Below are positions 1 through 64,000 of a stretch of 64,000 nucleotides of DNA, in pieces. The notes below the pieces were generated by a model. The model was not told the origin of the DNA and did not search any database. It saw only the letters and a program-made list of their open reading frames with translations. Location of the stretch: positions 24,001 to 88,000 of the forward strand of contig LDXL01000004.1 in assembly GCA_001443365.1 (NCBI GenBank). The letters run 5' to 3'. A program made the position numbers and the translations under genes. Origin of the DNA: Thaumarchaeota archaeon CSP1-1 (GTDB lineage: Archaea > Thermoproteota > Nitrososphaeria > Nitrososphaerales > Nitrosopumilaceae). Positions within the stretch are counted from its first letter, which is position 1. Each line of letters starts with the position of its first letter.

Positions 1-232
1 CTGTTTGAAATTTACTAACAATAATACACCATTTTTCATCAGGTTCAATTTTAGGCATTCCAACAATATCAGTAATCGATTCAATGCCTAGCTGTTTTTC
101 TTCACAAAATTTTTTTTTGCAAACTCCACACCTCCAAACATCTATTGAACCAATTGTTTTCTCATTTAGGTTAATGTTGACTGCCCCAAAATACACAGGT
201 TGGTGTTTACAAGTTTCAGAATTTATTTCCAC
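1..232 (-). CDS. Zinc-binding-like conserved protein, 3' end outside window
   Basis: The first 77 codons of a minus-strand gene are seen; it runs off the left edge. It begins with GTG at 232, with a GAGGAG ribosome-binding site just upstream that lies across the end of the preceding regulator gene. Visible cysteines (TCKH near residue 8, then CGVCKKKFC near residues 35-43) suggest a bound metal. I do not recognise the family. It is probably cotranslated with the regulator gene ending at 243. Confidence 0.6.
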   Translation of the reverse strand, partial: MEINSETCKHQPVYFGAVNINLNEKTIGSIDVWRCGVCKKKFCEEKQLGIESITDIVGMPKIEPDEKWCIIVSKFQT

Positions 233-242
233 AATTTTCTCC

Positions 243-608
243 TCAATTTTTGTTATATTTAGTCCTTGCATCTTCGTAAGGTCTCTCTAATGCAATTCCA
301 ATATTATCAACTGTTATGTTCCGTTTGAATTCAATTTTTTCTCTTTCACACATTTTCCTATACATATTCACTGCAGTGAACCTAGGATGCATAGCTTCAA
401 ATTCGTTTTCAGAAATTTCTATTAAACTCCCAAGTTCGATTAGTTGTTTTGCAACAGATAACGCTTCATTAGCAGGAATGCCAAGTTTTTTACCTATTTT
501 TTCTGCGATCATCTTACCTTCCATTACTACCAAAAGAAAAACCTTAGCTTGAATACTGCTGAGTTTGATTATTGAAATCAGATCTCTCTCTATTTTGGAA
601 ATATCCAT
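243..608 (-). CDS. Winged-helix transcriptional regulator, TrmB-like
   Basis: This 121-residue protein has a predicted DNA-binding winged helix in its first 75 residues: helices around LSSIQAKVFLLV and KKLGIPANEALSVAKQLIELGSL, which resembles TrmB and other archaeal helix-turn-helix proteins. The C-terminal part is short and charged, with no effector domain. It is followed closely by the cysteine-containing gene at 1-232, so the two probably form an operon. Target genes cannot be told from the sequence. Confidence 0.65.
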   Translation of the reverse strand: MDISKIERDLISIIKLSSIQAKVFLLVVMEGKMIAEKIGKKLGIPANEALSVAKQLIELGSLIEISENEFEAMHPRFTAVNMYRKMCEREKIEFKRNITVDNIGIALERPYEDARTKYNKN

Positions 609-652
609 AATGATTAAAATTTATTTGATGTAATAAAAGTTCAATTTCTTAA

Positions 653-865
653 TTATGATCTTTTAATGAAAATTTTTTTTGAGATCTTAAATGAGAATCC
701 CATAGCAATAAAGTGAATTATTGTAGCCATTATAGCTGCTAAAATTATGTCATTTAAGACATACCATACTATAAAAAAAGACAATAATGATGGAATTGTT
801 ATTAAAATTGCAATAATTGTTCCTTTCACAAAAATATCATTTGAGGTATTTTTACTCTGTTTCAA
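653..865 (-). CDS. Small membrane protein, two predicted helices
   Basis: A 70-residue protein with two hydrophobic segments (about residues 14-34 and 38-58) and charged ends (KKIFIKRS at the C terminus). No family recognised. It stands between a regulator gene and the divergent gene at 937, with its own intergenic space on both sides. Confidence 0.5.
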   Translation of the reverse strand: MKQSKNTSNDIFVKGTIIAILITIPSLLSFFIVWYVLNDIILAAIMATIIHFIAMGFSFKISKKIFIKRS

Positions 866-936
866 TTACTGTTCTAAGTAATTTTGGTAATAAATATCAA
901 AAATACTTTATATTTGGTAAAAAGAAGTTTTCATAA

Positions 937-1398
937 TTGGCAAGTTATAAAGGAACTTACTCAAATGAACAATCACTCAACTATGTTATCCCCATCATGG
1001 TAATTCTTTTTCTAGGAATAGTTTACATAATGTCTCAACGTTCAGGTCTGGGTTTTGTTAGTTTTATCTTAATAGGAGCTGCAGCTTTTACTATGATTTA
1101 TTGGGTAATAGTACTCAAAAAAATGACAAAAGATCAAAAACCAAAGTATGCTGCACGTGAACAAGAAACTAAAAGTTGGGTGTATGATCTTATCAAAGGA
1201 GATGAAGAAATTATCTTCGTTTCCGAAGTTCCAGGTCCTGAAGATAAAGTAATGGTTAGACTAATTGATGGAATCCTGTACGTTCGTGGCTCTAGTAATT
1301 TTTCAAAAGAAGTTCCCATTGAAGGTTCAAACGAAATGAAGATCAATGATTTCAAGTATAGAAATGGCGTCCTTACACTACGAATAAAAAAACTATAG
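937..1398 (+). CDS. Membrane-anchored Hsp20/CS-fold protein
   Basis: A 153-residue protein. Two hydrophobic helices (about residues 18-34 and 40-60) are followed by a soluble domain (about 75-153) with the beta-strand pattern of small heat-shock proteins: VYDLIKGDEEIIFVSEVPG, then a strand pair and the closing NGVLTLRIKK typical of alpha-crystallin/CS domains. The start is TTG at 937, about 25 bases after a TATA-like CTTTATAT near 907, which fits a leaderless message. Its stop overlaps the end of the convergent topoisomerase VI A gene. A chaperone role at the membrane is inference. Confidence 0.6.
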   Translation: MASYKGTYSNEQSLNYVIPIMVILFLGIVYIMSQRSGLGFVSFILIGAAAFTMIYWVIVLKKMTKDQKPKYAAREQETKSWVYDLIKGDEEIIFVSEVPGPEDKVMVRLIDGILYVRGSSNFSKEVPIEGSNEMKINDFKYRNGVLTLRIKKL

Positions 1399-2499
1399 AC
1401 TCTTTGCTAACTCTAGTTTTTCTGGAAGATATTTATCAGTAATATTTGTTAGTCCATATTTTGAAAATGCTTCAAGTTCTGCTTTTCGTTTTAGTTTTAG
1501 GAAAATTTCAAGCTGTTTTTTCCAATTACCTTCTTGATATCTAGGATCTTTTTGTAAATCAGTAATTCTTTTGATGTCTGATTCAGTCATTGGGATAGTA
1601 GGTAGTTTGTATTTTTCTATATCAGATGCCCATACACCAAGCCATTTAGCATCGGGAACTGTCAGTTCTCTTAGATGGGCAGCATTTGCAGATCCTGATT
1701 TTATTACCATGGCAATATGTTCTCCATAAACATCTCCGTCAGTTAAAATTACTACAGGTAAGCCCATTTCATCATGTAATCTTTTTAGTAAATATCTTGT
1801 GGACCTTGGAGCTTGTCCTGCAGTATCAACAATTATTGCTTTGAATTTTTTGTCTACCTTTTCTTCTACAAATCGTGTAAATAATCCACCTTTTTCTATT
1901 GCAATAACTAGTTCAGCACTGGTATCAACAAGTTCACAACTACTCAGACTTGGTCCAATTAAGTACCCATCAGGATGATCTGAGAGGTTTGATCTTTTTC
2001 CCTCATAACCTGGAACAGTATACTCAATTGTAAGATCACCAAAAACACTGCTTCTCTCTTCAGGAAAAATATGTAGATCTTCTCGTGGTCTAGTCAAAAC
2101 AGCCTCTAAATCTACAATAATGTTATCTGATTCAGGCTGATCTTCAAAGTCAACTGCAAACGCTTGCGATGAATAATAGATATCTCGAAGTGTGGATGAT
2201 TTTTTTTCATTAACTAATCGGTTTGCAAAAAATGCTAACCACATCAACTGCGTAAATGAGCGAAGTTGTGACATATTTCTAGTGCTTCTCAGACTTACAC
2301 TAGAGCCAAGTACGTATTGTCGTAATTTTGTGTCATATACTATGTTACTTACTGATCTGCTTGGAACAGAAAAAGAAGGAAATTTTCCTTTTTCTAGATC
2401 CTCATAGATTTCAGTTCCTTTATTTTTTAAAAGTTGAGCAAGAGATTTTCTTCTTTCTTCCGTAGATTTTTTTGGTGGTGTTTTAGGTTTCGGCTTCAA
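1393..2499 (-). CDS. top6A: DNA topoisomerase VI subunit A (Spo11-like)
   Basis: Topoisomerase VI is the archaeal type IIB enzyme that relaxes and decatenates DNA by ATP-dependent double-strand passage; subunit A cuts DNA. The 368-residue length is normal. The winged-helix domain holds RDIYY with a Tyr pair at 108-109, one of which is the catalytic tyrosine. The Toprim domain has Glu202 in AIEKGG and the Asp254/Asp256 pair in TDGDVYGEH, which bind magnesium. The start overlaps the last codons of subunit B by 17 bases, indicating translational coupling. Confidence 0.96.
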   Translation of the reverse strand: MKPKPKTPPKKSTEERRKSLAQLLKNKGTEIYEDLEKGKFPSFSVPSRSVSNIVYDTKLRQYVLGSSVSLRSTRNMSQLRSFTQLMWLAFFANRLVNEKKSSTLRDIYYSSQAFAVDFEDQPESDNIIVDLEAVLTRPREDLHIFPEERSSVFGDLTIEYTVPGYEGKRSNLSDHPDGYLIGPSLSSCELVDTSAELVIAIEKGGLFTRFVEEKVDKKFKAIIVDTAGQAPRSTRYLLKRLHDEMGLPVVILTDGDVYGEHIAMVIKSGSANAAHLRELTVPDAKWLGVWASDIEKYKLPTIPMTESDIKRITDLQKDPRYQEGNWKKQLEIFLKLKRKAELEAFSKYGLTNITDKYLPEKLELAKSL

Positions 2500-4321
2500 T
2501 TGATACTGCCTCCTTTAACATTTTTTTATAATCTGGTTCCTTTTGTTTACCTGCAAGCTCAGTACAGAACTGGGCAACAAGTGGGAGATATTTTAAATAA
2601 AGATTTGCTCTCTTTTTTTCCATCTCAGCTAGTCCTCTTTTTGACATATACGAAGCTAATTTTCGTGACAAAAACTGTAGTGCTAGTCTTAATTCTCGTT
2701 CAATTTCAGGTCTGTCTGCAACGTTTTCTTTTCCTACTGTTTTATATGGAATTCTAGTGGAACAAATGTGAGATACTATCACTAGAGGGGGGTCTCCCTT
2801 GACTTTGTATCTACTCCAATCTATTTCTTCTACAACTTTTAACACTACATCGCTTCCTTCATCATAAAGTAATGGAATTCTATTAGCAAATCGATATACC
2901 TTTGTCCCTCCTGGGGGGATATCACCTCCATATGCAATTCCCATTTCAACTACAAATGGAAAGCCAGAATATGCTGATGCTCCACGTTGTATTACAGAAA
3001 TAAAGTCAGGATTAAAAAATGCCTTCATTCCTTTTTCTAATGGCTCAGCCCCAAGCGGAGCAAGACAACTTGGATCAGGGGATAAGAAAGTGGGAAATTT
3101 TTGCAAAGAATCACTTAGTTTTACTAGTTCTTCATTTGTCATAGTTCCAATTCGTTTCTCTGGTTTAAAACCTGCAAAATCTGCAAATTTTTCTGCGGTT
3201 GTTCTACCAACTCTTTGAAATCGTTTTGTCAAGAAAGATACTAATGTTTCTCCTTGTACAGTATTGGTAAGCTGTTTGTAGTAATCAGTCTCAGGATCCA
3301 TGTCAATTGTAAAAGATTTTGATTCTCCAAAATCCCAGTAGGTTAGTTTTTTACGTGAAACATCAATATCATCGATACGAATTTTGCTTAATTTGGCAAA
3401 ATCCATTTTAAGGAATGACATAACAGCAATTACAACTCGAATGTTGCGTGATAAAGATGACCAACGCCTTTTAGCTCGTTCCATAATCTCTGTATAGTTT
3501 AGATCTTTTTTTCTTAGTCCTAATTCTGTTTTAACCTTTTCAATTGTATTATTGTCAACAGTTGGAATAGAAAACTTTGAATCACCAATCATTCTTTTAA
3601 TTGTTTCAACATCCACGCCGTAAGGATGTGGGCTAATAATTGTAGGAGCTGGAGGCATCGACCTTACAATTTTTGTGTAACGGAATTTTTCTCCTTTAGG
3701 ATCATCAAATGTGACAGTGGCGTAAGGAGTGATAAGCGAGGTTTGATATACATAATCACGAATTTTTGCACCAGCTTTTGCATAATCGCCTTCTAAACAA
3801 ATACTAATTGATAGACCTGTTTTTGAAGTATCTTGGGTTTCGTGTTTTAATACTATAGGTTTGTTTTTTTGTATATCTAAAATCAATTCAAATTCATCTT
3901 GAATTTTTCCATCAGTTGAGCTTTTTACAAAAACTGGTTTATTTGTGGTAATTTGACCGTAAAGGATTGCCATTGTTGCTCCTAGTCCAAACATTCCTCT
4001 TGCTTGTTTTAATCCAAACTTTGAACCATAGAGAACGGTTCCAAAAGCTAAAGGAACGTGCTTAGATTCTATCCCTGGACCATTATCCTTTACAGATAGG
4101 ATGTATGGTTTTGGGTCAGGTTTTTCTGGATCTACTGCCTTTATCGATAGGTGTACATCAGGAAGTATTCCCTGTTGATCACATGCATCAAGAGCATTTT
4201 CAACAAACTCTCGTACAGCAGTATAAAGTGATCTTGTGGGATTGCTAAATCCTGCTAAATCACGATTTCTATAAAAAAATTCACTTGGAGAAATTTGATC
4301 AAATGTTCCTTTAGAAGACAT
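2483..4321 (-). CDS. top6B: DNA topoisomerase VI subunit B
   Basis: The ATPase half of topoisomerase VI, 612 residues. The GHKL nucleotide-binding fold is clear: ENALDACD (about 41-48, with the magnesium Asn/Glu), KDNGPGIE (78-85) and GMFGLGATM (109-117). The middle carries the helix-two-turn-helix and transducer regions usual in the family. It overlaps the upstream KH-domain gene by 11 bases and the downstream top6A by 17, so the three are translated from one message. Confidence 0.96.
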   Translation of the reverse strand: MSSKGTFDQISPSEFFYRNRDLAGFSNPTRSLYTAVREFVENALDACDQQGILPDVHLSIKAVDPEKPDPKPYILSVKDNGPGIESKHVPLAFGTVLYGSKFGLKQARGMFGLGATMAILYGQITTNKPVFVKSSTDGKIQDEFELILDIQKNKPIVLKHETQDTSKTGLSISICLEGDYAKAGAKIRDYVYQTSLITPYATVTFDDPKGEKFRYTKIVRSMPPAPTIISPHPYGVDVETIKRMIGDSKFSIPTVDNNTIEKVKTELGLRKKDLNYTEIMERAKRRWSSLSRNIRVVIAVMSFLKMDFAKLSKIRIDDIDVSRKKLTYWDFGESKSFTIDMDPETDYYKQLTNTVQGETLVSFLTKRFQRVGRTTAEKFADFAGFKPEKRIGTMTNEELVKLSDSLQKFPTFLSPDPSCLAPLGAEPLEKGMKAFFNPDFISVIQRGASAYSGFPFVVEMGIAYGGDIPPGGTKVYRFANRIPLLYDEGSDVVLKVVEEIDWSRYKVKGDPPLVIVSHICSTRIPYKTVGKENVADRPEIERELRLALQFLSRKLASYMSKRGLAEMEKKRANLYLKYLPLVAQFCTELAGKQKEPDYKKMLKEAVSIEAET

Positions 4322-4880
4322 CTTGATTCTCCCACAATCTTAATTTCTCTAGCTTATCTTTTCTCCTAGCAGTCTCAAGTTTATTATAAACTGAACCATG
4401 CATACTTCCATCAGAAAGAGAAGAAATTGCGTTAACTGCAAGTTTAAGTTGCGTTGGTGAACCAATAATTGCAACAGTTCTACCATAGACTGTGATTTTA
4501 GTACCACTTAGGTTTTCCATATTTGTCCTCGCCTTACCCCCTTCTCCAATAATTCTCCCTTTTATCCTTTCAACTTGTGCAGATGATTTTCCTACAAACT
4601 CCCTCAAATCTATTACATGTAATGCATTTTCACCTTTTAGTAATCTCATTGCAGTCTCTGGTGAAAAACCTCTACCAATTGCCATGACAATTTCCATTGC
4701 CTTAAATGGTTGTATATCAGCTATTTTTCCTAGTCCGCTGATCAGAATTTCGCCTGTATCACTGTTAATTTCTAATTTTACGTAGCAAGTTTGTTCGATT
4801 TTTGACTTTGTCTGACCAGATTTACCAATAAGTACACCTATCCTATCTTCTGGAATTCTAATTAATTTTTCAAAGCTCAT
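4311..4880 (-). CDS. KH-domain RNA-binding protein, Pno1/Dim2-like
   Basis: A 189-residue protein with two KH domains: the first contains GVLIGKSGQT near residue 15, the second GRIIGEGGKA near residue 107. This is the archaeal counterpart of eukaryotic Pno1/Dim2 (Krr1-like), which acts in small-subunit ribosome maturation. Its neighbour is the RIO1 kinase gene, overlapping by 4 bases; in eukaryotes both proteins act in 40S assembly, so the pairing is meaningful. The role here is from family knowledge. Confidence 0.88.
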   Translation of the reverse strand: MSFEKLIRIPEDRIGVLIGKSGQTKSKIEQTCYVKLEINSDTGEILISGLGKIADIQPFKAMEIVMAIGRGFSPETAMRLLKGENALHVIDLREFVGKSSAQVERIKGRIIGEGGKARTNMENLSGTKITVYGRTVAIIGSPTQLKLAVNAISSLSDGSMHGSVYNKLETARRKDKLEKLRLWENQDVF

Positions 4881-5659
4881 TTTGTTACCTTTAGCAAGAC
4901 ATCAACTGGATTTGCAACAGTCAGGCCTCGTTTTACAAAGAATTTTGTGATATTATTAATGTCTCTTTTAAGAAACTCGTTTGCGTTAGGGTGTCGTAGA
5001 TCTACAGCAGAACCAAGATCAAAAAGTAGCAAGCCATTTTCCGTTTTGAAAATATTATATTCAGAAAAATCCCCATGTACCAATTTAGCCTCTTTGTAAA
5101 GTCTTCTTAGTAACGATATAGCAGATTCATAATCTTGTTGATCTACCTGTGATTCCAAAAGAGTTTTTGTAGGAGCACCATTTTTTCCAATGAAATCCAT
5201 AACAAGAATATTTTTAGTTACATGGATTGGCCTAACAACAGGAAGACCTTTTTCATAGCAAAGCGATAAATTTCTGAATTCTTTTTGTGCCCAAAGATAT
5301 ACTAGGTTTTTTGTACCTTTTTTTATTCGGGAAAAACGTGGGTCACCAACCAGATAAGGGGCACGTTTTTTGAAACTTGAGGTAGTTACAAGATATACCT
5401 TTAGTGCTATATCCTTTTTATTTTCATCTACTGCCCAAAATATGACGGATTCTTTTCCTGCTTTAACAACTCCGTTGATATATGATATTATTTTGGACTT
5501 GATCAAATCATACAATTCCATAACTGTTGGTTTATCTAAAACTTCGTTGATTACCTTATTTTTCTTAAAACCATCAAAAGTTTTCTTTCGTCTTGATTTT
5601 TGAGATAGTATTTTTTCAATTCTAGATTCTAACTTATTATCTAATTCATCAGACAACAT
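4877..5659 (-). CDS. rio1: RIO1-type serine/threonine kinase
   Basis: A 260-residue atypical kinase of the RIO family, which in archaea and eukaryotes is tied to small-subunit maturation. Visible features: the ATP-loop region NGVVKAGKESVIFWA (about 59-73), the catalytic LVHGDFSEYNIF (about 193-204) and the metal-binding LLFDLGSAV that follows. RIO1 rather than RIO2 is favoured because the RIO2 winged helix is absent. It lies in the run with the KH protein and aIF1A. Confidence 0.88.
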   Translation of the reverse strand: MLSDELDNKLESRIEKILSQKSRRKKTFDGFKKNKVINEVLDKPTVMELYDLIKSKIISYINGVVKAGKESVIFWAVDENKKDIALKVYLVTTSSFKKRAPYLVGDPRFSRIKKGTKNLVYLWAQKEFRNLSLCYEKGLPVVRPIHVTKNILVMDFIGKNGAPTKTLLESQVDQQDYESAISLLRRLYKEAKLVHGDFSEYNIFKTENGLLLFDLGSAVDLRHPNANEFLKRDINNITKFFVKRGLTVANPVDVLLKVTK

Positions 5660-5700
5660 ATTTCTATTCTATTACTAAGTAAAATTGATTTCCCACATGT

Positions 5701-6012
5701 TTAGAAATCCTTTGGAATATGATTATTTTGTTTTAGCCAATCTACTTGTGGCAAAGTAAATCTCCATAAAATATCTCCTCTTTCAGCTTGTTTGAAATCC
5801 CACGGAGCAATTATTACAATATCATTATCACGAATCCAAATTTTGCGTTTTAGTTTTCCTCTAATTCTACCTCTTCGAGTAATGCCATCAGAACATTTTA
5901 CAATGAGGTTTTCACCTCCAAGCATTTTTAGTACTCTGCCAAAAAGTTCACCTTGTTCAGGTAAACGAATTGTTTTTAATTCGCTTTCACTTTTGACTTG
6001 ACGTTTTCCCAC
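5701..6012 (-). CDS. eif1A: Translation initiation factor aIF1A
   Basis: A 103-residue OB-fold factor that binds the small-subunit A site during start-codon selection. The centre (EQGELFGRVLKMLGGENL, then CSDGITRRGRIRGKLKRKIWI and WDF near residue 83) is diagnostic for aIF1A/eIF1A. Length is normal for archaea. It lies upstream of RIO1 with a 41-base gap, transcribed in the same direction as the translation and topoisomerase genes. Confidence 0.95.
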   Translation of the reverse strand: MGKRQVKSESELKTIRLPEQGELFGRVLKMLGGENLIVKCSDGITRRGRIRGKLKRKIWIRDNDIVIIAPWDFKQAERGDILWRFTLPQVDWLKQNNHIPKDF

Positions 6013-6050
6013 AAAAAAAATGATTTTATTTTATATATAATTGTGATGCT

Positions 6051-6347
6051 TTACATTTTGAAAACAATTAGAAAAGGAACACCACCGATTTCTTTTACTC
6101 CTTGATGTGTACCAATTCCTAAGCTAACTGATAAGGAAATTGTTTCTTTTCCAACCATATTAATTGAAGAGCATTTTTTTAAAAGATTTTCCGCTTCGTC
6201 TTTTTCTACAAGACGTTCACCGTAATAGCTTTCACTAATATGCATTTTGAGTTTATTCTCAACTAATTTTTTTCCTAGTAAAGGAGCATCGCATATGTTT
6301 AACATTAAATTATTTTGATAATTTGTAATGCGAACAGAAAATAACAT
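6051..6347 (-). CDS. DUF424 family protein
   Basis: A 98-residue archaeal protein matching DUF424 in pattern: N-terminal strand pair (MLFSVRITNY...LMLNICDAPLLGK), the SYYGE segment and a C-terminal block GGVPFLIVF. The molecular role is not established; it is found in archaeal translation neighbourhoods, as here between aIF1A and aIF2-beta. Its start shares a base with the aIF2-beta stop, so it is cotranslated. Confidence 0.8.
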   Translation of the reverse strand: MLFSVRITNYQNNLMLNICDAPLLGKKLVENKLKMHISESYYGERLVEKDEAENLLKKCSSINMVGKETISLSVSLGIGTHQGVKEIGGVPFLIVFKM

Positions 6348-6769
6348 TAAGCATATTTACCTTTAAGTGGAGATTTTGCACCGCAGGCTTCACATATCAA
6401 AAATGAAATTCGTTTTTCTTTTTCTATCTTAGTGTCTGGACTTTTACATGTAGGACATTCTACATAATCTTTGAGATATATCTGAAATAAGCGTGTAAAG
6501 TCTTCAGGATCCCTTTTTCCAATAAATATGGCTTTTTCACCCATTCTTTCTGCAGGAACGGCAAATTCCTTAGAAAGATATTGAAGAATTTTTTCTGGAT
6601 CACGGCGTAGCGTTTTAGAAAAATCTAAAAAATTCCTAAAAAATGTCTTTTGGCCTTCCCACATGATATCTACAGGTGGCAATTCAAATCTCTTGTCTGC
6701 TCCTTTTTTAGTTTCAGTAAGCTTACCTTGAATACGTTTAAGCAATGCTTCATATTCCACTTTTGTCAT
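6347..6769 (-). CDS. eif2B: Translation initiation factor aIF2 subunit beta
   Basis: The beta subunit of aIF2, which helps bring initiator tRNA to the ribosome. Residues 1-100 form the family core (VEYEALLKRIQ...PPVDIMWEGQKTFFRNF) and the end is a zinc ribbon with CPTCKS and CEACG. I chose ATG at 6769 (140 residues) over the GTG 18 bases earlier because a TATA-like CCATATAG near 6790 puts the transcription start at about 6769, which would make a leaderless message. Confidence 0.95.
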   Translation of the reverse strand: MTKVEYEALLKRIQGKLTETKKGADKRFELPPVDIMWEGQKTFFRNFLDFSKTLRRDPEKILQYLSKEFAVPAERMGEKAIFIGKRDPEDFTRLFQIYLKDYVECPTCKSPDTKIEKEKRISFLICEACGAKSPLKGKYA

Positions 6770-6827
6770 CGAAAATAATATCGACACGTCACCCTATATG
6801 GGTTTAGTGTAAAAAAGAAAACTGGGT

Positions 6828-6971
6828 TTAAATTTTGCCTATTCGGAAAACGTTAGTTCCGCAAGTTGGGCAAGTTCCCTTTGCTGCTGGTCGTCCATTT
6901 TTCAATTTTACTTCTTTGGGATCTTTCATTTCAACTTTTTTTCTGCATTTAACGCAGTATGCTTGTACCAT
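6828..6971 (-). CDS. Small zinc-ribbon protein (DUF5679-like)
   Basis: A 47-residue protein beginning MVQAYCVKCRKKVEM and ending with CPTCGTNVFRIGKI; two CxxC knuckles 30 residues apart make a single zinc ribbon. The pattern fits the short archaeal and bacterial DUF5679 family. It reads toward aIF2-beta, but a promoter between the two suggests separate transcription. The function is unknown, though nucleic-acid binding is usual for such ribbons. Confidence 0.8.
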   Translation of the reverse strand: MVQAYCVKCRKKVEMKDPKEVKLKNGRPAAKGTCPTCGTNVFRIGKI

Positions 6972-7224
6972 AATAACCAATCACATGATAGGTTCTATTT
7001 AGGAAGAGTCTGTAAAGAAATTTTAACTATACACTAGACGAGTGTAAATTTAATAATTGCTTTCCAAACATATTTTCTAATAAATTTCATAGAAAGTGAA
7101 AAAATTGTACTAAATTTATGACAGATTTAATTTAGATTTATGATTTTAACACGTTTATGAAAAAATGATAAAAGTTAGAATAATTACAGTCAGTTATAAG
7201 CATCTTTGAATTTACGATAATTAA

Positions 7225-7722
7225 TTGGCAACAAAAAAAGGGATTGCAGTTACTGTAGTGATATTAGCAGCTATAACTGCTGCAAGTTTTCTTGTATGGT
7301 TAATTCCACAAAATATTGAAAATAAAATTATAGTTTCAGATTTTGAAGCTCATTTAGACAATATAAAAGAAATTCGTTTTACTCTTCAAACAGAAGTTGA
7401 GCAAGAATTCCAAAATATGCTAAATGGAAAAATTAATTCAACGGAATATATCGAAATTGCTGAGGCTTCATCCTCTCAAGTAAATTCTCAAATAATACAA
7501 CTTGTTGAAAGTAAAGCGCCAGAAGAATGGCATAAGAGTTACCTGAATTATATCGAGTCTCTTAAAAAATTTAATTCACAGATTAGAGAGACAGTTGTGG
7601 TAGCAACAATAATGAATGAAAATAATGAATCAAATGAAATTCAAGATATTCTCGAAAAAATTGATTCATTAAGAAAAGATTCAGAATCACTTGCTATTGC
7701 TTCAGATAACACAAGACCTTAG
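7225..7722 (+). CDS. Conserved membrane-anchored protein
   Basis: A 165-residue protein with one N-terminal helix (about residues 9-29) and a largely helical, charged extracellular or pseudoperiplasmic domain (residues 30-165). The TTG start lies about 25 bases after TTATAAGC (7195-7202). No family recognised; the repeated acidic helices suggest a coiled or four-helix domain. Confidence 0.55.
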   Translation: MATKKGIAVTVVILAAITAASFLVWLIPQNIENKIIVSDFEAHLDNIKEIRFTLQTEVEQEFQNMLNGKINSTEYIEIAEASSSQVNSQIIQLVESKAPEEWHKSYLNYIESLKKFNSQIRETVVVATIMNENNESNEIQDILEKIDSLRKDSESLAIASDNTRP

Positions 7723-7799
7723 GATTTTACCCTGGAACCTGGAAACAGAACTCTAATAATTAGAAAAGTAGGAAATCATTAAAAAGTTACTTTGTAATA

Positions 7800-8954
7800 G
7801 TGATAGTGTTGTCTCAAAAACCTGATAAACTCGAAAAAGACATTCATGCGTCTATAGCGAATAAACTCCTAGTCATATGTGTTGATAGAGATAATGATGT
7901 AGGTGAAAAAGCAGGAATTGTTACCCCTGTAGTTGGAAGAGACGCGTGTATTGAAGCAGCTCAAAGACTAGCACTTGAGGATCCAGAAAATGCAGATTCT
8001 AATTCGATTTTTTATGCCATTAAAACCTACGAGGATTTGACAAGTAAAGGCTATCAAACTGAAATTATTACGGTGGCAGGAACTGAGGATCGAGGAGTTC
8101 AGGCGGATGAGAAAATTGTACGGGAGATAAAACAGGTTTTAGAAAAATTTTCAGCAAATGGAGCTGTAATTGTTTCAGATGGTGAAGATGATGAAAGTGT
8201 AATCCCAGTCATACAAAATGTACTACCAATTATCTCAGTGCAAAGAGTAGTGATGAAAGTTAGTAGAAGTGTTGAATATTCCTACGCAGTGTTTGGAAAA
8301 TATTTGAAAATGATTGCTTATGATTCAAAGTATTCAAAATTCTTTCTTGGTCTTCCAGGAATTTTACTTTTGATTGGTGGAATTGCTACTATTTTTGGTT
8401 ATACTGAAGAGATTTTTGCTGTTTTGATTAGCATTCTTGGAGGAGCATTTCTCATCAGAGCGTTTGACGTTGATAAGACTTTGAAAAAATGGTCAAAACC
8501 TACGCCTGCAGGATTCATTAGAGTTTTTACAATGGTTACAGGAATAATTTTGATACTTGCATCTATTCCTGCTGGAATAGCACTTGTTGAACAACAAATT
8601 GTTAATACAAATATGCAATTGTTTGATGTAATCACAAATAAGATCATTGTTGGACAATTTATTTCAGGAGTGCTGCCAATTTTGTGGATAGGATTTGGTT
8701 CCATTTTTGGCGGAATTTTACTTAGTAATTGGTTAGGAGGAAGTTTGAAAAAGATTAGTGATGTGCTTAGGTTAATTGTTCTTGGTGCGATCTATCCAAC
8801 AGTAGCACAATTTACAAATATTCTAATCCACGATGAAAGTCCATTTACTCTAATACCTATGTTATTGGTGGGATTAGTAATAACACTGATATCTGCCACC
8901 TTATTGTTTCGAAGATATAGGAAACATAAAGGTGGAGAGATATTAACGGAATAA
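7800..8954 (+). CDS. DUF373 family membrane protein
   Basis: A 384-residue protein. The first 140 residues are a soluble alpha/beta domain (KLLVICVDRDNDVG and TVAGTEDRGVQADEKIV are the DUF373 signatures); about residues 175-380 hold six or so membrane helices. The family is archaeal and has no assigned reaction. The end of the gene overlaps the open frame of the cis-prenyltransferase gene, so the two are probably cotranscribed. Confidence 0.85.
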   Translation: MIVLSQKPDKLEKDIHASIANKLLVICVDRDNDVGEKAGIVTPVVGRDACIEAAQRLALEDPENADSNSIFYAIKTYEDLTSKGYQTEIITVAGTEDRGVQADEKIVREIKQVLEKFSANGAVIVSDGEDDESVIPVIQNVLPIISVQRVVMKVSRSVEYSYAVFGKYLKMIAYDSKYSKFFLGLPGILLLIGGIATIFGYTEEIFAVLISILGGAFLIRAFDVDKTLKKWSKPTPAGFIRVFTMVTGIILILASIPAGIALVEQQIVNTNMQLFDVITNKIIVGQFISGVLPILWIGFGSIFGGILLSNWLGGSLKKISDVLRLIVLGAIYPTVAQFTNILIHDESPFTLIPMLLVGLVITLISATLLFRRYRKHKGGEILTE

Positions 8955-9733
8955 AACAACTAGTCCTTCATTTATCCGGATTATACAGTATCTACTCTAA
9001 AAAATTAGAAAAAGAAATCCGAGATGGAGACATCCCTAATCATGTAGCAATTATACTTGATGGGAATAGAAGATGGGCTAAAAAAAATTTGATGGTTTCT
9101 AAAAATGGTCACTGGCAAGGAGCTGATGCTGTAGAAAATCTTTTGGACTGGTGTGAGGAGTTTGATATTAAAATTATAACGCTTTATGTTCTTTCAGTAG
9201 AGAATCTGGATAGAGGAGACCAGGAATTAGAATTTCTATATGGTTTGATAAAAAATCGACTCGAAAAACTTTACAATGATCCTAGAATTCATCGAAATGA
9301 AATGAGAGTAAAAGCTATTGGAAAAATTGAGATTCTCCCAGAACCAATCAAAGATGTATTACGTAGATTAGATGATGCAACAAAAGATTATAAAAATCAC
9401 TTTTTAAATATTGCAATCGCATACGGTGGACAAAATGAACTAGTGGATGCTGTCAAAAAGATAGGTGAGAAAATAAAGAATGGTTCCCTTAATGTTGATG
9501 AAATAGATAAGAAGGAAATTGAATCAAATCTTTACACATCACATTTACCACAATCCTCACCTGACATGATTTTACGTACTTCTGGGGAAAAGCGATTAAG
9601 TGGTTTTCTTATGTGGCAGAGTGCTTACAGCGAATTGGTTTTTATGGATATTTATTGGCCAGAATTTCGAAAGATTGACTTGATGCGAGCTATAAGAACA
9701 TTTCAAAAAAGAAAACGAAGAATGGGAAAATAA
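8942..9733 (+). CDS. uppS: Cis-prenyltransferase (undecaprenyl diphosphate synthase family)
   Basis: Makes long-chain Z-polyprenyl diphosphate, the lipid carrier for glycan transfer. The family core IPNHVAIILDGNRRWA lies at about 9031-9080, before the first ATG/TTG at 9089, so translation must begin upstream. Other signatures are GGQNELVDA and the C-terminal RTSGEKRLSGFLMWQSAYSE. The open frame begins after a stop at 8927 and has no ATG, GTG or TTG before the motif; ATT at 8942, preceded by GGTGGAG, is my best start, but a small sequence error is also possible. The gene overlaps DUF373. Confidence 0.85.
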   Translation: MNGIKQLVLHLSGLYSIYSKKLEKEIRDGDIPNHVAIILDGNRRWAKKNLMVSKNGHWQGADAVENLLDWCEEFDIKIITLYVLSVENLDRGDQELEFLYGLIKNRLEKLYNDPRIHRNEMRVKAIGKIEILPEPIKDVLRRLDDATKDYKNHFLNIAIAYGGQNELVDAVKKIGEKIKNGSLNVDEIDKKEIESNLYTSHLPQSSPDMILRTSGEKRLSGFLMWQSAYSELVFMDIYWPEFRKIDLMRAIRTFQKRKRRMGK

Positions 9734-9765
9734 CAATAATAACATCCAATCATAGAAATCTGACT

Positions 9766-10182
9766 TTGAAAAAAGAAAGATCTGCAGGGGTAGTAGTGTG
9801 TATGGAAAAGCCTGATGGCAATCGTTTCCTGCTATTGAATTATCCTACAGGTCATTGGGATTTTGTGAAAGGAAAAATAGAACAAGGAGAAACTCTACAT
9901 CAAACAGCTGTAAGGGAAACAAAAGAAGAAACTGGAATTTCTGATTTAGAATTTGTTGAAGGTTTTGAAGAAAAAATTAATTATAATTTCCAATTTGAGG
10001 GTGAATTAATTCAAAAGGAGGTTGTATTTTTTTTAGCAAAAACAAAAACACCTACAGTAAATGTTTCTCACGAGCATTTAGATTATACTTGGCTAGACTA
10101 CGAGAATGCATTAGAAAAGGTAACTTATCAGAATGCCAAAAATATTCTCTCAAAAGCAAATAAATTATTTAGAAATACTTAA
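9766..10182 (+). CDS. Nudix hydrolase, Ap4A-pyrophosphatase type
   Basis: A 138-residue Nudix protein, likely cleaving dinucleoside polyphosphates. The Nudix box is complete: GKIEQGETL followed by RETKEETGI (residues about 37-59), with all metal-binding glutamates. The start is TTG at 9766. Its 3' end overlaps the convergent pyrF by 18 bases. Substrate is inferred from the WDFVKGKIE pattern usual in the diadenosine-tetraphosphatase branch. Confidence 0.88.
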   Translation: MKKERSAGVVVCMEKPDGNRFLLLNYPTGHWDFVKGKIEQGETLHQTAVRETKEETGISDLEFVEGFEEKINYNFQFEGELIQKEVVFFLAKTKTPTVNVSHEHLDYTWLDYENALEKVTYQNAKNILSKANKLFRNT

Positions 10183-10914
10183 TTTTTGAAACTCTTCTGC
10201 TATACTAGCAGGATTTTTAGCATTAAGAATAGTTCTACCAACTATTAGAAAATTAGTTCCAGCATGAAGAACTTCTCTAATTTTTCCACCCTGAGTTCCA
10301 ATGCCAGGTGAGTAAATATTCAAATCGCCTTTGGATTTTTTATTACAATATTTTATAATTTTGGGGTATGTTGCTCCAACAATAATTCCATCGACTTTGT
10401 TTGAAAGTGATGATTTTAAAAATAATTGATAAAGTGGAATGGGTGTTTTGGAATTACCTAATTTTACTTTCATATCGTAGGATAGTTTTGCTTCTGGTGC
10501 ACTCATATGACAAAGCGTAATAATTCCTTTATTTTTTTCATGTGCTAAAGATACAAGTTTTTTTAAAGCGTTGGATCCCATAATTGGATTAACTATGACA
10601 GCATCAAAACCTGCCTTCCAAAGATTTTCGAGAGTTATTTTATTTGTATTACCAATGTCATTTAATTTAATGTCTGCAATTGTTTGAAGATCATACTTGT
10701 GTGCAAGTTTGTTAATCTTACTTATCTGGTCAAATCCTAATGGTAACAATAAATGAAAATTGAATTTTATTCCACAAAGGAATTTGTTTAATGTTTTAAT
10801 GTTTTTGATTGTTTTTGCCTCTAAATTTCTTGTAGAATTAGAATAATCGTTTGCAAGAATAACTTTGCCTTTATTATTAGCTATTTTATTTATTCTAGTT
10901 TTGAAGGTCGCCAT
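10165..10914 (-). CDS. pyrF: Orotidine 5'-phosphate decarboxylase
   Basis: Last step of UMP synthesis. The catalytic segment DIKLNDIGNT (about residues 85-94) carries the Asp-Lys-Asp set of the family. VILANDYSNS near the N terminus holds the substrate Asp, and GIGTQGG and VGRTIL near the C terminus bind phosphate. The 249-residue length is usual for the archaeal or fungal-like type. It overlaps the upstream gene at 10895 by 20 bases. Confidence 0.93.
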   Translation of the reverse strand: MATFKTRINKIANNKGKVILANDYSNSTRNLEAKTIKNIKTLNKFLCGIKFNFHLLLPLGFDQISKINKLAHKYDLQTIADIKLNDIGNTNKITLENLWKAGFDAVIVNPIMGSNALKKLVSLAHEKNKGIITLCHMSAPEAKLSYDMKVKLGNSKTPIPLYQLFLKSSLSNKVDGIIVGATYPKIIKYCNKKSKGDLNIYSPGIGTQGGKIREVLHAGTNFLIVGRTILNAKNPASIAEEFQKLSISK

Positions 10915-11557
10915 AGTTGACCAAAGGATGGGTCTCTTTTAATTTTATTATTTTGATGTACGAATACCCGTGTTCCTGTGGACTATCAACAAATGATGGC
11001 TCTGTTCCATTATTTGTAGAATATTTTAGGAATGGTTTTTCTGGATTTTTGTTCAAAACTACGTGGCAAAAATAAGATGCCCCCTCTTCATTAAAATTCA
11101 TGAAAACCCCCATTAACCATTTTCCATTACATGGGAAGGTAAATAATGGAAATGGAGAATCCTCAAAACCATAACTCAGTTTTGCAAGACTGGCAAGATC
11201 TTCAAGTTCAATTGGGTGGTATTTTTCCTCAGAGCCATTCCCTCCTTTTAGATTATTAGGAAGAGTCTTTATTTTCACTATGGGAGAATATAATCGAGCA
11301 GCGTCTGATGTTGAATTTACGACTGAGGAAAGTTCCTTTCCTGATTTGAATTCATAGCAAAGATAGTGACCTCTGTTATCTACAGGCGTATAGTAGATTA
11401 TTGGTTTCTCTTTGAGTAAATCCATTTGAACAGAAAGAACTTCTTTACCTTCGTATTCATGAAGGAATGATACGCGTGGAACTCGCTCAAGTGCACAAAC
11501 TAGTCGTGAAAATTCTAATGGTGAATCAACTTGAATGTAGGTAGGTAGTTTGTCCAC
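10895..11557 (-). CDS. Conserved hypothetical protein
   Basis: A 220-residue soluble protein with mixed alpha/beta character and no signal or membrane helix. I do not recognise the family. Segments such as PRVSFLHEYEGKEVLS and YSYIKIIKLKETHP look like strands. It overlaps pyrF by 20 bases and is therefore translated with it, which gives only a weak hint at a metabolic role. Confidence 0.6.
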   Translation of the reverse strand: MDKLPTYIQVDSPLEFSRLVCALERVPRVSFLHEYEGKEVLSVQMDLLKEKPIIYYTPVDNRGHYLCYEFKSGKELSSVVNSTSDAARLYSPIVKIKTLPNNLKGGNGSEEKYHPIELEDLASLAKLSYGFEDSPFPLFTFPCNGKWLMGVFMNFNEEGASYFCHVVLNKNPEKPFLKYSTNNGTEPSFVDSPQEHGYSYIKIIKLKETHPLVNYGDLQN

Positions 11558-11611
11558 AACTCTTTGTAAAGTTTAACTAAATTAAACTTAACCAAAAAAA
11601 TTGAGGCTGAT

Positions 11612-12613
11612 TTATTTTCGAATGTCAATTACATCATTTACATCAGGGCCTGTACCGATGAGTGTAACAGGAACGTTTAGACTCTCTTCTATTTTTTTTA
11701 TGAATGATTTTGCGTCATTGGTAAGTGCATCAAATGAAGTTTTATTCGCACAGTCAGGGAATAAAACATCTAATTTAGTAATGGCGATCTGGGTTGCGCT
11801 GTTAAGCATTATGGATCTCCTAGCCAAGTCAAAGTCAAACTCTGCAGCACGCCTCTGACGACCAGTTACCGTGCCTACTTCAGCCCAACCTTTTTTTGAT
11901 GTCTCTTCAGGCGTGAGTTCATTATCCATTGGTCCTGTGCCTACTCTTGTCACGTACGACTTGAAGATTACCAGAACCTCATCAACCTTCTTTGGGCCCA
12001 GTCCAATATCAGAACAAATTGCTGAAGCAGTAACGTCTTTTGAGGTAACATACGGATAAGTACCATGCCATAAAGAGAGATGAGTTCCTTGCGTGCCTTC
12101 TACTAGAACATTCTCATTAGAATCAAGAGCAGAGTTAACTGCAGTTGGAATATCTCCCAAGTAGGCAGAAAGTGATTTAATGTCTTTTGCTAGCTTTAAA
12201 GTTCGCATAGCTCTCTCGGCATTAGCAGGTCCTGTGCCTGAACCTGTAGTACCAATTGTTTCCTTTAACCTTCCTTTAGAATCCTCATCTATATGGTTTT
12301 GTTCGATAATTCCACAGTTTTTGTCAATGAAGGCTCTATTTGAAACGTCAAAATCTTTTATTTCCTTTAGTAAAACATCTGGATTAATTACGACTCCTGG
12401 CCCGATCATTACTTTAGATTTCTTATTTAAAAATCCACTTGGCAACATGCGAATTTTGTATGTTCTATTACCATCTTTGACAGTATGACCGGCATTAGGT
12501 CCTGCACCTCCTCGTACAACAATAGAAGGGTTGTCTTTCAAAGCAAGGTAGGAAATTATTTTTCCCTTTCCTTCGTCTCCAAAGAAACCACCAACTGCAA
12601 TTGTTGAAGGCAT
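11612..12613 (-). CDS. purA: Adenylosuccinate synthetase
   Basis: Joins aspartate to IMP with GTP in AMP synthesis. The start GGFFGDEGKGKI is the GTP loop and catalytic Asp of the family, GGAGPNAGHT the IMP site, and SYVTRVGTGPM the later signature. At 333 residues it is the short archaeal form. A TATA-like GCTTAAATAC near 12640 lies 25-27 bases before the ATG. purB is encoded at 27709. Confidence 0.96.
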   Translation of the reverse strand: MPSTIAVGGFFGDEGKGKIISYLALKDNPSIVVRGGAGPNAGHTVKDGNRTYKIRMLPSGFLNKKSKVMIGPGVVINPDVLLKEIKDFDVSNRAFIDKNCGIIEQNHIDEDSKGRLKETIGTTGSGTGPANAERAMRTLKLAKDIKSLSAYLGDIPTAVNSALDSNENVLVEGTQGTHLSLWHGTYPYVTSKDVTASAICSDIGLGPKKVDEVLVIFKSYVTRVGTGPMDNELTPEETSKKGWAEVGTVTGRQRRAAEFDFDLARRSIMLNSATQIAITKLDVLFPDCANKTSFDALTNDAKSFIKKIEESLNVPVTLIGTGPDVNDVIDIRK

Positions 12614-12695
12614 ACATGTCAGAGCATGGAGATGGTGTATTTAAGCTAAATTATCACTCTAGCATTTTAATATTCAGTTTTTACAAGTTGTAATA

Positions 12696-13157
12696 TTGTC
12701 TGAACCAAACTATGCAGGAAACATAATTGTGATTTTAGCTAATTTACCAGAGTTTCTTCGAACACCGATCTTGAAAAAAAGGATGTTAGAATTTTTCTCA
12801 ATGTCAGAATCAGATAAACGAGAAATAATTAACAATGCCCTTGAAGCAGGTCCAACGATTCCTTTCCCAAATTTTTCTAAGTTATTTAAAACATGGCTTG
12901 AGGTTTTAACAACAATTACTGAAGAACAAAGAGGTCTAATGTTCTCTAAATATATTGACGAAATAGGTTCTGCTCCACAAAAATTAATTAATTTTAATCT
13001 GGATGGAATTTTTGAGATCTTCTTATCACTAGATAGTTCAAAAAAAGAGATCCTTACAAATTCTATTAATAGGATAATTTCTAACTTAGATGAAAATAGA
13101 AAAAAGAAAATATTCTTGATAATTCCTGAAAATGCTAAAAAGCACCTAGGGTTCTAA
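12696..13157 (+). CDS. Conserved helical protein of unknown function
   Basis: A 153-residue soluble, all-helical protein with TTG start at 12696. The regular 30-35 residue spacing of helices (for example FSMSESDKREIINNAL, ITEEQRGLMFSKYI, LDSSKKEILTNSI, LDENRKKKIFLII) suggests a repeated helical unit. No known motif. It ends 4 bases into the convergent gene at 13154. Confidence 0.55.
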   Translation: MSEPNYAGNIIVILANLPEFLRTPILKKRMLEFFSMSESDKREIINNALEAGPTIPFPNFSKLFKTWLEVLTTITEEQRGLMFSKYIDEIGSAPQKLINFNLDGIFEIFLSLDSSKKEILTNSINRIISNLDENRKKKIFLIIPENAKKHLGF

Positions 13158-13426
13158 GGCTCTTCTGGATTACGGTTTTTTTCATCAGAAAAATCTATAA
13201 CATCGCCTTCAGGCGTTCGAACTCCAACAAAAATCTGCTCATTTTTTTTAAGAAGCTTTCTATGATCAGGAAGGGACATATCTAATCTCATCTCATTCAT
13301 GACCATTATCCGATATTCTTTCCATCCAGCCCAACACTTGTTACAGCATGGATATGTTGCTGCTTTTGGGTCTAAATCCTCGTCTTCTGGGATTGGATTT
13401 TTGCATTTAGTACAGGTTTTACCCAT
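13154..13426 (-). CDS. Zinc-ribbon plus YggX-like protein
   Basis: A 90-residue protein. CTKCKNPIPEDE and CCNKCW form a zinc knuckle in the first 32 residues. The rest (GWKEYRIMVMNEMRLDMSLPDHRKLL, about 34-59) resembles bacterial YggX, the small iron-sulfur protection protein, in its helix of Met-Asn-Glu-x-Arg-Leu and the following DxxxRKxL. This likeness is by eye and the family assignment is uncertain. Confidence 0.6.
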   Translation of the reverse strand: MGKTCTKCKNPIPEDEDLDPKAATYPCCNKCWAGWKEYRIMVMNEMRLDMSLPDHRKLLKKNEQIFVGVRTPEGDVIDFSDEKNRNPEEP

Positions 13427-13504
13427 ATTCTAGCAGCATATCTAAACTCCTTTTATCTTTTATTGAATCTAAACCAATAATAATTAATTCGTACTAAGTT
13501 AGAT

Positions 13505-13714
13505 GTGAAGATTAAGTGCCCAAAATGTGATGAGGGGGCTGAACTTGCATCAGATTTTTCCGTGGTAAGATGTGAACACTGTAATTTAGATATGAGTTAT
13601 GGTGAATATGTAAAATTTGTTGCACATAATGTTGCAAAATACTCTGACATTTTAGGAGATTATTCAGGTAGTACAGAAGGGGAATCTGCTGGAACTCTAG
13701 ATGAATGGGATTAA
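13505..13714 (+). CDS. Small zinc-ribbon protein
   Basis: A 69-residue protein with CPKCDEGAEL and CEHCNLDM (residues 4-28), a treble-clef-like zinc ribbon, and an acidic tail. The start is GTG at 13505. Unknown function; similar one-ribbon proteins are common in this genome. Confidence 0.65.
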   Translation: MKIKCPKCDEGAELASDFSVVRCEHCNLDMSYGEYVKFVAHNVAKYSDILGDYSGSTEGESAGTLDEWD

Positions 13715-13774
13715 CCATCTAGTTAAATGATTCATCAAGTTAAAATAATTAATTTTAATGGATAATGTGCGTAA

Positions 13775-14413
13775 TTGGAATTCTTACTTGAAAATATTCT
13801 AAATTTAATTGGTTTTGTTGTAGGTCTTGCAATTGGTGTTATCGCATACATAGGTTACAAAAATACTGGAAGTGCTACTCTCTTTAGATTATCAATTGCA
13901 TTTTTGTCCATCAGTGTTGGTTTTTTTGTTGTATGGACAGGATACATGGCTGAGGACTTTGTTTTACAAAAAGGTCAGATTGAACGTTGGGTACAAACTT
14001 TAGGAATTGGAATTCAAACAGTAGGATATTTTTTTATAGCATTCTCACATAGTATTAAATCATTTTTCCCCAAATCAAGATATTTAAGATCAATTGGGAT
14101 TATTCCTCTGTTCTTAGTATCTGCTGTTCACATTGAACATATTTTTCGATCGATATCATTCATTTTGTTAGTTTATGGTGCAATTGAAACTATTCTTTCT
14201 TATTTCGAAGGAAAAAAGAAAGGAACTATTTTCGTTGCAATGGGATTATCATTTCTTGCGTTAGGAGAATTTCTAGGATGGTATTCGTTTGTTTTTCCGG
14301 AATCTATATTGTACTACGTTTCTATTTCTATCAAAATTGCTGGATTAATTTCTCTCTTTATTCCAGTAAGCAAGATTCCATTAACAAAAATAAAATTTGA
14401 CCCCGAGATTTAA
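13775..14413 (+). CDS. Multi-pass membrane protein
   Basis: A 212-residue protein with six to seven predicted membrane helices spread over the whole length. TTG start at 13775, with AATTTTAATGG about 20 bases before. No catalytic motif or transporter signature visible. I do not recognise the family. Confidence 0.55.
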   Translation: MEFLLENILNLIGFVVGLAIGVIAYIGYKNTGSATLFRLSIAFLSISVGFFVVWTGYMAEDFVLQKGQIERWVQTLGIGIQTVGYFFIAFSHSIKSFFPKSRYLRSIGIIPLFLVSAVHIEHIFRSISFILLVYGAIETILSYFEGKKKGTIFVAMGLSFLALGEFLGWYSFVFPESILYYVSISIKIAGLISLFIPVSKIPLTKIKFDPEI

Positions 14414-14533
14414 TCTAAGGCTAAATACACTGAATGATACTAATTCAGAAGAAGGAAAAATTGGACAAATTACATTGTCAATTTCTTTTATCTTCTTAGT
14501 ATATTGAACAATATCGTATTATTATCATATTCC

Positions 14534-14851
14534 ATGGCTAAAACAAATTTGGAGGCAAAATTGGTGAGTGTGTATAGACCTCATATGAAAATTATTGGGG
14601 ATATTTTATCCACCGCTAGAGATGATTTGGATTCAGAGGAAGGAGCAACTGTTACCTATCTTATTAGAAAGGCAAATGTTTCTCATGTAAGAATTTCAAA
14701 AATTCTTAACAATTTAGTTTCTCAAGGATTATTAGAACAAGTAGATTCTCAAGGTGCTTTCAGATACAAAATTAGTTCAAATGGAAGAGAGTTTCTAGTT
14801 GCATATCAAACCTTTAGTAGATTTGCAGAAAATTTTGGTTTACTAATTTAA
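14534..14851 (+). CDS. Winged-helix DNA-binding protein (HTH_45-like)
   Basis: A 105-residue single-domain protein. The helix pair TYLIRKANVSHVRISKILNNLVSQGLLE is the recognition part and the wing follows (FRYKISSNGREFL). ATG at 14534 was chosen because AGTATATTG near 14500 would place the transcript start beside it; an in-frame TTG at 14504 gives ten more residues. It is a paralogue of the protein at 21474, sharing the ITxxGRExL-YxTFS-GL end pattern. Confidence 0.7.
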   Translation: MAKTNLEAKLVSVYRPHMKIIGDILSTARDDLDSEEGATVTYLIRKANVSHVRISKILNNLVSQGLLEQVDSQGAFRYKISSNGREFLVAYQTFSRFAENFGLLI

Positions 14852-15099
14852 TCATCATCTTCAGAATTATCTAAATCGTCATCAAAATCATCTTCAAACT
14901 CATTATCTTCAAATTCAGATGATTTACTTGTCATATAGTTTCTAGATGCTTTGAAAATCAAATTATTAATAAGGATATTTGAGTGGCATCTTATACAACC
15001 TCCAATGTTTTCCGCTTGTTGATGATAATGAAGGTATGTATGTTTCTGAATCTCATAGAAAATTGATAATAATATTACTAATTTGTACTTAACATATTA
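14852..15099 (-). other. Stop-free frame with CxxCH motif and acidic tail, no standard start
   Basis: Read on the minus strand from a stop at 15099-15097 to the stop at 14852, this frame encodes about 80 residues that look coding: HYHQQAENIGG, then CIRCH (a CxxCH), a linker, and a tail almost wholly of Asp, Glu and Ser. The only ATG in frame is at 14934, giving a 28-residue acidic peptide. A neighbouring-frame ATG at about 15056 suggests a start lost to a one-base error. Either a real small gene or a remnant. Confidence 0.35.
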
Positions 15100-15124
15100 C
15101 TAACCTACCAACATTCTAACATTA

Positions 15125-15730
15125 ATGAAAACAATGAGAGTATCTTGTGATTCTAAAGGTGTCAATATCGCCATCAGAACTTTTAGGAATGGAGGTATAG
15201 TGGTTTTTCCTACAGATACAGTTTACGGAATTGGTTGTGATCCATATAATAAAAATGCAATAAAATCACTCTATCAAATAAAAAACAGAGACCCTTCAAA
15301 ATTATTTCCCATTTTAGGTTTCTCTAAAAGAGAACTCTCTAAAATAGCCGTTTTTGATGAAATGGCAGATAAGATTTCTGAAAAATTTTGGCCAGGACAA
15401 ATTACCTTAGTATTAAAACTTAAAGATAAAAAATTAAAACAATCTCTTAATCTTGATGAGAAAATAGCTGTAAGAGTTCCTAAGAATCCATGTGCCTTGT
15501 CAATTCTCAAAGAATGCAAATTAATTGTTGGAACTAGTGCAAATATTTCTGGTTCTCAATCATTTAGAGACCCTGAAGAATGTATTAGAAACATCTCAGG
15601 ATATGACTTGTTTGTAGATGGAGGAATAATTTCAAGTAAAGGAGAATCAACTGTAGTAGAAATTAATAATGATCTGAAGGTCTTAAGACCTGGAATTATA
15701 TCAAAAGAGGAGATTATGGACCTGTTTTGA
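15125..15730 (+). CDS. Threonylcarbamoyl-AMP synthase (Sua5/YrdC)
   Basis: Makes threonylcarbamoyl-AMP from threonine, bicarbonate and ATP, the first step of t6A modification at tRNA position 37. FPTDTVYGIGCDP (about residues 29-41) and IKNRDPSKLFPI hold the KxR substrate site; VGTSANISG is the closing motif. At 201 residues only the YrdC domain is present, without the C-terminal Sua5 domain. It overlaps the THUMP protein gene by 4 bases and lies near the Cgi121 fusion of the same pathway. Confidence 0.93.
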   Translation: MKTMRVSCDSKGVNIAIRTFRNGGIVVFPTDTVYGIGCDPYNKNAIKSLYQIKNRDPSKLFPILGFSKRELSKIAVFDEMADKISEKFWPGQITLVLKLKDKKLKQSLNLDEKIAVRVPKNPCALSILKECKLIVGTSANISGSQSFRDPEECIRNISGYDLFVDGGIISSKGESTVVEINNDLKVLRPGIISKEEIMDLF

Positions 15731-16248
15731 ATTTAATTATTACATGCCCACGTCATTTTGAAGAAGAGGCTAGTGAGGAAGTAAAGAGAATTCTTATTGA
15801 GTTAGGAGACCAAGAACCTAAAATTATCATTTCAAACATGCCTGGAATTCTTACTGGCATTACTAGTCTAAATCCAATTGAAGCTATAGAAAAGATTAGA
15901 GAAAAAATTCTCGATGAACCTTGGTCTATTAGATACTGTCTAAGAATAATTCCAATTCAAGGAGTTTGCAAAACTAATATCAAAGAAATAGAAGATGAGA
16001 TTCTAAAGAAAATAGGAGTTATCAAGTCAGAAGATAGCTATAGAATCACTATAGAAAAAAGAAATTCAAAAGTTTCCTCTGACGAAATTATATCAAAAAT
16101 AGCAAAAAATATTTCAAATAAGGTTTCCCTGGATAGCCCAGATTGGGTTATTTTGATTGAAATAATCGGAGATGAGGCAGGAGTTTCAGTTATACGAAAT
16201 AACAATATCCTAAGTGTAGAAAAAACAAAACGTTCTTTATCAGATTAA
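15727..16248 (+). CDS. THUMP-domain RNA-binding protein
   Basis: A 173-residue protein whose C-terminal 100 residues follow the THUMP pattern: WSIRYCLRIIPIQGVCKTN, then KNISNKVSLDSPDWVILIEIIGDEAGVSVI. THUMP domains bind tRNA ends in modification enzymes; alone it resembles Tan1, the partner for N4-acetylcytidine formation. Coupled by a 4-base overlap to the YrdC gene. Confidence 0.8.
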   Translation: MNLIITCPRHFEEEASEEVKRILIELGDQEPKIIISNMPGILTGITSLNPIEAIEKIREKILDEPWSIRYCLRIIPIQGVCKTNIKEIEDEILKKIGVIKSEDSYRITIEKRNSKVSSDEIISKIAKNISNKVSLDSPDWVILIEIIGDEAGVSVIRNNNILSVEKTKRSLSD

Positions 16249-17016
16249 AATTGCTGCTTTTTCTGCAAGCAAGTCTTCTAATTGGGATTTTGAAATTATT
16301 GCATCCATCTGTTTTTTTGTGATGTTAAATTTTTTTTTCAAAAAATTTTGATTATTTTTGGATAGAGGGGTTGTGTTCAGTAATGATTCGATATCTCTGA
16401 ATAATCTGTTAAGTTGTATTTTTTTACCAATTGCAATAATCACAAAATCACCTTCATTCTTTATTCCCACTCGTTTTATCGCATCATTAATTTGAGTAGT
16501 CCCAGCAAATCTCAATAAAATATCTGTCTCAATCTTTTTTGAAAGGATGGTGTTATTTTGTTTGGCCATTAGTGATATCGCAATAATTTTTTGTGCATGT
16601 GATTTACCAAGTATGTAGTTTGATGATATAGCTTGAATTATTATATTTGGAAATTTTAGTCTAAGGTCGTCTAAAAAATCGATGTTTAGTTTTTGATTTG
16701 TTTTGACATCAAATAATTCAATGCATGAATTAGAAATTTTGAATTGAATCCTTTTAGAAGAGCCCCCATGTATTATGGGAATTATGCTAATAACATCCCC
16801 ATTTTTTAAATTAGTTAATGGTCCATCTATTGCTGAAGAATCAATTCCGTTTATTGCGATTAATAGATTATTTACATCGAGTTTGTTGTCGTTTTTAGGT
16901 TTATTCTTGATTAAAAAATCAAGTAGCTGCTGTAAGGTAAGATCATTTTTTTCAATGTCAATATGGTCAGTGGAAAATGATTTTTTTGCTCCGCCCAAAA
17001 ATTTTACTGTGATCAT
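16240..17016 (-). CDS. ThiS/MoaD-like ubiquitin fold fused to KEOPS subunit Cgi121
   Basis: A 258-residue fusion. Residues 1-86 are a beta-grasp domain (MITVKFLGGAKK, then GDVISIIPIIHGG) with the Gly-Gly of sulfur carriers now internal at 84-85. Residues about 88-258 match Cgi121, the KEOPS subunit that guides tRNA in t6A formation; the core ILLRFAGTTQINDAIKRVGIK is characteristic. It converges on the THUMP gene with a 9-base overlap, near the YrdC gene. The fused arrangement is unusual; whether the GG is used in conjugation is unknown. Confidence 0.75.
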   Translation of the reverse strand: MITVKFLGGAKKSFSTDHIDIEKNDLTLQQLLDFLIKNKPKNDNKLDVNNLLIAINGIDSSAIDGPLTNLKNGDVISIIPIIHGGSSKRIQFKISNSCIELFDVKTNQKLNIDFLDDLRLKFPNIIIQAISSNYILGKSHAQKIIAISLMAKQNNTILSKKIETDILLRFAGTTQINDAIKRVGIKNEGDFVIIAIGKKIQLNRLFRDIESLLNTTPLSKNNQNFLKKKFNITKKQMDAIISKSQLEDLLAEKAAILI

Positions 17017-17061
17017 CTTGTAAATTCCATTATTTTAATAAAATTAATCTTACACTATAGG

Positions 17062-17376
17062 CTAAGAAAATTCTTCAGTTTCATCCTGTGATGTTTCTAA
17101 CTCTGGAAGTGTTTTCTCATCATTAGTGGTGATAGGTTGATCATCAGTAGTTGTTTCTTCCTTTTCCATTTGATTTTCTTTTAATAATTGTTCTTCTTTT
17201 TCTCGAATTTCACGCTTTATGAATTTAGTAATATATCCTGCTAATTCATTTTTTAATCCTTTTGAGCGAACTATGGAAATTTCATTTAGAATTTTTTTGT
17301 TTTCAAGAAAATCAATACCAAATTTTTCTTTGTTATCTTCTAGTATTTCCATTGTAATTTTTTTTATTCTATTCAC
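17062..17376 (-). CDS. rps17e: Ribosomal protein eS17
   Basis: The first 62 residues match archaeal S17e: MNRIKKITMEILEDNKEKFG, DFLENKKIL and the helix ending LAGYITKFIKRE. A Glu/Thr-rich tail of about 40 residues extends the usual archaeal length of 60-70 residues. Small-subunit ribosomal component. Confidence 0.88.
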   Translation of the reverse strand: MNRIKKITMEILEDNKEKFGIDFLENKKILNEISIVRSKGLKNELAGYITKFIKREIREKEEQLLKENQMEKEETTTDDQPITTNDEKTLPELETSQDETEEFS

Positions 17377-17407
17377 TCATCCGGTTATCAATTGGGGTTT
17401 TTTATAC

Positions 17408-18163
17408 CTATATACCTAGAAAATCGTTTGAATTTTTTTCTAAGATGGCAGAGAATTCATCATATGACTTTCTCAATACTTTTGAGGCACAAAATATTAT
17501 GCTTGGGATAAAACTCACTTGTGCAGGCTTTAATGCGAAACATCTTGAAAATTTTACTGGTCCGTCGGTCTCTACGAGGATTCTATTAATTTCTGTTTTT
17601 GATAACAAAACTTGTTTATCTTTTGCATAAACCAATAGGGGTCCAAATGAGACAAAAAATCCCAAATCCATGGCTTTTGTGAGTTGCTGCTTGCTTCCAT
17701 CAAACCAATGTAAAACCATTCCTCTAAGAGAGTATGAGGGAATAATTTCATAAATTTTGTCAAGAGTTTTTCTAGAATGAATAGAAATTGGTTTTTGTAT
17801 CTTTTCAGCAATTGCTAGTTGACCTCTAAAGAGCTGTTCTTGTCTTTGAAATTCTGATTCTGACGAAACATAGGTAGAATCGAGCCCTATTTCACCAATG
17901 CCTGCAATACCACCAATATTCTGATTAATTAATTCCAGTATAGGTTCTAGTTTTTCATCAGCTTTACCTGGATGGATTCCTACAAAAGGGAAAATTAGTT
18001 CAGTTTTCTTTGAAAGATCTATTGTTTTTTTGGAGGATAGAAGATCTTCGGAAACACAACATGCCTTGATATGCATTTTTTCCATACATTTTATGATATA
18101 TGGAATATCAGAATCATATTCAGGATCAGATAGATGTATGTGTGAATCTAATAACCAGTTCAT
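17408..18163 (-). CDS. tatD: TatD-family metal-dependent hydrolase
   Basis: A 251-residue TIM-barrel metal hydrolase. DSHIHLSDPEY at the N terminus provides the two His ligands, GIGEIGLD the Glu, ISIHSRKTL the next His, LHWFDGS a further His and LVETDGP the final Asp, so the metal site is intact. Proteins of this family act as 3'-5' DNases; activity here is inferred. Confidence 0.92.
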   Translation of the reverse strand: MNWLLDSHIHLSDPEYDSDIPYIIKCMEKMHIKACCVSEDLLSSKKTIDLSKKTELIFPFVGIHPGKADEKLEPILELINQNIGGIAGIGEIGLDSTYVSSESEFQRQEQLFRGQLAIAEKIQKPISIHSRKTLDKIYEIIPSYSLRGMVLHWFDGSKQQLTKAMDLGFFVSFGPLLVYAKDKQVLLSKTEINRILVETDGPVKFSRCFALKPAQVSFIPSIIFCASKVLRKSYDEFSAILEKNSNDFLGI

Positions 18164-18267
18164 AATTACACCAAATGAAAGCTACCTAAAATAGTCTGTA
18201 TAAATCGATTCCTTAGTAGGATTTTTTCACACAAAGTCTTTAATCGATTACGTGAAAAATGCATGTA

Positions 18268-18489
18268 ATGAAATCATCTGAGCTTGGATTATCAGCCATG
18301 TATAGAATTTTAAAAAAATCAGGAGCGCATAGAGTAAGTGATGAATCAGCGGATGAATTAAGGAGAATAATAGAAGAGGTAGCTCTTGCTATTGCTAAAA
18401 GCGCTGTCGATATGTCATCTCATGCTGGAAGAAAAACTGTCAGAGGCGAGGATATCAAACTTGCAGCCAAACCTTTTACCAAATTCTGA
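18268..18489 (+). CDS. Archaeal histone
   Basis: A 73-residue histone-fold protein that wraps DNA as dimers and longer stacks. The fold is complete: RILKKSGAHRVSDESADELRRIIEEVALAIAKSAVDMSSHAGRKTVRGEDIKLA with the RKTVRGED loop typical of HMf-like histones. I chose ATG at 18268 over that at 18259 because CTTTAATC near 18240 puts the transcript start there. Confidence 0.95.
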   Translation: MKSSELGLSAMYRILKKSGAHRVSDESADELRRIIEEVALAIAKSAVDMSSHAGRKTVRGEDIKLAAKPFTKF

Positions 18490-18530
18490 TCTAAAGAGTT
18501 TAATTGTGAATAACTCGTTTCTGTGAATAC

Positions 18531-18602
18531 GGTGAGGTGGCAGAGTGGTTATGCGTGGGCCTGCAAAGCCTATCGATAGGGGTTCGAATCCCTTCCTCAC
18601 CT
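18531..18602 (+). tRNA. tRNA-Cys (GCA)
   Basis: Acceptor stem GGTGAGG pairs with CCTCACC at 18595-18601, discriminator T. Anticodon stem TGGGC/GCCTA with loop CTGCAAA gives anticodon GCA at 18563-18565. No intron. CCA follows at 18603-18605 and may be encoded. It lies 66 bases before a defence-type gene. Confidence 0.95.
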
Positions 18603-18668
18603 CCAAAGTTTTGAGTTATTATGTAATTACCTGCTTTTCTAAATAGAGAGTATTTTAGAAGAAATAAG

Positions 18669-20426
18669 TTGGCACAAATAAACAACAGGGGGTTACTAAG
18701 ATACATTCCTGGTTCAAGTTCTATTCTAGTTCAAGAAAATAGTAACCAACCACTAGAGGGATTTTCAAAAAATATTCGAGATAGTATAAAAGAGAATGCA
18801 GAGTGTGCTAAAAATGAAGTTGAAAAAGGTCATAATTTTCTTCATTGGGTTCTAACAAGAGTTTATGAAGCAACAGAAGACGATGCTGCTGATGCTATAG
18901 TTGACGGGGCTAATGACCTAGGCATTGATGCATACCTTCCAGTTGATTTTTCTGATAATAAGATAAGACTATTCCAGTCAAAATATGGAACATCGCACTC
19001 TATGGAAGCTATTACAAAATTCAAAGAAGATGTTAAACGACTACTCCAAAGTGATGTTACTAAGATGCGTCCTGAATTAGCACATTTAGTTACCAAGATA
19101 CGTGATAAAAATTTGAAGGTGGAATGTTGCTATGTAACGGATCAGGAAGTAGAATATGAGAATGAAGAATATTTTGAGATTATCGATATAGAAGAAATCA
19201 TCCAAAGATTATGGAGTAGAATAAAAAAACCAGCAGCTGGCAAAAAATCTACGATAAAATTGGAAAAAATGCTAGGACATGAAAATACTATTTTAGGCAT
19301 ATTGAAACTAAGGGAATTAACTGAATTTATCTCTAAAAATCGGGACTATGTATTTGAGTCTAACATTAGACAGTGGATGCAGTTTAAAACTACTGTAAAC
19401 AAAGGCATTAGAGAGACCCTGCAGAATGCACCTGACAAGTTCTTCTATTACAATAACGGAATTACAATTGTAGTAAGTAACTTTGAAGAAATTGGAAATA
19501 ATTCCATATTATTACATGCTCCACAAATAGTAAATGGGGCTCAGACATCAAATTCAATTGTTGACCGTGCTAAACGGACACATAATTTGGATGGCAGTAT
19601 AACAGTCACAATCATTCGAGCTGATGATGAAGAAGACCAAAATAATATTACAAAATACAGAAATTCGCAGAATTCTGTTAGGGGCAAAGACCTTGTATCA
19701 TTAATGGATTTCCATAAATCAATAAAATCCCAATTACAAAATTCTGGTTACTTTTATGAAATTCAAGCGGGATCTTTTGATTCAAAAACTAAATCACAAC
19801 AATCGGAATTAAAAGGAGATGTGATTTATAACAAATATTTACCAGATAATCACAAAAAGGTAATTGTTGCAAAAGATGCTATTCAATCTTTAGTTGCTGG
19901 AATAGAACAAAGACCTACAGAATCTTATAGCTCACCAGCACAATTTTTACCGCGTGGAAGTAAGTATGATGATGTTTTCAATGAAAAACTTGAAGATGAG
20001 TACAGACTATTGCTGTATCCATATCTTGTAAAAGAATTTGCCAAAAATACCTTAAAGTATGGCAAGAGAGGAGGGCATAAAACAAAACGATATGCTACCT
20101 TATTCTTTGTAGCAGTGTATTTTCGGATCTTACATAAAAATATCCTAGAAACAAAGGGTGATTTTAAAAGTGACATTACAAAATTAGAACCAATTTTTAG
20201 AATCTTTAAGCTAAACAGTAGAATTTTAAAACTGGCTGATACAGTAGTCACAAAATTCCTTGAAGATACGGTGGTAGATGATGAAATGGAAATAGCAAAT
20301 ACCAAGCATAATTTCTTCTCACATCACGTCTGGAATGATGCAATGCTTCGAGTGGTAGATAAAAAAATAATACAGGAAGAAGATGAAATCGAGAGTATTA
20401 AAAAATTGATTAGCAATCTAGCATAA
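18669..20426 (+). CDS. AIPR-family phage-defence protein with nuclease-like N terminus
   Basis: A 585-residue protein with TTG start. The first 140 residues resemble a PD-(D/E)XK nuclease: DLGIDAYL (Asp87), then KIRLFQSKYG with Gln103-Ser-Lys105, and a long helix before it. The centre holds the AIPR pattern (KFFYYNNGITIVV, then PQIVNGAQTSNSIV). AIPR proteins are linked to abortive infection, several with partner proteins. Here it stands alone after tRNA-Cys, a common entry point for mobile DNA. Assignment to defence is inference from family. Confidence 0.82.
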   Translation: MAQINNRGLLRYIPGSSSILVQENSNQPLEGFSKNIRDSIKENAECAKNEVEKGHNFLHWVLTRVYEATEDDAADAIVDGANDLGIDAYLPVDFSDNKIRLFQSKYGTSHSMEAITKFKEDVKRLLQSDVTKMRPELAHLVTKIRDKNLKVECCYVTDQEVEYENEEYFEIIDIEEIIQRLWSRIKKPAAGKKSTIKLEKMLGHENTILGILKLRELTEFISKNRDYVFESNIRQWMQFKTTVNKGIRETLQNAPDKFFYYNNGITIVVSNFEEIGNNSILLHAPQIVNGAQTSNSIVDRAKRTHNLDGSITVTIIRADDEEDQNNITKYRNSQNSVRGKDLVSLMDFHKSIKSQLQNSGYFYEIQAGSFDSKTKSQQSELKGDVIYNKYLPDNHKKVIVAKDAIQSLVAGIEQRPTESYSSPAQFLPRGSKYDDVFNEKLEDEYRLLLYPYLVKEFAKNTLKYGKRGGHKTKRYATLFFVAVYFRILHKNILETKGDFKSDITKLEPIFRIFKLNSRILKLADTVVTKFLEDTVVDDEMEIANTKHNFFSHHVWNDAMLRVVDKKIIQEEDEIESIKKLISNLA

Positions 20427-20610
20427 TCAATTATTTTTGCTTAAACGGTAGAGGTCTAACCAAGTAAAAATTTGCAGGAGGTTTACATTGGCCAGACATT
20501 CTACCGTGTGTTTTCTACAAGATAGTAATATTTAACATGATTTCTCCAATTGAAATTATTAGTAAAACATCTAAAATGATTTTTATATAGAACAAAAAAA
20601 CAAGGATGGT

Positions 20611-20778
20611 TTGAAAAAAGAAGAAAAATGCATTTTATGCAATAATTCATTGGAAACTAAGTATATTCCCATGGAGGAATGGAAAATTGATGGGACATTA
20701 TGTGGTAAATGTTATTCTAAAAAAATTTCTGAATTCTACCCCGGGGAACATGTAAGGGTAAATTTATCAGATGAATAG
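20611..20778 (+). CDS. Small two-knuckle zinc protein
   Basis: A 55-residue protein starting TTG at 20611, with CILCNNSLE and CGKCYSKK (cysteines at about 7, 10, 31 and 34) forming one zinc ribbon. AAGGATGG precedes the start and TTTTATATAG at 20581 is a good TATA box 30 bases upstream. Function unknown. Confidence 0.65.
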   Translation: MKKEEKCILCNNSLETKYIPMEEWKIDGTLCGKCYSKKISEFYPGEHVRVNLSDE

Positions 20779-20801
20779 TTAAACAATTTTATTTTATAGA
20801 A

Positions 20802-21389
20802 TCAATTCATTTTTCTATATTTGTTGATATAAAGACAATTCCATGTGAGGGGATCATCTTTCACTTCATCTTCTTGTAGAAATTTAATGTCTGTAATTGT
20901 TTTTTTCTTTTTTAGTAGATTTACCTGAAAAGTTTCAAATTTTTTACATTGACATTCCTCGACTAGACAAGCATCTTGATCGCGTTCTAATTCATGATCT
21001 TCTTTAATGTGACTACAGTTACAAACGGCGTCATCTTTTACATCGTTTTTGAATTTTTTTGTATAAGTTCCTAATCTTAGATAAGCTTCTCCATCATGTC
21101 CTTTTTTGAAACGTTCATAATTTGGGGATTTATCTAAAATTTTAAAAAAGGATTTGTTGGTTTGAGGTTTAGTTGAATCTCCACCCATAACAAACCAATA
21201 CTGGTCACCAGTTTCAACAAAACGAATCTTAATTGAATGATCATTCCACCAATGTATTGTGTCATGCCATAGATTTACTGCTTGTTTTCGTTCTGAAAAT
21301 AGTGGGACCACATTCATTCTCAAATCGTAATATCGATATGCCACTCCCAAAAAATCATTAATCCATGGGATCGATGCTTCTTTTGACAT
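20802..21389 (-). CDS. Conserved hypothetical protein with cysteine cluster
   Basis: A 195-residue protein of the archaeon. The region CNCSHIKEDHELE...CLVEECQCKKF (about residues 129-160) carries a cysteine cluster suited to zinc. The N-terminal half is rich in aromatic residues (IHWWNDHSIKIRF, DQYWFVMGG). ATG at 21389 was preferred over an upstream one because ATATTAAATAG near 21420 would place the transcript start close to it. No family recognised. Confidence 0.55.
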   Translation of the reverse strand: MSKEASIPWINDFLGVAYRYYDLRMNVVPLFSERKQAVNLWHDTIHWWNDHSIKIRFVETGDQYWFVMGGDSTKPQTNKSFFKILDKSPNYERFKKGHDGEAYLRLGTYTKKFKNDVKDDAVCNCSHIKEDHELERDQDACLVEECQCKKFETFQVNLLKKKKTITDIKFLQEDEVKDDPLTWNCLYINKYRKMN

Positions 21390-21473
21390 GTCTCTAAGGA
21401 GAGGCAAATTCTATTTAATATGTGCAAAATTATGGGTAATACTCTTATATCACTGATTAATGATGCCTAGCAT

Positions 21474-21755
21474 ATGGTAGGATATAGGACTAGTATGCAG
21501 ATCGTAGCAGATTTACTAATTGCAACTGATCAATCTGGCCAAGAAGGAATTAAGACCACCTCACTTCTTACGAAAGCAAATCTATCACATTCCAGACTTT
21601 CCAAATTCCTTGAAAATTTAACTGGTGCAGAATTAATCAACAAAATAGAATATGATGGAAAGCATGCTTTTGTCATTACACCAAAAGGAAGACAGTATCT
21701 CGAATCATACAAAACGTTTTCAGATATTGCAGGTTCTTTTGGATTAGATCTTTAA
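21474..21755 (+). CDS. Winged-helix DNA-binding protein (HTH_45-like)
   Basis: A 93-residue single winged-helix protein. SLLTKANLSHSRLSKFLENLTGAELIN is the DNA-contact helix pair, FVITPKGRQYLESYKTFSDIAGSFGL the wing and dimer helix. TATA-like CTCTTATATCAC at 21441-21452 lies about 25-30 bases upstream. Paralogue of the protein at 14534. Confidence 0.72.
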   Translation: MVGYRTSMQIVADLLIATDQSGQEGIKTTSLLTKANLSHSRLSKFLENLTGAELINKIEYDGKHAFVITPKGRQYLESYKTFSDIAGSFGLDL

Positions 21756-21757
21756 GT

Positions 21758-21952
21758 TTATTTTTTAGATCTTCGATTTTCACGTCTCTTCTCGTTGTGC
21801 TCTCTTCTGTTTTTCATAGATCCGTAAATGATTATAATTATAGCGCCACCAAGCATGGCATAAAAGAGTCCAGGAATGAAAGGCTCTCTAGTTATGGCAA
21901 TTATCATTCCGGCAATCATGAACATCAAAATAATGAGAAGATATTTGTCCAT
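21758..21952 (-). CDS. Small membrane protein with basic tail
   Basis: A 64-residue protein with two hydrophobic helices (about residues 4-21 and 27-46) and a very basic end (RREHNEKRRENRRSKK). Its stop lies 3 bases from the convergent regulator. No family recognised. Confidence 0.5.
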   Translation of the reverse strand: MDKYLLIILMFMIAGMIIAITREPFIPGLFYAMLGGAIIIIIYGSMKNRREHNEKRRENRRSKK

Positions 21953-22013
21953 CCCTCACCTGAATCACAAAATAATATATCTTTTTGAATAAACCACATA
22001 ATAGTTAGGCGTA

Positions 22014-22193
22014 ATGACAAAAATACTAGAGATAATAGGTTTTGCACTGATAGGTGGAACAATTTATTCATATCTTGGAATGATTGGAAATGATTTGAGA
22101 TGGCCGGTTTTTTGGAGCTGTGCTTCAGGGGCTTTAGCTATAATTATTTACAGAAAATGGATGAAAAAAAAATTGGAATCTAGTAATTCTTGA
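22014..22193 (+). CDS. Small membrane protein
   Basis: A 59-residue protein: MTKILEIIGFALIGGTIYSY and a second hydrophobic helix FWSCASGALAIIIYRK, then a basic tail. Two membrane helices and no motif. ATG start at 22014. Confidence 0.5.
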   Translation: MTKILEIIGFALIGGTIYSYLGMIGNDLRWPVFWSCASGALAIIIYRKWMKKKLESSNS

Positions 22194-22302
22194 ACTAGTA
22201 TGTATACAACAATTTTATGAAAATTGTTGACATTGTTGATCAAAAATTAAACAATCGGCAGATCTATAAAGGATGATTATTCGGGTAATATCGAGGGGGA
22301 GT

Positions 22303-22380
22303 ATGACAAGCGAGGTAACAAAATGGTGGAAAGGGCTAGCAAGGGAACTAGAAGATGATATTGAATCCCTTGAAGAATAA
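22303..22380 (+). CDS. Possible 25-residue peptide
   Basis: ATG at 22303 after a strong GAGGGGGA ribosome-binding site; 25 codons encode an amphipathic, acidic helix (MTSEVTKWWKGLAREL...). TATA-like TCTATAAA at 22262-22269 sits about 35 bases upstream. The strong binding site is the chief support; too short to be certain. Confidence 0.35.
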   Translation: MTSEVTKWWKGLARELEDDIESLEE

Positions 22381-22428
22381 TTAAACAAATTCTAAAATTC
22401 CTGTTAACTATTGTAAATTAAAATTGAA

Positions 22429-22502
22429 AGCCTCGAGTGGGCGTCGATCCCACGGCCTAACGCTTACGAGGCGTTCGCTCTACCAGGCTGAGCTATCGAG
22501 GC
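22429..22502 (-). tRNA. tRNA-Thr (CGT)
   Basis: Read on the minus strand: acceptor GCCTCGA/TCGAGGC, D-arm GCTC/GAGC, anticodon stem AACGC/GCGTT with loop CTCGTAA (anticodon CGT), T-stem GTGGG/CCCAC. The T-loop ATCGACG departs from the usual TTCGANN. No intron. A second tRNA-Thr (GGT) is at 51151. Confidence 0.9.
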
Positions 22503-22544
22503 ACACAACGTTTCCTGTCAGAGTTTATAAAAAGCCTTTTTGGT

Positions 22545-23849
22545 TTGGATTCAGTGAAAATATCTGTCTCCGGAATAAGGGGCATTTTTGGAAATGATTT
22601 AACATTGAAGGATGTTTTAAGATTTTGTAACAATTTCTCATCTCTGATTAAATCAAAAAAATGTGTAATTGCTCAGGATACAAGGCCTTCAGGCTCTATG
22701 ATAATAGAAACGGCAAGTGCTGCATTGTTGCAATGTGGAATTGATGTTTACAATTTAGGGATGGCCCCCACTCCTGTAATATTTAGAGAATCTAGAAAAT
22801 ACAGTGCAGGAATCATTGTTACGTCCTCTCATAATCCTCTTGAATGGAATGGTCTAAAATTCATTGTAAATGGAAGAGGCATTAACGAAGAAGAGTTGAA
22901 TTTTCTTACTAATGATCAGGACACTTCAAAATCAATTATTGGGTTAGAAACTAAAATTGAATCCAATTACATTGATGAAGCTGCTAATTTAATCGGAAAA
23001 GTTGTAGGTTCACCCAAAGTTGTTGTAGATGTAGGTGGCGGTGCTGCTAGACATGTTGCACCAGCTTTATTAAAAAAAATTGGATGTCAAGTTAAAACCA
23101 TTAATGAAAATTTGGAACAATGTTCTCGTGGACCTGATCCAACTTCAGATGATTTGAAAGATCTGATATCTAACAGTAAAGGAGCTATCGGTTTTGCCTT
23201 TGATTTAGATGGAGATCGTCTAGTTGTTGTTAAAGATGGAAAAAAACTATCTCCAGATATCACATTAGGGTTAGGAGTAGCAAAAGCTCTTGAGCTTGGT
23301 TATAAGAAATTTGTTCTAAGCATAGATTCTAGTGTTTCAGTTGAGAAATTTATTATAAAAAAAGGAGGCGAGGTTCAACGTTCTAAAGTTGGCGAGGCAA
23401 ATGTCATTGATCTTATGCTAAAAACAAAATCTCAAGCTGGCGGAGAAGGAAGTAGTGGAGGATTCATTCTTCCTGAATTCAATTTTTGTCGTGATGGTAT
23501 TCTAACAAGTGGTTTAATTGCCTCAATGCTTGAAACAAACATCTTTGAAGATGTACTCAAATTTATGGAAAGATATCATCAAGTAAGAGATAAGATAAAA
23601 ATCGAGTCAAATCTGCATGATAAAACGTTAGAGAAATTACAAGAAAAAATGTCAAAAAAGTTTGGAGAAATAATTACAATGGATGGAATTAAGGCAATAA
23701 TTGATGAGGATAGTTGGGTATTAGTACGTAAATCAAATACAGAAGATATCATTAGAATCTCAGCTGAGTCAGACAATATTGAAAAAGCAAAAACTATTGC
23801 ACAACAAGTAAGAGACCTAGTGAAACAAAGTTATGACCAAGTTAAATGA
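22545..23849 (+). CDS. glmM: Phosphoglucosamine/phosphomannose mutase family
   Basis: A 434-residue alpha-D-phosphohexomutase. The phosphoserine loop is VTSSHNPLEWN (about 98-108), the magnesium site FDLDGDRL (about 221-228) and the sugar-binding loop GGEGSSGGF (about 303-311). A glmM-type role in sugar-nucleotide formation is inferred; phosphomannomutase is possible. TTG start; the 3' end overlaps thiL by 17 bases. Confidence 0.9.
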   Translation: MDSVKISVSGIRGIFGNDLTLKDVLRFCNNFSSLIKSKKCVIAQDTRPSGSMIIETASAALLQCGIDVYNLGMAPTPVIFRESRKYSAGIIVTSSHNPLEWNGLKFIVNGRGINEEELNFLTNDQDTSKSIIGLETKIESNYIDEAANLIGKVVGSPKVVVDVGGGAARHVAPALLKKIGCQVKTINENLEQCSRGPDPTSDDLKDLISNSKGAIGFAFDLDGDRLVVVKDGKKLSPDITLGLGVAKALELGYKKFVLSIDSSVSVEKFIIKKGGEVQRSKVGEANVIDLMLKTKSQAGGEGSSGGFILPEFNFCRDGILTSGLIASMLETNIFEDVLKFMERYHQVRDKIKIESNLHDKTLEKLQEKMSKKFGEIITMDGIKAIIDEDSWVLVRKSNTEDIIRISAESDNIEKAKTIAQQVRDLVKQSYDQVK

Positions 23850-24786
23850 AAAAGAAATTATTTCAATTTTTCAGAAAAAGCTAGAAAATCATAGATTTGT
23901 TTCAGAAGATGTTGAGATTTTCAGGATAGGAAAAACGAACTGTGTAACAAAAGTGGATACTCTAGTGGAAAGTACAGATATTCCACCAGGAATGAAATTA
24001 AAGGATGCTGCAAGAAAAAGTGTGGTTGCGTGTGTTAGTGACTTTGCATCAAAGGGAGTAAAGCCCCTCTATGGCATGATATCTATAACAATACCAAAAA
24101 AATTTTCTAAATTAAAGATCACTGATTTAGCTATTGGATTAGGAAAAGCGGCTAAAGAGTTTGATCTTAGATTTATTGGAGGTGATACTAATGAGGGAAA
24201 AGAATTAGTACTTCAGGTTTCTCTTTTTGGTTCTGCTAAAAAAATTGTTGCAAGAAAAGGAGCAAAAACAAATGACGTTATAGTTACCACTGGCCCCTTT
24301 GGATATTCATCAGCAGGTCTAAAAATATTATTGAACAAGAAAAAAGCTACTCGAGAATTTTCAAAAAAAGCAAAAAGAACAGTCTTTAGACCAGTATCTA
24401 GGTTGAAATTCGGTATAACAAATCGCAAATTTTTTTCATCTTCAATGGATTCTAGCGATGGTTTATCTACAACTCTTCATGAAATGGCAAAGCAAAGTAA
24501 AAAAAAATTCATTTTAACAAAACTTCCCACAAATCAAGACATTTTCGAATTCGCAAAGACCAATAGGATAGATCCATTAGGTTTGATTTTCAATGGGGGT
24601 GAAGAATACGAGATAGTGGCTACAGTTAATCCTGTAAATATTTCTAGAGTTAAGAGTAATGCTAAAGCACAAAAAATACCATTATTTGAAATTGGTTATG
24701 TGACAAATGGAGTCGGTGTTATGTATAAAATGGGCACAAAAACAATCCCAATTAAAAATAAAGGCTGGCTACATTTTAGAAGTTAA
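23833..24786 (+). CDS. thiL: Thiamine-monophosphate kinase
   Basis: Adds the second phosphate to make thiamine diphosphate. Signatures in order: VTKVDTLVESTDIPPGM, VVACVSDFASKGVKPLYG, GGDTNEGKELVL and the SMDSSDGLSTTLHEMA metal site; NGGEEYEIVATV closes the pattern. 317 residues, normal length. Its start lies inside the glmM end. Confidence 0.93.
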   Translation: MTKLNEKEIISIFQKKLENHRFVSEDVEIFRIGKTNCVTKVDTLVESTDIPPGMKLKDAARKSVVACVSDFASKGVKPLYGMISITIPKKFSKLKITDLAIGLGKAAKEFDLRFIGGDTNEGKELVLQVSLFGSAKKIVARKGAKTNDVIVTTGPFGYSSAGLKILLNKKKATREFSKKAKRTVFRPVSRLKFGITNRKFFSSSMDSSDGLSTTLHEMAKQSKKKFILTKLPTNQDIFEFAKTNRIDPLGLIFNGGEEYEIVATVNPVNISRVKSNAKAQKIPLFEIGYVTNGVGVMYKMGTKTIPIKNKGWLHFRS

Positions 24787-24819
24787 TGTTTTTTAAACCC
24801 TTCATGTTGTGGGTAGACA

Positions 24820-25377
24820 TTGTCTGAATTAGAACTTGAAGCTGAAGCAATAAAAGCTGAGAAAATCGAAGAGATCAAAGCTGAAGCTGAGAAAATCAAG
24901 GCTGAAATGCAAGCAGGGAGAAAAGGCGAAGAAAAAGAAAAAATCAAAACTGAGCAAAAAAAACAGCCTAAAGAAGAAACATTAGAAAAAGCTAAAGAAA
25001 AATGGGGAATTGCACATATTTTCAGCAGTTACAACAATACTATTGTTCACTTAACAGATCTTACTGGAGCTGAAACAGTTGCACTTAGTTCAGGCGGTGT
25101 ACATGTAAATGCTGATAGATACGAATCATCACCTTTTGCAGCTATGAAGGCATCTAATGCAGTAGTCGAGATAGCAAAAACAAAGGGCTTTACAGGATTG
25201 CACATAAGAGTAAGAGCAGTAGGTGGCGTTGGTTCAAGAGTTCCTGGTCCTGGCGCACAAGCAGCCATTAGAGCGCTTGCAAGAGGTGGCTTTAGGATAG
25301 GACGAATTGATGATGTAACACCAATACCTCACGATACCACTAGAAAGAAAGGTGGAAAGAGAGGAAGAAGAGTTTAA
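24820..25377 (+). CDS. rps11: Ribosomal protein uS11 with charged N-terminal extension
   Basis: Residues about 60-185 are uS11 of the small-subunit platform: [50 protein letters not shown] and the end KGGKRGRRV. The first 58 residues, almost only Glu, Lys, Ala and Ile in coiled-coil order ([20 protein letters not shown]), are extra to the usual length. TATA-like TTTTTTAAAC at 24788 supports the TTG start at 24820. Confidence 0.92.
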
Positions 25378-25691
25378 TCTGATTCTACTAGTTTTAATTT
25401 TATTTTACAACCACGTGATTCAAAAAAATCAATCATAAAATTAGTAAGTTTCTCATCAGTTTTTCTGCCTTTAGCTTTTTTAATCATATCAGAAAATTTT
25501 TCTTCCAGTCTAGTTAGTAGAGTAGGTTTTAACAATAAAGGAAAGAAAGTCCATCCAAATCTTGAGATAGGTTTACCTAAATGATAAGCATCAGATACTT
25601 CACATAGAGTTTGAAGATGGCTTAATGCTTTAATAATTAGGATTTTGTCTTCATCGTACTGAGTTGTACTAACTTCAAAAATAGTTTTCAT
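25374..25691 (-). CDS. Conserved hypothetical protein upstream of uS11 3' end
   Basis: A 105-residue soluble protein with no family that I recognise. It overlaps the PDCD5-like gene by 4 bases, so it is made with it and RtcB. Pattern: an initial beta-strand/helix with [19 protein letters not shown], later helix [18 protein letters not shown]. Convergent with uS11, sharing 4 bases. Confidence 0.6.
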
Positions 25692-26122
25692 TGAGAATCT
25701 AAATCATCTTCAATTAAAGTTTCATTATTTGATGATTTGCTAGTAAGTTTGTCTGAAAGTGAAACAAATTCCCCGTCTTGTTCTACGTTGATTTTTGTTT
25801 GCATACGTACATTAATTCCAACAGATCTAAACAAAGCTAGAAGCTTTCCACCATCTATTTCTTCACTGATTTCACCAGAATAGAGTAATTCTCCTAATTT
25901 TTCAACTACTATTTTAGTTTCAGAAGGAAATTGGGATTCTGCATTTTGTAAAACTTCTAGGCCTCTATAACCTAAATTTTTTACCAGTATCTCTCTGGCA
26001 GAAGGTTGTGTTTTTTTTGAAATGGGAATTTCTTCTAGTCTTTGTTTTAGGGCAATATTTTTTTCCATTTCTGCTAGACGTCGTTTCTTTAATTGCTCAA
26101 GTTCCTTGTCATCTTCGCTCAT
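25688..26122 (-). CDS. PDCD5/TFAR19-like DNA-binding protein
   Basis: A 144-residue protein like the archaeal PDCD5 family: an N-terminal basic helix ELEQLKKRRLAEMEKNIALKQ followed by a compact helical domain with LGYRGLEVLQNAESQFP and LFRSVGINVRMQT. Family members bind double-stranded DNA. The C-terminal 35 residues are acidic and Ser-rich. It overlaps both neighbours by 4 bases, so an operon with rtcB is clear. Confidence 0.78.
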   Translation of the reverse strand: MSEDDKELEQLKKRRLAEMEKNIALKQRLEEIPISKKTQPSAREILVKNLGYRGLEVLQNAESQFPSETKIVVEKLGELLYSGEISEEIDGGKLLALFRSVGINVRMQTKINVEQDGEFVSLSDKLTSKSSNNETLIEDDLDSQ

Positions 26123-27567
26123 CCCTTTATCACTCCTATTGGTACTAATTTTGCCACTTTGGTAGCAATTCCAAGCTCATGTGAGACGTTAACGATTGAA
26201 TCAACATCTTTGTATGCTTGGGGGGTTTCTTCGACAATACCATCTCTGGTTAATGCCTTAACCTCTATTCCTTTATCAGAAAGAAATTTTCTAACTTGGG
26301 ATTCAGTATAGTTTTGTCTAGCTTTTGTCCTAGACATAGTTCTTCCTGCACCATGAGCTGTTGAACCAAAGGTAAGATTCATAGAATTTGGTTGTCCAAG
26401 TAAAATCCAGCTTCCAGTTCCCATAGAACCGGGGATAAAAACAGGTTGACCCAAATCTCTGTATTTTTTTGGAACTTCTTCTCTATTTGCAGGAAAAGCC
26501 CTTGTTGCGCCTTTTCTATGAACAACAACCGATTTTTGTTTACCATCAATTGTATGCTTTTCCACTTTTGCAATATTATGGGATACATCATAAACTAAAT
26601 TCATTCCAAGATCTGCTTCAGATTGTTTGAGAACCCGCTCAAAGGATTTTCTTGTCCAATGGGTAATCATTTGTCTATTGCTCCATGCAAAGTTTAGAGC
26701 TGCAAACATTGCTTTTCTGTATGATTCTCCTTCTTCTGAGGAATTTGGAACACATGCAAGCTCTCTATCAGGTAAGGAAATGTTGTATTTTTTGAGTGCT
26801 TGTTCAGAAATCCTTAGATAATCACTACAGATTTGATGACCAAAGCCACGTGAACCGCAATGTGTTAGAACAGTAACCTGTCCTTGTTCTATTCCCATTC
26901 TCTTTGCAGCTTCCTCGTCATGAATTTCTGCAACTTTTTGTATTTCAAGAAAATGATTACCAGAACCTAAACTTCCAAGTTGTGGTGCTCCACGTTTGCG
27001 AGCTCTATCTGAAACTTTGTTTGGATCTGCTTTATCCATATGGCCATTTTCTTCGCAAACCTCTGCATCATCTTTTGTTCCATATCCATTATCTATTGCC
27101 CATGGAACCCCTTTTACCAAAACCTCATCAAGTTGAGAAGTACTTAGTCTAATGGCGCCTTTTGAGCCTACACCAGAAGGTATAGAATTGAAAAGATCAT
27201 TTACAAGTTCTTTTAATTTTGGTCTTACATCTTGTTCTTTCAGGTTTGTTCGTAATAGTCTCACTCCACAATTGATGTCATAGCCAACACCTCCAGGACT
27301 AATCATCCCTTCTTCTGCATCCATGGCAGCTACACCACCTACTGGAAAGCCATAACCTTCATGACCATCAGGTAATACTACTACGTTTTGCAGTACACCT
27401 GGGATAGTAGAAACATTGACTGCCTGTTTAATCGTTCTATCACTCATCATTTTTTCAAGAAGTTGGTCATCAGCGTAAATAACAACAGGAACTCTCATTC
27501 CTAGTGCTTCGTCTTTTTCAATTTTATATGTCATATTTCCAATTTTTTTTGGAATTAAACTGGACAT
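26119..27567 (-). CDS. rtcB: RNA-splicing ligase RtcB
   Basis: Joins RNA halves with a 2',3'-cyclic phosphate end, including tRNA exons after intron removal; relevant here as several tRNA genes in the window carry introns. 482 residues, without intein. Signatures: VVLPDGHEGYGFPVGGVAA, GGVGYDINCGVRLLRT with the metal Cys, LGSGNHFLEIQKV, and HGAGRTMSRTKA holding the nucleotidylated His. Operon with PDCD5-like gene. Confidence 0.96.
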   Translation of the reverse strand: MSSLIPKKIGNMTYKIEKDEALGMRVPVVIYADDQLLEKMMSDRTIKQAVNVSTIPGVLQNVVVLPDGHEGYGFPVGGVAAMDAEEGMISPGGVGYDINCGVRLLRTNLKEQDVRPKLKELVNDLFNSIPSGVGSKGAIRLSTSQLDEVLVKGVPWAIDNGYGTKDDAEVCEENGHMDKADPNKVSDRARKRGAPQLGSLGSGNHFLEIQKVAEIHDEEAAKRMGIEQGQVTVLTHCGSRGFGHQICSDYLRISEQALKKYNISLPDRELACVPNSSEEGESYRKAMFAALNFAWSNRQMITHWTRKSFERVLKQSEADLGMNLVYDVSHNIAKVEKHTIDGKQKSVVVHRKGATRAFPANREEVPKKYRDLGQPVFIPGSMGTGSWILLGQPNSMNLTFGSTAHGAGRTMSRTKARQNYTESQVRKFLSDKGIEVKALTRDGIVEETPQAYKDVDSIVNVSHELGIATKVAKLVPIGVIKG

Positions 27568-27708
27568 TAAGATCGGTAAATGGGCATGCTAAGATAATTT
27601 AAATCATAAGTAGATTTATGCCGACAGAACTGAGATTAAACTAGGAATTAAGACAGGTTTCAGTTTGAATTGATGAGTAGATTTATTTTCGATACAAAAC
27701 AAGATACA

Positions 27709-29073
27709 ATGTTGTCAATATTACCGATAGATAGCGGTCGTTATGGAACAATAGAGATGGTTGCTCTATTCAAAGAACAAAAAAAAATCAATTATCAGTT
27801 AGAAATTGAGGGCGCTACTGCAGTTTCACAAAGTGAAATTGGGATGATTCCAAAAGCAGTAGGTAAAGAGATTCAACGAGCTTCAAGATCAGGAAAAATT
27901 ACTGTAAAGCGAATCAAACAGCTTGAAGCAAAAAGTGATCACGATACTGCAGCTCTGGTAGAAGCACTAAGTGAAAAGTGTAAACTAGAAGCAAGACCTT
28001 GGGTTCATTATGGACTGACAAGTAATGATCTTGTAGATACAAGCAATTCTATGCAAATGAAAGATGCCCTAGCAATCATTCAACCAAAAGTAGGCAAACT
28101 TGCTTTATTTTTAGCTAAAATGGCTGTAAAATACAAAGATCTTCCTGCAGTTGGTCGCACTCATGGACAACATGCAAGCATTATTTCTTTTGGTTTGAAA
28201 TTTGCAAATTGGGCTTTTGAAATGGCAAAGCACATTGAAAGAATTGAAGAAATAAAAAAGAGAGTTTTGATCTGCAAAACTCTTGGAGTAGTTGGAACTG
28301 GGTCATTAATGGGTTCACAAGCACTTGAGGTTCAAAAAAGAGTATCAAAAAAACTTGGTTTGTTTCCAGCAGAAGTGGCTACACAAATAATTCCAAGAGA
28401 AAGATATGCAGAATATGTTTTTCAATTGGCACTTTTAGGTTCAACACTTGAAAAAATAGCAGTTGAAATACGTAATCTACAGAGGACCGAAATTGGAGAA
28501 GTTGAAGAACATTTCAAAAAAGGTCAGATGGGAAGCAGCGCAGTACCTGTAAAAAGAAACCCAACTAAAAGCGAACGGATTACATCGCTATCAAAATTAT
28601 TACACAGTCAAGTACAAGTCTCATTTGAAAATATCCCGCAGTGGCATGAACGTGACTTGTCTAATTCAGCAAATGAGAGATTCATTCTTCCCATGTGTTC
28701 AATTTTGTTAGATGAGATGATAGAAACAATGATCAACGTAATCCAAAATCTACATATCAACGCAAACAGTATCAACAAGAATCTTTACGTGACAAAAGGT
28801 CAAATCTTTGCTGAATTTCTTTTAAAGGCTCTAATCAAAAAGGGTATTCCACGATTCAAGGCGTATAGAGATGTTCAAAGAATTGCATTTGAAGCTCATG
28901 ATAAGGGAATTGAATACATTGATGCAGTAAGAAAAGATAAATCAATATCTTCACAAATAACTGAAAAAGAGATCAAAACCATATTCACTCCAGAAAATCA
29001 TCTAGGATCGTCTTCGTCTATAATTAATAATGTCTCAAAGTCAGTTCAAAATACATGTAAAAAATTTATCTAG
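27709..29073 (+). CDS. purB: Adenylosuccinate lyase
   Basis: Two steps of purine synthesis: releases fumarate from SAICAR and adenylosuccinate. GRTHGQHAS near residue 140, VGTGSLMGS and the loop GSSAVPVKRNPTKSE are fumarase/lyase-superfamily signatures. The longer frame begins at 27670, but ATG at 27709 (or TTG at 27712) gives the family start LSILPIDSGRYG and lies about 25 bases after GATTTATTTT at 27684. Confidence 0.93.
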   Translation: MLSILPIDSGRYGTIEMVALFKEQKKINYQLEIEGATAVSQSEIGMIPKAVGKEIQRASRSGKITVKRIKQLEAKSDHDTAALVEALSEKCKLEARPWVHYGLTSNDLVDTSNSMQMKDALAIIQPKVGKLALFLAKMAVKYKDLPAVGRTHGQHASIISFGLKFANWAFEMAKHIERIEEIKKRVLICKTLGVVGTGSLMGSQALEVQKRVSKKLGLFPAEVATQIIPRERYAEYVFQLALLGSTLEKIAVEIRNLQRTEIGEVEEHFKKGQMGSSAVPVKRNPTKSERITSLSKLLHSQVQVSFENIPQWHERDLSNSANERFILPMCSILLDEMIETMINVIQNLHINANSINKNLYVTKGQIFAEFLLKALIKKGIPRFKAYRDVQRIAFEAHDKGIEYIDAVRKDKSISSQITEKEIKTIFTPENHLGSSSSIINNVSKSVQNTCKKFI

Positions 29074-29818
29074 ATTTGATTAATTCTTTGTGGATTAAAG
29101 AACCATATTGCAGTGCCTTTTTTCTTTGATTAGCTGAGATTTCAGGCACACCGATGTCTGTCGCTATCTTTCGAATAATGTGTTTTCGTAACAAATCCTC
29201 AGAATCTTTAATTTTGTAATTTAGAGGAATTTTTTTAGAAAATTTTATGAAACGTTCAGATAAAAATGGTTGAAGAATTTTCACTCCAAATTCAGAGGAT
29301 ACCTCATTAACTGCTTTCATCATCTTTAATTCATTTTCAATTTTAGAATCCATTAATTCTTGGACTATTTGTTTTCCTTCTTTGATGGCGTCTCGATATG
29401 CATTGTATCCACAAAATAATTCATCAATTCCATTTGCGGTTATTACAGTGCTTAGGTGGAGGCTTTGAGCAAGTTTTGAAACATAATAGAATGCAATGCA
29501 ATTCTCATTCCACGATAAATTATCAGTATTTATTTTATCTTTAATTTTTGATGAAACTTTGTGAAATGTAGTTTGATCAATTTCAAGAATCTTATGAGGT
29601 AATTTCATGATTTCGTTTACTTTTTTTGAAAACAAAATATCATGTGAGCCTGCAAAACCAATAGTAAGAAGAGTCACTTGATAACCAAGATCACTACAGA
29701 TTTTTGCCAAAAGTGTGCTATCTACACCTCCAGAAAATGCAACTGCGATTTTCTTTTCTGATAAAGTTTCTTTGATTGCATTTTGTAATTCTTCTAAAAG
29801 AGCTGTAATGTTAGCCAA
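29066..29818 (-). CDS. Asparagine-synthase-like ATP pyrophosphatase
   Basis: A 250-residue stand-alone synthase domain. VAFSGGVDSTLLAKI (residues about 25-39) is the PP-loop and NGIDELFCGYNAYRD the substrate segment common to asparagine synthase B. There is no glutaminase domain, so ammonia may be supplied directly or the substrate may differ, for instance another carboxylate or a tRNA base. Convergent with purB, overlapping by 8 bases. Confidence 0.75.
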   Translation of the reverse strand: MANITALLEELQNAIKETLSEKKIAVAFSGGVDSTLLAKICSDLGYQVTLLTIGFAGSHDILFSKKVNEIMKLPHKILEIDQTTFHKVSSKIKDKINTDNLSWNENCIAFYYVSKLAQSLHLSTVITANGIDELFCGYNAYRDAIKEGKQIVQELMDSKIENELKMMKAVNEVSSEFGVKILQPFLSERFIKFSKKIPLNYKIKDSEDLLRKHIIRKIATDIGVPEISANQRKKALQYGSLIHKELIKSR

Positions 29819-29890
29819 TAATTACAATCTAAAGATGGGATACAAAGTGCTTACGGTTATCTATTAATGGAACATGGAGGGGTCATGTTC

Positions 29891-30175
29891 ATGAGAGTAA
29901 CAAAGATTCCTCATAAAGAAATTGAAAAGGAGCTCAAAGATATGCCGGGCTGGATAATAGTTGAAGATAAACTACACAAAGAATTCCAATTTGATGATTT
30001 CAACCAAGCCTTTGGCTTTATGACAAGGGCAGCAATGCATATTGAAAAGATGAATCATCATCCAGAATGGTTTAATGTTTACAATAAATTAATCGTGGAC
30101 CTTACGACTCATGATGCTGGTGGGATTACAGAAAATGACATTAAACTTGCAAAAACTCTTAATTCATTAATTTAA
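29891..30175 (+). CDS. Pterin-4a-carbinolamine dehydratase
   Basis: A 94-residue family member: [38 protein letters not shown] contains the active-site His residues and the Asp-Ala-Gly-Gly end. I chose ATG at 29891, which stands at good distance from GGAGGGG at 29876; upstream ATG codons at 29867 and 29885 are also in frame. Followed by a PTPS-domain gene; together a small pterin group. The use of pterin here is not known. Confidence 0.9.
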
Positions 30176-30218
30176 AGAAGACCACGTTTTATATACAGAA
30201 TAAAGTCAATTTTTGCAA

Positions 30219-31034
30219 ATGACCGCCTCCCCAACAATACTAGATTCTGATTTTAGATACATTGACAAAAATGGAATCTTGATGAAATCCAGAACGGAAC
30301 TTTCTATAGCACAAATGCTTTCATTTCTTGGTCAAGAATACGAATATGATCATAAATTTACTCTTGAGGGAAAAACTGTTTTAGTTGATTTCAAAACAAA
30401 AAATGGATTAATTGAAGTAATAGATAATGATGAAGACCTTGAAAAATATAAACAAATCAAAAAGATATCACCTGAAACAAAAATTATGGCAGTAGGTCAT
30501 CCAAAGTATGCTGCCCAAATAAAGGAATTAAAAGAAATTGTATTTTATGACAAAGAACCGCAAACAGGTTCAATCTTCATGGAAGATCCATCATTTGCCT
30601 TTGACTACGCACATATTTTACCACTTGTTGAAAAATGTTCAATACTTCATGGTCACACCTCTGCAGTAATGGTTGAGTTAGTAGGTCAGATGAAGAATAA
30701 TTTACTAGTAGATTTTGGCGACGCAAAAAAAATTATCAAGGAAGCAATCTCCTTTCTTGATCATAAATTTTTCATAAACAGAGAATATCTAAAAAAAGAA
30801 GACGATTCTCACTACAATATTTCATTTAAAGGGCCAAAGGGCATGTTTGAATTACAGGTTCCAAAAGATACAACCTATTTGTTAGAAGGGGAAGCGACAG
30901 TTGAGAATCTTTCTACAGAAATAATCAAAATCCTTGTTCCCAAATTGCCCAAGAACGTAGAAGCAATTGGAGTATACATTTACGAAGGATACAACAAAGG
31001 AGCTCATATTATTTCACAGTTAGCAAAATCATAG
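30219..31034 (+). CDS. 6-pyruvoyl-tetrahydropterin-synthase domain with nuclease-fold-like N terminus
   Basis: A 271-residue two-part protein. The end (about 122-271) is a PTPS/QueD domain with the zinc ligands His132, His144 and His146 and a Cys140 in YAHILPLVEKCSILHGH, and DHKFF. The first 105 residues resemble a PD-(D/E)XK fold: helix with Glu27, VLVDF (Asp57) and LIEVI (Glu66), without the lysine. The start follows TTTATATAC at 30187 by about 30 bases. Next to the pterin dehydratase. Function of the N-terminal part unknown. Confidence 0.75.
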   Translation: MTASPTILDSDFRYIDKNGILMKSRTELSIAQMLSFLGQEYEYDHKFTLEGKTVLVDFKTKNGLIEVIDNDEDLEKYKQIKKISPETKIMAVGHPKYAAQIKELKEIVFYDKEPQTGSIFMEDPSFAFDYAHILPLVEKCSILHGHTSAVMVELVGQMKNNLLVDFGDAKKIIKEAISFLDHKFFINREYLKKEDDSHYNISFKGPKGMFELQVPKDTTYLLEGEATVENLSTEIIKILVPKLPKNVEAIGVYIYEGYNKGAHIISQLAKS

Positions 31035-31037
31035 GAA

Positions 31038-33354
31038 ATGGAACCAAAAATACAAGAGAAGGCTTGGAATCCTGAATTAGAATTAGAAATAATAAAGCAG
31101 TGGGAAGATTCTCGCCTTTATCAGTTTAATCCACAGGAAAAAAATTTTACAATCGATACACCGCCTCCTTATCCATCTGGGCGTCCCTGGCATATTGGTG
31201 CGGCATCTCATTATTCACAAATCGATATGATAGCACGTACTGCAAGAATGACTGGAAAAAATGTCTATTTTCCAATTGGAATTGACAGAAATGGATTACC
31301 AGTTGAGCTATACACAGAGAAAAAAAATGGAATAAGAATGAGAGAAACAGAACGAGGGAAGTTTTTGGAACTTTGTAGAGAGGCACTTGATGATTTAGAA
31401 GCAGAAATGATTCAAATAATGAAGAGTTTAGGAATTAGCTGCGATTTTTCCAATTATTATAGGACTGATTCTGAAGAATATAGAACTCTTACACAGGCAA
31501 CTTTTATTGAATTATGGAAACGTGGTCTGGTTTATCGTGCAAATAGGCCAAACAATTACGATTGGGTGTCTGGCACTACCATAGCTGATGCTGAAATCAT
31601 CTATCTGGATTTGCCAACAAAACTTGTCTATATGAAATTTGAAATCAAAGAATCACAAAAAACTATCATTATTGCTAGTACTAGGCCTGAATTGCTCTGT
31701 GCATGCAAGACAATTATTGTAAATCAAGAAGATGAGAGGTATACTGATTTAATCGGTAAGAAAGCAACAGTTCCAATATTCAATCATGAAGTTGAGATTA
31801 AAACACATCATTCTGCCCAAAAGGAGTTTGGTTCTGGTGCAGTTATGGTATGTAGCTATGGTGATCAAAATGATGTTGCATTATTTAGAGAATTAAATTT
31901 AGATGAAGTCGTAGCTATTGGATTAGATGGAAGGCTAACGGAAGTTTCAGGAGAATATGTGGGTCTCAAACCAAAACAAGCAAGACAAAAGATTATCGAG
32001 GATTTGGAAAAAAAGGGATTTGTTGAAAAAATAGAGGAAATAGCCCATAGAACCCCAGTATCAGAGAGAAGCAAAAACCCCATTGAGATTATACCAATGG
32101 AAGAGTATTATCTAAAACAATTAGATTCTATCGAGAAGATGAAAAAGCTTGGAGCTCAAATTAGATTCTATCCTGAGATGCATAAACAAATCCTAATGAA
32201 CTGGCTTGAATCTATAGCGATTGATTGGCCGATTTCTAGAAGAAGATTCTATGGAACTGAAATTCCTATATGGTATTGCAAAGATTGTTTAGAACCACAC
32301 ATACCTGAACCCGGCAAGTATTACAAGCCTTGGAAGGACAAATGTCCTATAAACAAATGCACAAAATGTGGTGCTTCTGAATTTGTAGGTGAAGAAAGAA
32401 CCTTTGATACTTGGATGGACTCTAGTATTTCACCACTTTTTGTTACAAAATTTGGAAAAGATGAAGAGTTTTTCAAAAAAACTTATCCAACTGCCATAAG
32501 ACCTCAGGCAAAAGACATCGTACGTACATGGCTTTACTACACTCTATTACGCTGTGAACAGCTTACAGGAAAAAAGCCTTGGTCAGAAGCTTGGATTATG
32601 GGATATGGACTAGATGAAAAAGGGATGAAGATGAGTAAAAGTATAGGAAATGCTTTAGATCCTCTTCCAATAATTCAAAAATTTGGAGCAGATACGTTTA
32701 GGTTTTGGAGTGCAAGTGAGATAAATCATGGTCATGATTTTAGATGCTCTGAACAAAAAATCGAATCAACAAGAAAGTTTCTAAGTAAATTGTGGAATGT
32801 TTCTAGATTTTTATCCAGTTTTCCTATTTTAGAATCTGGTAATACTACCCCAGCAGATGATTGGATATTATCTGAGCTTGATAACCTTATTGCAGAATGT
32901 GAGAGAGGTTATGGAGAGTATAATTTCTTTATTCCTGCTGTAGCGCTCAGGGAATTTACCTGGAATCTTTTTGCAGCACAGTATATTGAAATGGTAAAGG
33001 CACGTGCCTATGGAATAGGTTTTTCTGAAGATGAAAAAAATGCAGCAATATTTACACTGCATAAAAACACTATCAACAATTCTAAAATTATTGGCACCAA
33101 TTACTCCATTAATTACTGAACACCTTTGGCAGAAACTTTACTCTCAAGAAAGTATTCACAAAGAAGAGCAAGTAAAAAGAGAATCACCCAAAGATATGCG
33201 TAGTTATACTAAGGAAATTATAGAATTTAATTCTAAAGTGTGGAATGAAAAAAAGAGCAAAGGTCTTTCACTAAAGGATTCAATAGCAATTTCCATCCCA
33301 TCTAGTCTTGAAATTTTCAAAAAAGATCTTAGAGCAATGCATAATCTCAAGTGA
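31038..33354 (+). CDS. valS: Valyl-tRNA synthetase, broken by one-base frameshift
   Basis: A class I synthetase. IDTPPPYPSGRPWHIGA holds the HIGH motif, EKGMKMSKSIGNAL the KMSKS, and an editing domain lies between. The reading frame runs to a stop at 33119, but the true continuation (LSTILKLLAPITPLITEHLW) is in the next frame up to 33354. The switch occurs at AAAAA 33063-33067, where removing one A restores the protein. The two halves together have ValRS length; assembly error is likelier than inactivation. Confidence 0.88.
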
Positions 33355-33356
33355 GA

Positions 33357-34082
33357 TTATACACTCATTATTCCTTCAGTAATTAAATATTGAATTCCTG
33401 AAACAAAGTCAGAATCTCCAATTAAATCATCGGCCCACCAACCTGCATTATTCTTAATCCATGCGGGAATTTCTTCAGAAGAAGAAGTACCTGATTGAGT
33501 GGTTGGAATTGTCATTATTTTTTCAGTAATTAAATATTGAACTCCTGAAACAAAGTCAGAATCTCCAATTAAATCATCGGCCCACCAACCTGCATTATTC
33601 TTAATCCATGCAGGAATTTCAATTTCAGGTTCTGAAATAAATTCTTGCAGACTTTTTTCTAAAACAGTTGTTCCAATAATTTCAATTTGAGTATCACCGG
33701 CAAAGAAAGGGATTATGAGCGTGCGACTATAAACATCGCTAGTAATTTCAACATATTCTGTTTGAAAGCCATCCACAATCACAAAGAAAATGTCATCAAC
33801 ATCATTGAATTTAGCATCGAAGAGTACTCGGGGGAATGAAATCTGTAGAATTCCATCATTTGTAGAATCTATGTATACAATTAATTCAATAAAATCAGAA
33901 TCAAGAACCATATCCGTGACGATTCCTCCTTCTATTTCATAATCAACATCTTGGTTTTCCAATACAAATGAAGCAGCTTCTGCAAGTGGGGATCCTAAAG
34001 ATATTGAAAATAGTAAAAAGAGTGTTCCTAAAGAGGCAATCTTTATACCCAAACTAGAATTTGTATGCCACATCATATTCAT
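33357..34082 (-). CDS. Secreted protein with two WIKNNAGWW repeats
   Basis: A 241-residue exported protein: signal helix at residues 11-36, a beta-rich middle, and two copies of a 37-residue unit (IPAWIKNNAGWWADDLIGDSDF...YLITE) at about 157-193 and 206-241. The unit is common in secreted proteins of these archaea, often in several copies, and probably stands on the cell surface. The DNA of the units is nearly identical (see repeats). Its start adjoins the end of the coiled-coil gene. Confidence 0.7.
   Translation of the reverse strand: MNMMWHTNSSLGIKIASLGTLFLLFSISLGSPLAEAASFVLENQDVDYEIEGGIVTDMVLDSDFIELIVYIDSTNDGILQISFPRVLFDAKFNDVDDIFFVIVDGFQTEYVEITSDVYSRTLIIPFFAGDTQIEIIGTTVLEKSLQEFISEPEIEIPAWIKNNAGWWADDLIGDSDFVSGVQYLITEKIMTIPTTQSGTSSSEEIPAWIKNNAGWWADDLIGDSDFVSGIQYLITEGIMSV
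33375..33473. repeat. Direct repeat copy 1 (99 bases)
   Basis: First of two copies differing at two of 99 positions by my reading (aattcct/aactcct and gcggg/gcagg), spaced 147 bases apart. It encodes the second WIKNNAGWW unit of the secreted protein. Confidence 0.9.
33522..33620. repeat. Direct repeat copy 2 (99 bases)
   Basis: Second copy, encoding the first WIKNNAGWW unit. High DNA identity suggests recent duplication or gene conversion. Confidence 0.9.
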
Positions 34083-34949
34083 CTAATTTGCCTTGCTGTA
34101 AAATCCAATTTCTTCTTTAAGTTCAATCTTAATATTTCGACCTTCTTCATCTGTCTCATCGGTTTGGTCAGGGTCACATTCACCCCAATAATCATCATGA
34201 GCCCTATGAGCTTCCCACGCATTAAATGAAATATTTATTGTATGAGCATTACCAGAATTTCCTGGTGGGAAATGACAGACGTTTATCTTTTTACCTCCAT
34301 AATCTGAAGGATAACTTTCCAAGTCAGCTGAATCATGATTATCATGTTCTCTAATTTTGTCTTTGTATTTTTCTTTTAATTCATTAATTCTATCACGAAT
34401 CTTATTTTTTCTATCGTCATCTTGAATTTTTAATTCATACTTAAGTTCATTAAATTGTTCTTTAGCTTCTAATTTTAAATTTTTAATATTTTCTCGGAAT
34501 TCATGTTCTAACAATAGAAGTTCTTTGCGTTTGATTTCTAATTCAATTTTCTCATCATCTGATAGAGATGACTTTACATTATCTGAAGTATCTTCCTTAA
34601 GTTCTGAAATTTTAGAGATTCTAAGTTGTTGGTATTTTTCTTTAAATTCATTTTTTAATGTGTTATATTTTTCTTTTAATTCTTTTTCAAAGTTAACAAA
34701 TTGCTTTTTCTTTTCTTCTAATTTTATTTTATATTCGTCTCTTAGTTCATTTTTAAGTTGTTTTTGGTCATCAATTTTTTCTTTATGTTGTTCTTTTAGT
34801 TCCTTTTCAGATTGTTTTTCTTCTCTGTCATCATTTTCAGATGAATCATCAGCATATGCATTAAATCCAAAATTAGAACCTGTAACGCTTACAAGTAAAG
34901 TAGATATTGCAAATATTGCAATAACTTTATCTTCTTTCAATTCATCCAT
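34083..34949 (-). CDS. Secreted coiled-coil protein with CHFPPG motif
   Basis: A 288-residue exported protein. N-terminal helix IFAISTLLVSVTGSNFGFNAYA is a signal peptide. Residues about 40-205 are almost purely Glu, Lys, Asp and Leu heptads, a long coiled coil. The end holds INVCHFPPGNSGNAHTI and AHRAHDDYWGEC, a Cys/His domain common in bacterial and archaeal secreted proteins. Possibly cotranscribed with the repeat protein at 33357. A role in the surface layer is inference. Confidence 0.7.
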   Translation of the reverse strand: MDELKEDKVIAIFAISTLLVSVTGSNFGFNAYADDSSENDDREEKQSEKELKEQHKEKIDDQKQLKNELRDEYKIKLEEKKKQFVNFEKELKEKYNTLKNEFKEKYQQLRISKISELKEDTSDNVKSSLSDDEKIELEIKRKELLLLEHEFRENIKNLKLEAKEQFNELKYELKIQDDDRKNKIRDRINELKEKYKDKIREHDNHDSADLESYPSDYGGKKINVCHFPPGNSGNAHTINISFNAWEAHRAHDDYWGECDPDQTDETDEEGRNIKIELKEEIGFYSKAN

Positions 34950-35013
34950 TCACTCTATTTATTATTAAAAAACATTACGTAGAATTGTTTCTACAGCTAG
35001 TGGTAAAAATTGG

Positions 35014-35640
35014 TTATTGGTCTTTCAATGACTGTTGTAATATTTTAACAAAATATTTGTGCAGTGAGATATCAGAGGTTAGTTCTGGATGAAAAGCAGT
35101 TGCTAGAATATTTCCCTGTTTTACTGCAACAATTTTTTCATTGAATTTAGATATTACCTCAACATCATTTCCAACCTCGGTAATTGATGGGGCACGAATG
35201 AAAACTCCATTGAATTTTGATATATTTACTGGTTCCAGAGAAACTTCTGCCTCAAAAGAATCACGTTGCCTCCCAAAAGAGTTTCGTTCCACTTTAACAT
35301 CTAACAAGTCCAATAGAGGTTGGTCAGTCTCTCCAACAACTCTGTCTTTTACTTTTTTAGAAAGTAAAATTAGTCCTGCACAAATTCCAAAAACTGGCAT
35401 ACCAGATTCAATTTTTTCCTTTATTTTCTTTAGTGAACCATTAACTAGTGAAAGGTGGCCAATCACTGTACTCTCACCACCAGGAATAATCAAGCCGTCT
35501 AATTTAGAAATTTGTTCAGGAGTCTTAACTTGAGTAACTTTTCCATTTATGCCAAGTTCCTTTAGTGCAGCTTCAGTCGAAGCTACATTTTCTGCAACAT
35601 CTCCTTGTATTGATAAAACTCCAATGTTTATTTCACTCAT
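35014..35640 (-). CDS. pdxT: PLP synthase glutaminase subunit
   Basis: Releases ammonia from glutamine for pyridoxal phosphate synthesis. [23 protein letters not shown] with the catalytic Cys, [10 protein letters not shown] and AFHPELTSD with the His-Glu pair are complete. 208 residues. It overlaps pdxS by 4 bases, forming the two-gene PLP synthase operon. Confidence 0.96.
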
Positions 35641-36605
35641 GCAGTACTACCACGGTCTTGCATTCTTAATTCTAATTCCTTTACATCTAGACCAAGCATT
35701 GATTGACGCTCATCAATCATTTTTTGTGCCTCTTTGACTTTATCTGGATCTTCCCAGAATGTAGTAGCTAAAACTATAGCATGTGCACGTTCTTTTGCAT
35801 CTTCAGCTTTGAAAATACCAGAACCAACAAAGATTCCATCGCATCCAAGCAACATCAAATAGGCTGCGTCAGCAGGCGTTGAGATTCCTCCTGCTGCAAA
35901 ATTAACAACAGGCAATCTACCAACTCTAGCGGTTTCATTTACTAAATCATATGAAACTCTAAATTCTCTTGCCATTTTGACTAGATCTTGATTATCACCT
36001 GAATCATAAATTGATTTAATAATTCGTAATTCATCATTGAATTTTTTTATATGAAGTACAGCCTCTGCAACATTACCTGTACCTGGTTCTCCTTTAGTTC
36101 TAATCATTGCTGCCCCTTCCTCAATTCTACGAAGGGCTTCAGCTAATGAACGTGAGCCGTTTACAAAAGGTGTTGTAAAATCCCATTTCCAAATATGATG
36201 ATTTTCGTCTGCGGGCGTTAACACTTCTGATTCATCTATCATATCAACATCTGTTTCTTCTAGAACACGTGCTTCGTAAACATGTCCAATACGGCATTTT
36301 GCCATCACTGGAATAGTTACAGCATCCATTATCTCTTGGATGACTCTAACACTTGCTGTTCTAGCAACTCCTCCTGCTTTTCTGACATCAGATGGAAGTT
36401 TGTCTAAGACCATAACTGATACTGCGCCTGCATCCTCAGCAATTTGGGCTTGTTCTACGGTTGTAACATCCATTACAACTCCATTTTTTAGCATGTGAGC
36501 TAATCCACGTTTTAGAGTAGATGTGCCCCTAGTAATTACATTTGATTCAATTTTCTCATTTACAATTCCTTTTGCCTTAGGCAAGTCACCAGAAAGCGGT
36601 ATCAT
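35637..36605 (-). CDS. pdxS: PLP synthase lyase subunit
   Basis: Forms pyridoxal 5'-phosphate from ribose 5-phosphate, glyceraldehyde 3-phosphate and ammonia. TIM-barrel landmarks are [31 protein letters not shown] with a catalytic Lys, the [12 protein letters not shown] phosphate loop and [15 protein letters not shown]. 322 residues. Paired with pdxT. Confidence 0.97.
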
Positions 36606-36629
36606 ACTAATAACTAATCTCTTCGCTAT

Positions 36630-37163
36630 TTATTCTATTAATTGATTAATAATTTGGTCTAATTCTAATTCGATCATAGATATGATTGGAGGGATGAATT
36701 TGTCAGTTGCATTTTGTTCAACCCAGTGGATCTGTCGTATTTGTCCGTTTAAAGTTACTTTGATAGTAGATTTTTGATAATTGTCAACACCATCACGTAC
36801 AGGAAAAGATTCAGTTGGAATTTCCATAAAACCTGTTTCTTTTATCAACGCAGTTAGTTTTTTTAATTTATCTTTGTTTATTGTAGATTTTTTGTCGGGT
36901 TTCTGATATCCTTCTTCCACTACACTGTATTTTATTTCTCCATCATTCTTTATTGTCAAAATCTCAGTGTATTGTGAACCTGTTCTTTCTGATACACCAA
37001 ATGAAACAAGTTTTAGTTGATGTTTAGTATATTCTATAGTAATTTTGTCGTCTTGCACTACAGCCGTAGTTGGAATTTCTTGATGAGTAATTAGTGAGAC
37101 AGCAAATAAGATTGCAAAAATTACTGGTATTGCACCAACAATAATCAATGAGATTCTAACCAT
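36630..37163 (-). CDS. Membrane-anchored hypothetical protein
   Basis: A 177-residue protein with one N-terminal hydrophobic helix (about residues 4-24) and a soluble beta-rich domain outside the cell. No catalytic motif or family known to me. It lies upstream of pdxS on the same strand with a 24-base gap. Confidence 0.5.
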   Translation of the reverse strand: MVRISLIIVGAIPVIFAILFAVSLITHQEIPTTAVVQDDKITIEYTKHQLKLVSFGVSERTGSQYTEILTIKNDGEIKYSVVEEGYQKPDKKSTINKDKLKKLTALIKETGFMEIPTESFPVRDGVDNYQKSTIKVTLNGQIRQIHWVEQNATDKFIPPIISMIELELDQIINQLIE

Positions 37164-37253
37164 GATTTACCTGAATGATTTCAGACTCTTAATTATGCAA
37201 ATAAATCTTAGTAAAATAAGTTAAAATTCCAGTCTATTTTTCTCATTAATTGT

Positions 37254-37403
37254 GGGGTCGTAGCCTAGCCTGGTAGGGCGACAGTGTCTACAAAGATCAC
37301 CGCTAAGGGCTCCAGAGGTTAAACTAAGCTACTGATGAAAAGATGATGTGAGTTTGGAGCTGTAGTGACCCGTAGGTCGCCGGTTCAACTCCGGTCGGCC
37401 CCA
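37254..37403 (+). tRNA. tRNA-Trp (CCA) with two introns
   Basis: Exons: acceptor GGGGTCG (37254-37260)/CGGCCCC (37396-37402), D-stem GCCT/GGGC, T-stem GCCGG/CCGGT, and anticodon loop CTCCAG+A giving anticodon CCA at 37312-37314. The stem ACGGG/CCCGT is split. Intron 1 (37283-37306, 24 bases, between positions 28 and 29) fits a bulge-helix-bulge: GGCG/CGCT central helix with bulges ACA and AAG. Intron 2 (about 37316-37367) lies at the usual 37/38 site; its ends are set by the tRNA fold. Joined length 74 bases. Confidence 0.85.
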
Positions 37404-37434
37404 CGTCATTTTTGAAATTTTTGATTTATGTTGT

Positions 37435-39699
37435 TTATCTTGAATGTAGAACGTTAAGGGCAGAGCCTGAACAGAACCATTGTATCTGCATATTATTGTA
37501 AGAGTGTTTGAGATTAATCTCGTCCTTTGTTCCATTTTCATGGACTATTTCACATTTTAGAGTTTTACCAGCTTGAAAATTATTCAGTCCAATTACACTT
37601 ATTTTATCACTTTCTATTATTTTGTCATAATCATTTGGGTTTTCAAATGTGAGTGCAAGTATTCCCTGTTTTTTCAAGTTAGTTTCATGAATACGGGCAA
37701 AGCTTTTGGTAATCACAACAACGCAGCCCAAATATCTTGGAGTCATTGCAGCATGTTCTCTGCTACTGCCTTCACCATAGTTACTATCTCCTATAATCAC
37801 CCACGGTATTCCTCTTTTTTTATACTGTCTTGCTATCTGTGGAAATGATTCTATCTTATTGTTGAGGATATTTTTCCCATTCCCGATCTGATCGTTGAAC
37901 GCATTGACTGCACCAAGTAGCATGTTATCACTCAGGTTATCCAGGTGGCCTCTGTAAGAGAGCCAAGCTCCTGCAGGAGATATGTGATCAGTTGTACATT
38001 TTCCTTTTGCCTTGACTAATATTGGTAATTCGTGAAAGTCATTACCATCCCATGCCGGAAAAGGCTCAAGTTTTTGTAATCTTTTACTGTTTTTGTTAAT
38101 AATTACTTCTACATCTTCTGGATTATCTGCTGGTGGAATGTAAATTCCTTCAGTGTTTTTAAAACCATTAATTGGAACCTCCGGAGCTAAACTTGGTGGC
38201 TTGAATTGAAATTTTGAACCATCGGGAGTTGTAATTGAATCGGTTATTGGATTAAAGGAAAGATTGCCACCTAGTGCAAGAGCTATTACTAATTCAGGAC
38301 TACCAATAAAGTTCATAGTCTCTCGTTTTCCATCATTTCTTCCTGGAAAGTTTCTGTTGTAAGATGTGACTATGGTGTTTGGCTCACCTTTCTTTAGCTC
38401 AGGTCTGCTCCATTGCCCAATACACGGTCCACAAGCATTTGCAAGAACTGTTGCGCCAATAGACCTCAGAGATTCCATTTGGCCATCCCGTTCAATTGTT
38501 GCACGTATTTGCTCTGAGCCTGGAGTCACAAGAAGTGGAATTTTTGCCTTGACACCTTTTACTCTTGCTTGCTCAGCAAGATTCGCAGCTCTTGACATAT
38601 CTTCATAAGAAGAATTTGTACAACTTCCAATTAGAGCTACTGAAATGTTGTTAATGTATTTATTTTTTTTAACATCGTCAGCAAGTTTTGAGATGGGTCT
38701 TGCGAGATCAGGAGTGTGGGGACCAACAATGTGTGGTTCCAATTTTGAAAGATCAATTCTAATCACCTTACCAAAGAATTTTTCTGGGTTTTGTTCTACT
38801 TCTGGATCTGCAGTGAGTAATTCTTTGTTCATGTTTGCAAGGTCTGCAATCTTTTCACGTTCAGTAGCTCTAAGATATGTTTCCATTCTTTTATCGTAAG
38901 GGAAGATAGAACAGGTTGCACCAATTTCTGCACCCATGTTTGTAATAGTGGCCTTACCAGTGCAGCTTATGGATTTTGTTCCAGGTCCAAAATATTCTAT
39001 TACAGCATTTGTTCCACCTGAAACAGTTAGTTCACTTGCTACATGTAAAATAACATCTTTTGGTGCTGTCCAACCATTAATTTCACCAGTAAGATACACT
39101 CCAATTCGTTTTGGGTATAGAATTTCCCAAGGAAGTCCTGCCATAGTTTCAGCAGCATCAACTCCACCAACACCAACTGCAATCATTCCAAGACCACCAG
39201 CATTAGGAGTGTGAGAATCAGTTCCTATCATAAGACCCCCTGGAAATGCATAGTTTTCCAAAACAACTTGATGTATTATGCCAGCACCTGGTTTCCAAAA
39301 ACCTATACCATATTTGCGTGAAGCAGATTCTAAGAATTTGTATATTTCACTATTTTCATCAAGAGCAATTTTAGTATCGGCTTCTCCTCCAACTTTAGCT
39401 CGTATAAGATGATCGCAATGAACAGTTGTTGGAATTACTGTCTGTTTTAAATCGGCCTGCATGAACTGTAACAAAACCATTTGACCTGTAACGTCTTGCA
39501 AGGCAACTCTATCAGGATTAAGATAAACATAGTTTGAACCTTCATCGAGATTTTTTTCTTCTATTTCTACTAGATGTCCAGCAAGAATTTTTTCAGTGAG
39601 TGTAAGAGGTCTACCTACTATTTTTCGAAAATTTGAAAGGTTTTTCTTAGTTTTTTGATAGACCTTTGATACAAGTTCAGATGTAGTTTCTATTTCCAT
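37435..39699 (-). CDS. acn: Aconitate hydratase
   Basis: Interconverts citrate and isocitrate in the carbon cycle. 754 residues, normal for archaea. The 4Fe-4S ligands are Cys in GSCTNSSYED and the pair in NACGPCIGQWSR. GTDSHTPNAGGLG and SYNRNFPGRND bind substrate; the swivel domain has GDSNYGEGSSREHAA. It ends 32 bases from the tRNA-Trp gene on the other strand. Confidence 0.95.
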   Translation of the reverse strand: MEIETTSELVSKVYQKTKKNLSNFRKIVGRPLTLTEKILAGHLVEIEEKNLDEGSNYVYLNPDRVALQDVTGQMVLLQFMQADLKQTVIPTTVHCDHLIRAKVGGEADTKIALDENSEIYKFLESASRKYGIGFWKPGAGIIHQVVLENYAFPGGLMIGTDSHTPNAGGLGMIAVGVGGVDAAETMAGLPWEILYPKRIGVYLTGEINGWTAPKDVILHVASELTVSGGTNAVIEYFGPGTKSISCTGKATITNMGAEIGATCSIFPYDKRMETYLRATEREKIADLANMNKELLTADPEVEQNPEKFFGKVIRIDLSKLEPHIVGPHTPDLARPISKLADDVKKNKYINNISVALIGSCTNSSYEDMSRAANLAEQARVKGVKAKIPLLVTPGSEQIRATIERDGQMESLRSIGATVLANACGPCIGQWSRPELKKGEPNTIVTSYNRNFPGRNDGKRETMNFIGSPELVIALALGGNLSFNPITDSITTPDGSKFQFKPPSLAPEVPINGFKNTEGIYIPPADNPEDVEVIINKNSKRLQKLEPFPAWDGNDFHELPILVKAKGKCTTDHISPAGAWLSYRGHLDNLSDNMLLGAVNAFNDQIGNGKNILNNKIESFPQIARQYKKRGIPWVIIGDSNYGEGSSREHAAMTPRYLGCVVVITKSFARIHETNLKKQGILALTFENPNDYDKIIESDKISVIGLNNFQAGKTLKCEIVHENGTKDEINLKHSYNNMQIQWFCSGSALNVLHSR

Positions 39700-39886
39700 G
39701 TCTATTCAAGCTTGATTGGGGAATTTAATATTTCAAATTTAAATGGAAATTATACACTAATTTACGATTTGCAATGTAAAATATACCTAACAATTATAAA
39801 CGAAAAACCACTTTACATAGTGGTTGTCAAGCAAGGTAATATTAGACGTTCAAATTTTGTTTAAAAAAGTGGTGTTTTAATAAAAA

Positions 39887-40519
39887 ATGGTCAATAAAGG
39901 TTTTCCAAGTTTTGGTATGTCGCAGGCTGGCTCATTTGTAGCTACATTAAAAAATTACAATTTACCTGACTTTATTCTTGCTCTAGTTGCAAAAGATTGT
40001 GATTCAGGTTTGCTTGAGCGGGGAAGAATTGATGATAGATTACAAAGTATGAATGATAAGGCTTTGGAGGTTTTACACAAAGTCTTTGTTAACTGTGAAG
40101 AAGATGATAAAGGCAAATTTGCACAGTACAGATTTTTTGCATACATTTCTAGTATGTACCACAAATGTGAAATTCTAATCAACGAGACCATTCCTGGGGG
40201 ATCTGGCAAAAATCACAAGATTCCTGTTGCTGTTAAAAGTAATGGAATGTACATTGCAATTGCATTCAATAAAGCAACTGGCACTCCAGTTCAGAAAAGA
40301 GAGGCTGAAAAGTTCTATGCTATTGCGGATGATGTCAAGAAAGGGGATCATGGCACTATGTTAACGGATGCTGTTTATGGTTCATCTGTTGGATTCAAAG
40401 GAGATTCTCTAGTAGAACTTGAAAAATTAAGTAAATCAAGAAAAAAAGATCCAGAAAATAAACTAGATTTTAAAACTGCGAACTTTGAAAATAGAATTTA
40501 TTCTGTGACCAAGTGTTAG
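39887..40519 (+). CDS. Conserved hypothetical protein
   Basis: A 210-residue soluble protein. I do not recognise the family; NHKIPVAVKSNGMYIAIAFNKATGTPV has the look of a core of paired strands, while the rest is mostly helical. No signal or membrane segment. It has its own upstream space (39700-39886), in which I see no gene or repeat. Confidence 0.5.
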   Translation: MVNKGFPSFGMSQAGSFVATLKNYNLPDFILALVAKDCDSGLLERGRIDDRLQSMNDKALEVLHKVFVNCEEDDKGKFAQYRFFAYISSMYHKCEILINETIPGGSGKNHKIPVAVKSNGMYIAIAFNKATGTPVQKREAEKFYAIADDVKKGDHGTMLTDAVYGSSVGFKGDSLVELEKLSKSRKKDPENKLDFKTANFENRIYSVTKC

Positions 40520-40582
40520 ATTAAATCCATTTTATTCCATTATTTTTGTAATATTTTTGTTTAGCCTTAGAGTGTCTTGATC

Positions 40583-40741
40583 TTACATGTATATGGTATT
40601 ACAACATGGACAATTTGATCCTACCATAGTAAAGTAAACATCACAAATACTACATCTTTTTTGATTATTTTGATATCGTAAAAGACTATTACCAATTAAT
40701 GAATGGAATTTTGTTTTGCATAGGCCTTTACAAAAAAACAT
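40583..40741 (-). CDS. Small zinc-binding protein
   Basis: A 52-residue protein, MFFCKGLCKTKF... then CSICDVYF and CPCCNTIYM: cysteines at about 4, 8, 30, 33, 44, 46 and 47, enough for one or two zinc sites. ATG at 40741. No known family; similar to other short cysteine-rich proteins here. Confidence 0.6.
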   Translation of the reverse strand: MFFCKGLCKTKFHSLIGNSLLRYQNNQKRCSICDVYFTMVGSNCPCCNTIYM

Positions 40742-40784
40742 ATCTAAATACAATCAATTGTAATTAAAAGAAAATGGTATTGTA

Positions 40785-41351
40785 TTATAACCGAAAGCTT
40801 GATGTATCAATTGTTAAAAAATAGGGTTTACTAGTAGTTTTTTTGAAATCTTTGCCATATTGTTCAAAAGGTAAATTATCAAAAATATGTCTTGTCCAAA
40901 CATCATGGACAAGTTCAATGTATTTTTTGTTACCTGTTTGCCGTAACAATTCGTGAGCAATTTCATGTGAAACAGTAGTACAATTTTTTTCAGCTAAAAA
41001 CAAAGTGTCCCCTTCATTTTTTGGAAGTTCCCATAATGACATTCCAAAATTCTCAGCGTGATATCCCTCACAAGTACAATCTGTCCACCAAGGTCGAAAA
41101 TGAGTGAGATAAAAATGATAAATATCTTCTCCTCGTTCTCTGTGATCTCTGAGTAATTGATAGGTATCCAATTTTTGAAGTAAACCATTTGGTTTTGTAA
41201 TCATCTCATCAGATTGTACCTCAACGTCTTTTGAAAAATTCCTCTTTATCCATTCCTTGTAAAACTGTGACATTTGTGTTACGTATTCAAATTCTTTGTC
41301 TCTCTTACCAAGTTCATTTTCTTTAATTACGAAAATAAAATGCAGTAACAT
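40785..41351 (-). CDS. Predicted zinc metalloprotease (HExxH)
   Basis: A 188-residue protein with SHEIAHELLRQTG near residue 130: HExxH, the zinc-binding and catalytic motif of zincins. Upstream are CTCEGYHAENFG and other aromatic segments. No signal peptide is clear. The third ligand may be a later His (VHDVWTRH). Peptidase activity is inferred. Confidence 0.6.
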   Translation of the reverse strand: MLLHFIFVIKENELGKRDKEFEYVTQMSQFYKEWIKRNFSKDVEVQSDEMITKPNGLLQKLDTYQLLRDHRERGEDIYHFYLTHFRPWWTDCTCEGYHAENFGMSLWELPKNEGDTLFLAEKNCTTVSHEIAHELLRQTGNKKYIELVHDVWTRHIFDNLPFEQYGKDFKKTTSKPYFLTIDTSSFRL

Positions 41352-41369
41352 AATAAGAAAAAGAAGTGA

Positions 41370-41609
41370 TTAAGTTTGGCCTTCGATGCCCATCAAGGTC
41401 AGAGTTGAACGGATTTTTTCTATTTTACGAATTTTCCACGTAATTGTCTCGCGAAGTGTTTCAACAGTTGGCGATTCAATTTTTGCCAAGATATCGTATG
41501 CACCAAAAGTTCCATGAACTTCCTTAACTCCTTCAAGGCTTTTGAGCTGATGGATAATAGCTTCCTCCGAACCTAGTTCGCAGTTTATTAAAACATAGGC
41601 TGTTGCCAT
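41370..41609 (-). CDS. Lrp/AsnC ligand-binding (RAM) domain protein
   Basis: A 79-residue stand-alone RAM domain: MATAYVLINCELGSEEAI, LEGVKEVHGTFGAYDILAKI and the closing strand RSTLTLMG. There is no DNA-binding domain. It may bind amino acids or join full-length Lrp proteins. I chose ATG at 41609 because the family start is there; an upstream in-frame start adds 39 unrelated residues. Confidence 0.88.
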   Translation of the reverse strand: MATAYVLINCELGSEEAIIHQLKSLEGVKEVHGTFGAYDILAKIESPTVETLRETITWKIRKIEKIRSTLTLMGIEGQT

Positions 41610-41682
41610 ACTTGTGTATAAAATTACGGTTATATCAATAAATCTTTTCCCTTGTACACAATTGATACTGGTTCTCTCTAAG

Positions 41683-41692
41683 TATTTTAATA
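41683..41692 (+). promoter_or_regulatory. TATA-like box of candidate RNA
   Basis: TATTTTAATA lies about 25 bases before the CCCCGG at 41709, which is the spacing expected for a transcript beginning there. Confidence 0.35.
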
Positions 41693-41708
41693 AAAAATGA
41701 AATAATGT

Positions 41709-41880
41709 TCCCCGGTTCTGACTCACACAAATTCATCGGTCTTAGCCATTTTCCTCATTTGGCTCTAAAACCGGGGCTGCCCGATGTTGCACACCTGGGT
41801 GAATTAGAAATCATTGTAATCATCACGATCAACGTCATCCTAATCCGTCTGTATGCATGCTCTTTTGGGCATTTTGTATA
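41709..41880 (+). ncRNA. Candidate structured RNA of unknown type
   Basis: No gene fits this interval. CCCCGGTT (41709-41716) pairs with AACCGGGG (41770-41777), and CATCGG (about 41734-41739) pairs with CCGATG (about 41783-41788), crossing the first pairing as a pseudoknot would. AGCCA/TGGCT forms an inner hairpin. The end has TGCTC-TTTT-GGGCATTTT, a hairpin-and-T pattern. A TATA box lies just upstream. Not a type that I can name. Confidence 0.3.
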
Positions 41881-41885
41881 AAGGG

Positions 41886-43544
41886 TTAGTCAAATATTAA
41901 TCCAGATAATTGGATTTCAAAAGCAGTCACAGGAACTCGTATCTTAAAATTATCAATCACTTTAGAGTCAATTTCTCCTAATACTCCTACGATTTTGTTA
42001 TTGACTAAAATATTTGCCATCCTACCTTCTGAAAAAATAGGATGCGATGATGTTTTTGTTTCACACTCAATATTAAATCCAATCTTCAGTGAAGATTGGA
42101 GTATTGATTTAATTTCAGAAAAATTTGTATCTTTATGTGCACTAATTCCAGCTAGATGAGTATCTTCTCTGATTGGATTAGCTTTTAAAAAAACTGTTCC
42201 AATTTCAAAAAGTTTTTGCGGGTATTGCTCGTGCACGTTTTTTGACAAATTTTCTAAAAGACCTGGCATGATTGCGTCACGAAGAATTGTATGCTCTAGG
42301 CTTTTAGATTCTACAACTTGAATAACTTCAGAATTGCTTCTATTGGTTAACTCATATTGTATTTTATTACTAACCAAGCTAGAATTTAGTGCCTCAGTAT
42401 ATCCTAAACCAATCATTATCAAACTAAGAGAATCTAAAACTTTTGTAATGTCATTTTTTTGTCCAACAGAAATTGAAGGTGGGAGAGAAGGTTTTAGATT
42501 TTCTATTCCATATCCTAGCACTACTTCTTCTACTAAATCCATAGGACCAAAAATGTCAAATCTAAATCGAGGTATAATACAAGATATCTTGTTTGTCTTA
42601 GCAACTGCATCAATTCTACATTTTCTCAGAGAATTTGCAATCATTGATGAAGATAGATTCAAGCCTAAGATGTTGTTTACTAGTTCAGCAGATAGAATTA
42701 TTTTTCTTGGTTTAAGTAAAGGAGTACTATTGTTTGCTCCAGAAATTGTTACTGAAAAAAGTTGAAATCCAGCTGCCTGTAAAGTCGTAGCTAAAACAGC
42801 AAGTGTATCTTCTGCTGCATTTTTTTCTGTAGCAGTAACTTCGATCAGTAGATTTTTTGTTTTGGTTGATACTTTAGTGAGAGCGGAGTTAATTATGGGT
42901 GGAAATGAGATTGTGTTACCTGCTGCATCTAAAATTATTGGAACTTTAGAAGAATTATTCAAAATTGAACCATATTGCTGGCCAACCTCGGTTTTTTCTA
43001 ATATTTCAGTTATACTGCTATCATTTGAAGAATCAAGTGGAACAAATTTGTGATTTTTAGTAACTGTAGTGTATTTTATGGGAAAAACTATTCGTTCCAA
43101 ATCATGGATACCAATCGATGTTTTTTTACGTCGTCTACCAATTCCAAAATGTAGATCTTCTTGAAGAGAAATTAGCTGCTGTATAGTTTCGTCATCAAGA
43201 ATTCCATTCTTAGCAACTATTGAAGTTACATAGGGACGTATTTTTTGTACAGAAGAATCGACTTTAAGGGAATAATTTCCTTTTTTTATGGATAGTTTAG
43301 GCATTCCTTTTTTAATTCCAAGTAATCCTTGAAGCCCCAAAGCGATACCAAAGTCAGTGGCATAATCAGGTCGATTTGGACTGTATTCTACTCTAAGGTA
43401 TTCTTTTGTTTGTTCTTCTATATCTAATCCTAAAAACGGAATTTTTGAAAGGATTTTGTTATTGTTAGATTTTTTCCCTACCAGCTTTTGTAATCTGTCA
43501 AGATATAATTGAACTACTGGCATTTTGTGGCACTCCTTAACCAA
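41886..43544 (-). CDS. pheT: Phenylalanyl-tRNA synthetase beta chain
   Basis: Beta subunit of the two-gene PheRS, 552 residues, archaeal form without the EMAP-like domain. The B3/B4 editing region is seen around VEYSPNRPDYATDFGIALGLQGLLG; the B5 region lies further on, and DLVEEVVLGYGIENLKPSLPPS opens the catalytic-like domain. Start lies 30 bases within the end of pheS, so they are cotranslated. Confidence 0.93.
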   Translation of the reverse strand: MVKECHKMPVVQLYLDRLQKLVGKKSNNNKILSKIPFLGLDIEEQTKEYLRVEYSPNRPDYATDFGIALGLQGLLGIKKGMPKLSIKKGNYSLKVDSSVQKIRPYVTSIVAKNGILDDETIQQLISLQEDLHFGIGRRRKKTSIGIHDLERIVFPIKYTTVTKNHKFVPLDSSNDSSITEILEKTEVGQQYGSILNNSSKVPIILDAAGNTISFPPIINSALTKVSTKTKNLLIEVTATEKNAAEDTLAVLATTLQAAGFQLFSVTISGANNSTPLLKPRKIILSAELVNNILGLNLSSSMIANSLRKCRIDAVAKTNKISCIIPRFRFDIFGPMDLVEEVVLGYGIENLKPSLPPSISVGQKNDITKVLDSLSLIMIGLGYTEALNSSLVSNKIQYELTNRSNSEVIQVVESKSLEHTILRDAIMPGLLENLSKNVHEQYPQKLFEIGTVFLKANPIREDTHLAGISAHKDTNFSEIKSILQSSLKIGFNIECETKTSSHPIFSEGRMANILVNNKIVGVLGEIDSKVIDNFKIRVPVTAFEIQLSGLIFD

Positions 43545-44916
43545 TTAAGATTGTTATTATAAAATTCTCGTACATCATCTAATCCGTATTTTAGCATTGC
43601 AATTCTTTCTATTCCTCCACCCCAAGCTAGAACAGGTTTTGTAATTCCAAGCGGTTTTGTTACCTCAGGTCTAAAAATACCCATACCAAAAAGTTCTATC
43701 CATTTTCCTAGCCTGTCATTGTAAACCATTGATTGTAATGAGGGTTCTGTATATGGGAAAAAAGTTGGCCAGAATTTGATTTTTGTCAGACCAATCCTTC
43801 GATAAAATTCTTCTTGTAATCCCATCAAGTCTCGTAGTGTAACGTTCTTACCAATTACAACGCCTTCTACTTGATTGAATTCGGCAAGATGTTTGTAGCT
43901 GACTTTTTCGTTACGAAAAACTCTTCCTAATGAAAATATTCTAGATTCATCTGGTTTGTTATCGGCAAGATGTTTTATCGTTACACATGTTGTATGGGTG
44001 CGAAGAGCCATCCTTTGGGCCTCAGACATATTCCAATCATATCTCCAACCTTTCTTATGTGAACGAGAAACTTGGTTAATCTGAGTAGAGGTTGCAAATT
44101 TGCTTGCCTTCATATCTTTGAGGTAAAAAGTATCTTGCATCTCCCTTGCTGGATGATCTTGTGGTGTGAATAGTGCATCAAAATTCCAAAAACTTGGTTG
44201 TGCCAGGTTTCCTAAAACTTCAGAAAAACCAAGACTAACAAAGATTTCTCTAATTTCATTTATAGTCTCTTTTAATGGATGGATTCTAGCAACATATGTT
44301 ACCGGTACTTTTGCCTCAACGTCAATTGCTCCTGTGGAAGAATCAACATCAATGTCTTTTGCTTTCTCAGAGAGAGATATCGTTTTAAATTTTGTAAAAT
44401 TTTCTGTGATAAAATCTGGTCTTTTTTTTAGTAAAGTTAATGCATCAATATCTTCAATATCGTTTAGTAGTTTTTCTTCAGCGCCAAGAAAATCAATCAG
44501 TTTTTCTTCAGGCGATGGTAAGGCTTTACCTTTGAGTGAAATTTTGCTTGAAGATTCTCCTTTCTCTATTTGAATCCAGTCATTTTTTTTTGCATTTGCT
44601 ATTGCAGCATTAAAATCAGATTTTAGAACATTTCTTATTTCTTCAAATGATTTTGGGCCTTCTTGAATTTCGTTTACAAGTTTTCTTTCTGGTAATCCAT
44701 TATTTTTTGCATCTAATCCATTCTTGCCAAGTCTAAGGAAAGTTTTTTCATTTCTTGTATATCGGCTAAACCTTTTAGCTTCAGCCATTCCATTCCTCGC
44801 CTCACCTGATCAATTGAAAGTTTAGTGGATTCTACTAGTTTTTCTGGAGTTGAACTTTTGCTTTCTTTTAATGATTTTATTATTTGTTTTTCAATTGGAT
44901 GGAGAACTTGCGACAA
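43514..44916 (-). CDS. pheS: Phenylalanyl-tRNA synthetase alpha chain, frameshifted
   Basis: Class II catalytic subunit. The 3' portion holds motif 2 (GRVFRNEKVSYKHLAEFNQVEG) and motif 3 (VLAWGGGIERIAML). The N-terminal winged helix (LHPIEKQIIKSLKESK, RRGMEWLKLKGLA) lies in another frame, 44713-44916. The switch is at a run of six A on the coding strand (T 44742-44747); seven would join both frames into one protein of normal archaeal plan. Probably assembly error rather than two genes. Confidence 0.88.
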
Positions 44917-44968
44917 TATGACAAAGTTCCAAAAAGACTTTTTAAACCTTAACCTAACTCAAACATGA

Positions 44969-46081
44969 ATGCCTACTGATGAGTTTATTGTCACACCTTG
45001 GCATGTAGAAGGTGAAATTGATTATGACAAGTTGATAAAACGATTTGGAACTGAAAAAATTTCAAAGCAACTACTAACCAGAATTGAAAAATTAACTGGC
45101 GATCTTCATTTTATGTTGAGAAGAGGTATTTTTTTCTCTCATCGAGATTTGAATGCAGTTTTGAATGAATATGAAAAAGGCAACAAGTTTTTCCTATACA
45201 CTGGAAGAGGCCCTTCTGGCCATACTCATATTGGGCATCTAGTTCCATGGGTTTTTGCAAAATGGCTCCAAGACAAATTTGGAACAAATATGTATTTTCA
45301 GCTAACAGATGATGAAAAATTCTTTTCAAAACAAAACCTATCCTTAGAAGAAACTAAACAGTTTGCTTTTGAAAATGCTCTAGATTTTATTGCACTTGGT
45401 TTCAAGCCAGAAAATACTAAGATAATTATCGATACGGAGAATATCAAAACACTATACCCTATTGCAGCTCAAGTAGCAAAAAAAATTAACTTCTCAAATA
45501 CAAAAGCAGTGTTTGGTTTTTCAAATGATACCAATATTGGAATGATTTTCTATACAGCACTTCAATCTGCACCATGTTTTATTGAAGATAGGCCAGTGCT
45601 TATTCCACTTGGAGTAGACCAAGATCCTCATTTCAGGTTGACAAGAGATGTTGCACCAAAAATTGGCAAACAAAAACCTGCATTAATCCACAACATAATG
45701 ATTCCAGCTCTGCAAGGACCTGGAGGAAAGATGTCAGCCTCTGATGATAACGGAACAGTCTATACTACTGATCCTCCAGAAGTTGTAAAAAAGAAGATTA
45801 ACAAATATGCGTTTTCTGGAGGACAACCAGACATTGAAGAACATAGGAAAAAAGGAGGAAATCCAGACATTGATGTGTCTTATCAATATCTTAGGATTTT
45901 CTTTGAACCAGATGATAATAAATTAAAAAAAATCTATGATGATTACAAATCTGGCAAAATGTTAACAGGGGAACTAAAAGCAATCCTAATTGAAAAAATC
46001 AATGGATTTCTAAAGATTCATCAAGAAAAACGTGAAAAAGCCAGGAACCAATTAAGTAAATTTCTTTTAGAAAATTCATGA
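44969..46081 (+). CDS. trpS: Tryptophanyl-tRNA synthetase
   Basis: Class I synthetase, 370 residues, archaeal/eukaryotic type. GRGPSGHTHIGHL contains the HIGH-like segment and GGKMSASDDNGTVY the KMSAS loop. Starts about 60 bases past the divergent pheS. Overlaps the next gene by 4 bases. Charges the product of the tRNA-Trp gene at 37254. Confidence 0.95.
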   Translation: MPTDEFIVTPWHVEGEIDYDKLIKRFGTEKISKQLLTRIEKLTGDLHFMLRRGIFFSHRDLNAVLNEYEKGNKFFLYTGRGPSGHTHIGHLVPWVFAKWLQDKFGTNMYFQLTDDEKFFSKQNLSLEETKQFAFENALDFIALGFKPENTKIIIDTENIKTLYPIAAQVAKKINFSNTKAVFGFSNDTNIGMIFYTALQSAPCFIEDRPVLIPLGVDQDPHFRLTRDVAPKIGKQKPALIHNIMIPALQGPGGKMSASDDNGTVYTTDPPEVVKKKINKYAFSGGQPDIEEHRKKGGNPDIDVSYQYLRIFFEPDDNKLKKIYDDYKSGKMLTGELKAILIEKINGFLKIHQEKREKARNQLSKFLLENS

Positions 46082-46359
46082 AAAGGAAGATTATATGTCT
46101 TGACAAGTATGAAGCAGAGAAACTTGCTAGTTTAATCTTTATCAAAGAAGGCAAAGAGACGTTTATCACTGAAATTTTGAATATTGTTGACAATGAGATT
46201 ATTGTAAAAATAAAAGATAAATCAGCTCACAGTATTGTATTCAAGGATAATTCCCAAGTAGAAGCTTTTGCAGATTTTATTCAATCAGTACTTGAAAAAG
46301 AACACAAGATTGTTAATACTTTAATTTCTGAGAACGAAATAGAAATCATAAAAGAATAA
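46078..46359 (+). CDS. Small hypothetical protein downstream of trpS
   Basis: A 93-residue soluble protein, beta-rich with a C-terminal helix (FADFIQSVLEKEHKIVNTL). No family recognised. Overlap by 4 bases with trpS indicates translational coupling. Confidence 0.5.
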   Translation: MKRKIICLDKYEAEKLASLIFIKEGKETFITEILNIVDNEIIVKIKDKSAHSIVFKDNSQVEAFADFIQSVLEKEHKIVNTLISENEIEIIKE

Positions 46360-46361
46360 GA

Positions 46362-46691
46362 TTAAACCAATGACTTGTCCATCTCAGAGCTCATTATTTC
46401 TTGAACTTTGAGAAAATAAAGTCTGGTAGAATAAGGCATATTATCTAAATTATTATCAATTATAATTATGAGATATCGTACGGCTCGCTTTGAAATATCG
46501 ATATTAAATTTCATGTGAAGAATTGGATCCTGTTTTACATTTATTTTATCTGTAAGCCAGGGCGGTGCCATCTCTCTTGTTTCATGAATTATTTTCTGAT
46601 ACCAGTAAGCAAGATTTTCAGGATCAAGACCTTCCTTGAGAGTAGTAACATCGTTTCCTATTTTTTTTAGCATGTGATTTATTATGGTCAA
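46362..46691 (-). CDS. Conserved helical protein
   Basis: A 109-residue, all-helical protein. Segments AYWYQKIIHETREMAPPWLTDKI and STRLYFLKVQEIMSSEM are the most distinct. No family recognised; a second ATG at residue 7 is also possible. Confidence 0.5.
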   Translation of the reverse strand: MTIINHMLKKIGNDVTTLKEGLDPENLAYWYQKIIHETREMAPPWLTDKINVKQDPILHMKFNIDISKRAVRYLIIIIDNNLDNMPYSTRLYFLKVQEIMSSEMDKSLV

Positions 46692-46756
46692 GGTTTGGTA
46701 GTTGAGATTTTTTGTTTTATCTCACTTACTCAAAGTTAGACAAGTTATTTGTCAAT

Positions 46757-47221
46757 TCAAGACAAGTTTCCCTCTGGGTCTATCTCTGATTTTTTGATTC
46801 TGGTAGTTGAGATTCGGCTTCCATCTTCAGCTAACACCATTGGAACTATTACAACCTCAACTAAGGGAAGATTTCTTTTCTGTCTCAATTTGTTTAAAAT
46901 ATCTCCCTTGTTACTTGTTTCCTCACTTACCACCAAAGCATCTACCTTTCCTTCAATTGCGGCAGGTCCAAAATCATTTTCAAGCTTGCTTATAGCATAT
47001 GATGAATTTGGAAAGTACTGTTGAATGGTAGATGTGAGGGATTCTAATCTTTTAGAATAATTATTGATAATATTCTTGCCCTTTTTTCCAACAAGCTCAT
47101 CTCCTGCAAGGCCAATTATAACATGTGAAGAAATTGAAAAAGCCTTGGTTAAAAGTGCCATGTGTCCTTTGTGAATAATATCAAAAGTCCCTCCAAGCGC
47201 AACTGTCTCATAATGTGACAT
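46757..47221 (-). CDS. coaD: Phosphopantetheine adenylyltransferase, archaeal type
   Basis: Fourth step of coenzyme A synthesis. ALGGTFDIIHKGHMALL gives the nucleotide loop and the T/HxGH motif, and RISTTRIKKSEID the ISTTRI segment. 154 residues. Archaeal branch, distant from bacterial CoaD. Confidence 0.92.
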   Translation of the reverse strand: MSHYETVALGGTFDIIHKGHMALLTKAFSISSHVIIGLAGDELVGKKGKNIINNYSKRLESLTSTIQQYFPNSSYAISKLENDFGPAAIEGKVDALVVSEETSNKGDILNKLRQKRNLPLVEVVIVPMVLAEDGSRISTTRIKKSEIDPEGNLS

Positions 47222-47254
47222 GATTTAATTTTACAGTCTCTGAAGATAAAGTTA

Positions 47255-48322
47255 CTACTTTACAAGTACAAGTGAAATTGGACCTTTGGAAGCCAGAGGA
47301 ATTGCATTTGGATCCCAAACAAATGTTTCAATAAAATACAATCCATCTTGTTGAGGGGTCCATGGTACTGTGGTAAGTTGTTGTCCGTTAGAATTAAACG
47401 AACCTTCTACCTTTCCAATATATTCAACAAAGGCTTTTTCTCCTGATTGTTTGATTTGTATATAGTAAACATATGGTTGAACTTCAGGTTTTTGATTTGG
47501 TGAATATTGTATAGTTAATTCACTTTGTATGTTAACTGGAGAATTTACCATTAAATCAGGCAATCGATTTCCCTCAGAATCTGTAACAGAGATATCGTTT
47601 ATTGTAACTAGACTAGAAATAAAATCTACAGTAGTTTTTGTCACATCCACAAGACCGCTTGAATAGTCTTTTGATTCTGCAACAATTTTGAAGATAGTGG
47701 CACGCGCATCTCGTGGGACATTAAAATTAAAATCATGCGAGTCTCCAACTTTTATTACATCATCGATTTCTGTTGTGGCAATTCCTAAAACTCTTGGAGG
47801 TGTAAATGGATCATAAGAGATCAGATAAATTTTTGTGTTAGTGCTATTTAGTTTACCGTTATTTGTTATTTTACCAGATAATGATAAGTTTTCACCAATA
47901 TTCAGGTTATCAAGAGCAAAACTCAAAAGTGACTTTTTGTCTGGCGAAGAGCTGAAACCAAGCAGATTAACTGATACATTAGTAATTGCAGAATTTGGAC
48001 TAGGTGATTTTATCATATAGGGCGATTTCCCAAATGGTGGAATTACCTCTAGAATTGTAGTACCAATAGTAGTTTCCAATGGCTTGTCACTATTATCGTC
48101 ATAAAATCCAACCCAAACTTTTACTCCGCTAACGGGAAAGCTTTTGGTGTTTGATACTTCGCCTAGAACTACAGTTGTTCCATCTGCATCTTTGTAGTTG
48201 AAAGGGGCATTGCTGGTGAGAACAATTCCCAAGGTTTGGGGGGTATCAACCTTTTGAGAAAAACTTGTGCTAATTGGAAATAAGGTAAATATCAGAAATA
48301 ATACAAGCAGTACCTTTTTCAT
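47255..48322 (-). CDS. Secreted beta-sandwich protein
   Basis: An exported protein with signal peptide MKKVLLVLFLIFTLFPISTSFS; I chose ATG at 48322 (355 residues) over a start 45 bases earlier, because AGATTAATTG near 48350 is a better-placed TATA box. Three immunoglobulin-like or FxLYD-like domains are suggested by repeated strands (VKVWVGFYDDN, NTKIYLISYDP, YVYYIQIKQSG). No anchor at the C terminus. Likely cell-surface or pseudoperiplasmic; no function known. Confidence 0.65.
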   Translation of the reverse strand: MKKVLLVLFLIFTLFPISTSFSQKVDTPQTLGIVLTSNAPFNYKDADGTTVVLGEVSNTKSFPVSGVKVWVGFYDDNSDKPLETTIGTTILEVIPPFGKSPYMIKSPSPNSAITNVSVNLLGFSSSPDKKSLLSFALDNLNIGENLSLSGKITNNGKLNSTNTKIYLISYDPFTPPRVLGIATTEIDDVIKVGDSHDFNFNVPRDARATIFKIVAESKDYSSGLVDVTKTTVDFISSLVTINDISVTDSEGNRLPDLMVNSPVNIQSELTIQYSPNQKPEVQPYVYYIQIKQSGEKAFVEYIGKVEGSFNSNGQQLTTVPWTPQQDGLYFIETFVWDPNAIPLASKGPISLVLVK

Positions 48323-48451
48323 ATAGAAACGATTGACAGAGGCAATTAATCTTGTAGAATATATCATAATGTCAACAAGGTGGATAGGAAGGTTTTACCT
48401 ATTACTACTCTTTAGGAAAATAAGAAAAAGATGTTTAAAGATTGGAGAATT

Positions 48452-48559
48452 TTATCTTCGTTTTTTCATAGCAGTAATAGCTAGCCAATAAACTAAGCCG
48501 GGAGCTAATCCAACTATAAGAGGAATCCATACGGGCCATCCGTCTGCTGCTGTTGCCAT
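48452..48559 (-). CDS. 35-residue membrane peptide
   Basis: ATG at 48559 gives MATAADGWPVWIPLIVGLAPGLVYWLAITAMKKRR: one membrane helix and a basic end. Such single-helix peptides are typical accessory parts of membrane complexes. Partner not known. Confidence 0.6.
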   Translation of the reverse strand: MATAADGWPVWIPLIVGLAPGLVYWLAITAMKKRR

Positions 48560-48684
48560 GAGAAATTGCTCTACCCTATCATATTTAAATCCATCTTAGA
48601 GTTTTAAACGCGAAAATGATCGCTTAGATGTAAAACCAATTCTCACTAGAGTTATTTTGGAAAGAAATTATTGAAAATGAAAAA

Positions 48685-48758
48685 TGGACTGAAGGGGATT
48701 TGAACCCCTGACCCCTCGCGTGCAAGGCGAGTATTCTACCAGTCTGAACTATCAGCCC
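48685..48758 (-). tRNA. tRNA-Ala (TGC)
   Basis: Minus strand. Acceptor GGGCTGA/TCAGTCC, discriminator A; anticodon stem CTCGC/GCGAG with loop CTTGCAC, anticodon TGC. T-arm GGGGTTCAAATCCCC. No intron. 74 bases. Confidence 0.95.
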
Positions 48759-48843
48759 ATGGGTTGGATGATTGGCGTGTGGATTTTAATTGTTCTCTTC
48801 TTCGTTTGGCAAAGATTTTATTTCCAATAAAGCAGATTTTTTT

Positions 48844-49404
48844 ATGGTACTGTTAGAATCGCAAGTAAAACTAAAAACTAGAGATCATGCTCCTGATTTT
48901 GAATTATTAGGAATAGATGACAAAAAACATTCCTTAAATGATTACAAAGGCTACAAGGGTTTACTTGTTATTTTCATGTGTAACCACTGTCCATATGTAA
49001 AGGCAAAAATTAAAGCAATAAACGAAGTTCACGAAAAGTTCAAAGACAAAATTGCAGTGATTGGAATTAACAGCAATGATCCAATTAACTATCCTGATGA
49101 TAGTTTTGAGAATATGAAAAAAGTAGCAAAAGAAAAGGGCATAAAGTTTGATTATCTAGTGGATGAAACTCAAGAAATTGCTCAAAAATATGGAGCAATA
49201 TGTACACCTGACCCATTTCTCTTTGATAAAGAAAAGAGGCTTATCTTTCATGGCAGAATTGATAACGCAATGAAACCAGAAGATACTGCTACTGAAAAGA
49301 CCATGATAAACAATATTGAGAAATTTCTTTCTGGAGAAAAAATCAAAAAAGATTTTGATCCCTCCATTGGTTGCTCAATAAAATGGAAAGAACAGCAAAC
49401 TTAA
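48844..49404 (+). CDS. Thioredoxin-fold protein, AhpC/TSA type
   Basis: A 186-residue peroxiredoxin-like protein: HAPDFELLGIDDKKHSL, LLVIFMCNHCPYVKA with CNHC in place of the usual CxxC, and a closing thioredoxin fold TPDPFLFDKEKRLIFHGRID. Two cysteines spaced CxxC suit thiol exchange. I chose ATG at 48844 since the family starts there; an upstream ATG at 48790 adds 18 unrelated residues. Confidence 0.85.
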   Translation: MVLLESQVKLKTRDHAPDFELLGIDDKKHSLNDYKGYKGLLVIFMCNHCPYVKAKIKAINEVHEKFKDKIAVIGINSNDPINYPDDSFENMKKVAKEKGIKFDYLVDETQEIAQKYGAICTPDPFLFDKEKRLIFHGRIDNAMKPEDTATEKTMINNIEKFLSGEKIKKDFDPSIGCSIKWKEQQT

Positions 49405-49430
49405 ATGAGCTGGCTCTTGAAAAATTTTCA

Positions 49431-49518
49431 GGGCCGGTAGCTCAGCTTGGCTGGAGCGTTCGACTGATAAACTTATTCAGACATCGAAAGGTCGTGAGTT
49501 CGAATCTCACTCGGCCCA
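49431..49518 (+). tRNA. tRNA-Ile (GAT) with intron
   Basis: Acceptor GGGCCGG/TCGGCCC with discriminator A49518. Anticodon stem TTCGA/TCGAA. Loop CTGATA+A has anticodon GAT (49466-49468). A 13-base intron (about 49470-49482) follows position 37, the standard site. Spliced length 75 bases. Confidence 0.92.
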
Positions 49519-49529
49519 TGTTTGATTTT

Positions 49530-50426
49530 TTAGGGTATAGAATGCTCAAATGTTGTTTCTGACCATTGTAGTACAGTTTCTAAATTATCTGCAATCAAAT
49601 CTGCCTTTGCAAGAGTATTTTTTTTGATCTTGCTGCAAAGTACCAGATTAAGATTTTTTCCAAATTTTTCTTTCACAGAATTTACAGCTTGAGAGAAAAA
49701 CTTCAAACCTTCATCTGTCTCAGAGAATATGACAATTATCATTATTCCGTTCTTTTTCGTCCAAACCTTTCCGAGGAATTGCTGCAAATCCAAATCAAAA
49801 ATTACATCAATAGCATCAGACATATCACCAAGTGACGAAACATTCCACCCCTCAGAATGAAATGATGCAGAGGCTGATTCTGCAATTAAAGCACTCTTGG
49901 AATCTGCAGAAATTATGATAACATTTTTTCTTGGATTAATTTCTGTAGTTATAAGATTAAGCATTTGAATTGAGCTAGATATTATTTGGCCGAGTAGTTT
50001 TTCTTCTGATTTACTAATTTTTCCCTGCTCAAAAAGTTCTTGAACAGATTCAATAGCTGGAAGGATTACTTCAGTCATTAATTTTGTAGTATTTGCATTA
50101 GAATGAATACAGTTTCGAATTAAGTTGTATACTTTTTGTTCATTTATTGAAGTTAGCAATTCTAGGTATTTTGTTTTAACATGAAAATAATCATCAGGAA
50201 ATTCAAATTGTTCTGTACCTTCTTCTATAAACCATAAATTAACATTACCAATATTTTTTTGTCGGAGCATGCCTTCAGTTGCAAAGATGTTAAGATACTT
50301 TGTCATGGTAACTCGATTTATTCCTAGTTTTTCTGAAATCTCAACTCCTGAAAGTCCAGTTTTAGAATTTGATAGAACCTCAACGAGTTTTTGTTTGAGG
50401 TCTTGTGTTTGATATCCTTTTGCCAT
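49530..50426 (-). CDS. HTH regulator with B12-regulator-like architecture
   Basis: A 298-residue protein. Residues 1-75: winged helix (LSGVEISEKLGINRVTMTKYLNIFATEGML). Residues about 80-165: a helical cap with VILPAIESVQELFEQGKISKSEEKLLGQII, very like the cap domain of cobalamin-binding regulators. Residues 167-298: a Rossmann-like domain (NVIIISADSKSALIAESASASFHSEGWNVSSLG). The cobalamin DxHxxG motif is not present, so it may bind another small molecule or none. Gene is alone. Confidence 0.65.
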   Translation of the reverse strand: MAKGYQTQDLKQKLVEVLSNSKTGLSGVEISEKLGINRVTMTKYLNIFATEGMLRQKNIGNVNLWFIEEGTEQFEFPDDYFHVKTKYLELLTSINEQKVYNLIRNCIHSNANTTKLMTEVILPAIESVQELFEQGKISKSEEKLLGQIISSSIQMLNLITTEINPRKNVIIISADSKSALIAESASASFHSEGWNVSSLGDMSDAIDVIFDLDLQQFLGKVWTKKNGIMIIVIFSETDEGLKFFSQAVNSVKEKFGKNLNLVLCSKIKKNTLAKADLIADNLETVLQWSETTFEHSIP

Positions 50427-50544
50427 ACAACTTTAGATTTTTAGTATAGTATAAAGTCTAATTCTCATTTACTCTTATGGTTATCACCTGAAAGAATAAA
50501 CATTAAATACTTGAGTACTTTAATGTACGGTAAGATTAGGTAAA

Positions 50545-50931
50545 ATGCCAAAAGCTGGATTCAAATCAATAACCATATCTGAAGAAGTTTACGATAAGTT
50601 CTTCGATGTATATCAGAAGAATAAACCAGAACTCATCATGAAAGGTGTCAATAGTTTTGCAGGTTACATTACATATACGCTAGAAGATATGATGCTAAAG
50701 GACAAGACGTTTGCAAGATATGCCCCCAAACTTGAAAAGATCTCCGTAGATGATGATAGAGTAATAATTAAAGACAATATCAAAAACAGAATTGCTGAGG
50801 TTACTATCCAGAGGGGCGAGCTTTATTGCCAGCTATGTGAAGATAAGAATTGCTTCCATATTGGATTTGTATTTTCACTTCCTGATGTTTACGAAGTTTT
50901 GAATTCTAAGGGAATAAGACACCCAAAATAA
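50545..50931 (+). CDS. Conserved protein with Cys/His C terminus
   Basis: A 128-residue protein. The start (KSITISEEVYDKFFDVY) has the look of a ribbon-helix-helix DNA-binding segment. The end has LYCQLCEDKNCFHIGF, with Cys-x2-Cys-x4-Cys-x-His apt for zinc. ATG at 50545, about 25-30 bases after TTTAATGTAC. I do not recognise the family. Confidence 0.6.
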   Translation: MPKAGFKSITISEEVYDKFFDVYQKNKPELIMKGVNSFAGYITYTLEDMMLKDKTFARYAPKLEKISVDDDRVIIKDNIKNRIAEVTIQRGELYCQLCEDKNCFHIGFVFSLPDVYEVLNSKGIRHPK

Positions 50932-50936
50932 GAGAG

Positions 50937-51055
50937 TGGAGGAGGTGGGATTCGAACCCACGAACCCCTAAGAGACGAGATCACCCATTTTTTGATCTTA
51001 AGTCTCGCGTGTCCAAAAGCAAAAGCTTTCTTTGGCCAGGCTTGACTACTCCTCC
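50937..51055 (-). tRNA. tRNA-Leu (TAA) with two introns
   Basis: Minus strand. Acceptor GGAGGAG/CTCCTCC, discriminator A; long variable arm; T-arm GTGGG/CCCAC. Anticodon TAA (51000-50998). A 15-base intron (50982-50996) at 37/38. A second of 19 bases (51011-51029) lies in the D-arm between positions about 24 and 25; it fits bulge-helix-bulge exactly, with helix CCAA/TTGG, bulges AGA and ACA, inner hairpin AAGC-TTTT-GCTT. Spliced: GTC...GAC D-stem, 85 bases. Confidence 0.92.
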
Positions 51056-51150
51056 ACCAGAATTGCTAAAATTAATTCGAAATTTAACAGTTTAGTGTTT
51101 TCTAAGAAGATAATCAAAATTATAAAGAGTCACTAGAGTCAGAAGTGCAT

Positions 51151-51224
51151 GCTTCGATAGCTCAGCCTGGTAGAGCGTTACCTTGGTAAGGTAAAGGTCG
51201 CGGGTTCAATTCCCGCTCGGAGCT
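51151..51224 (+). tRNA. tRNA-Thr (GGT)
   Basis: Acceptor GCTTCGA/TCGGAGC with one G-T pair, discriminator T. Anticodon stem TTACC/GGTAA with loop TTGGTAA gives GGT. No intron. 74 bases. Confidence 0.95.
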
Positions 51225-51395
51225 TACTATTTTCAGTAATTTTGTTAGTAATACCATTTTTCCATCAAAGGTAATTCTACTTTAAAAAATGAGAAATTGA
51301 AAAAATGACGCTTATTCTCTTGCACTTGGCTTTCTGGAGATTGTAAATCTTGCATTTTTTATTGATAAGTAGAGTTGAGAGATAAGTATGAGGAC

Positions 51396-51409
51396 TGCAT
51401 TGCAATGCA
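51396..51409. promoter_or_regulatory. 14-base perfect palindrome, possible operator
   Basis: TGCATTGCAATGCA reads the same on both strands. It lies 40 bases before the start of the membrane-anchored protein at 51449 and about 25 bases before TATA-like CATATATAA (51438-51446). A dimeric regulator might bind here. Confidence 0.3.
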
Positions 51410-51448
51410 TTCCTACTATATTTATGAAAGATTATCATATATAAAAAA

Positions 51449-51694
51449 ATGGCAAAGTATTTCATATATGCAGGTATAGCTGTAGGAGTTGCTGCATTAG
51501 CAGGAATAATGGTTTTTGGGACAGCATCTCAGCAAGATCGTATACCTGACTCAGCAGTTCCAGCACCGGCTACTCTTGAAGGTTCGTTCTCATCACCCTC
51601 AGGTTTGGGAGCTGAGCTAAACAAGGAAAAATGGCGTGAGGATCCTTTTGCAGATGAAGCAGCTGAAGTTAAGGCAAAACTTGGATTAGGATAA
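51449..51694 (+). CDS. Small exported/anchored protein
   Basis: An 81-residue protein with an N-terminal helix MAKYFIYAGIAVGVAALAGIMVF, a Pro/Ala/Ser linker and a charged end (WREDPFADEAAEVKAKLG). It is anchored or released by signal peptidase. No family recognised. The T-rich stretch after it suggests a separate transcript. Confidence 0.6.
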   Translation: MAKYFIYAGIAVGVAALAGIMVFGTASQQDRIPDSAVPAPATLEGSFSSPSGLGAELNKEKWREDPFADEAAEVKAKLGLG

Positions 51695-51699
51695 CACCG

Positions 51700-51724
51700 T
51701 CTCTTTTTTTATTTTTTTATTTGT
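51700..51724 (+). terminator. T-rich terminator
   Basis: Runs of T (7, 7 and others) directly follow the stop of the 51449 gene. Oligo-T tracts end transcription in archaea. Confidence 0.5.
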
Positions 51725-51963
51725 CTAATGAACATTAGTATGTTTTTCATTTTTCATATTGTAAAGTGATTTAGAGAAATTAAAATCTCTATTTAGGATT
51801 CACAAAATTAATTCGAATCTCCTTTTGATTGCTGAACTTTAAAGGAAATTTATGCACTAAGTTTAAAAAAATCCAAATTTAGGTTTGGCTTTTCTAGCTT
51901 TATTTCAATTTCTGATATTCTAAACCAAAGTTTTCAAACATTGCGTCAACTAAACTTGCTAGT

Positions 51964-52826
51964 CTAATAATTTTTTATTAAAAGCTCAGAGTGTCCTGTT
52001 CTCTTTTTAGAGTCAGAGTTTATTGCTCTGTTTGCTTCAATTTCTTCAACGTCCCATCTTGAGGAGGGAAAAAGTTCTTGTACTTTTTCTGAGTTTGAAT
52101 TTGATAACATTACCATGCATCCTATAGAATTTAATTTTTCAGACAGTTTTGCAAGGCGTTTTAAATCCTGATAAGAGAAATCTCTATTTGTGTAACTAGT
52201 AAAATTTGCAGTTTTGCTAACAGGTTGATATGGAGGATCAAAATAAATAAAATTTCCTTTTTTGACATCATTAATAATAGAAGAAAAATCCCTGCATTTG
52301 ATAGAAATATTTTCAGATCTTAAAACCTGATTTACAGCAAAGAGATTTTCTTTGTTTACAATGTTAGGATTTGTGTATCTGCCTAGTGGGACATTAAATT
52401 TTCCCTTGCTGTTTACTCTATACAATCCATTAAAACATGTCTTATTAAGAAAAAGTAGTCTTGAGACTTTTTCTACTTGGCTTTTTGGACTTGATTCTCT
52501 TACAGAATAATAGTATGATTTTGAATCTTTGAAATATTTTTCTGAATGATTTTGTAGAGATTTAATGATCTCGTTAATTTTATCACGTATAGTTACATAG
52601 GATAAAATTAAATCAGAATTCAATCTGAAACTTGACATTTTAGATCTGGTTTTTTGTAAAGTAGGTGAAAGAGTAGGGCACCACCACCTAGGAATGGTTC
52701 AAAATATGTATCAAATTTCTTTGGTAGATGTTTTGTTAGCTCTGGTATTAGTTGCCTTTTTCCTCCTGCCCATTTTACAAATGGTTTTGGTGGCGAAAGT
52801 AGAACCTGACCATAGTACTGTTTCAC
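51964..52826 (-). CDS. dam: DNA adenine methylase (Dam, D12 class), frameshifted
   Basis: An N6-adenine methyltransferase. The first part (52620-52826) has the SAM loop [13 protein letters not shown] and [12 protein letters not shown]; the second (from 52638) has [13 protein letters not shown] with catalytic DPPY. The first frame stops at CQVSD-TGA, while the correct continuation [10 protein letters not shown] is in the next frame; one added T near 52622 joins them. The end may also be altered, as coding-like residues continue past the stop in another frame. A lone methylase, with no restriction enzyme nearby. Confidence 0.82.
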
Positions 52827-52960
52827 TTGCGATGATCTTGAAGTACTTTATTGAGAAAATAAAGTTGGAAAAAATTACAAGATGTACAATATTTTTTAAT
52901 CTAGTTTCTTGATGAAAATAAATCAGGCATAAAATTTTCTATAAAGTTCAGTTAGTGAAC

Positions 52961-52980
52961 TAAAATGAAAAGGAAAAGGT
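52961..52980 (-). terminator. T-rich terminator after amoA
   Basis: On the coding strand, ACCTTTTCCTTTTCATTTTA follows the amoA stop by about 10 bases. Confidence 0.5.
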
Positions 52981-52988
52981 TGTGGGAT

Positions 52989-53639
52989 TTAGTCCCATTT
53001 TGACCAAGCTGCCATCCATCTATACGTCCACGTGTTAAGTTTACAACCTAACGCGGCAAACGTAACCGACAACACAGCACCAGCACCTGCGCCAAGCGCG
53101 ACGGGACTGTTGTAGAACTTTCCTACCTGTGGTTCTATCGGTGTCATATATGGTGGTAACGTGGGTCTTGGATACTTGAATGCAGTCTCTAGCGGATCTG
53201 CTACCGTGATCAAATTTACCATGTTGAATAGCGGTAACGACATTCCGACCATGACTCCACCAAACAGTATGAGTGAGTGCTTGTTCTTCTTTGTAGCCCA
53301 ATACGCCAAGTCCAACAACATTGCTGATGGAATCCATACTGGGGTGACAATGAAGTCATATGGATAACCTAGTGCAAACCATGCGCCTTTTGCTACCCAG
53401 GTATACACTGTCATGATTAATCCGTAATATGTTGCTGTTCCTGGAACACCCGTAAATGTAAGGTAGTAGACTGCTCCTACCGTAAGCATCAATGTTTGCG
53501 ATATAGAGAATACTACAAATGATGTCCAAGCCCAATCTGTGTAGAAGATATAATCTCCTGCATTAATTGTTAGTAGAGTTGAGTTGACTGCGACTACTAC
53601 TATGAATAAGTAGTGTGTACATCGTCTAAGCCAGACCAT
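52989..53639 (-). CDS. amoA: Ammonia monooxygenase subunit A
   Basis: Membrane part of the archaeal ammonia monooxygenase that oxidises ammonia to hydroxylamine. 216 residues, with five or six membrane helices. WLRRCTHYLFIVVVAVNS at the start, YYGLIMTVYTWVAKGAWFALGYPYDF in the middle and WTYRWMAAWSKWD at the end are typical of group I.1a archaeal AmoA. Transcribed from its own TATA box, the last of three minus-strand amo genes. Confidence 0.99.
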   Translation of the reverse strand: MVWLRRCTHYLFIVVVAVNSTLLTINAGDYIFYTDWAWTSFVVFSISQTLMLTVGAVYYLTFTGVPGTATYYGLIMTVYTWVAKGAWFALGYPYDFIVTPVWIPSAMLLDLAYWATKKNKHSLILFGGVMVGMSLPLFNMVNLITVADPLETAFKYPRPTLPPYMTPIEPQVGKFYNSPVALGAGAGAVLSVTFAALGCKLNTWTYRWMAAWSKWD

Positions 53640-53660
53640 TATCAGGTAGATGATAGGGTC

Positions 53661-53672
53661 AGTATATAAAAT
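53661..53672 (-). promoter_or_regulatory. amoA TATA box
   Basis: TTTTATATACT on the coding strand, centred about 28 bases before the ATG at 53639, indicating a short or absent leader. Confidence 0.7.
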
Positions 53673-53744
53673 TTTAGAAGATTATCGATCTTGTACATAG
53701 TAGAGATCTAGAAAAATGAAAAAAGTAGGAACGATTTACGTTTC

Positions 53745-54107
53745 TTAGAAACCGACGTATAACGATATTAAGACCGTTATTACAGCAACTGCTGCAACTA
53801 CTCCGCCAACTATTCCATTGCTGTTCTTTCTGGTACCTTCTTCCATTACTTTGACACAGAAGATGTAACCAATTGACTCAATAATTGTCAAGACAATGAA
53901 AGCATAGTGACCACTGTTTGTTGGATATGCCCATGGATAATAGAAGTATCCTGCGGCAGTTCCGCCAAAGGTAGCTAACCAAGCTGCAATGTATGAAATC
54001 GTTATCATGCCGGTCATGTTTTCGACACGACGGCCGATCATTCTTTCGACGTCGGCACTTGTTCCGCCTCCGCCGCCCGCTGAACCAAATCCCTTCGGTA
54101 GAGTCAT
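53745..54107 (-). CDS. amoX: Ammonia monooxygenase subunit X
   Basis: A 120-residue membrane protein found only beside archaeal amo genes; reported as a subunit of the enzyme complex. A Gly-rich start (GFGSAGGGGG), then three membrane helices (about 33-53, 66-85 and 98-118). It lies between amoC and amoA, each with its own TATA box. Confidence 0.95.
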   Translation of the reverse strand: MTLPKGFGSAGGGGGTSADVERMIGRRVENMTGMITISYIAAWLATFGGTAAGYFYYPWAYPTNSGHYAFIVLTIIESIGYIFCVKVMEEGTRKNSNGIVGGVVAAVAVITVLISLYVGF

Positions 54108-54128
54108 TTGGGTTTATACTATTGAGAA

Positions 54129-54139
54129 TACTTTTAAGT
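54129..54139 (-). promoter_or_regulatory. amoX TATA box
   Basis: CTTAAAAGTA on the coding strand, about 27 bases before the ATG at 54107. Confidence 0.55.
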
Positions 54140-54221
54140 CTTTCTTAAATTCTCAGCCTAGTTCGATCTAAGGGTTTTATATAAAAAGAGAAAAAAGTGC
54201 GATGATTCGCATCCTTTTTGT

Positions 54222-54791
54222 TTATGGAATGGATCTGCTGTACAGTTTGCCTTCTAAGGCCATCTTGTACATTTCAGCAACATAGGGGTTTTCACCTGGT
54301 GTTTCTGCGCCAAGTTCAACCAGTCTTGCATATACTCTTACTACGTAAGCAAGAGCGCCCATAAAGGCTACTACAACACCCATGTTAAACATCCAATGAT
54401 TTGGTACTGCAAAGATTTCCTCTACAAACCAAAAGTGCCACATCTCATTGACTCCAATTGTAAACATGGTTGCAAGATAACCTAGAATAGTCATCTTCAG
54501 ACCAGTGTTCATTGAGTTGTTTGGACCTCTGAGAACTGGTACTCTTCTATCATAGATTGCAGCAGCACCCCATCCGAGTGGCAGAGTAATGAAGTGTGAA
54601 TATAGCCACCAGTGAGCTGGAGTAAATGCACTATCTCTGATAGAGGTTTGATGTAGAGAACCGTCAACAAAGTTGTCGACTTCTACCGATGCAGCAGTTG
54701 ATCCCATAGCGATAATGATAAGCCAGATCTTTTTTAGTCTCTGGATTTCGACCTCTTTGGGAATTAGTGCCGGCATTTGTGCCATAGCCAT
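54222..54791 (-). CDS. amoC: Ammonia monooxygenase subunit C
   Basis: Membrane subunit thought to carry a copper site of the enzyme. 189 residues; DNFVDGSLHQTSIRDSAFTPAHWWLYSHFITLPLGWGA and the later NEMWHFWFVEEIF carry the Asp/His ligand set typical of the family. Gene order amoC-amoX-amoA and divergent amoB is that of marine-type archaea. Confidence 0.98.
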   Translation of the reverse strand: MAMAQMPALIPKEVEIQRLKKIWLIIIAMGSTAASVEVDNFVDGSLHQTSIRDSAFTPAHWWLYSHFITLPLGWGAAAIYDRRVPVLRGPNNSMNTGLKMTILGYLATMFTIGVNEMWHFWFVEEIFAVPNHWMFNMGVVVAFMGALAYVVRVYARLVELGAETPGENPYVAEMYKMALEGKLYSRSIP

Positions 54792-54804
54792 ACTATACTT
54801 AATT

Positions 54805-54816
54805 CTAAATATAAGG
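54805..54816 (-). promoter_or_regulatory. amoC TATA box
   Basis: CCTTATATTTAG on the coding strand, centred about 20-25 bases before ATG at 54791. Confidence 0.65.
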
Positions 54817-54847
54817 CATGAGTTAGGAAAAATGGGTTTTTATTGTA

Positions 54848-54868
54848 ATTAATTAGTGTTTAATTAAT
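54848..54868. promoter_or_regulatory. Inverted repeat upstream of amoC promoter
   Basis: ATTAATTA at 54848-54855 and TAATTAAT at 54861-54868 are inverted copies with a 5-base spacer, about 35-50 bases upstream of the amoC TATA box. AT-rich, so chance occurrence is possible. Confidence 0.3.
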
Positions 54869-54939
54869 AAGATTCATAAAAATTTTCATTTTTTCTTTAG
54901 AAAATATATGAGATTTTTATCAGTTCTAGAGGAGGTTCC

Positions 54940-54965
54940 AATGTTAATCATTAATGTTAATCATT
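54940..54965. repeat. Tandem 13-base repeat upstream of amoB promoter
   Basis: AATGTTAATCATT occurs twice head to tail without gap, 36 bases before the amoB TATA box. A perfect repeat of this length in the amo intergenic region is a candidate regulator site. Confidence 0.5.
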
Positions 54966-55000
54966 CAAACTGATCCCTGAATGATGATAATTAAGGTAAA

Positions 55001-55008
55001 ACATATAT
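55001..55008 (+). promoter_or_regulatory. amoB TATA box
   Basis: ACATATAT, putting the transcript start near 55027-55030. Confidence 0.6.
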
Positions 55009-55047
55009 CGTTCTTAGTGGGCTCATTTGGTAATTAACGGGATAACT

Positions 55048-55617
55048 ATGGTCGATAAAAAATTAATCGTTGTAGGGCTCAGTGTTGTACTAGCACTTGG
55101 AACAATTGGATTCAATTGGATTGATTCTATACTTCCATCAGCTGAAGCACACGGTGTCCAAGCACAACTACAAAGTCGTTTCGTAAGAATTGAAGATGAG
55201 ACCTTTAACAGACAATCTCTACAAACAGGAGAACAACTATGCATTAGTGGCAAATTTATTAGTCTTGTTACAAGAGACTTAAGAGGATGGAACTCAATCT
55301 TCTCTGAATCAACAAATGCTGGCAATAGATGGGAAATTATGACAAGAGATCCACCTGGCAATGTATTTGATCTTCCAGGAAACGGGGTGGTCCCATACCA
55401 AATTTGCGCAAAGGCACTTGAACCAGGAGTATATCACGTACATACTCAACTCAATGTTGCATCAGTAGGTCCTGGACTTGGTCCTGGACAAACAGTAGTC
55501 GTTGATGGAGAGATCATTCTCAAACCAATTCCATACACTAACATTGCATATCAATCAATTATGATTGGAGTTGCATACGTAGTGACATTTGCGACACGAC
55601 CTTGGCAAGTAATCTAA
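55048..55617 (+). CDS. amoB: Ammonia monooxygenase subunit B
   Basis: Soluble-domain subunit: N-terminal helix (LIVVGLSVVLALGTIGF), then LPSAEAHGVQAQLQSRF, whose His after the signal is a copper ligand in this family, a cupredoxin-like domain and YHVHTQLNVASVGPG with further His ligands. One membrane helix at the C terminus. I chose ATG 55048 (189 residues); TTG at 55027 would be leaderless from the TATA box and add 7 residues. Divergent from amoC. Confidence 0.97.
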   Translation: MVDKKLIVVGLSVVLALGTIGFNWIDSILPSAEAHGVQAQLQSRFVRIEDETFNRQSLQTGEQLCISGKFISLVTRDLRGWNSIFSESTNAGNRWEIMTRDPPGNVFDLPGNGVVPYQICAKALEPGVYHVHTQLNVASVGPGLGPGQTVVVDGEIILKPIPYTNIAYQSIMIGVAYVVTFATRPWQVI

Positions 55618-55623
55618 AATCAA

Positions 55624-55645
55624 ACTTCCTCCCTTTTTCATTTTA
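55624..55645 (+). terminator. T/C-rich terminator after amoB
   Basis: A pyrimidine-rich tract (CTTCCTCCCTTTTTCATTTT) follows the amoB stop by 7 bases. Confidence 0.45.
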
Positions 55646-55742
55646 TCTTTAAACCAATAGTCATATTTTTAATGCATATCTTCATACTTTATGAATTAAA
55701 ATCTTATCTTGGATGTTAGGCATCAAAGTATAGAGCAAAATA

Positions 55743-56075
55743 ATGACCATTAGTTTTAAAATTAAACATCTGGATATTCATCAGAGTTACTTTAAGGGCA
55801 AAGTCGAATTTAGAGGAGACGAGTATACAATTAACATCCAAAATGAAAGAAGAGGCAAAGTACTCAAACTTCCATTTAAACCAAAAGTAAAAAATGAAAA
55901 AATGTTGGTGAGACTAACAGGTCCTGGAGATATTTTCATTGAAGATTATCTACCATATCGAGGAGAGTCTGAATGGGTAGAAATTGACTCTGATGAAATA
56001 ACATTTTACATTGCTGATCATCAGGATCAATTTGATACACTTGAAATCATAGATGATATTAAGGGACTTTTATAG
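55743..56075 (+). CDS. Hypothetical protein beside the amo genes
   Basis: A 110-residue beta-rich soluble protein. No family recognised. It begins about 125 bases after amoB on the same strand and is followed by a membrane-anchored gene, so the three may share regulation. Strands such as YTINIQNERRGKVLKLPFK and EWVEIDSDEITFYI are clear. Confidence 0.5.
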   Translation: MTISFKIKHLDIHQSYFKGKVEFRGDEYTINIQNERRGKVLKLPFKPKVKNEKMLVRLTGPGDIFIEDYLPYRGESEWVEIDSDEITFYIADHQDQFDTLEIIDDIKGLL

Positions 56076-56110
56076 AAAGGACTTTAAGTAAATCTCAACG
56101 ATTTTTAGTC

Positions 56111-56650
56111 ATGATATGGCCAGGGATGGGAGATCCTAGCAAACGCAAAAAGACAATCAAGTATCTTCTCATTACTGCTGGAATTGCTATTGCAGTAGGA
56201 CTTGGAAGTTCAGCTGTTCAGGGTATTCTCAATGTAGATAACCCACTTAGAGTATGTATAGATGATAAAGACACGCCATACAAAATTTCTGCTACTTTAG
56301 AATTATTTGTGGATGGCAAAAAGGCGGAGATCCCATCAAATATTGGAATCAGTGATGGTTGTACACATTCGCTTTATACAATTACAAATGATGGGACAAT
56401 CTATGCACAATGGCAAGAAGAGTATCCTTTTGAAATAGGCCACTTTTTGTGGACTTGGACCACTTATCATGAGGGAGGTTTTCCAATGAGAGATATGGAT
56501 CAGAGTAAATCAAGAATTTTAGTTAATGGTGTTGAATCTCCAAATTTTCTCAATACTCCTTTGGTAGATGGATATCATTACAAAGCAGAATTTCAGACTA
56601 AAGATTATGATGAGACAAAAGATAAGGACTTTTTACCGCCTGACCTCTAG
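56111..56650 (+). CDS. Membrane-anchored protein near amo genes
   Basis: A 179-residue protein: a basic start, one helix (LLITAGIAIAVGLGSSAVQGIL, about 19-40), then an external domain with RVCIDDKDTPYKI and ISDGCTHSLYTI (two cysteines that may form a disulfide) and FLWTWTTYHEGGF. I know it only as a conserved protein of ammonia-oxidising archaea. Its position downstream of amoB makes a link to AMO assembly possible. Confidence 0.55.
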   Translation: MIWPGMGDPSKRKKTIKYLLITAGIAIAVGLGSSAVQGILNVDNPLRVCIDDKDTPYKISATLELFVDGKKAEIPSNIGISDGCTHSLYTITNDGTIYAQWQEEYPFEIGHFLWTWTTYHEGGFPMRDMDQSKSRILVNGVESPNFLNTPLVDGYHYKAEFQTKDYDETKDKDFLPPDL

Positions 56651-56719
56651 GTGGACTGAAATTAATCTTTGATTGATTGTCCGATTAAAAAATAATGAAA
56701 AGAAGAAAAGAAAATGATT

Positions 56720-56989
56720 TTACCAGTATTTGCCGTTGTCAGGTATTAGACCGATGCCTTCTTTTTCGAAGTGTCTGTCTAGTTCATCAACCCATCTCTC
56801 ACGGTTGTCTTTGTATGACCATCCGTGAACACGTAACCAGAATGCAATAAGTCCAAGTAGGAATATTGTGAACATTATGGTACCGAAAATGTATACCATT
56901 ACATCGTAAAATAGTGGGTCATAATTTGGTCCTAATTGTCCAGTAACTGTTGACAGGATACTTAGGATTGTGCCCAGTAAAGGAATCAT
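56720..56989 (-). CDS. Small membrane protein, candidate extra AMO subunit (AmoY/AmoZ)
   Basis: An 89-residue protein with two hydrophobic segments (about 2-18 and 30-53) and a long charged end (RERWVDELDRHFEKEG). Published work on archaeal AMO reports two more small subunits, AmoY and AmoZ; this gene and that at 57104 fit by size, membrane helices and position. Which is which I cannot say. Confidence 0.6.
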   Translation of the reverse strand: MIPLLGTILSILSTVTGQLGPNYDPLFYDVMVYIFGTIMFTIFLLGLIAFWLRVHGWSYKDNRERWVDELDRHFEKEGIGLIPDNGKYW

Positions 56990-57103
56990 TGAATATGAAA
57001 ATTACACACGTGCGATATATACATTTCCTTTATTCTCAAACAAGAAGAGATCAAAAAATAAAACGATCTAGGGATGAATTAAAATAAGAAAAGAGAAGGT
57101 TGT

Positions 57104-57433
57104 TTAACCTCTTCCTTGAGCTGCGTATTTTCCAGATCTTCCTTTGAAGAACAATGCCCCTGCAATTCCTCCAAATACTGCTGCTGCAATTGCTGAAGCA
57201 CCCAAGACACCATCTGCTGCAAGATATGGTGTACCAGAACCACTAGCTGGATTGGCTTCTGCAGCCTCTATTGCTCGTCTTGCAAGCTCCAATTGTTCTT
57301 CTAAAGTACGCGCGCCGGTTTCACCTTCATCGCCGACATTACCCATGTACTGTGCAAAAGCTAATCCACTAGCTCCATAGTAACCAAGTACATAGACAGC
57401 GAAAATGGTTGCAATTAGTAAGGTTTTGTTCAT
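57104..57433 (-). CDS. Small membrane protein, candidate extra AMO subunit (AmoY/AmoZ)
   Basis: A 109-residue protein: signal-like helix (LLIATIFAVYVLGYYGASGLAFA), a helical outside part (TLEEQLELARRAIEAAEANP), and a C-terminal membrane helix (GASAIAAAVFGGIAGALFF) before a basic tail. Suited to a role as an AMO complex subunit as said for 56720. Function is inference from position and shape. Confidence 0.6.
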   Translation of the reverse strand: MNKTLLIATIFAVYVLGYYGASGLAFAQYMGNVGDEGETGARTLEEQLELARRAIEAAEANPASGSGTPYLAADGVLGASAIAAAVFGGIAGALFFKGRSGKYAAQGRG

Positions 57434-57557
57434 ATCGATTACCTGTTGAAGGAATGCTAGCAGTGTCTATTTAACTTTTTTCTCGATATCAATTTTGAAA
57501 ATAATTAGTATGATCGCTTTAAGTAACGTTTATGTTTGTTCTTCAGGCACGATTTGC

Positions 57558-58007
57558 ATGGGCAGATTACACACCCACAATCATGGAAAATCGCATTCCA
57601 CAAGACCAGTAGATCTCAAGAAACCATCATGGGTAACCCAAAGTCCAAAAGAAATTGAGGAGATGATTGTCAAATATGGAAAAGATGGATTGCCACCCAG
57701 CATGATCGGAATCAAGTTACGAGATCAACATGCAATTCCACTTGTTAAACCAATAATCAATAAGGGAATAGCACAGGTTCTAGATGAGAATAAATCAAGT
57801 CAAGAAATACCTGAGGATTTGAATAATATTGTAATGAAGGCAGTTGGTTTGCAAAATCACTTAAAATCAAACAGAAATGATAATCGAAATACTAGATCGC
57901 TTGAGCTTATAGAAGCCAAAGTACACAGACTCTCAGTTTATTATAAGAAGATTGGGCGAATTCCTAAAACCTGGAAATATAAGTCTGTAGTCGCTCAACT
58001 TGAGTAA
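57558..58007 (+). CDS. rps15: Ribosomal protein uS15
   Basis: Small-subunit protein, 149 residues. The archaeal form begins MGRLHTHNHGKSHSTRP at 57558, supported by the TATA-like CGTTTATGTTTG about 27 bases before; a longer in-frame start at 57495 adds 21 unrelated residues. The end KVHRLSVYYKKIGRIPKTWKY is the RNA-binding helix pair. Shares a base with recJ. Confidence 0.95.
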   Translation: MGRLHTHNHGKSHSTRPVDLKKPSWVTQSPKEIEEMIVKYGKDGLPPSMIGIKLRDQHAIPLVKPIINKGIAQVLDENKSSQEIPEDLNNIVMKAVGLQNHLKSNRNDNRNTRSLELIEAKVHRLSVYYKKIGRIPKTWKYKSVVAQLE

Positions 58008-59428
58008 TGGAAAAAAGTTTAGACCAGGCATTAGCAAATTTTAAAGATAAAATCGCTGATTGTATAAAATCAAAAAAAAGTATCTCAGTTATCACTCACA
58101 TAGATTGTGATGGAATTACATCTGGCAGTATTATATCAAAGGCACTAATTCGGGCAGGAGCAAATTGTACTGTAACCACAGCAAAGGAGTTAAACAAAAA
58201 AGTAATTGAAAAATTACGTGAAGATCATAGAGATTTTCATGTGATAACTGATCTTGGCGGAGGCTTTGGAAAAGCTCTTGATGAGAATCTTGCTGACAAG
58301 TGGTTTGTTCTTGATCATCATCAGATTCCCCAAGAAGAATTTGATAATGAACGGGTCATCAATGCTTGGAAATATGGAATCGATGGGGGAACCCAGATCA
58401 GTGCTGGGGGAATGGCATATCAAGCAGCGAAAGTTCTTGATGACAAAAATACTGAGCTTGCATGGATAGCAGTTGTTTCAGCACTTGGTGATAGGCAAGA
58501 CCAGGGCGAAAAAAAATCATTTACTGGAATTAACTTGGAAATTGCAAATGCTGCAAAAAATTCTGGTCAGATGGAAATTGATTTGGATCTGTTACTTGTG
58601 GGAAGAGAAACAAGACCGTTACCTGATGCACTAGCGTTTACATCTCAGCCATTTATTGAGGGACTCACATGGAACAGAGATGCCTGTCTTTCTTTGCTTA
58701 ATTCATCTGGAATAAAACTAAAAGATGGTGGACGCTGGCGTGTTCCAGCTGAACTAAATGAGGATGAAAAACGAATGGTTATTGAATCTATTTCTAAATT
58801 CACATCGGGAAAAAATGCTACTGAGATAATGGATGAATTAATTGGATATACATACACCTTTCCAAGAGAAGACAGAGGAAGCTTTCTGAGAGATGGAAGA
58901 GAGTTTTCAACTATGTTAAACTCTTGTGGACGAATTCAAAAGGCAGGAGTTGGAATTGCTATATGTATGGGAGATAGAACTAAGATGCTCAAAGAAGGAG
59001 AAAATATTCTAGTAGAATATAGAAAGATGATCAGAAATTACATGAACATTATAGCAAATGAACGGTGGAGAACTAGCGATACAACAAATTGTGTGATGGT
59101 AAATGCAGAAGGGATTGTCCCTGAAACTATGACAGGAACAATTTCATCTCTGATTGCTGGATCACCAAAAAATGCTGGAAAGATTGTAATTTTGCGAACA
59201 GATGGAGAGGAAGGTACGATAAAGTTTTCATCAAGAAAATCATATAGTTGCAAGTCAGGGATAAACCTTAGTAATTTAATGAGAACCGGGGCAGAAAAGT
59301 TTGAGGGAGTAGGCGGGGGTCACGATGCTGCAGCTGGGGCTAGAATAACTAAAGACAAATTGGATGGTTTCTTAGATTATTTGGAACAAAATGTCCTTAA
59401 CGTGCAAAGTGCAGGTAACTCTCAATAA
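58007..59428 (+). CDS. RecJ-like DHH exonuclease (GAN type)
   Basis: A 473-residue single-strand DNA or RNA exonuclease of the DHH family; the archaeal form joins the GINS complex of the replicative helicase. THIDCDGITSG (Asp33, Asp35), VLDHHQIP (103-105) and GGGHDAAAGA near the C terminus are intact catalytic motifs. It follows uS15 directly, an order seen in many archaea. Confidence 0.9.
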   Translation: MEKSLDQALANFKDKIADCIKSKKSISVITHIDCDGITSGSIISKALIRAGANCTVTTAKELNKKVIEKLREDHRDFHVITDLGGGFGKALDENLADKWFVLDHHQIPQEEFDNERVINAWKYGIDGGTQISAGGMAYQAAKVLDDKNTELAWIAVVSALGDRQDQGEKKSFTGINLEIANAAKNSGQMEIDLDLLLVGRETRPLPDALAFTSQPFIEGLTWNRDACLSLLNSSGIKLKDGGRWRVPAELNEDEKRMVIESISKFTSGKNATEIMDELIGYTYTFPREDRGSFLRDGREFSTMLNSCGRIQKAGVGIAICMGDRTKMLKEGENILVEYRKMIRNYMNIIANERWRTSDTTNCVMVNAEGIVPETMTGTISSLIAGSPKNAGKIVILRTDGEEGTIKFSSRKSYSCKSGINLSNLMRTGAEKFEGVGGGHDAAAGARITKDKLDGFLDYLEQNVLNVQSAGNSQ

Positions 59429-59633
59429 CATATCTGAGAAAAAGGCGCATGCCGTCAGAATGGCATTAGAGCCAGACAATGTGAATTTCCCAGAAAACTT
59501 GACCCTAGAAGTAGAAAATGTTGATAACAAACTTGTTTTTAATTTTCAAAGTCAGGGTAATATGAAGAAATTAATAGCAACGGTTGATGAGGTTTTAGAA
59601 CATGTCCAAGTTGCACTCAAAGTGATAGAGTAA
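59391..59633 (+). CDS. KEOPS subunit Pcc1
   Basis: An 80-residue protein that dimerises to hold the KEOPS complex together in t6A synthesis. HAVRMALEPDNVNFPENLTLEVENVDNKLVFNFQSQG is the Pcc1 pattern. It overlaps recJ by 38 bases and SerRS by a base, so it is coupled to both. Confidence 0.85.
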   Translation: MSLTCKVQVTLNNISEKKAHAVRMALEPDNVNFPENLTLEVENVDNKLVFNFQSQGNMKKLIATVDEVLEHVQVALKVIE

Positions 59634-60895
59634 TGCTTGATCCTAAAATCATCAGAGAAGAACCTGAAATTATTAGAAAAATGCTAAAAAATCGAGCAGT
59701 TAATTTTGACTTTGATGGACTAGTTCAATGTGACAAACAAAGACGTGAACTCATCATTAAAACAGATGAGCTTAGAAAGAAAAGAAATGATGTGTCCTTA
59801 GAAATTGCACAGAAGAAAAAAGCTGGACAAGATTCTGCTCCATTGCTTGAAATGATGAAAGAGGTTTCTCAAAAATTAGAAGAGATGGAGAAAACGCAAA
59901 ACAAGGTTGAATTAGATTACAAAAAACTAGCACTAACAATTCCTAACCTAATTCATGAATCAGTTCCAATCGGAGTGGATGAAACTGCAAATAAAGAGAT
60001 TAAAAAATGGGGAGAGCCTCCTCGATTAGATTTTAAAGTACAAGATCATGTGGATTTTTCAACAAGCTTGGATCTTGTAGATCTTGAACGAGCTGCAAAG
60101 GTAGCTGGAGCAAGATTTTATTTTTTAAAAAATGATCTTGTGCAACTAAATCAGGCCTTAATTCAATACGCCCTTGACTTTCTTTCCAAAAAAAAATACA
60201 ATCTAATTCAACCTCCATATATGATTAATCGTAATTCTATGGAAGGTGCAATTATTGCTGAAGATTTTGAAAATGTCATTTACAAAGTTGAAGGTGAGGA
60301 TCTTTATCTGATAGGTACATCAGAGCATGCAATTGCAGCTATGCACTCTGATGAAATCTTAGATGGAACAAAATTACCAATTAGATATGCAGGAGTAAGT
60401 CCCTGTTTTAGAAAAGAAGCAGGAGCTCACGGTAAAGACCAGAAAGGAATTTTTCGCGTACATCAATTTGAAAAAATAGAGCAATTTGTTTTTTCTAGAC
60501 CTGAGGATTCTTGGAAGGAGCACGAACTCATGCTCTCAATTGCTGAAGAATTTTACAAAAATCTAGGAATTCCCTACAAAGTAATGCTTCTATCAAGTGG
60601 GAATATGGGAAAAATTTCTGCAAAGACATATGATATAGAAGCATGGATGGGTGGTCAAAATGCCTATAGAGAAATTGTTTCTTGCTCGAATTGTTTGGAT
60701 TATCAGGCAAGAAGATTAAAGATTAGATTTCGAGATAAGACCAATGAACAAACTCAATATCTTCACACCTTAAACAGTACTCTTGTGGCAACAACAAGGA
60801 CTTTAGTTGCCATCATGGAAAATTTTCAAACAAAAGATGGTCACATCAACGTTCCAGAAGTTTTACAGAGATATGTTGGAAAAAACACAATCTAA
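59633..60895 (+). CDS. serS: Seryl-tRNA synthetase
   Basis: Class II synthetase, 420 residues. N-terminal coiled-coil arm (about 35-110), then motif 1, motif 2 (GVSPCFRKEAGAHGKDQKGIFRVHQFEK) and motif 3 (NSTLVATTRTLVAIMEN). Of the common type, not the zinc-bearing methanogen form. Confidence 0.96.
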   Translation: MLDPKIIREEPEIIRKMLKNRAVNFDFDGLVQCDKQRRELIIKTDELRKKRNDVSLEIAQKKKAGQDSAPLLEMMKEVSQKLEEMEKTQNKVELDYKKLALTIPNLIHESVPIGVDETANKEIKKWGEPPRLDFKVQDHVDFSTSLDLVDLERAAKVAGARFYFLKNDLVQLNQALIQYALDFLSKKKYNLIQPPYMINRNSMEGAIIAEDFENVIYKVEGEDLYLIGTSEHAIAAMHSDEILDGTKLPIRYAGVSPCFRKEAGAHGKDQKGIFRVHQFEKIEQFVFSRPEDSWKEHELMLSIAEEFYKNLGIPYKVMLLSSGNMGKISAKTYDIEAWMGGQNAYREIVSCSNCLDYQARRLKIRFRDKTNEQTQYLHTLNSTLVATTRTLVAIMENFQTKDGHINVPEVLQRYVGKNTI

Positions 60896-60937
60896 ATTCA
60901 GTACCACTTATATTTTGGCTTAAAAGGTCGATATTAG

Positions 60938-61549
60938 TTGGCTCGCCGAACAACAAAAGTAAAGGACAAGTGGAGAGAGAAGAGATGGGTAAATGTCTAT
61001 GCACCAGATTCATTTAACAATGTTCCAATAGCGTATATTCCCATCACTGATGATGAAAATGCAAAAGGAAGAGTAATTGAGGTAACGCTTTTTGATATTC
61101 TAAAGGGAGATCCCTCTCAGCACCAATACAAGATGTACTTTCAAATTAACAAAGTCGAAGGCGAAAAAGCTACTACGATTTTCAAAAGATATGAATATGC
61201 AAAAGAATTTTTGAGAAGTTTGATTAGACGTGGTTCATCTAGGATTACATTTATGCTTGAAGCAAAAACAAAGGATGGGTATATTTTCCGAATTAAGGTT
61301 ATAGCACTAACACATAGAAAACTAAACACCTCTAGAAAACATGCATTCAGATTGATTGCAAAAGATGTTATGGAAAAAACAATACCTCAGATGACAATTG
61401 ACCAGTTTGTCCAAGCAACATGTTATGGAAAAATAAACTCTGACATTATGGCAGCTACTAAAAAAGTCATTAGAATGAGACATGTTGGATTAGAAAAAGT
61501 AAAACTTGTCAGAACAGCAGAAGCTGAAATTGCCCTTCTTAAGGCTTAG
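60938..61549 (+). CDS. rps3ae: Ribosomal protein eS1 (S3Ae)
   Basis: Small-subunit protein, 203 residues; ARRTTKVKDKWREKRWVNVYAP at the start and RRGSSRITFMLEAKTKDGYIFRIKVIALTHRKLN in the middle are typical of S3Ae. TTG start at 60938 follows CTTATATTTT at 60907 by about 28 bases. Confidence 0.96.
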   Translation: MARRTTKVKDKWREKRWVNVYAPDSFNNVPIAYIPITDDENAKGRVIEVTLFDILKGDPSQHQYKMYFQINKVEGEKATTIFKRYEYAKEFLRSLIRRGSSRITFMLEAKTKDGYIFRIKVIALTHRKLNTSRKHAFRLIAKDVMEKTIPQMTIDQFVQATCYGKINSDIMAATKKVIRMRHVGLEKVKLVRTAEAEIALLKA

Positions 61550-61579
61550 AATTAATTTAGAATATTTTCTAGTTAAAAG

Positions 61580-62011
61580 ATGGCAGATAAGCTTGAAGTT
61601 ACAGTAGAGATAATTGCTCACGCTACAGAAGATGTTGAAAAAATTTTAGATTCATTTTTTGAGCTATTTAACATTCCAAAAGATGAGTTTTCTAGGCAAA
61701 ACCTTACTGGTCATTTTGATAATCCGATAACTTTGCTTCGTGCCAAAATTAAAAAAAAGGATGCCAAAAGTTTTTTAGAAAAATTGGTTTCAAAAATTCC
61801 AAAAGATGAATTTGAAGCATTAATTGATGATATTGAGAATCGGCTGCAAGATTCAACATTGCACTTGAGATTTGGAAAGCAGGAGATGATTAGAGGAAAA
61901 ATGATACAAGAAGAAAAAGATGCAATCAAGTTTAAGATAGTCACACCTGCCTACAACAAAAAAGATACTGTCAAAAATTATGTAACGCTCTTGACTGGTA
62001 AAAGTAAATGA
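61580..62011 (+). CDS. RNA-binding protein (COG1325, exosome-linked)
   Basis: A 143-residue archaeal protein. VEIIAHATEDVEKILDSFFELFNI and LTGHFDNPITLLRAKI are the markers of the family that has been proposed as an exosome-associated RNA-binding protein (UPF0201/COG1325). It follows eS1. Confidence 0.82.
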   Translation: MADKLEVTVEIIAHATEDVEKILDSFFELFNIPKDEFSRQNLTGHFDNPITLLRAKIKKKDAKSFLEKLVSKIPKDEFEALIDDIENRLQDSTLHLRFGKQEMIRGKMIQEEKDAIKFKIVTPAYNKKDTVKNYVTLLTGKSK

Positions 62012-62055
62012 AATAAATTTCTTGGATAGAATTTAATAAGATTATTCTGTATGAC

Positions 62056-62130
62056 GGAATGGGAATGAGGAGATATTAGCCGCTCCAGTCTGAGCAAATA
62101 TGCTTTGAAGAAGCCGCGACGAACTGACCC
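62056..62130 (+). ncRNA. Candidate C/D box guide RNA
   Basis: C box ATGAGGA (62065-62071, one base off RTGATGA), D' CTGA (62090-62093), C' TGAAGA (62106-62111), D CTGA (62124-62127), ends GGG/CCC. Guide stretches lie before D' (72-89) and D (112-123). TATA-like TTTAATAA near 62033 puts a transcript start close to 62058. Boxes are imperfect. Confidence 0.4.
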
Positions 62131-62187
62131 AAAAATTTATTGTGATTTTAGGATTATTTTAAATACAGTTGTTCTAGTTGGGTAGCT

Positions 62188-63648
62188 ATGAATACAGATT
62201 ATGATGTGATCGTAGCTGGAGGAGGACTTGCAGGCACTATTGCGGCACAATCAGTTTCATACTATTCTAAACAGAAATTATCAATTTTAGTAATTGATCG
62301 AAGTACACAGTTTACACCAGGTCAAAAAAATATTAGTGGTTGGACTTGCGGTGATGCAGTAAGTAAAGAAACAGTTGACTTTATGACAGAGCGAATCAAG
62401 ATTCCCTGGACAGAGCCTGAGATTGAGCATCATGTAAAGGGGGTGATGGCATTTTCTCCCGACAGAGAAACATCCATTCCGTTTGATGGGGATGGCTATA
62501 TGCTAAACAGACAAAAACTTCCAGAAGTTCAGAATCAAAGAGCTCAAAAAATGGGAGTCAAGTTTGATTTTGAAATTAATCTAACTGGTCTTTTGTATGA
62601 GGGCAATCAAGTCACAGGTGTACAAGGAATTGATAACAAGACTAAACAACCATACAAGAAGACTGGCAAGATTGTAATTGATGCAACTGGAATAACATCG
62701 ATGCTACGAAATCAGATTCAAAACACTACAAAAATTGAGAGAAAAATTGACAGACGTGATATAGAATCTACTGGACGTCACATAATGTATTTTGAAAAAG
62801 GAGAGCAAGATCCATCTGAATTTGATCCTGATTATTGTATCATACATCTTGATCAAGATATTGCACCAGGTGGGTATGGTTGGGTTTTTCCTAAAGGAGA
62901 AAACAAGGTAAACATTGGATTAGGTGTTGAAAAAACAATTTTAGATAAACGAAACAAACGACTAGGAAAAAATGATAATGTTTCTAGTCTTATAGAGGAA
63001 TACCTTCATCGAAATAAAGCAATCAAAAACCCTAGACTATCAACTGATCCAATTGATAAAAACAATGCGACTGGAAACTTTCAGGTATCAGTACGACGAC
63101 AAAATGATTGCTTGGTTGCAAATGGTTACATGTTAGTTGGAGACTCTGCATGGATGCCAAAACCACTTGATGCAGGAGGAATTGGTCCTGCTCTAGTTGC
63201 TGGTACTCTGATTGGGAAAGTTGTTGCAGAAGCTATAGAATCTGGTGATGTAACTGAGAGAGGATTATGGAAATACAATAAGGAATTCATCAATGAATAT
63301 GGATACAAGACTGCTGGTCTTGAGATATTTCGTAGATTGATTCAAACACTAACTAATGATCAAATCAGCTACGGCATGAAACACTTTTTGGGAAATCTTG
63401 ATGTTGAGGCAATCTCAAAAGGGGAGCATCCAGACTTTAGTGCATTAAGCAAAATAGGAATGATGATTCGAGGAGCTCTCAACAAAAAACTTGCTGACGG
63501 ACTTCGATTTACAACCCAAGTAAACAGTTGGTTGACAAAACATTATTATAATTTTCCAGAAACTCCTGATGGATTTGAAAGGTGGCAAAAAGAGCTACAT
63601 GAAAAATTAGATGAATCCAACGTGAAATTGGAAGCGTATTATAATTAA
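62188..63648 (+). CDS. Geranylgeranyl-reductase-family flavoprotein
   Basis: A 486-residue FAD-dependent reductase that saturates isoprenoid chains, here probably archaeal membrane lipid. VIVAGGGLAGTIAAQS is the dinucleotide loop, GGYGWVFPKGENKVNIGLG the family signature, and VGDSAWMPKPLDAGGIGPALVAGTLIG the FAD site. Substrate (digeranylgeranyl lipid or pigment side chain) is inferred. Confidence 0.9.
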   Translation: MNTDYDVIVAGGGLAGTIAAQSVSYYSKQKLSILVIDRSTQFTPGQKNISGWTCGDAVSKETVDFMTERIKIPWTEPEIEHHVKGVMAFSPDRETSIPFDGDGYMLNRQKLPEVQNQRAQKMGVKFDFEINLTGLLYEGNQVTGVQGIDNKTKQPYKKTGKIVIDATGITSMLRNQIQNTTKIERKIDRRDIESTGRHIMYFEKGEQDPSEFDPDYCIIHLDQDIAPGGYGWVFPKGENKVNIGLGVEKTILDKRNKRLGKNDNVSSLIEEYLHRNKAIKNPRLSTDPIDKNNATGNFQVSVRRQNDCLVANGYMLVGDSAWMPKPLDAGGIGPALVAGTLIGKVVAEAIESGDVTERGLWKYNKEFINEYGYKTAGLEIFRRLIQTLTNDQISYGMKHFLGNLDVEAISKGEHPDFSALSKIGMMIRGALNKKLADGLRFTTQVNSWLTKHYYNFPETPDGFERWQKELHEKLDESNVKLEAYYN

Positions 63649-63747
63649 CGAGTTTTTTTCAATAAAGTTTAATCAGATTTTTTCAATCAATTTTGTAATA
63701 AAATTCAAACTTAATCCAATATGAATGGCTAAACAGGCACTGCCTGC

Positions 63748-64000
63748 ATGTCGATCTCACTGTGGAATATTCCTAACTGGTTTAATTGGTACTGGTGGGG
63801 CCTCGATGATATAGAAAAAGAAGATCCAAATGAAGTATTTACAATAAAAGAAGAACCTGAACCAAAAAAAGAAAAACCAAAAAGAAAAGCAGCAAGAAAA
63901 AAGGCAGCATCTAAACCAAAAGAAACAATTCAGCTGATCTTGCGACCAACGATACTAGAGGAGCTAGAAAAAGAAGCACAAGGAATTGATTCTACTCTGA
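63748..64000 (+). CDS. Hypothetical protein with aromatic start and basic linker, cut by window edge
   Basis: The first 84 codons; 3' end outside the window. ATG at 63748 is the only start in frame, after a stop at 63730. It opens MSISLWNIPNWFNWYWWGLDD (six Trp in about 20 residues), continues with an acidic patch and a Lys/Ala-rich stretch (KEKPKRKAARKKAASKPK) and then helix-forming residues. No family recognised. Confidence 0.6.
   Translation, partial: MSISLWNIPNWFNWYWWGLDDIEKEDPNEVFTIKEEPEPKKEKPKRKAARKKAASKPKETIQLILRPTILEELEKEAQGIDSTL

Follow-up and report, generated by a model that had tools for sequence, protein, structure and literature searches.

Why should a ubiquitin-like (Ubl) domain of the Urm1/ThiS type, which ends in Gly-Gly, be made as one polypeptide with Cgi121, the tRNA-binding subunit of the KEOPS complex? 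The question is raised by a gene in the 64,000-nucleotide stretch of Thaumarchaeota archaeon CSP1-1 DNA analysed here (the window; Table 1). The architecture itself is already known: the part of Makarova and Koonin (2010; PMC2948915) that deals with the fusion describes the same protein, with the same S17e neighbour, as conserved in all Thaumarchaeota sequenced at that time, and proposes SAMPylation of KEOPS or coordination as its role. Cutting of a precursor is not discussed in those passages, and the later papers found by our literature search did not take the fusion further. The first-pass annotation, made from the sequence alone, thus had the architecture right and missed that the apparent oddity was published in 2010. 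Our work adds a class-wide comparison, the origins of the fusion and the constraint on its His-Gly-Gly (HGG) motif, which together yield a sharp test and a testable reason, namely cutting of a precursor at HGG.

Table 1. Features at and around the Ubl-Cgi121 gene (positions in the window).
Feature	Position	Strand	Basis or remark
Ubl-Cgi121 fusion gene	16240..17016	-	258 aa, ATG start; HMMs and AlphaFold/Foldseek
Urm1/ThiS-type beta-grasp (ubiquitin-like) domain, residues 1-85	16762..17016	-	PF02597, PF09138, Foldseek
HGG motif, residues 83-85	16762..16770	-	where the two domains meet; cut predicted after Gly85
KEOPS subunit Cgi121, residues about 97-258	16243..16728	-	PF08617, NF011465
Ribosomal protein S17e	17062..17376	-	PF00833, 60.7 bits; directly upstream of fusion gene, 45 bp
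TatD-family nuclease	17408..18163	-	PF01026; conserved neighbour, same strand as fusion gene
THUMP-domain protein	15727..16248	+	PF02926; convergent, 9-bp overlap with 3' end of fusion gene
YrdC/TsaC-type L-threonylcarbamoyladenylate synthase (t6A pathway)	15125..15730	+	PF01300, TIGR00057; convergent

The fusion was confirmed as one intact, uninterrupted reading frame, and the identities initially given to its two domains are correct by Pfam, NCBIfam and AlphaFold/Foldseek. The Ubl domain scores 37.7 bits against Pfam ThiS (PF02597, residues 11-85; cut-off 22.5) and 23.0 bits against Urm1 (PF09138, residues 2-85; cut-off 21.8), and the Cgi121 part scores 38 bits against Pfam CGI-121 (PF08617, residues 127-241; cut-off 25) and 122.7 bits against the NCBIfam KEOPS Cgi121 model (NF011465; cut-off 40). 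An AlphaFold model built with 56 homologues (alignment A1; mean pLDDT 89.9, pTM 0.66) was matched by Foldseek to Cgi121 in the solved KEOPS complexes 8up5, 7kjt and 3enh (8up5_C, E 3.6e-8) and also to Urm1/SAMP/MoaD structures, which, with the two Pfam matches, establishes the ThiS/MoaD-type fold of the N-terminal domain. Since a profile of separate Ubl homologues (A2) finds Ta0895 and the eukaryotic and Sulfolobus Urm1 as its best matches, Urm1-like is the best name for this domain. Archaeal (Sulfolobus, 4wwm) and eukaryotic Urm1 share its beta-grasp fold and have HGG at the C-terminus, but those are free proteins, whereas in the frame encoded here HGG (GG being residues 84-85) is internal and a free diglycine end would arise only by cutting; we therefore speak of an Urm1-like domain and not of an Urm1 protein. 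The other half should be functional in KEOPS and keeps three of five CCA-binding residues of Methanocaldococcus jannaschii Cgi121 that were compared: Gln71, Ile72 and Gly80 correspond to the invariant Q175, I176 and G184, the position of Lys56 is K in this protein and mostly N in the other sequences, and that of Met60 is mostly T.

One of the two initial readings of the fusion was a physical coupling of two tRNA-modification pathways. Both domains are intact and their genes show an operon-like association, as would be expected if the uncut protein tied a working sulfur carrier to Cgi121. Sulfur carriers, however, act through a free C-terminal glycine, by a mechanism established for MoaD and ThiS (PMC4326299), and here the functional glycine lies inside the chain, so that the carrier, tied by its active end, could not be adenylated. 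We consider such an arrangement highly improbable, and permanent coupling of the two pathways is without positive evidence.

At the joint between the domains, none of the 65 representatives compared, whose identity averages 54% and falls to 34%, differs at H83, G84 or G85, and HGG is present in all 91 fused sequences of the Nitrosopumilaceae and at all 80 named loci. All four synonymous codons are used for both glycines, so that this conservation reflects selection on the protein and not recent descent. The 11 residues that follow HGG form the most variable stretch (2.21 bits, compared with 1.24 in the Ubl and 1.48 in Cgi121), and the segment next to the motif differs in both sequence and length within the family; invariance of the motif amid such variation supports cutting. 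The residue directly after GG is Ser or Ala at 63 of the 80 named loci, and the junction is thus of the MoaX type, with GG exactly at the joint and a small residue next. In MoaX, in which that residue is Ser, and in MoaD-MoaE (M. tuberculosis, D. radiodurans), a Ubl is likewise joined through an internal Gly-Gly to a functional neighbour; there the partner is MoaE and cutting at the glycine has been demonstrated, whereas here the partner is Cgi121 and the cut site is predicted. MoaX is cut between Gly82 and Ser83, and Gly81 is required for the reaction (PMC4326299). HGG is also the only segment of our model with pLDDT below 50 and looks like an exposed recognition tail; linkers often score low, and the value is therefore supportive only. 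An invariant HGG in a segment that is predicted to be disordered is hard to square with the other initial reading, a recruited domain that does not conjugate.

The same glycines could, against cutting, have been kept for structural reasons, as a hinge. The protein would then be permanently fused, with the Ubl never released, its carrier role lost, and the domain playing a structural or regulatory part in KEOPS, such as that of a docking surface for tRNA or protein. Such a reading draws on the start codons: in 48 of 64 representatives the 25 codons that follow GG contain no ATG in frame, so that Cgi121 is generally not produced alone; an internal start as a source of free Cgi121, available to the remaining 16 of 64, was rejected as a general explanation. 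The NcsA-type thiolases of some methanogens, which are thought to function without a Ubl, also count for it, as does the fact that no standalone ThiS-family Ubl was found in the Nitrosopumilaceae genomes described below. A hinge, however, needs no exact His-Gly-Gly, yet the motif stays constant down to the most divergent representatives while adjacent residues vary, and most separate homologues end exactly in this motif. We regard permanent fusion as rather unlikely.

The closest named match is 71% identical, and the relatives of the protein are Nitrosopumilaceae (Nitrosopumilus, Nitrosarchaeum, Nitrosotalea, Nitrosotenuis and Nitrosopelagicus), in which the fused state is universal among the sequences and loci counted above. 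Cgi121 was found in 272 of 300 genomes of the class, and outside this family the Ubl mostly has an ORF of its own, immediately 5' of Cgi121 and often overlapping it; a split gene therefore occurs in relatives, but never within the family. A2 aligns 16 separate Ubls, of which 11 end exactly in HGG and five carry one to four further residues. Separate Ubls ending in HGG beside Cgi121, in the same gene block, support cutting. The extra residues of the remaining five (MVGV, CI, L, S and GTAF; L037 2032-2355, L039 2162-2443, L053 1143-1430, L057 2050-2334 and L059 2152-2424) would need trimming before activation.

The order TatD-S17e-Ubl-Cgi121, facing THUMP-YrdC, is common to fused and separate forms throughout the class, and an HGG-bearing Ubl lies just upstream at 9 of 30 Cgi121 loci in other classes of the phylum. 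To judge from this shared block and the pairing in other classes, the association of the two genes predates the fusion and is older than the class, and the fusion is derived from two neighbours, the Ubl having had a free HGG end. In the Sulfolobales the Urm1 gene is linked to S17, according to the passages on these genes in PMC2948915. It had been assumed that Urm1/SAMP-like carriers and t6A synthesis are separate elsewhere, which holds for the polypeptides, but not for the genes, which lie side by side in most of the class and also in some other classes. In a tree of Ubl, Cgi121 and S17e, the Nitrosopumilaceae form one fully supported fused clade, and four changes of state are needed, two of them forced by well-supported branches; the tree thus points to at least two and probably about four origins. 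Fused genes outside the Nitrosopumilaceae occur in a single genus of another family (G108 and G131), in G047 and in G271. The last of these, also of another family (L052 688-1611), has the joint LHCS, without GG, and is a possible case of a permanently fused, non-carrier protein. Compared with the few genomes available to Makarova and Koonin (2010), in the part consulted here, the fusion now appears as lineage-specific and assembled from separate neighbours, probably about four times.

The age of the pairing is also compatible with a dual role, in which the uncut protein would be a functional KEOPS subunit while part of it is processed under regulation, tying tRNA thiolation or Ubl modification to KEOPS occupancy, and partial processing is documented for MoaX. 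There is, however, no evidence of shared regulation, and the separate genes of most families show the covalent link to be dispensable; we hold this to be decidedly unlikely. YrdC does lie close by, as had been pointed out, but on the opposite, convergent strand, and is therefore not co-transcribed with the fusion gene. The THUMP/YrdC/Cgi121 region is a compact tRNA-modification block. Throughout the class, and in further classes of the phylum, the THUMP-only protein beside YrdC, possibly Tan1-like, keeps its place facing Cgi121.

If the Ubl is a carrier, it requires an activating enzyme. In 19 well-assembled, E1-bearing genomes of Nitrosopumilaceae (15 of them closed) there are exactly two ThiS-family matches each, one on Cgi121 and the other at the N-terminus of E1, joined through an internal AGG/S wherever the sequence was read; no free-standing ThiS-family protein was found in them by PF02597, a search that a divergent Ubl could escape. 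The E1 retains its ATP-site motifs (GTGGLG, SNLHRQ) and the CxxC (zinc), and since it needs a free Ubl C-terminus, its conservation beside two captive Ubls supports cutting; at the same time, as E1 carries its own Ubl, its activity alone does not require release of the one linked to Cgi121. It may be, at somewhat less than even confidence, that all ThiS-family Ubls of the family are made only as precursors with a GG/S joint, on Cgi121 and on E1, so that the whole Urm1/sulfur-carrier chemistry of these abundant, ammonia-oxidizing marine archaea would need GG-specific proteolysis and Urm1 would be supplied 1:1 with a KEOPS subunit. A Ubl-E1-TBP fusion in Thaumarchaeota is described in the part of PMC2948915 that concerns these fusions. 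At three loci (L127 4104-6684, L129 4621-7175 and L130 5197-7742) the Ubl-E1 gene adjoins that of a threonine-synthase-like PLP enzyme, which suggests a thiocarboxylate-dependent amino-acid pathway.

E1 was not found in the CSP1-1 genome, in which the contig ends at the expected locus, nor in about 50 other genomes. It is present in all single-contig Nitrosopumilaceae listed (roughly two dozen), and its site in relatives follows hisF-hisI-(exported protein)-thrC, the point at which contigs of CSP1-1, G031, G089, G104, G109, G116, G160 and G190 end. A break after hisF/hisI is common to many assemblies of the family (L153 1-438, at the end of G000 contig C3; L154, L156, L157, L158 and L160), so that absence of E1 and its neighbour from draft genomes is unreliable. 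Loss of E1 with HGG retained, which would have favoured an E1-independent role, was rejected because synteny places contig breaks at the locus; in G068 a contig passes the site, but hisI is truncated and the contig may be a chimera.

Candidate proteases are at hand. Both MoaD-MoaE and linear fusions of SAMP1 are substrates of JAMM enzymes (PMC8832034), JAMM proteins are present in all Nitrosopumilaceae searched, and the two encoded by CSP1-1 both have an intact HSH-x7-S-x2-D motif, which supports cutting. They occur in nearly all members of the class, however, and are not specific to genomes with the fused gene; the idea that JAMM marks the fusion was therefore rejected. Likewise, a thiolase of the NcsA/TtuA type is encoded in the genome (its best NCBIfam matches fall under the curated cut-offs), and the NcsA-type PP-loop enzyme (PF01171) was rejected as a discriminator, as matches are present everywhere.

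Taken together, we give roughly even odds to the reading that Ubl-Cgi121 is a precursor cut after HGG, releasing an Urm1-type protein and Cgi121; cutting after GG is the best-supported mechanism that we infer, since on more than one occasion fusion took place exactly at the functional glycine, and HGG has stayed fixed from then on. The proposed course of events is as follows: (i) the Urm1-type Ubl and the tRNA-CCA-binding Cgi121 would be translated together, as the N- and C-terminal halves of one precursor; (ii) a protease, most likely a JAMM enzyme, would cut after Gly85, giving a mature Urm1, whose C-terminal glycine can be activated, and a Cgi121 that joins KEOPS; (iii) the freed Ubl would be adenylated by the E1 of the family, itself made with a second Ubl; and (iv) the activated Ubl would serve sulfur transfer, through the encoded tRNA thiolase, and/or protein modification. 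Being fused, the two proteins would be synthesised in a constant 1:1 ratio, as in MoaD-MoaE and in the ubiquitin-ribosomal protein precursors (UBA52, RPS27A), in which a Ubl is made fused and cut after GG; the partner here is a tRNA-modification subunit, in contrast to those precursors, and the ribosomal gene is merely a neighbour. If the precursor is indeed cut, some of the most abundant archaea would have their own counterpart of MoaX and of the ubiquitin-ribosomal fusions, and a protease step dedicated to Gly-Gly would be indicated in organisms in which no free-standing ThiS-family protein was detected.
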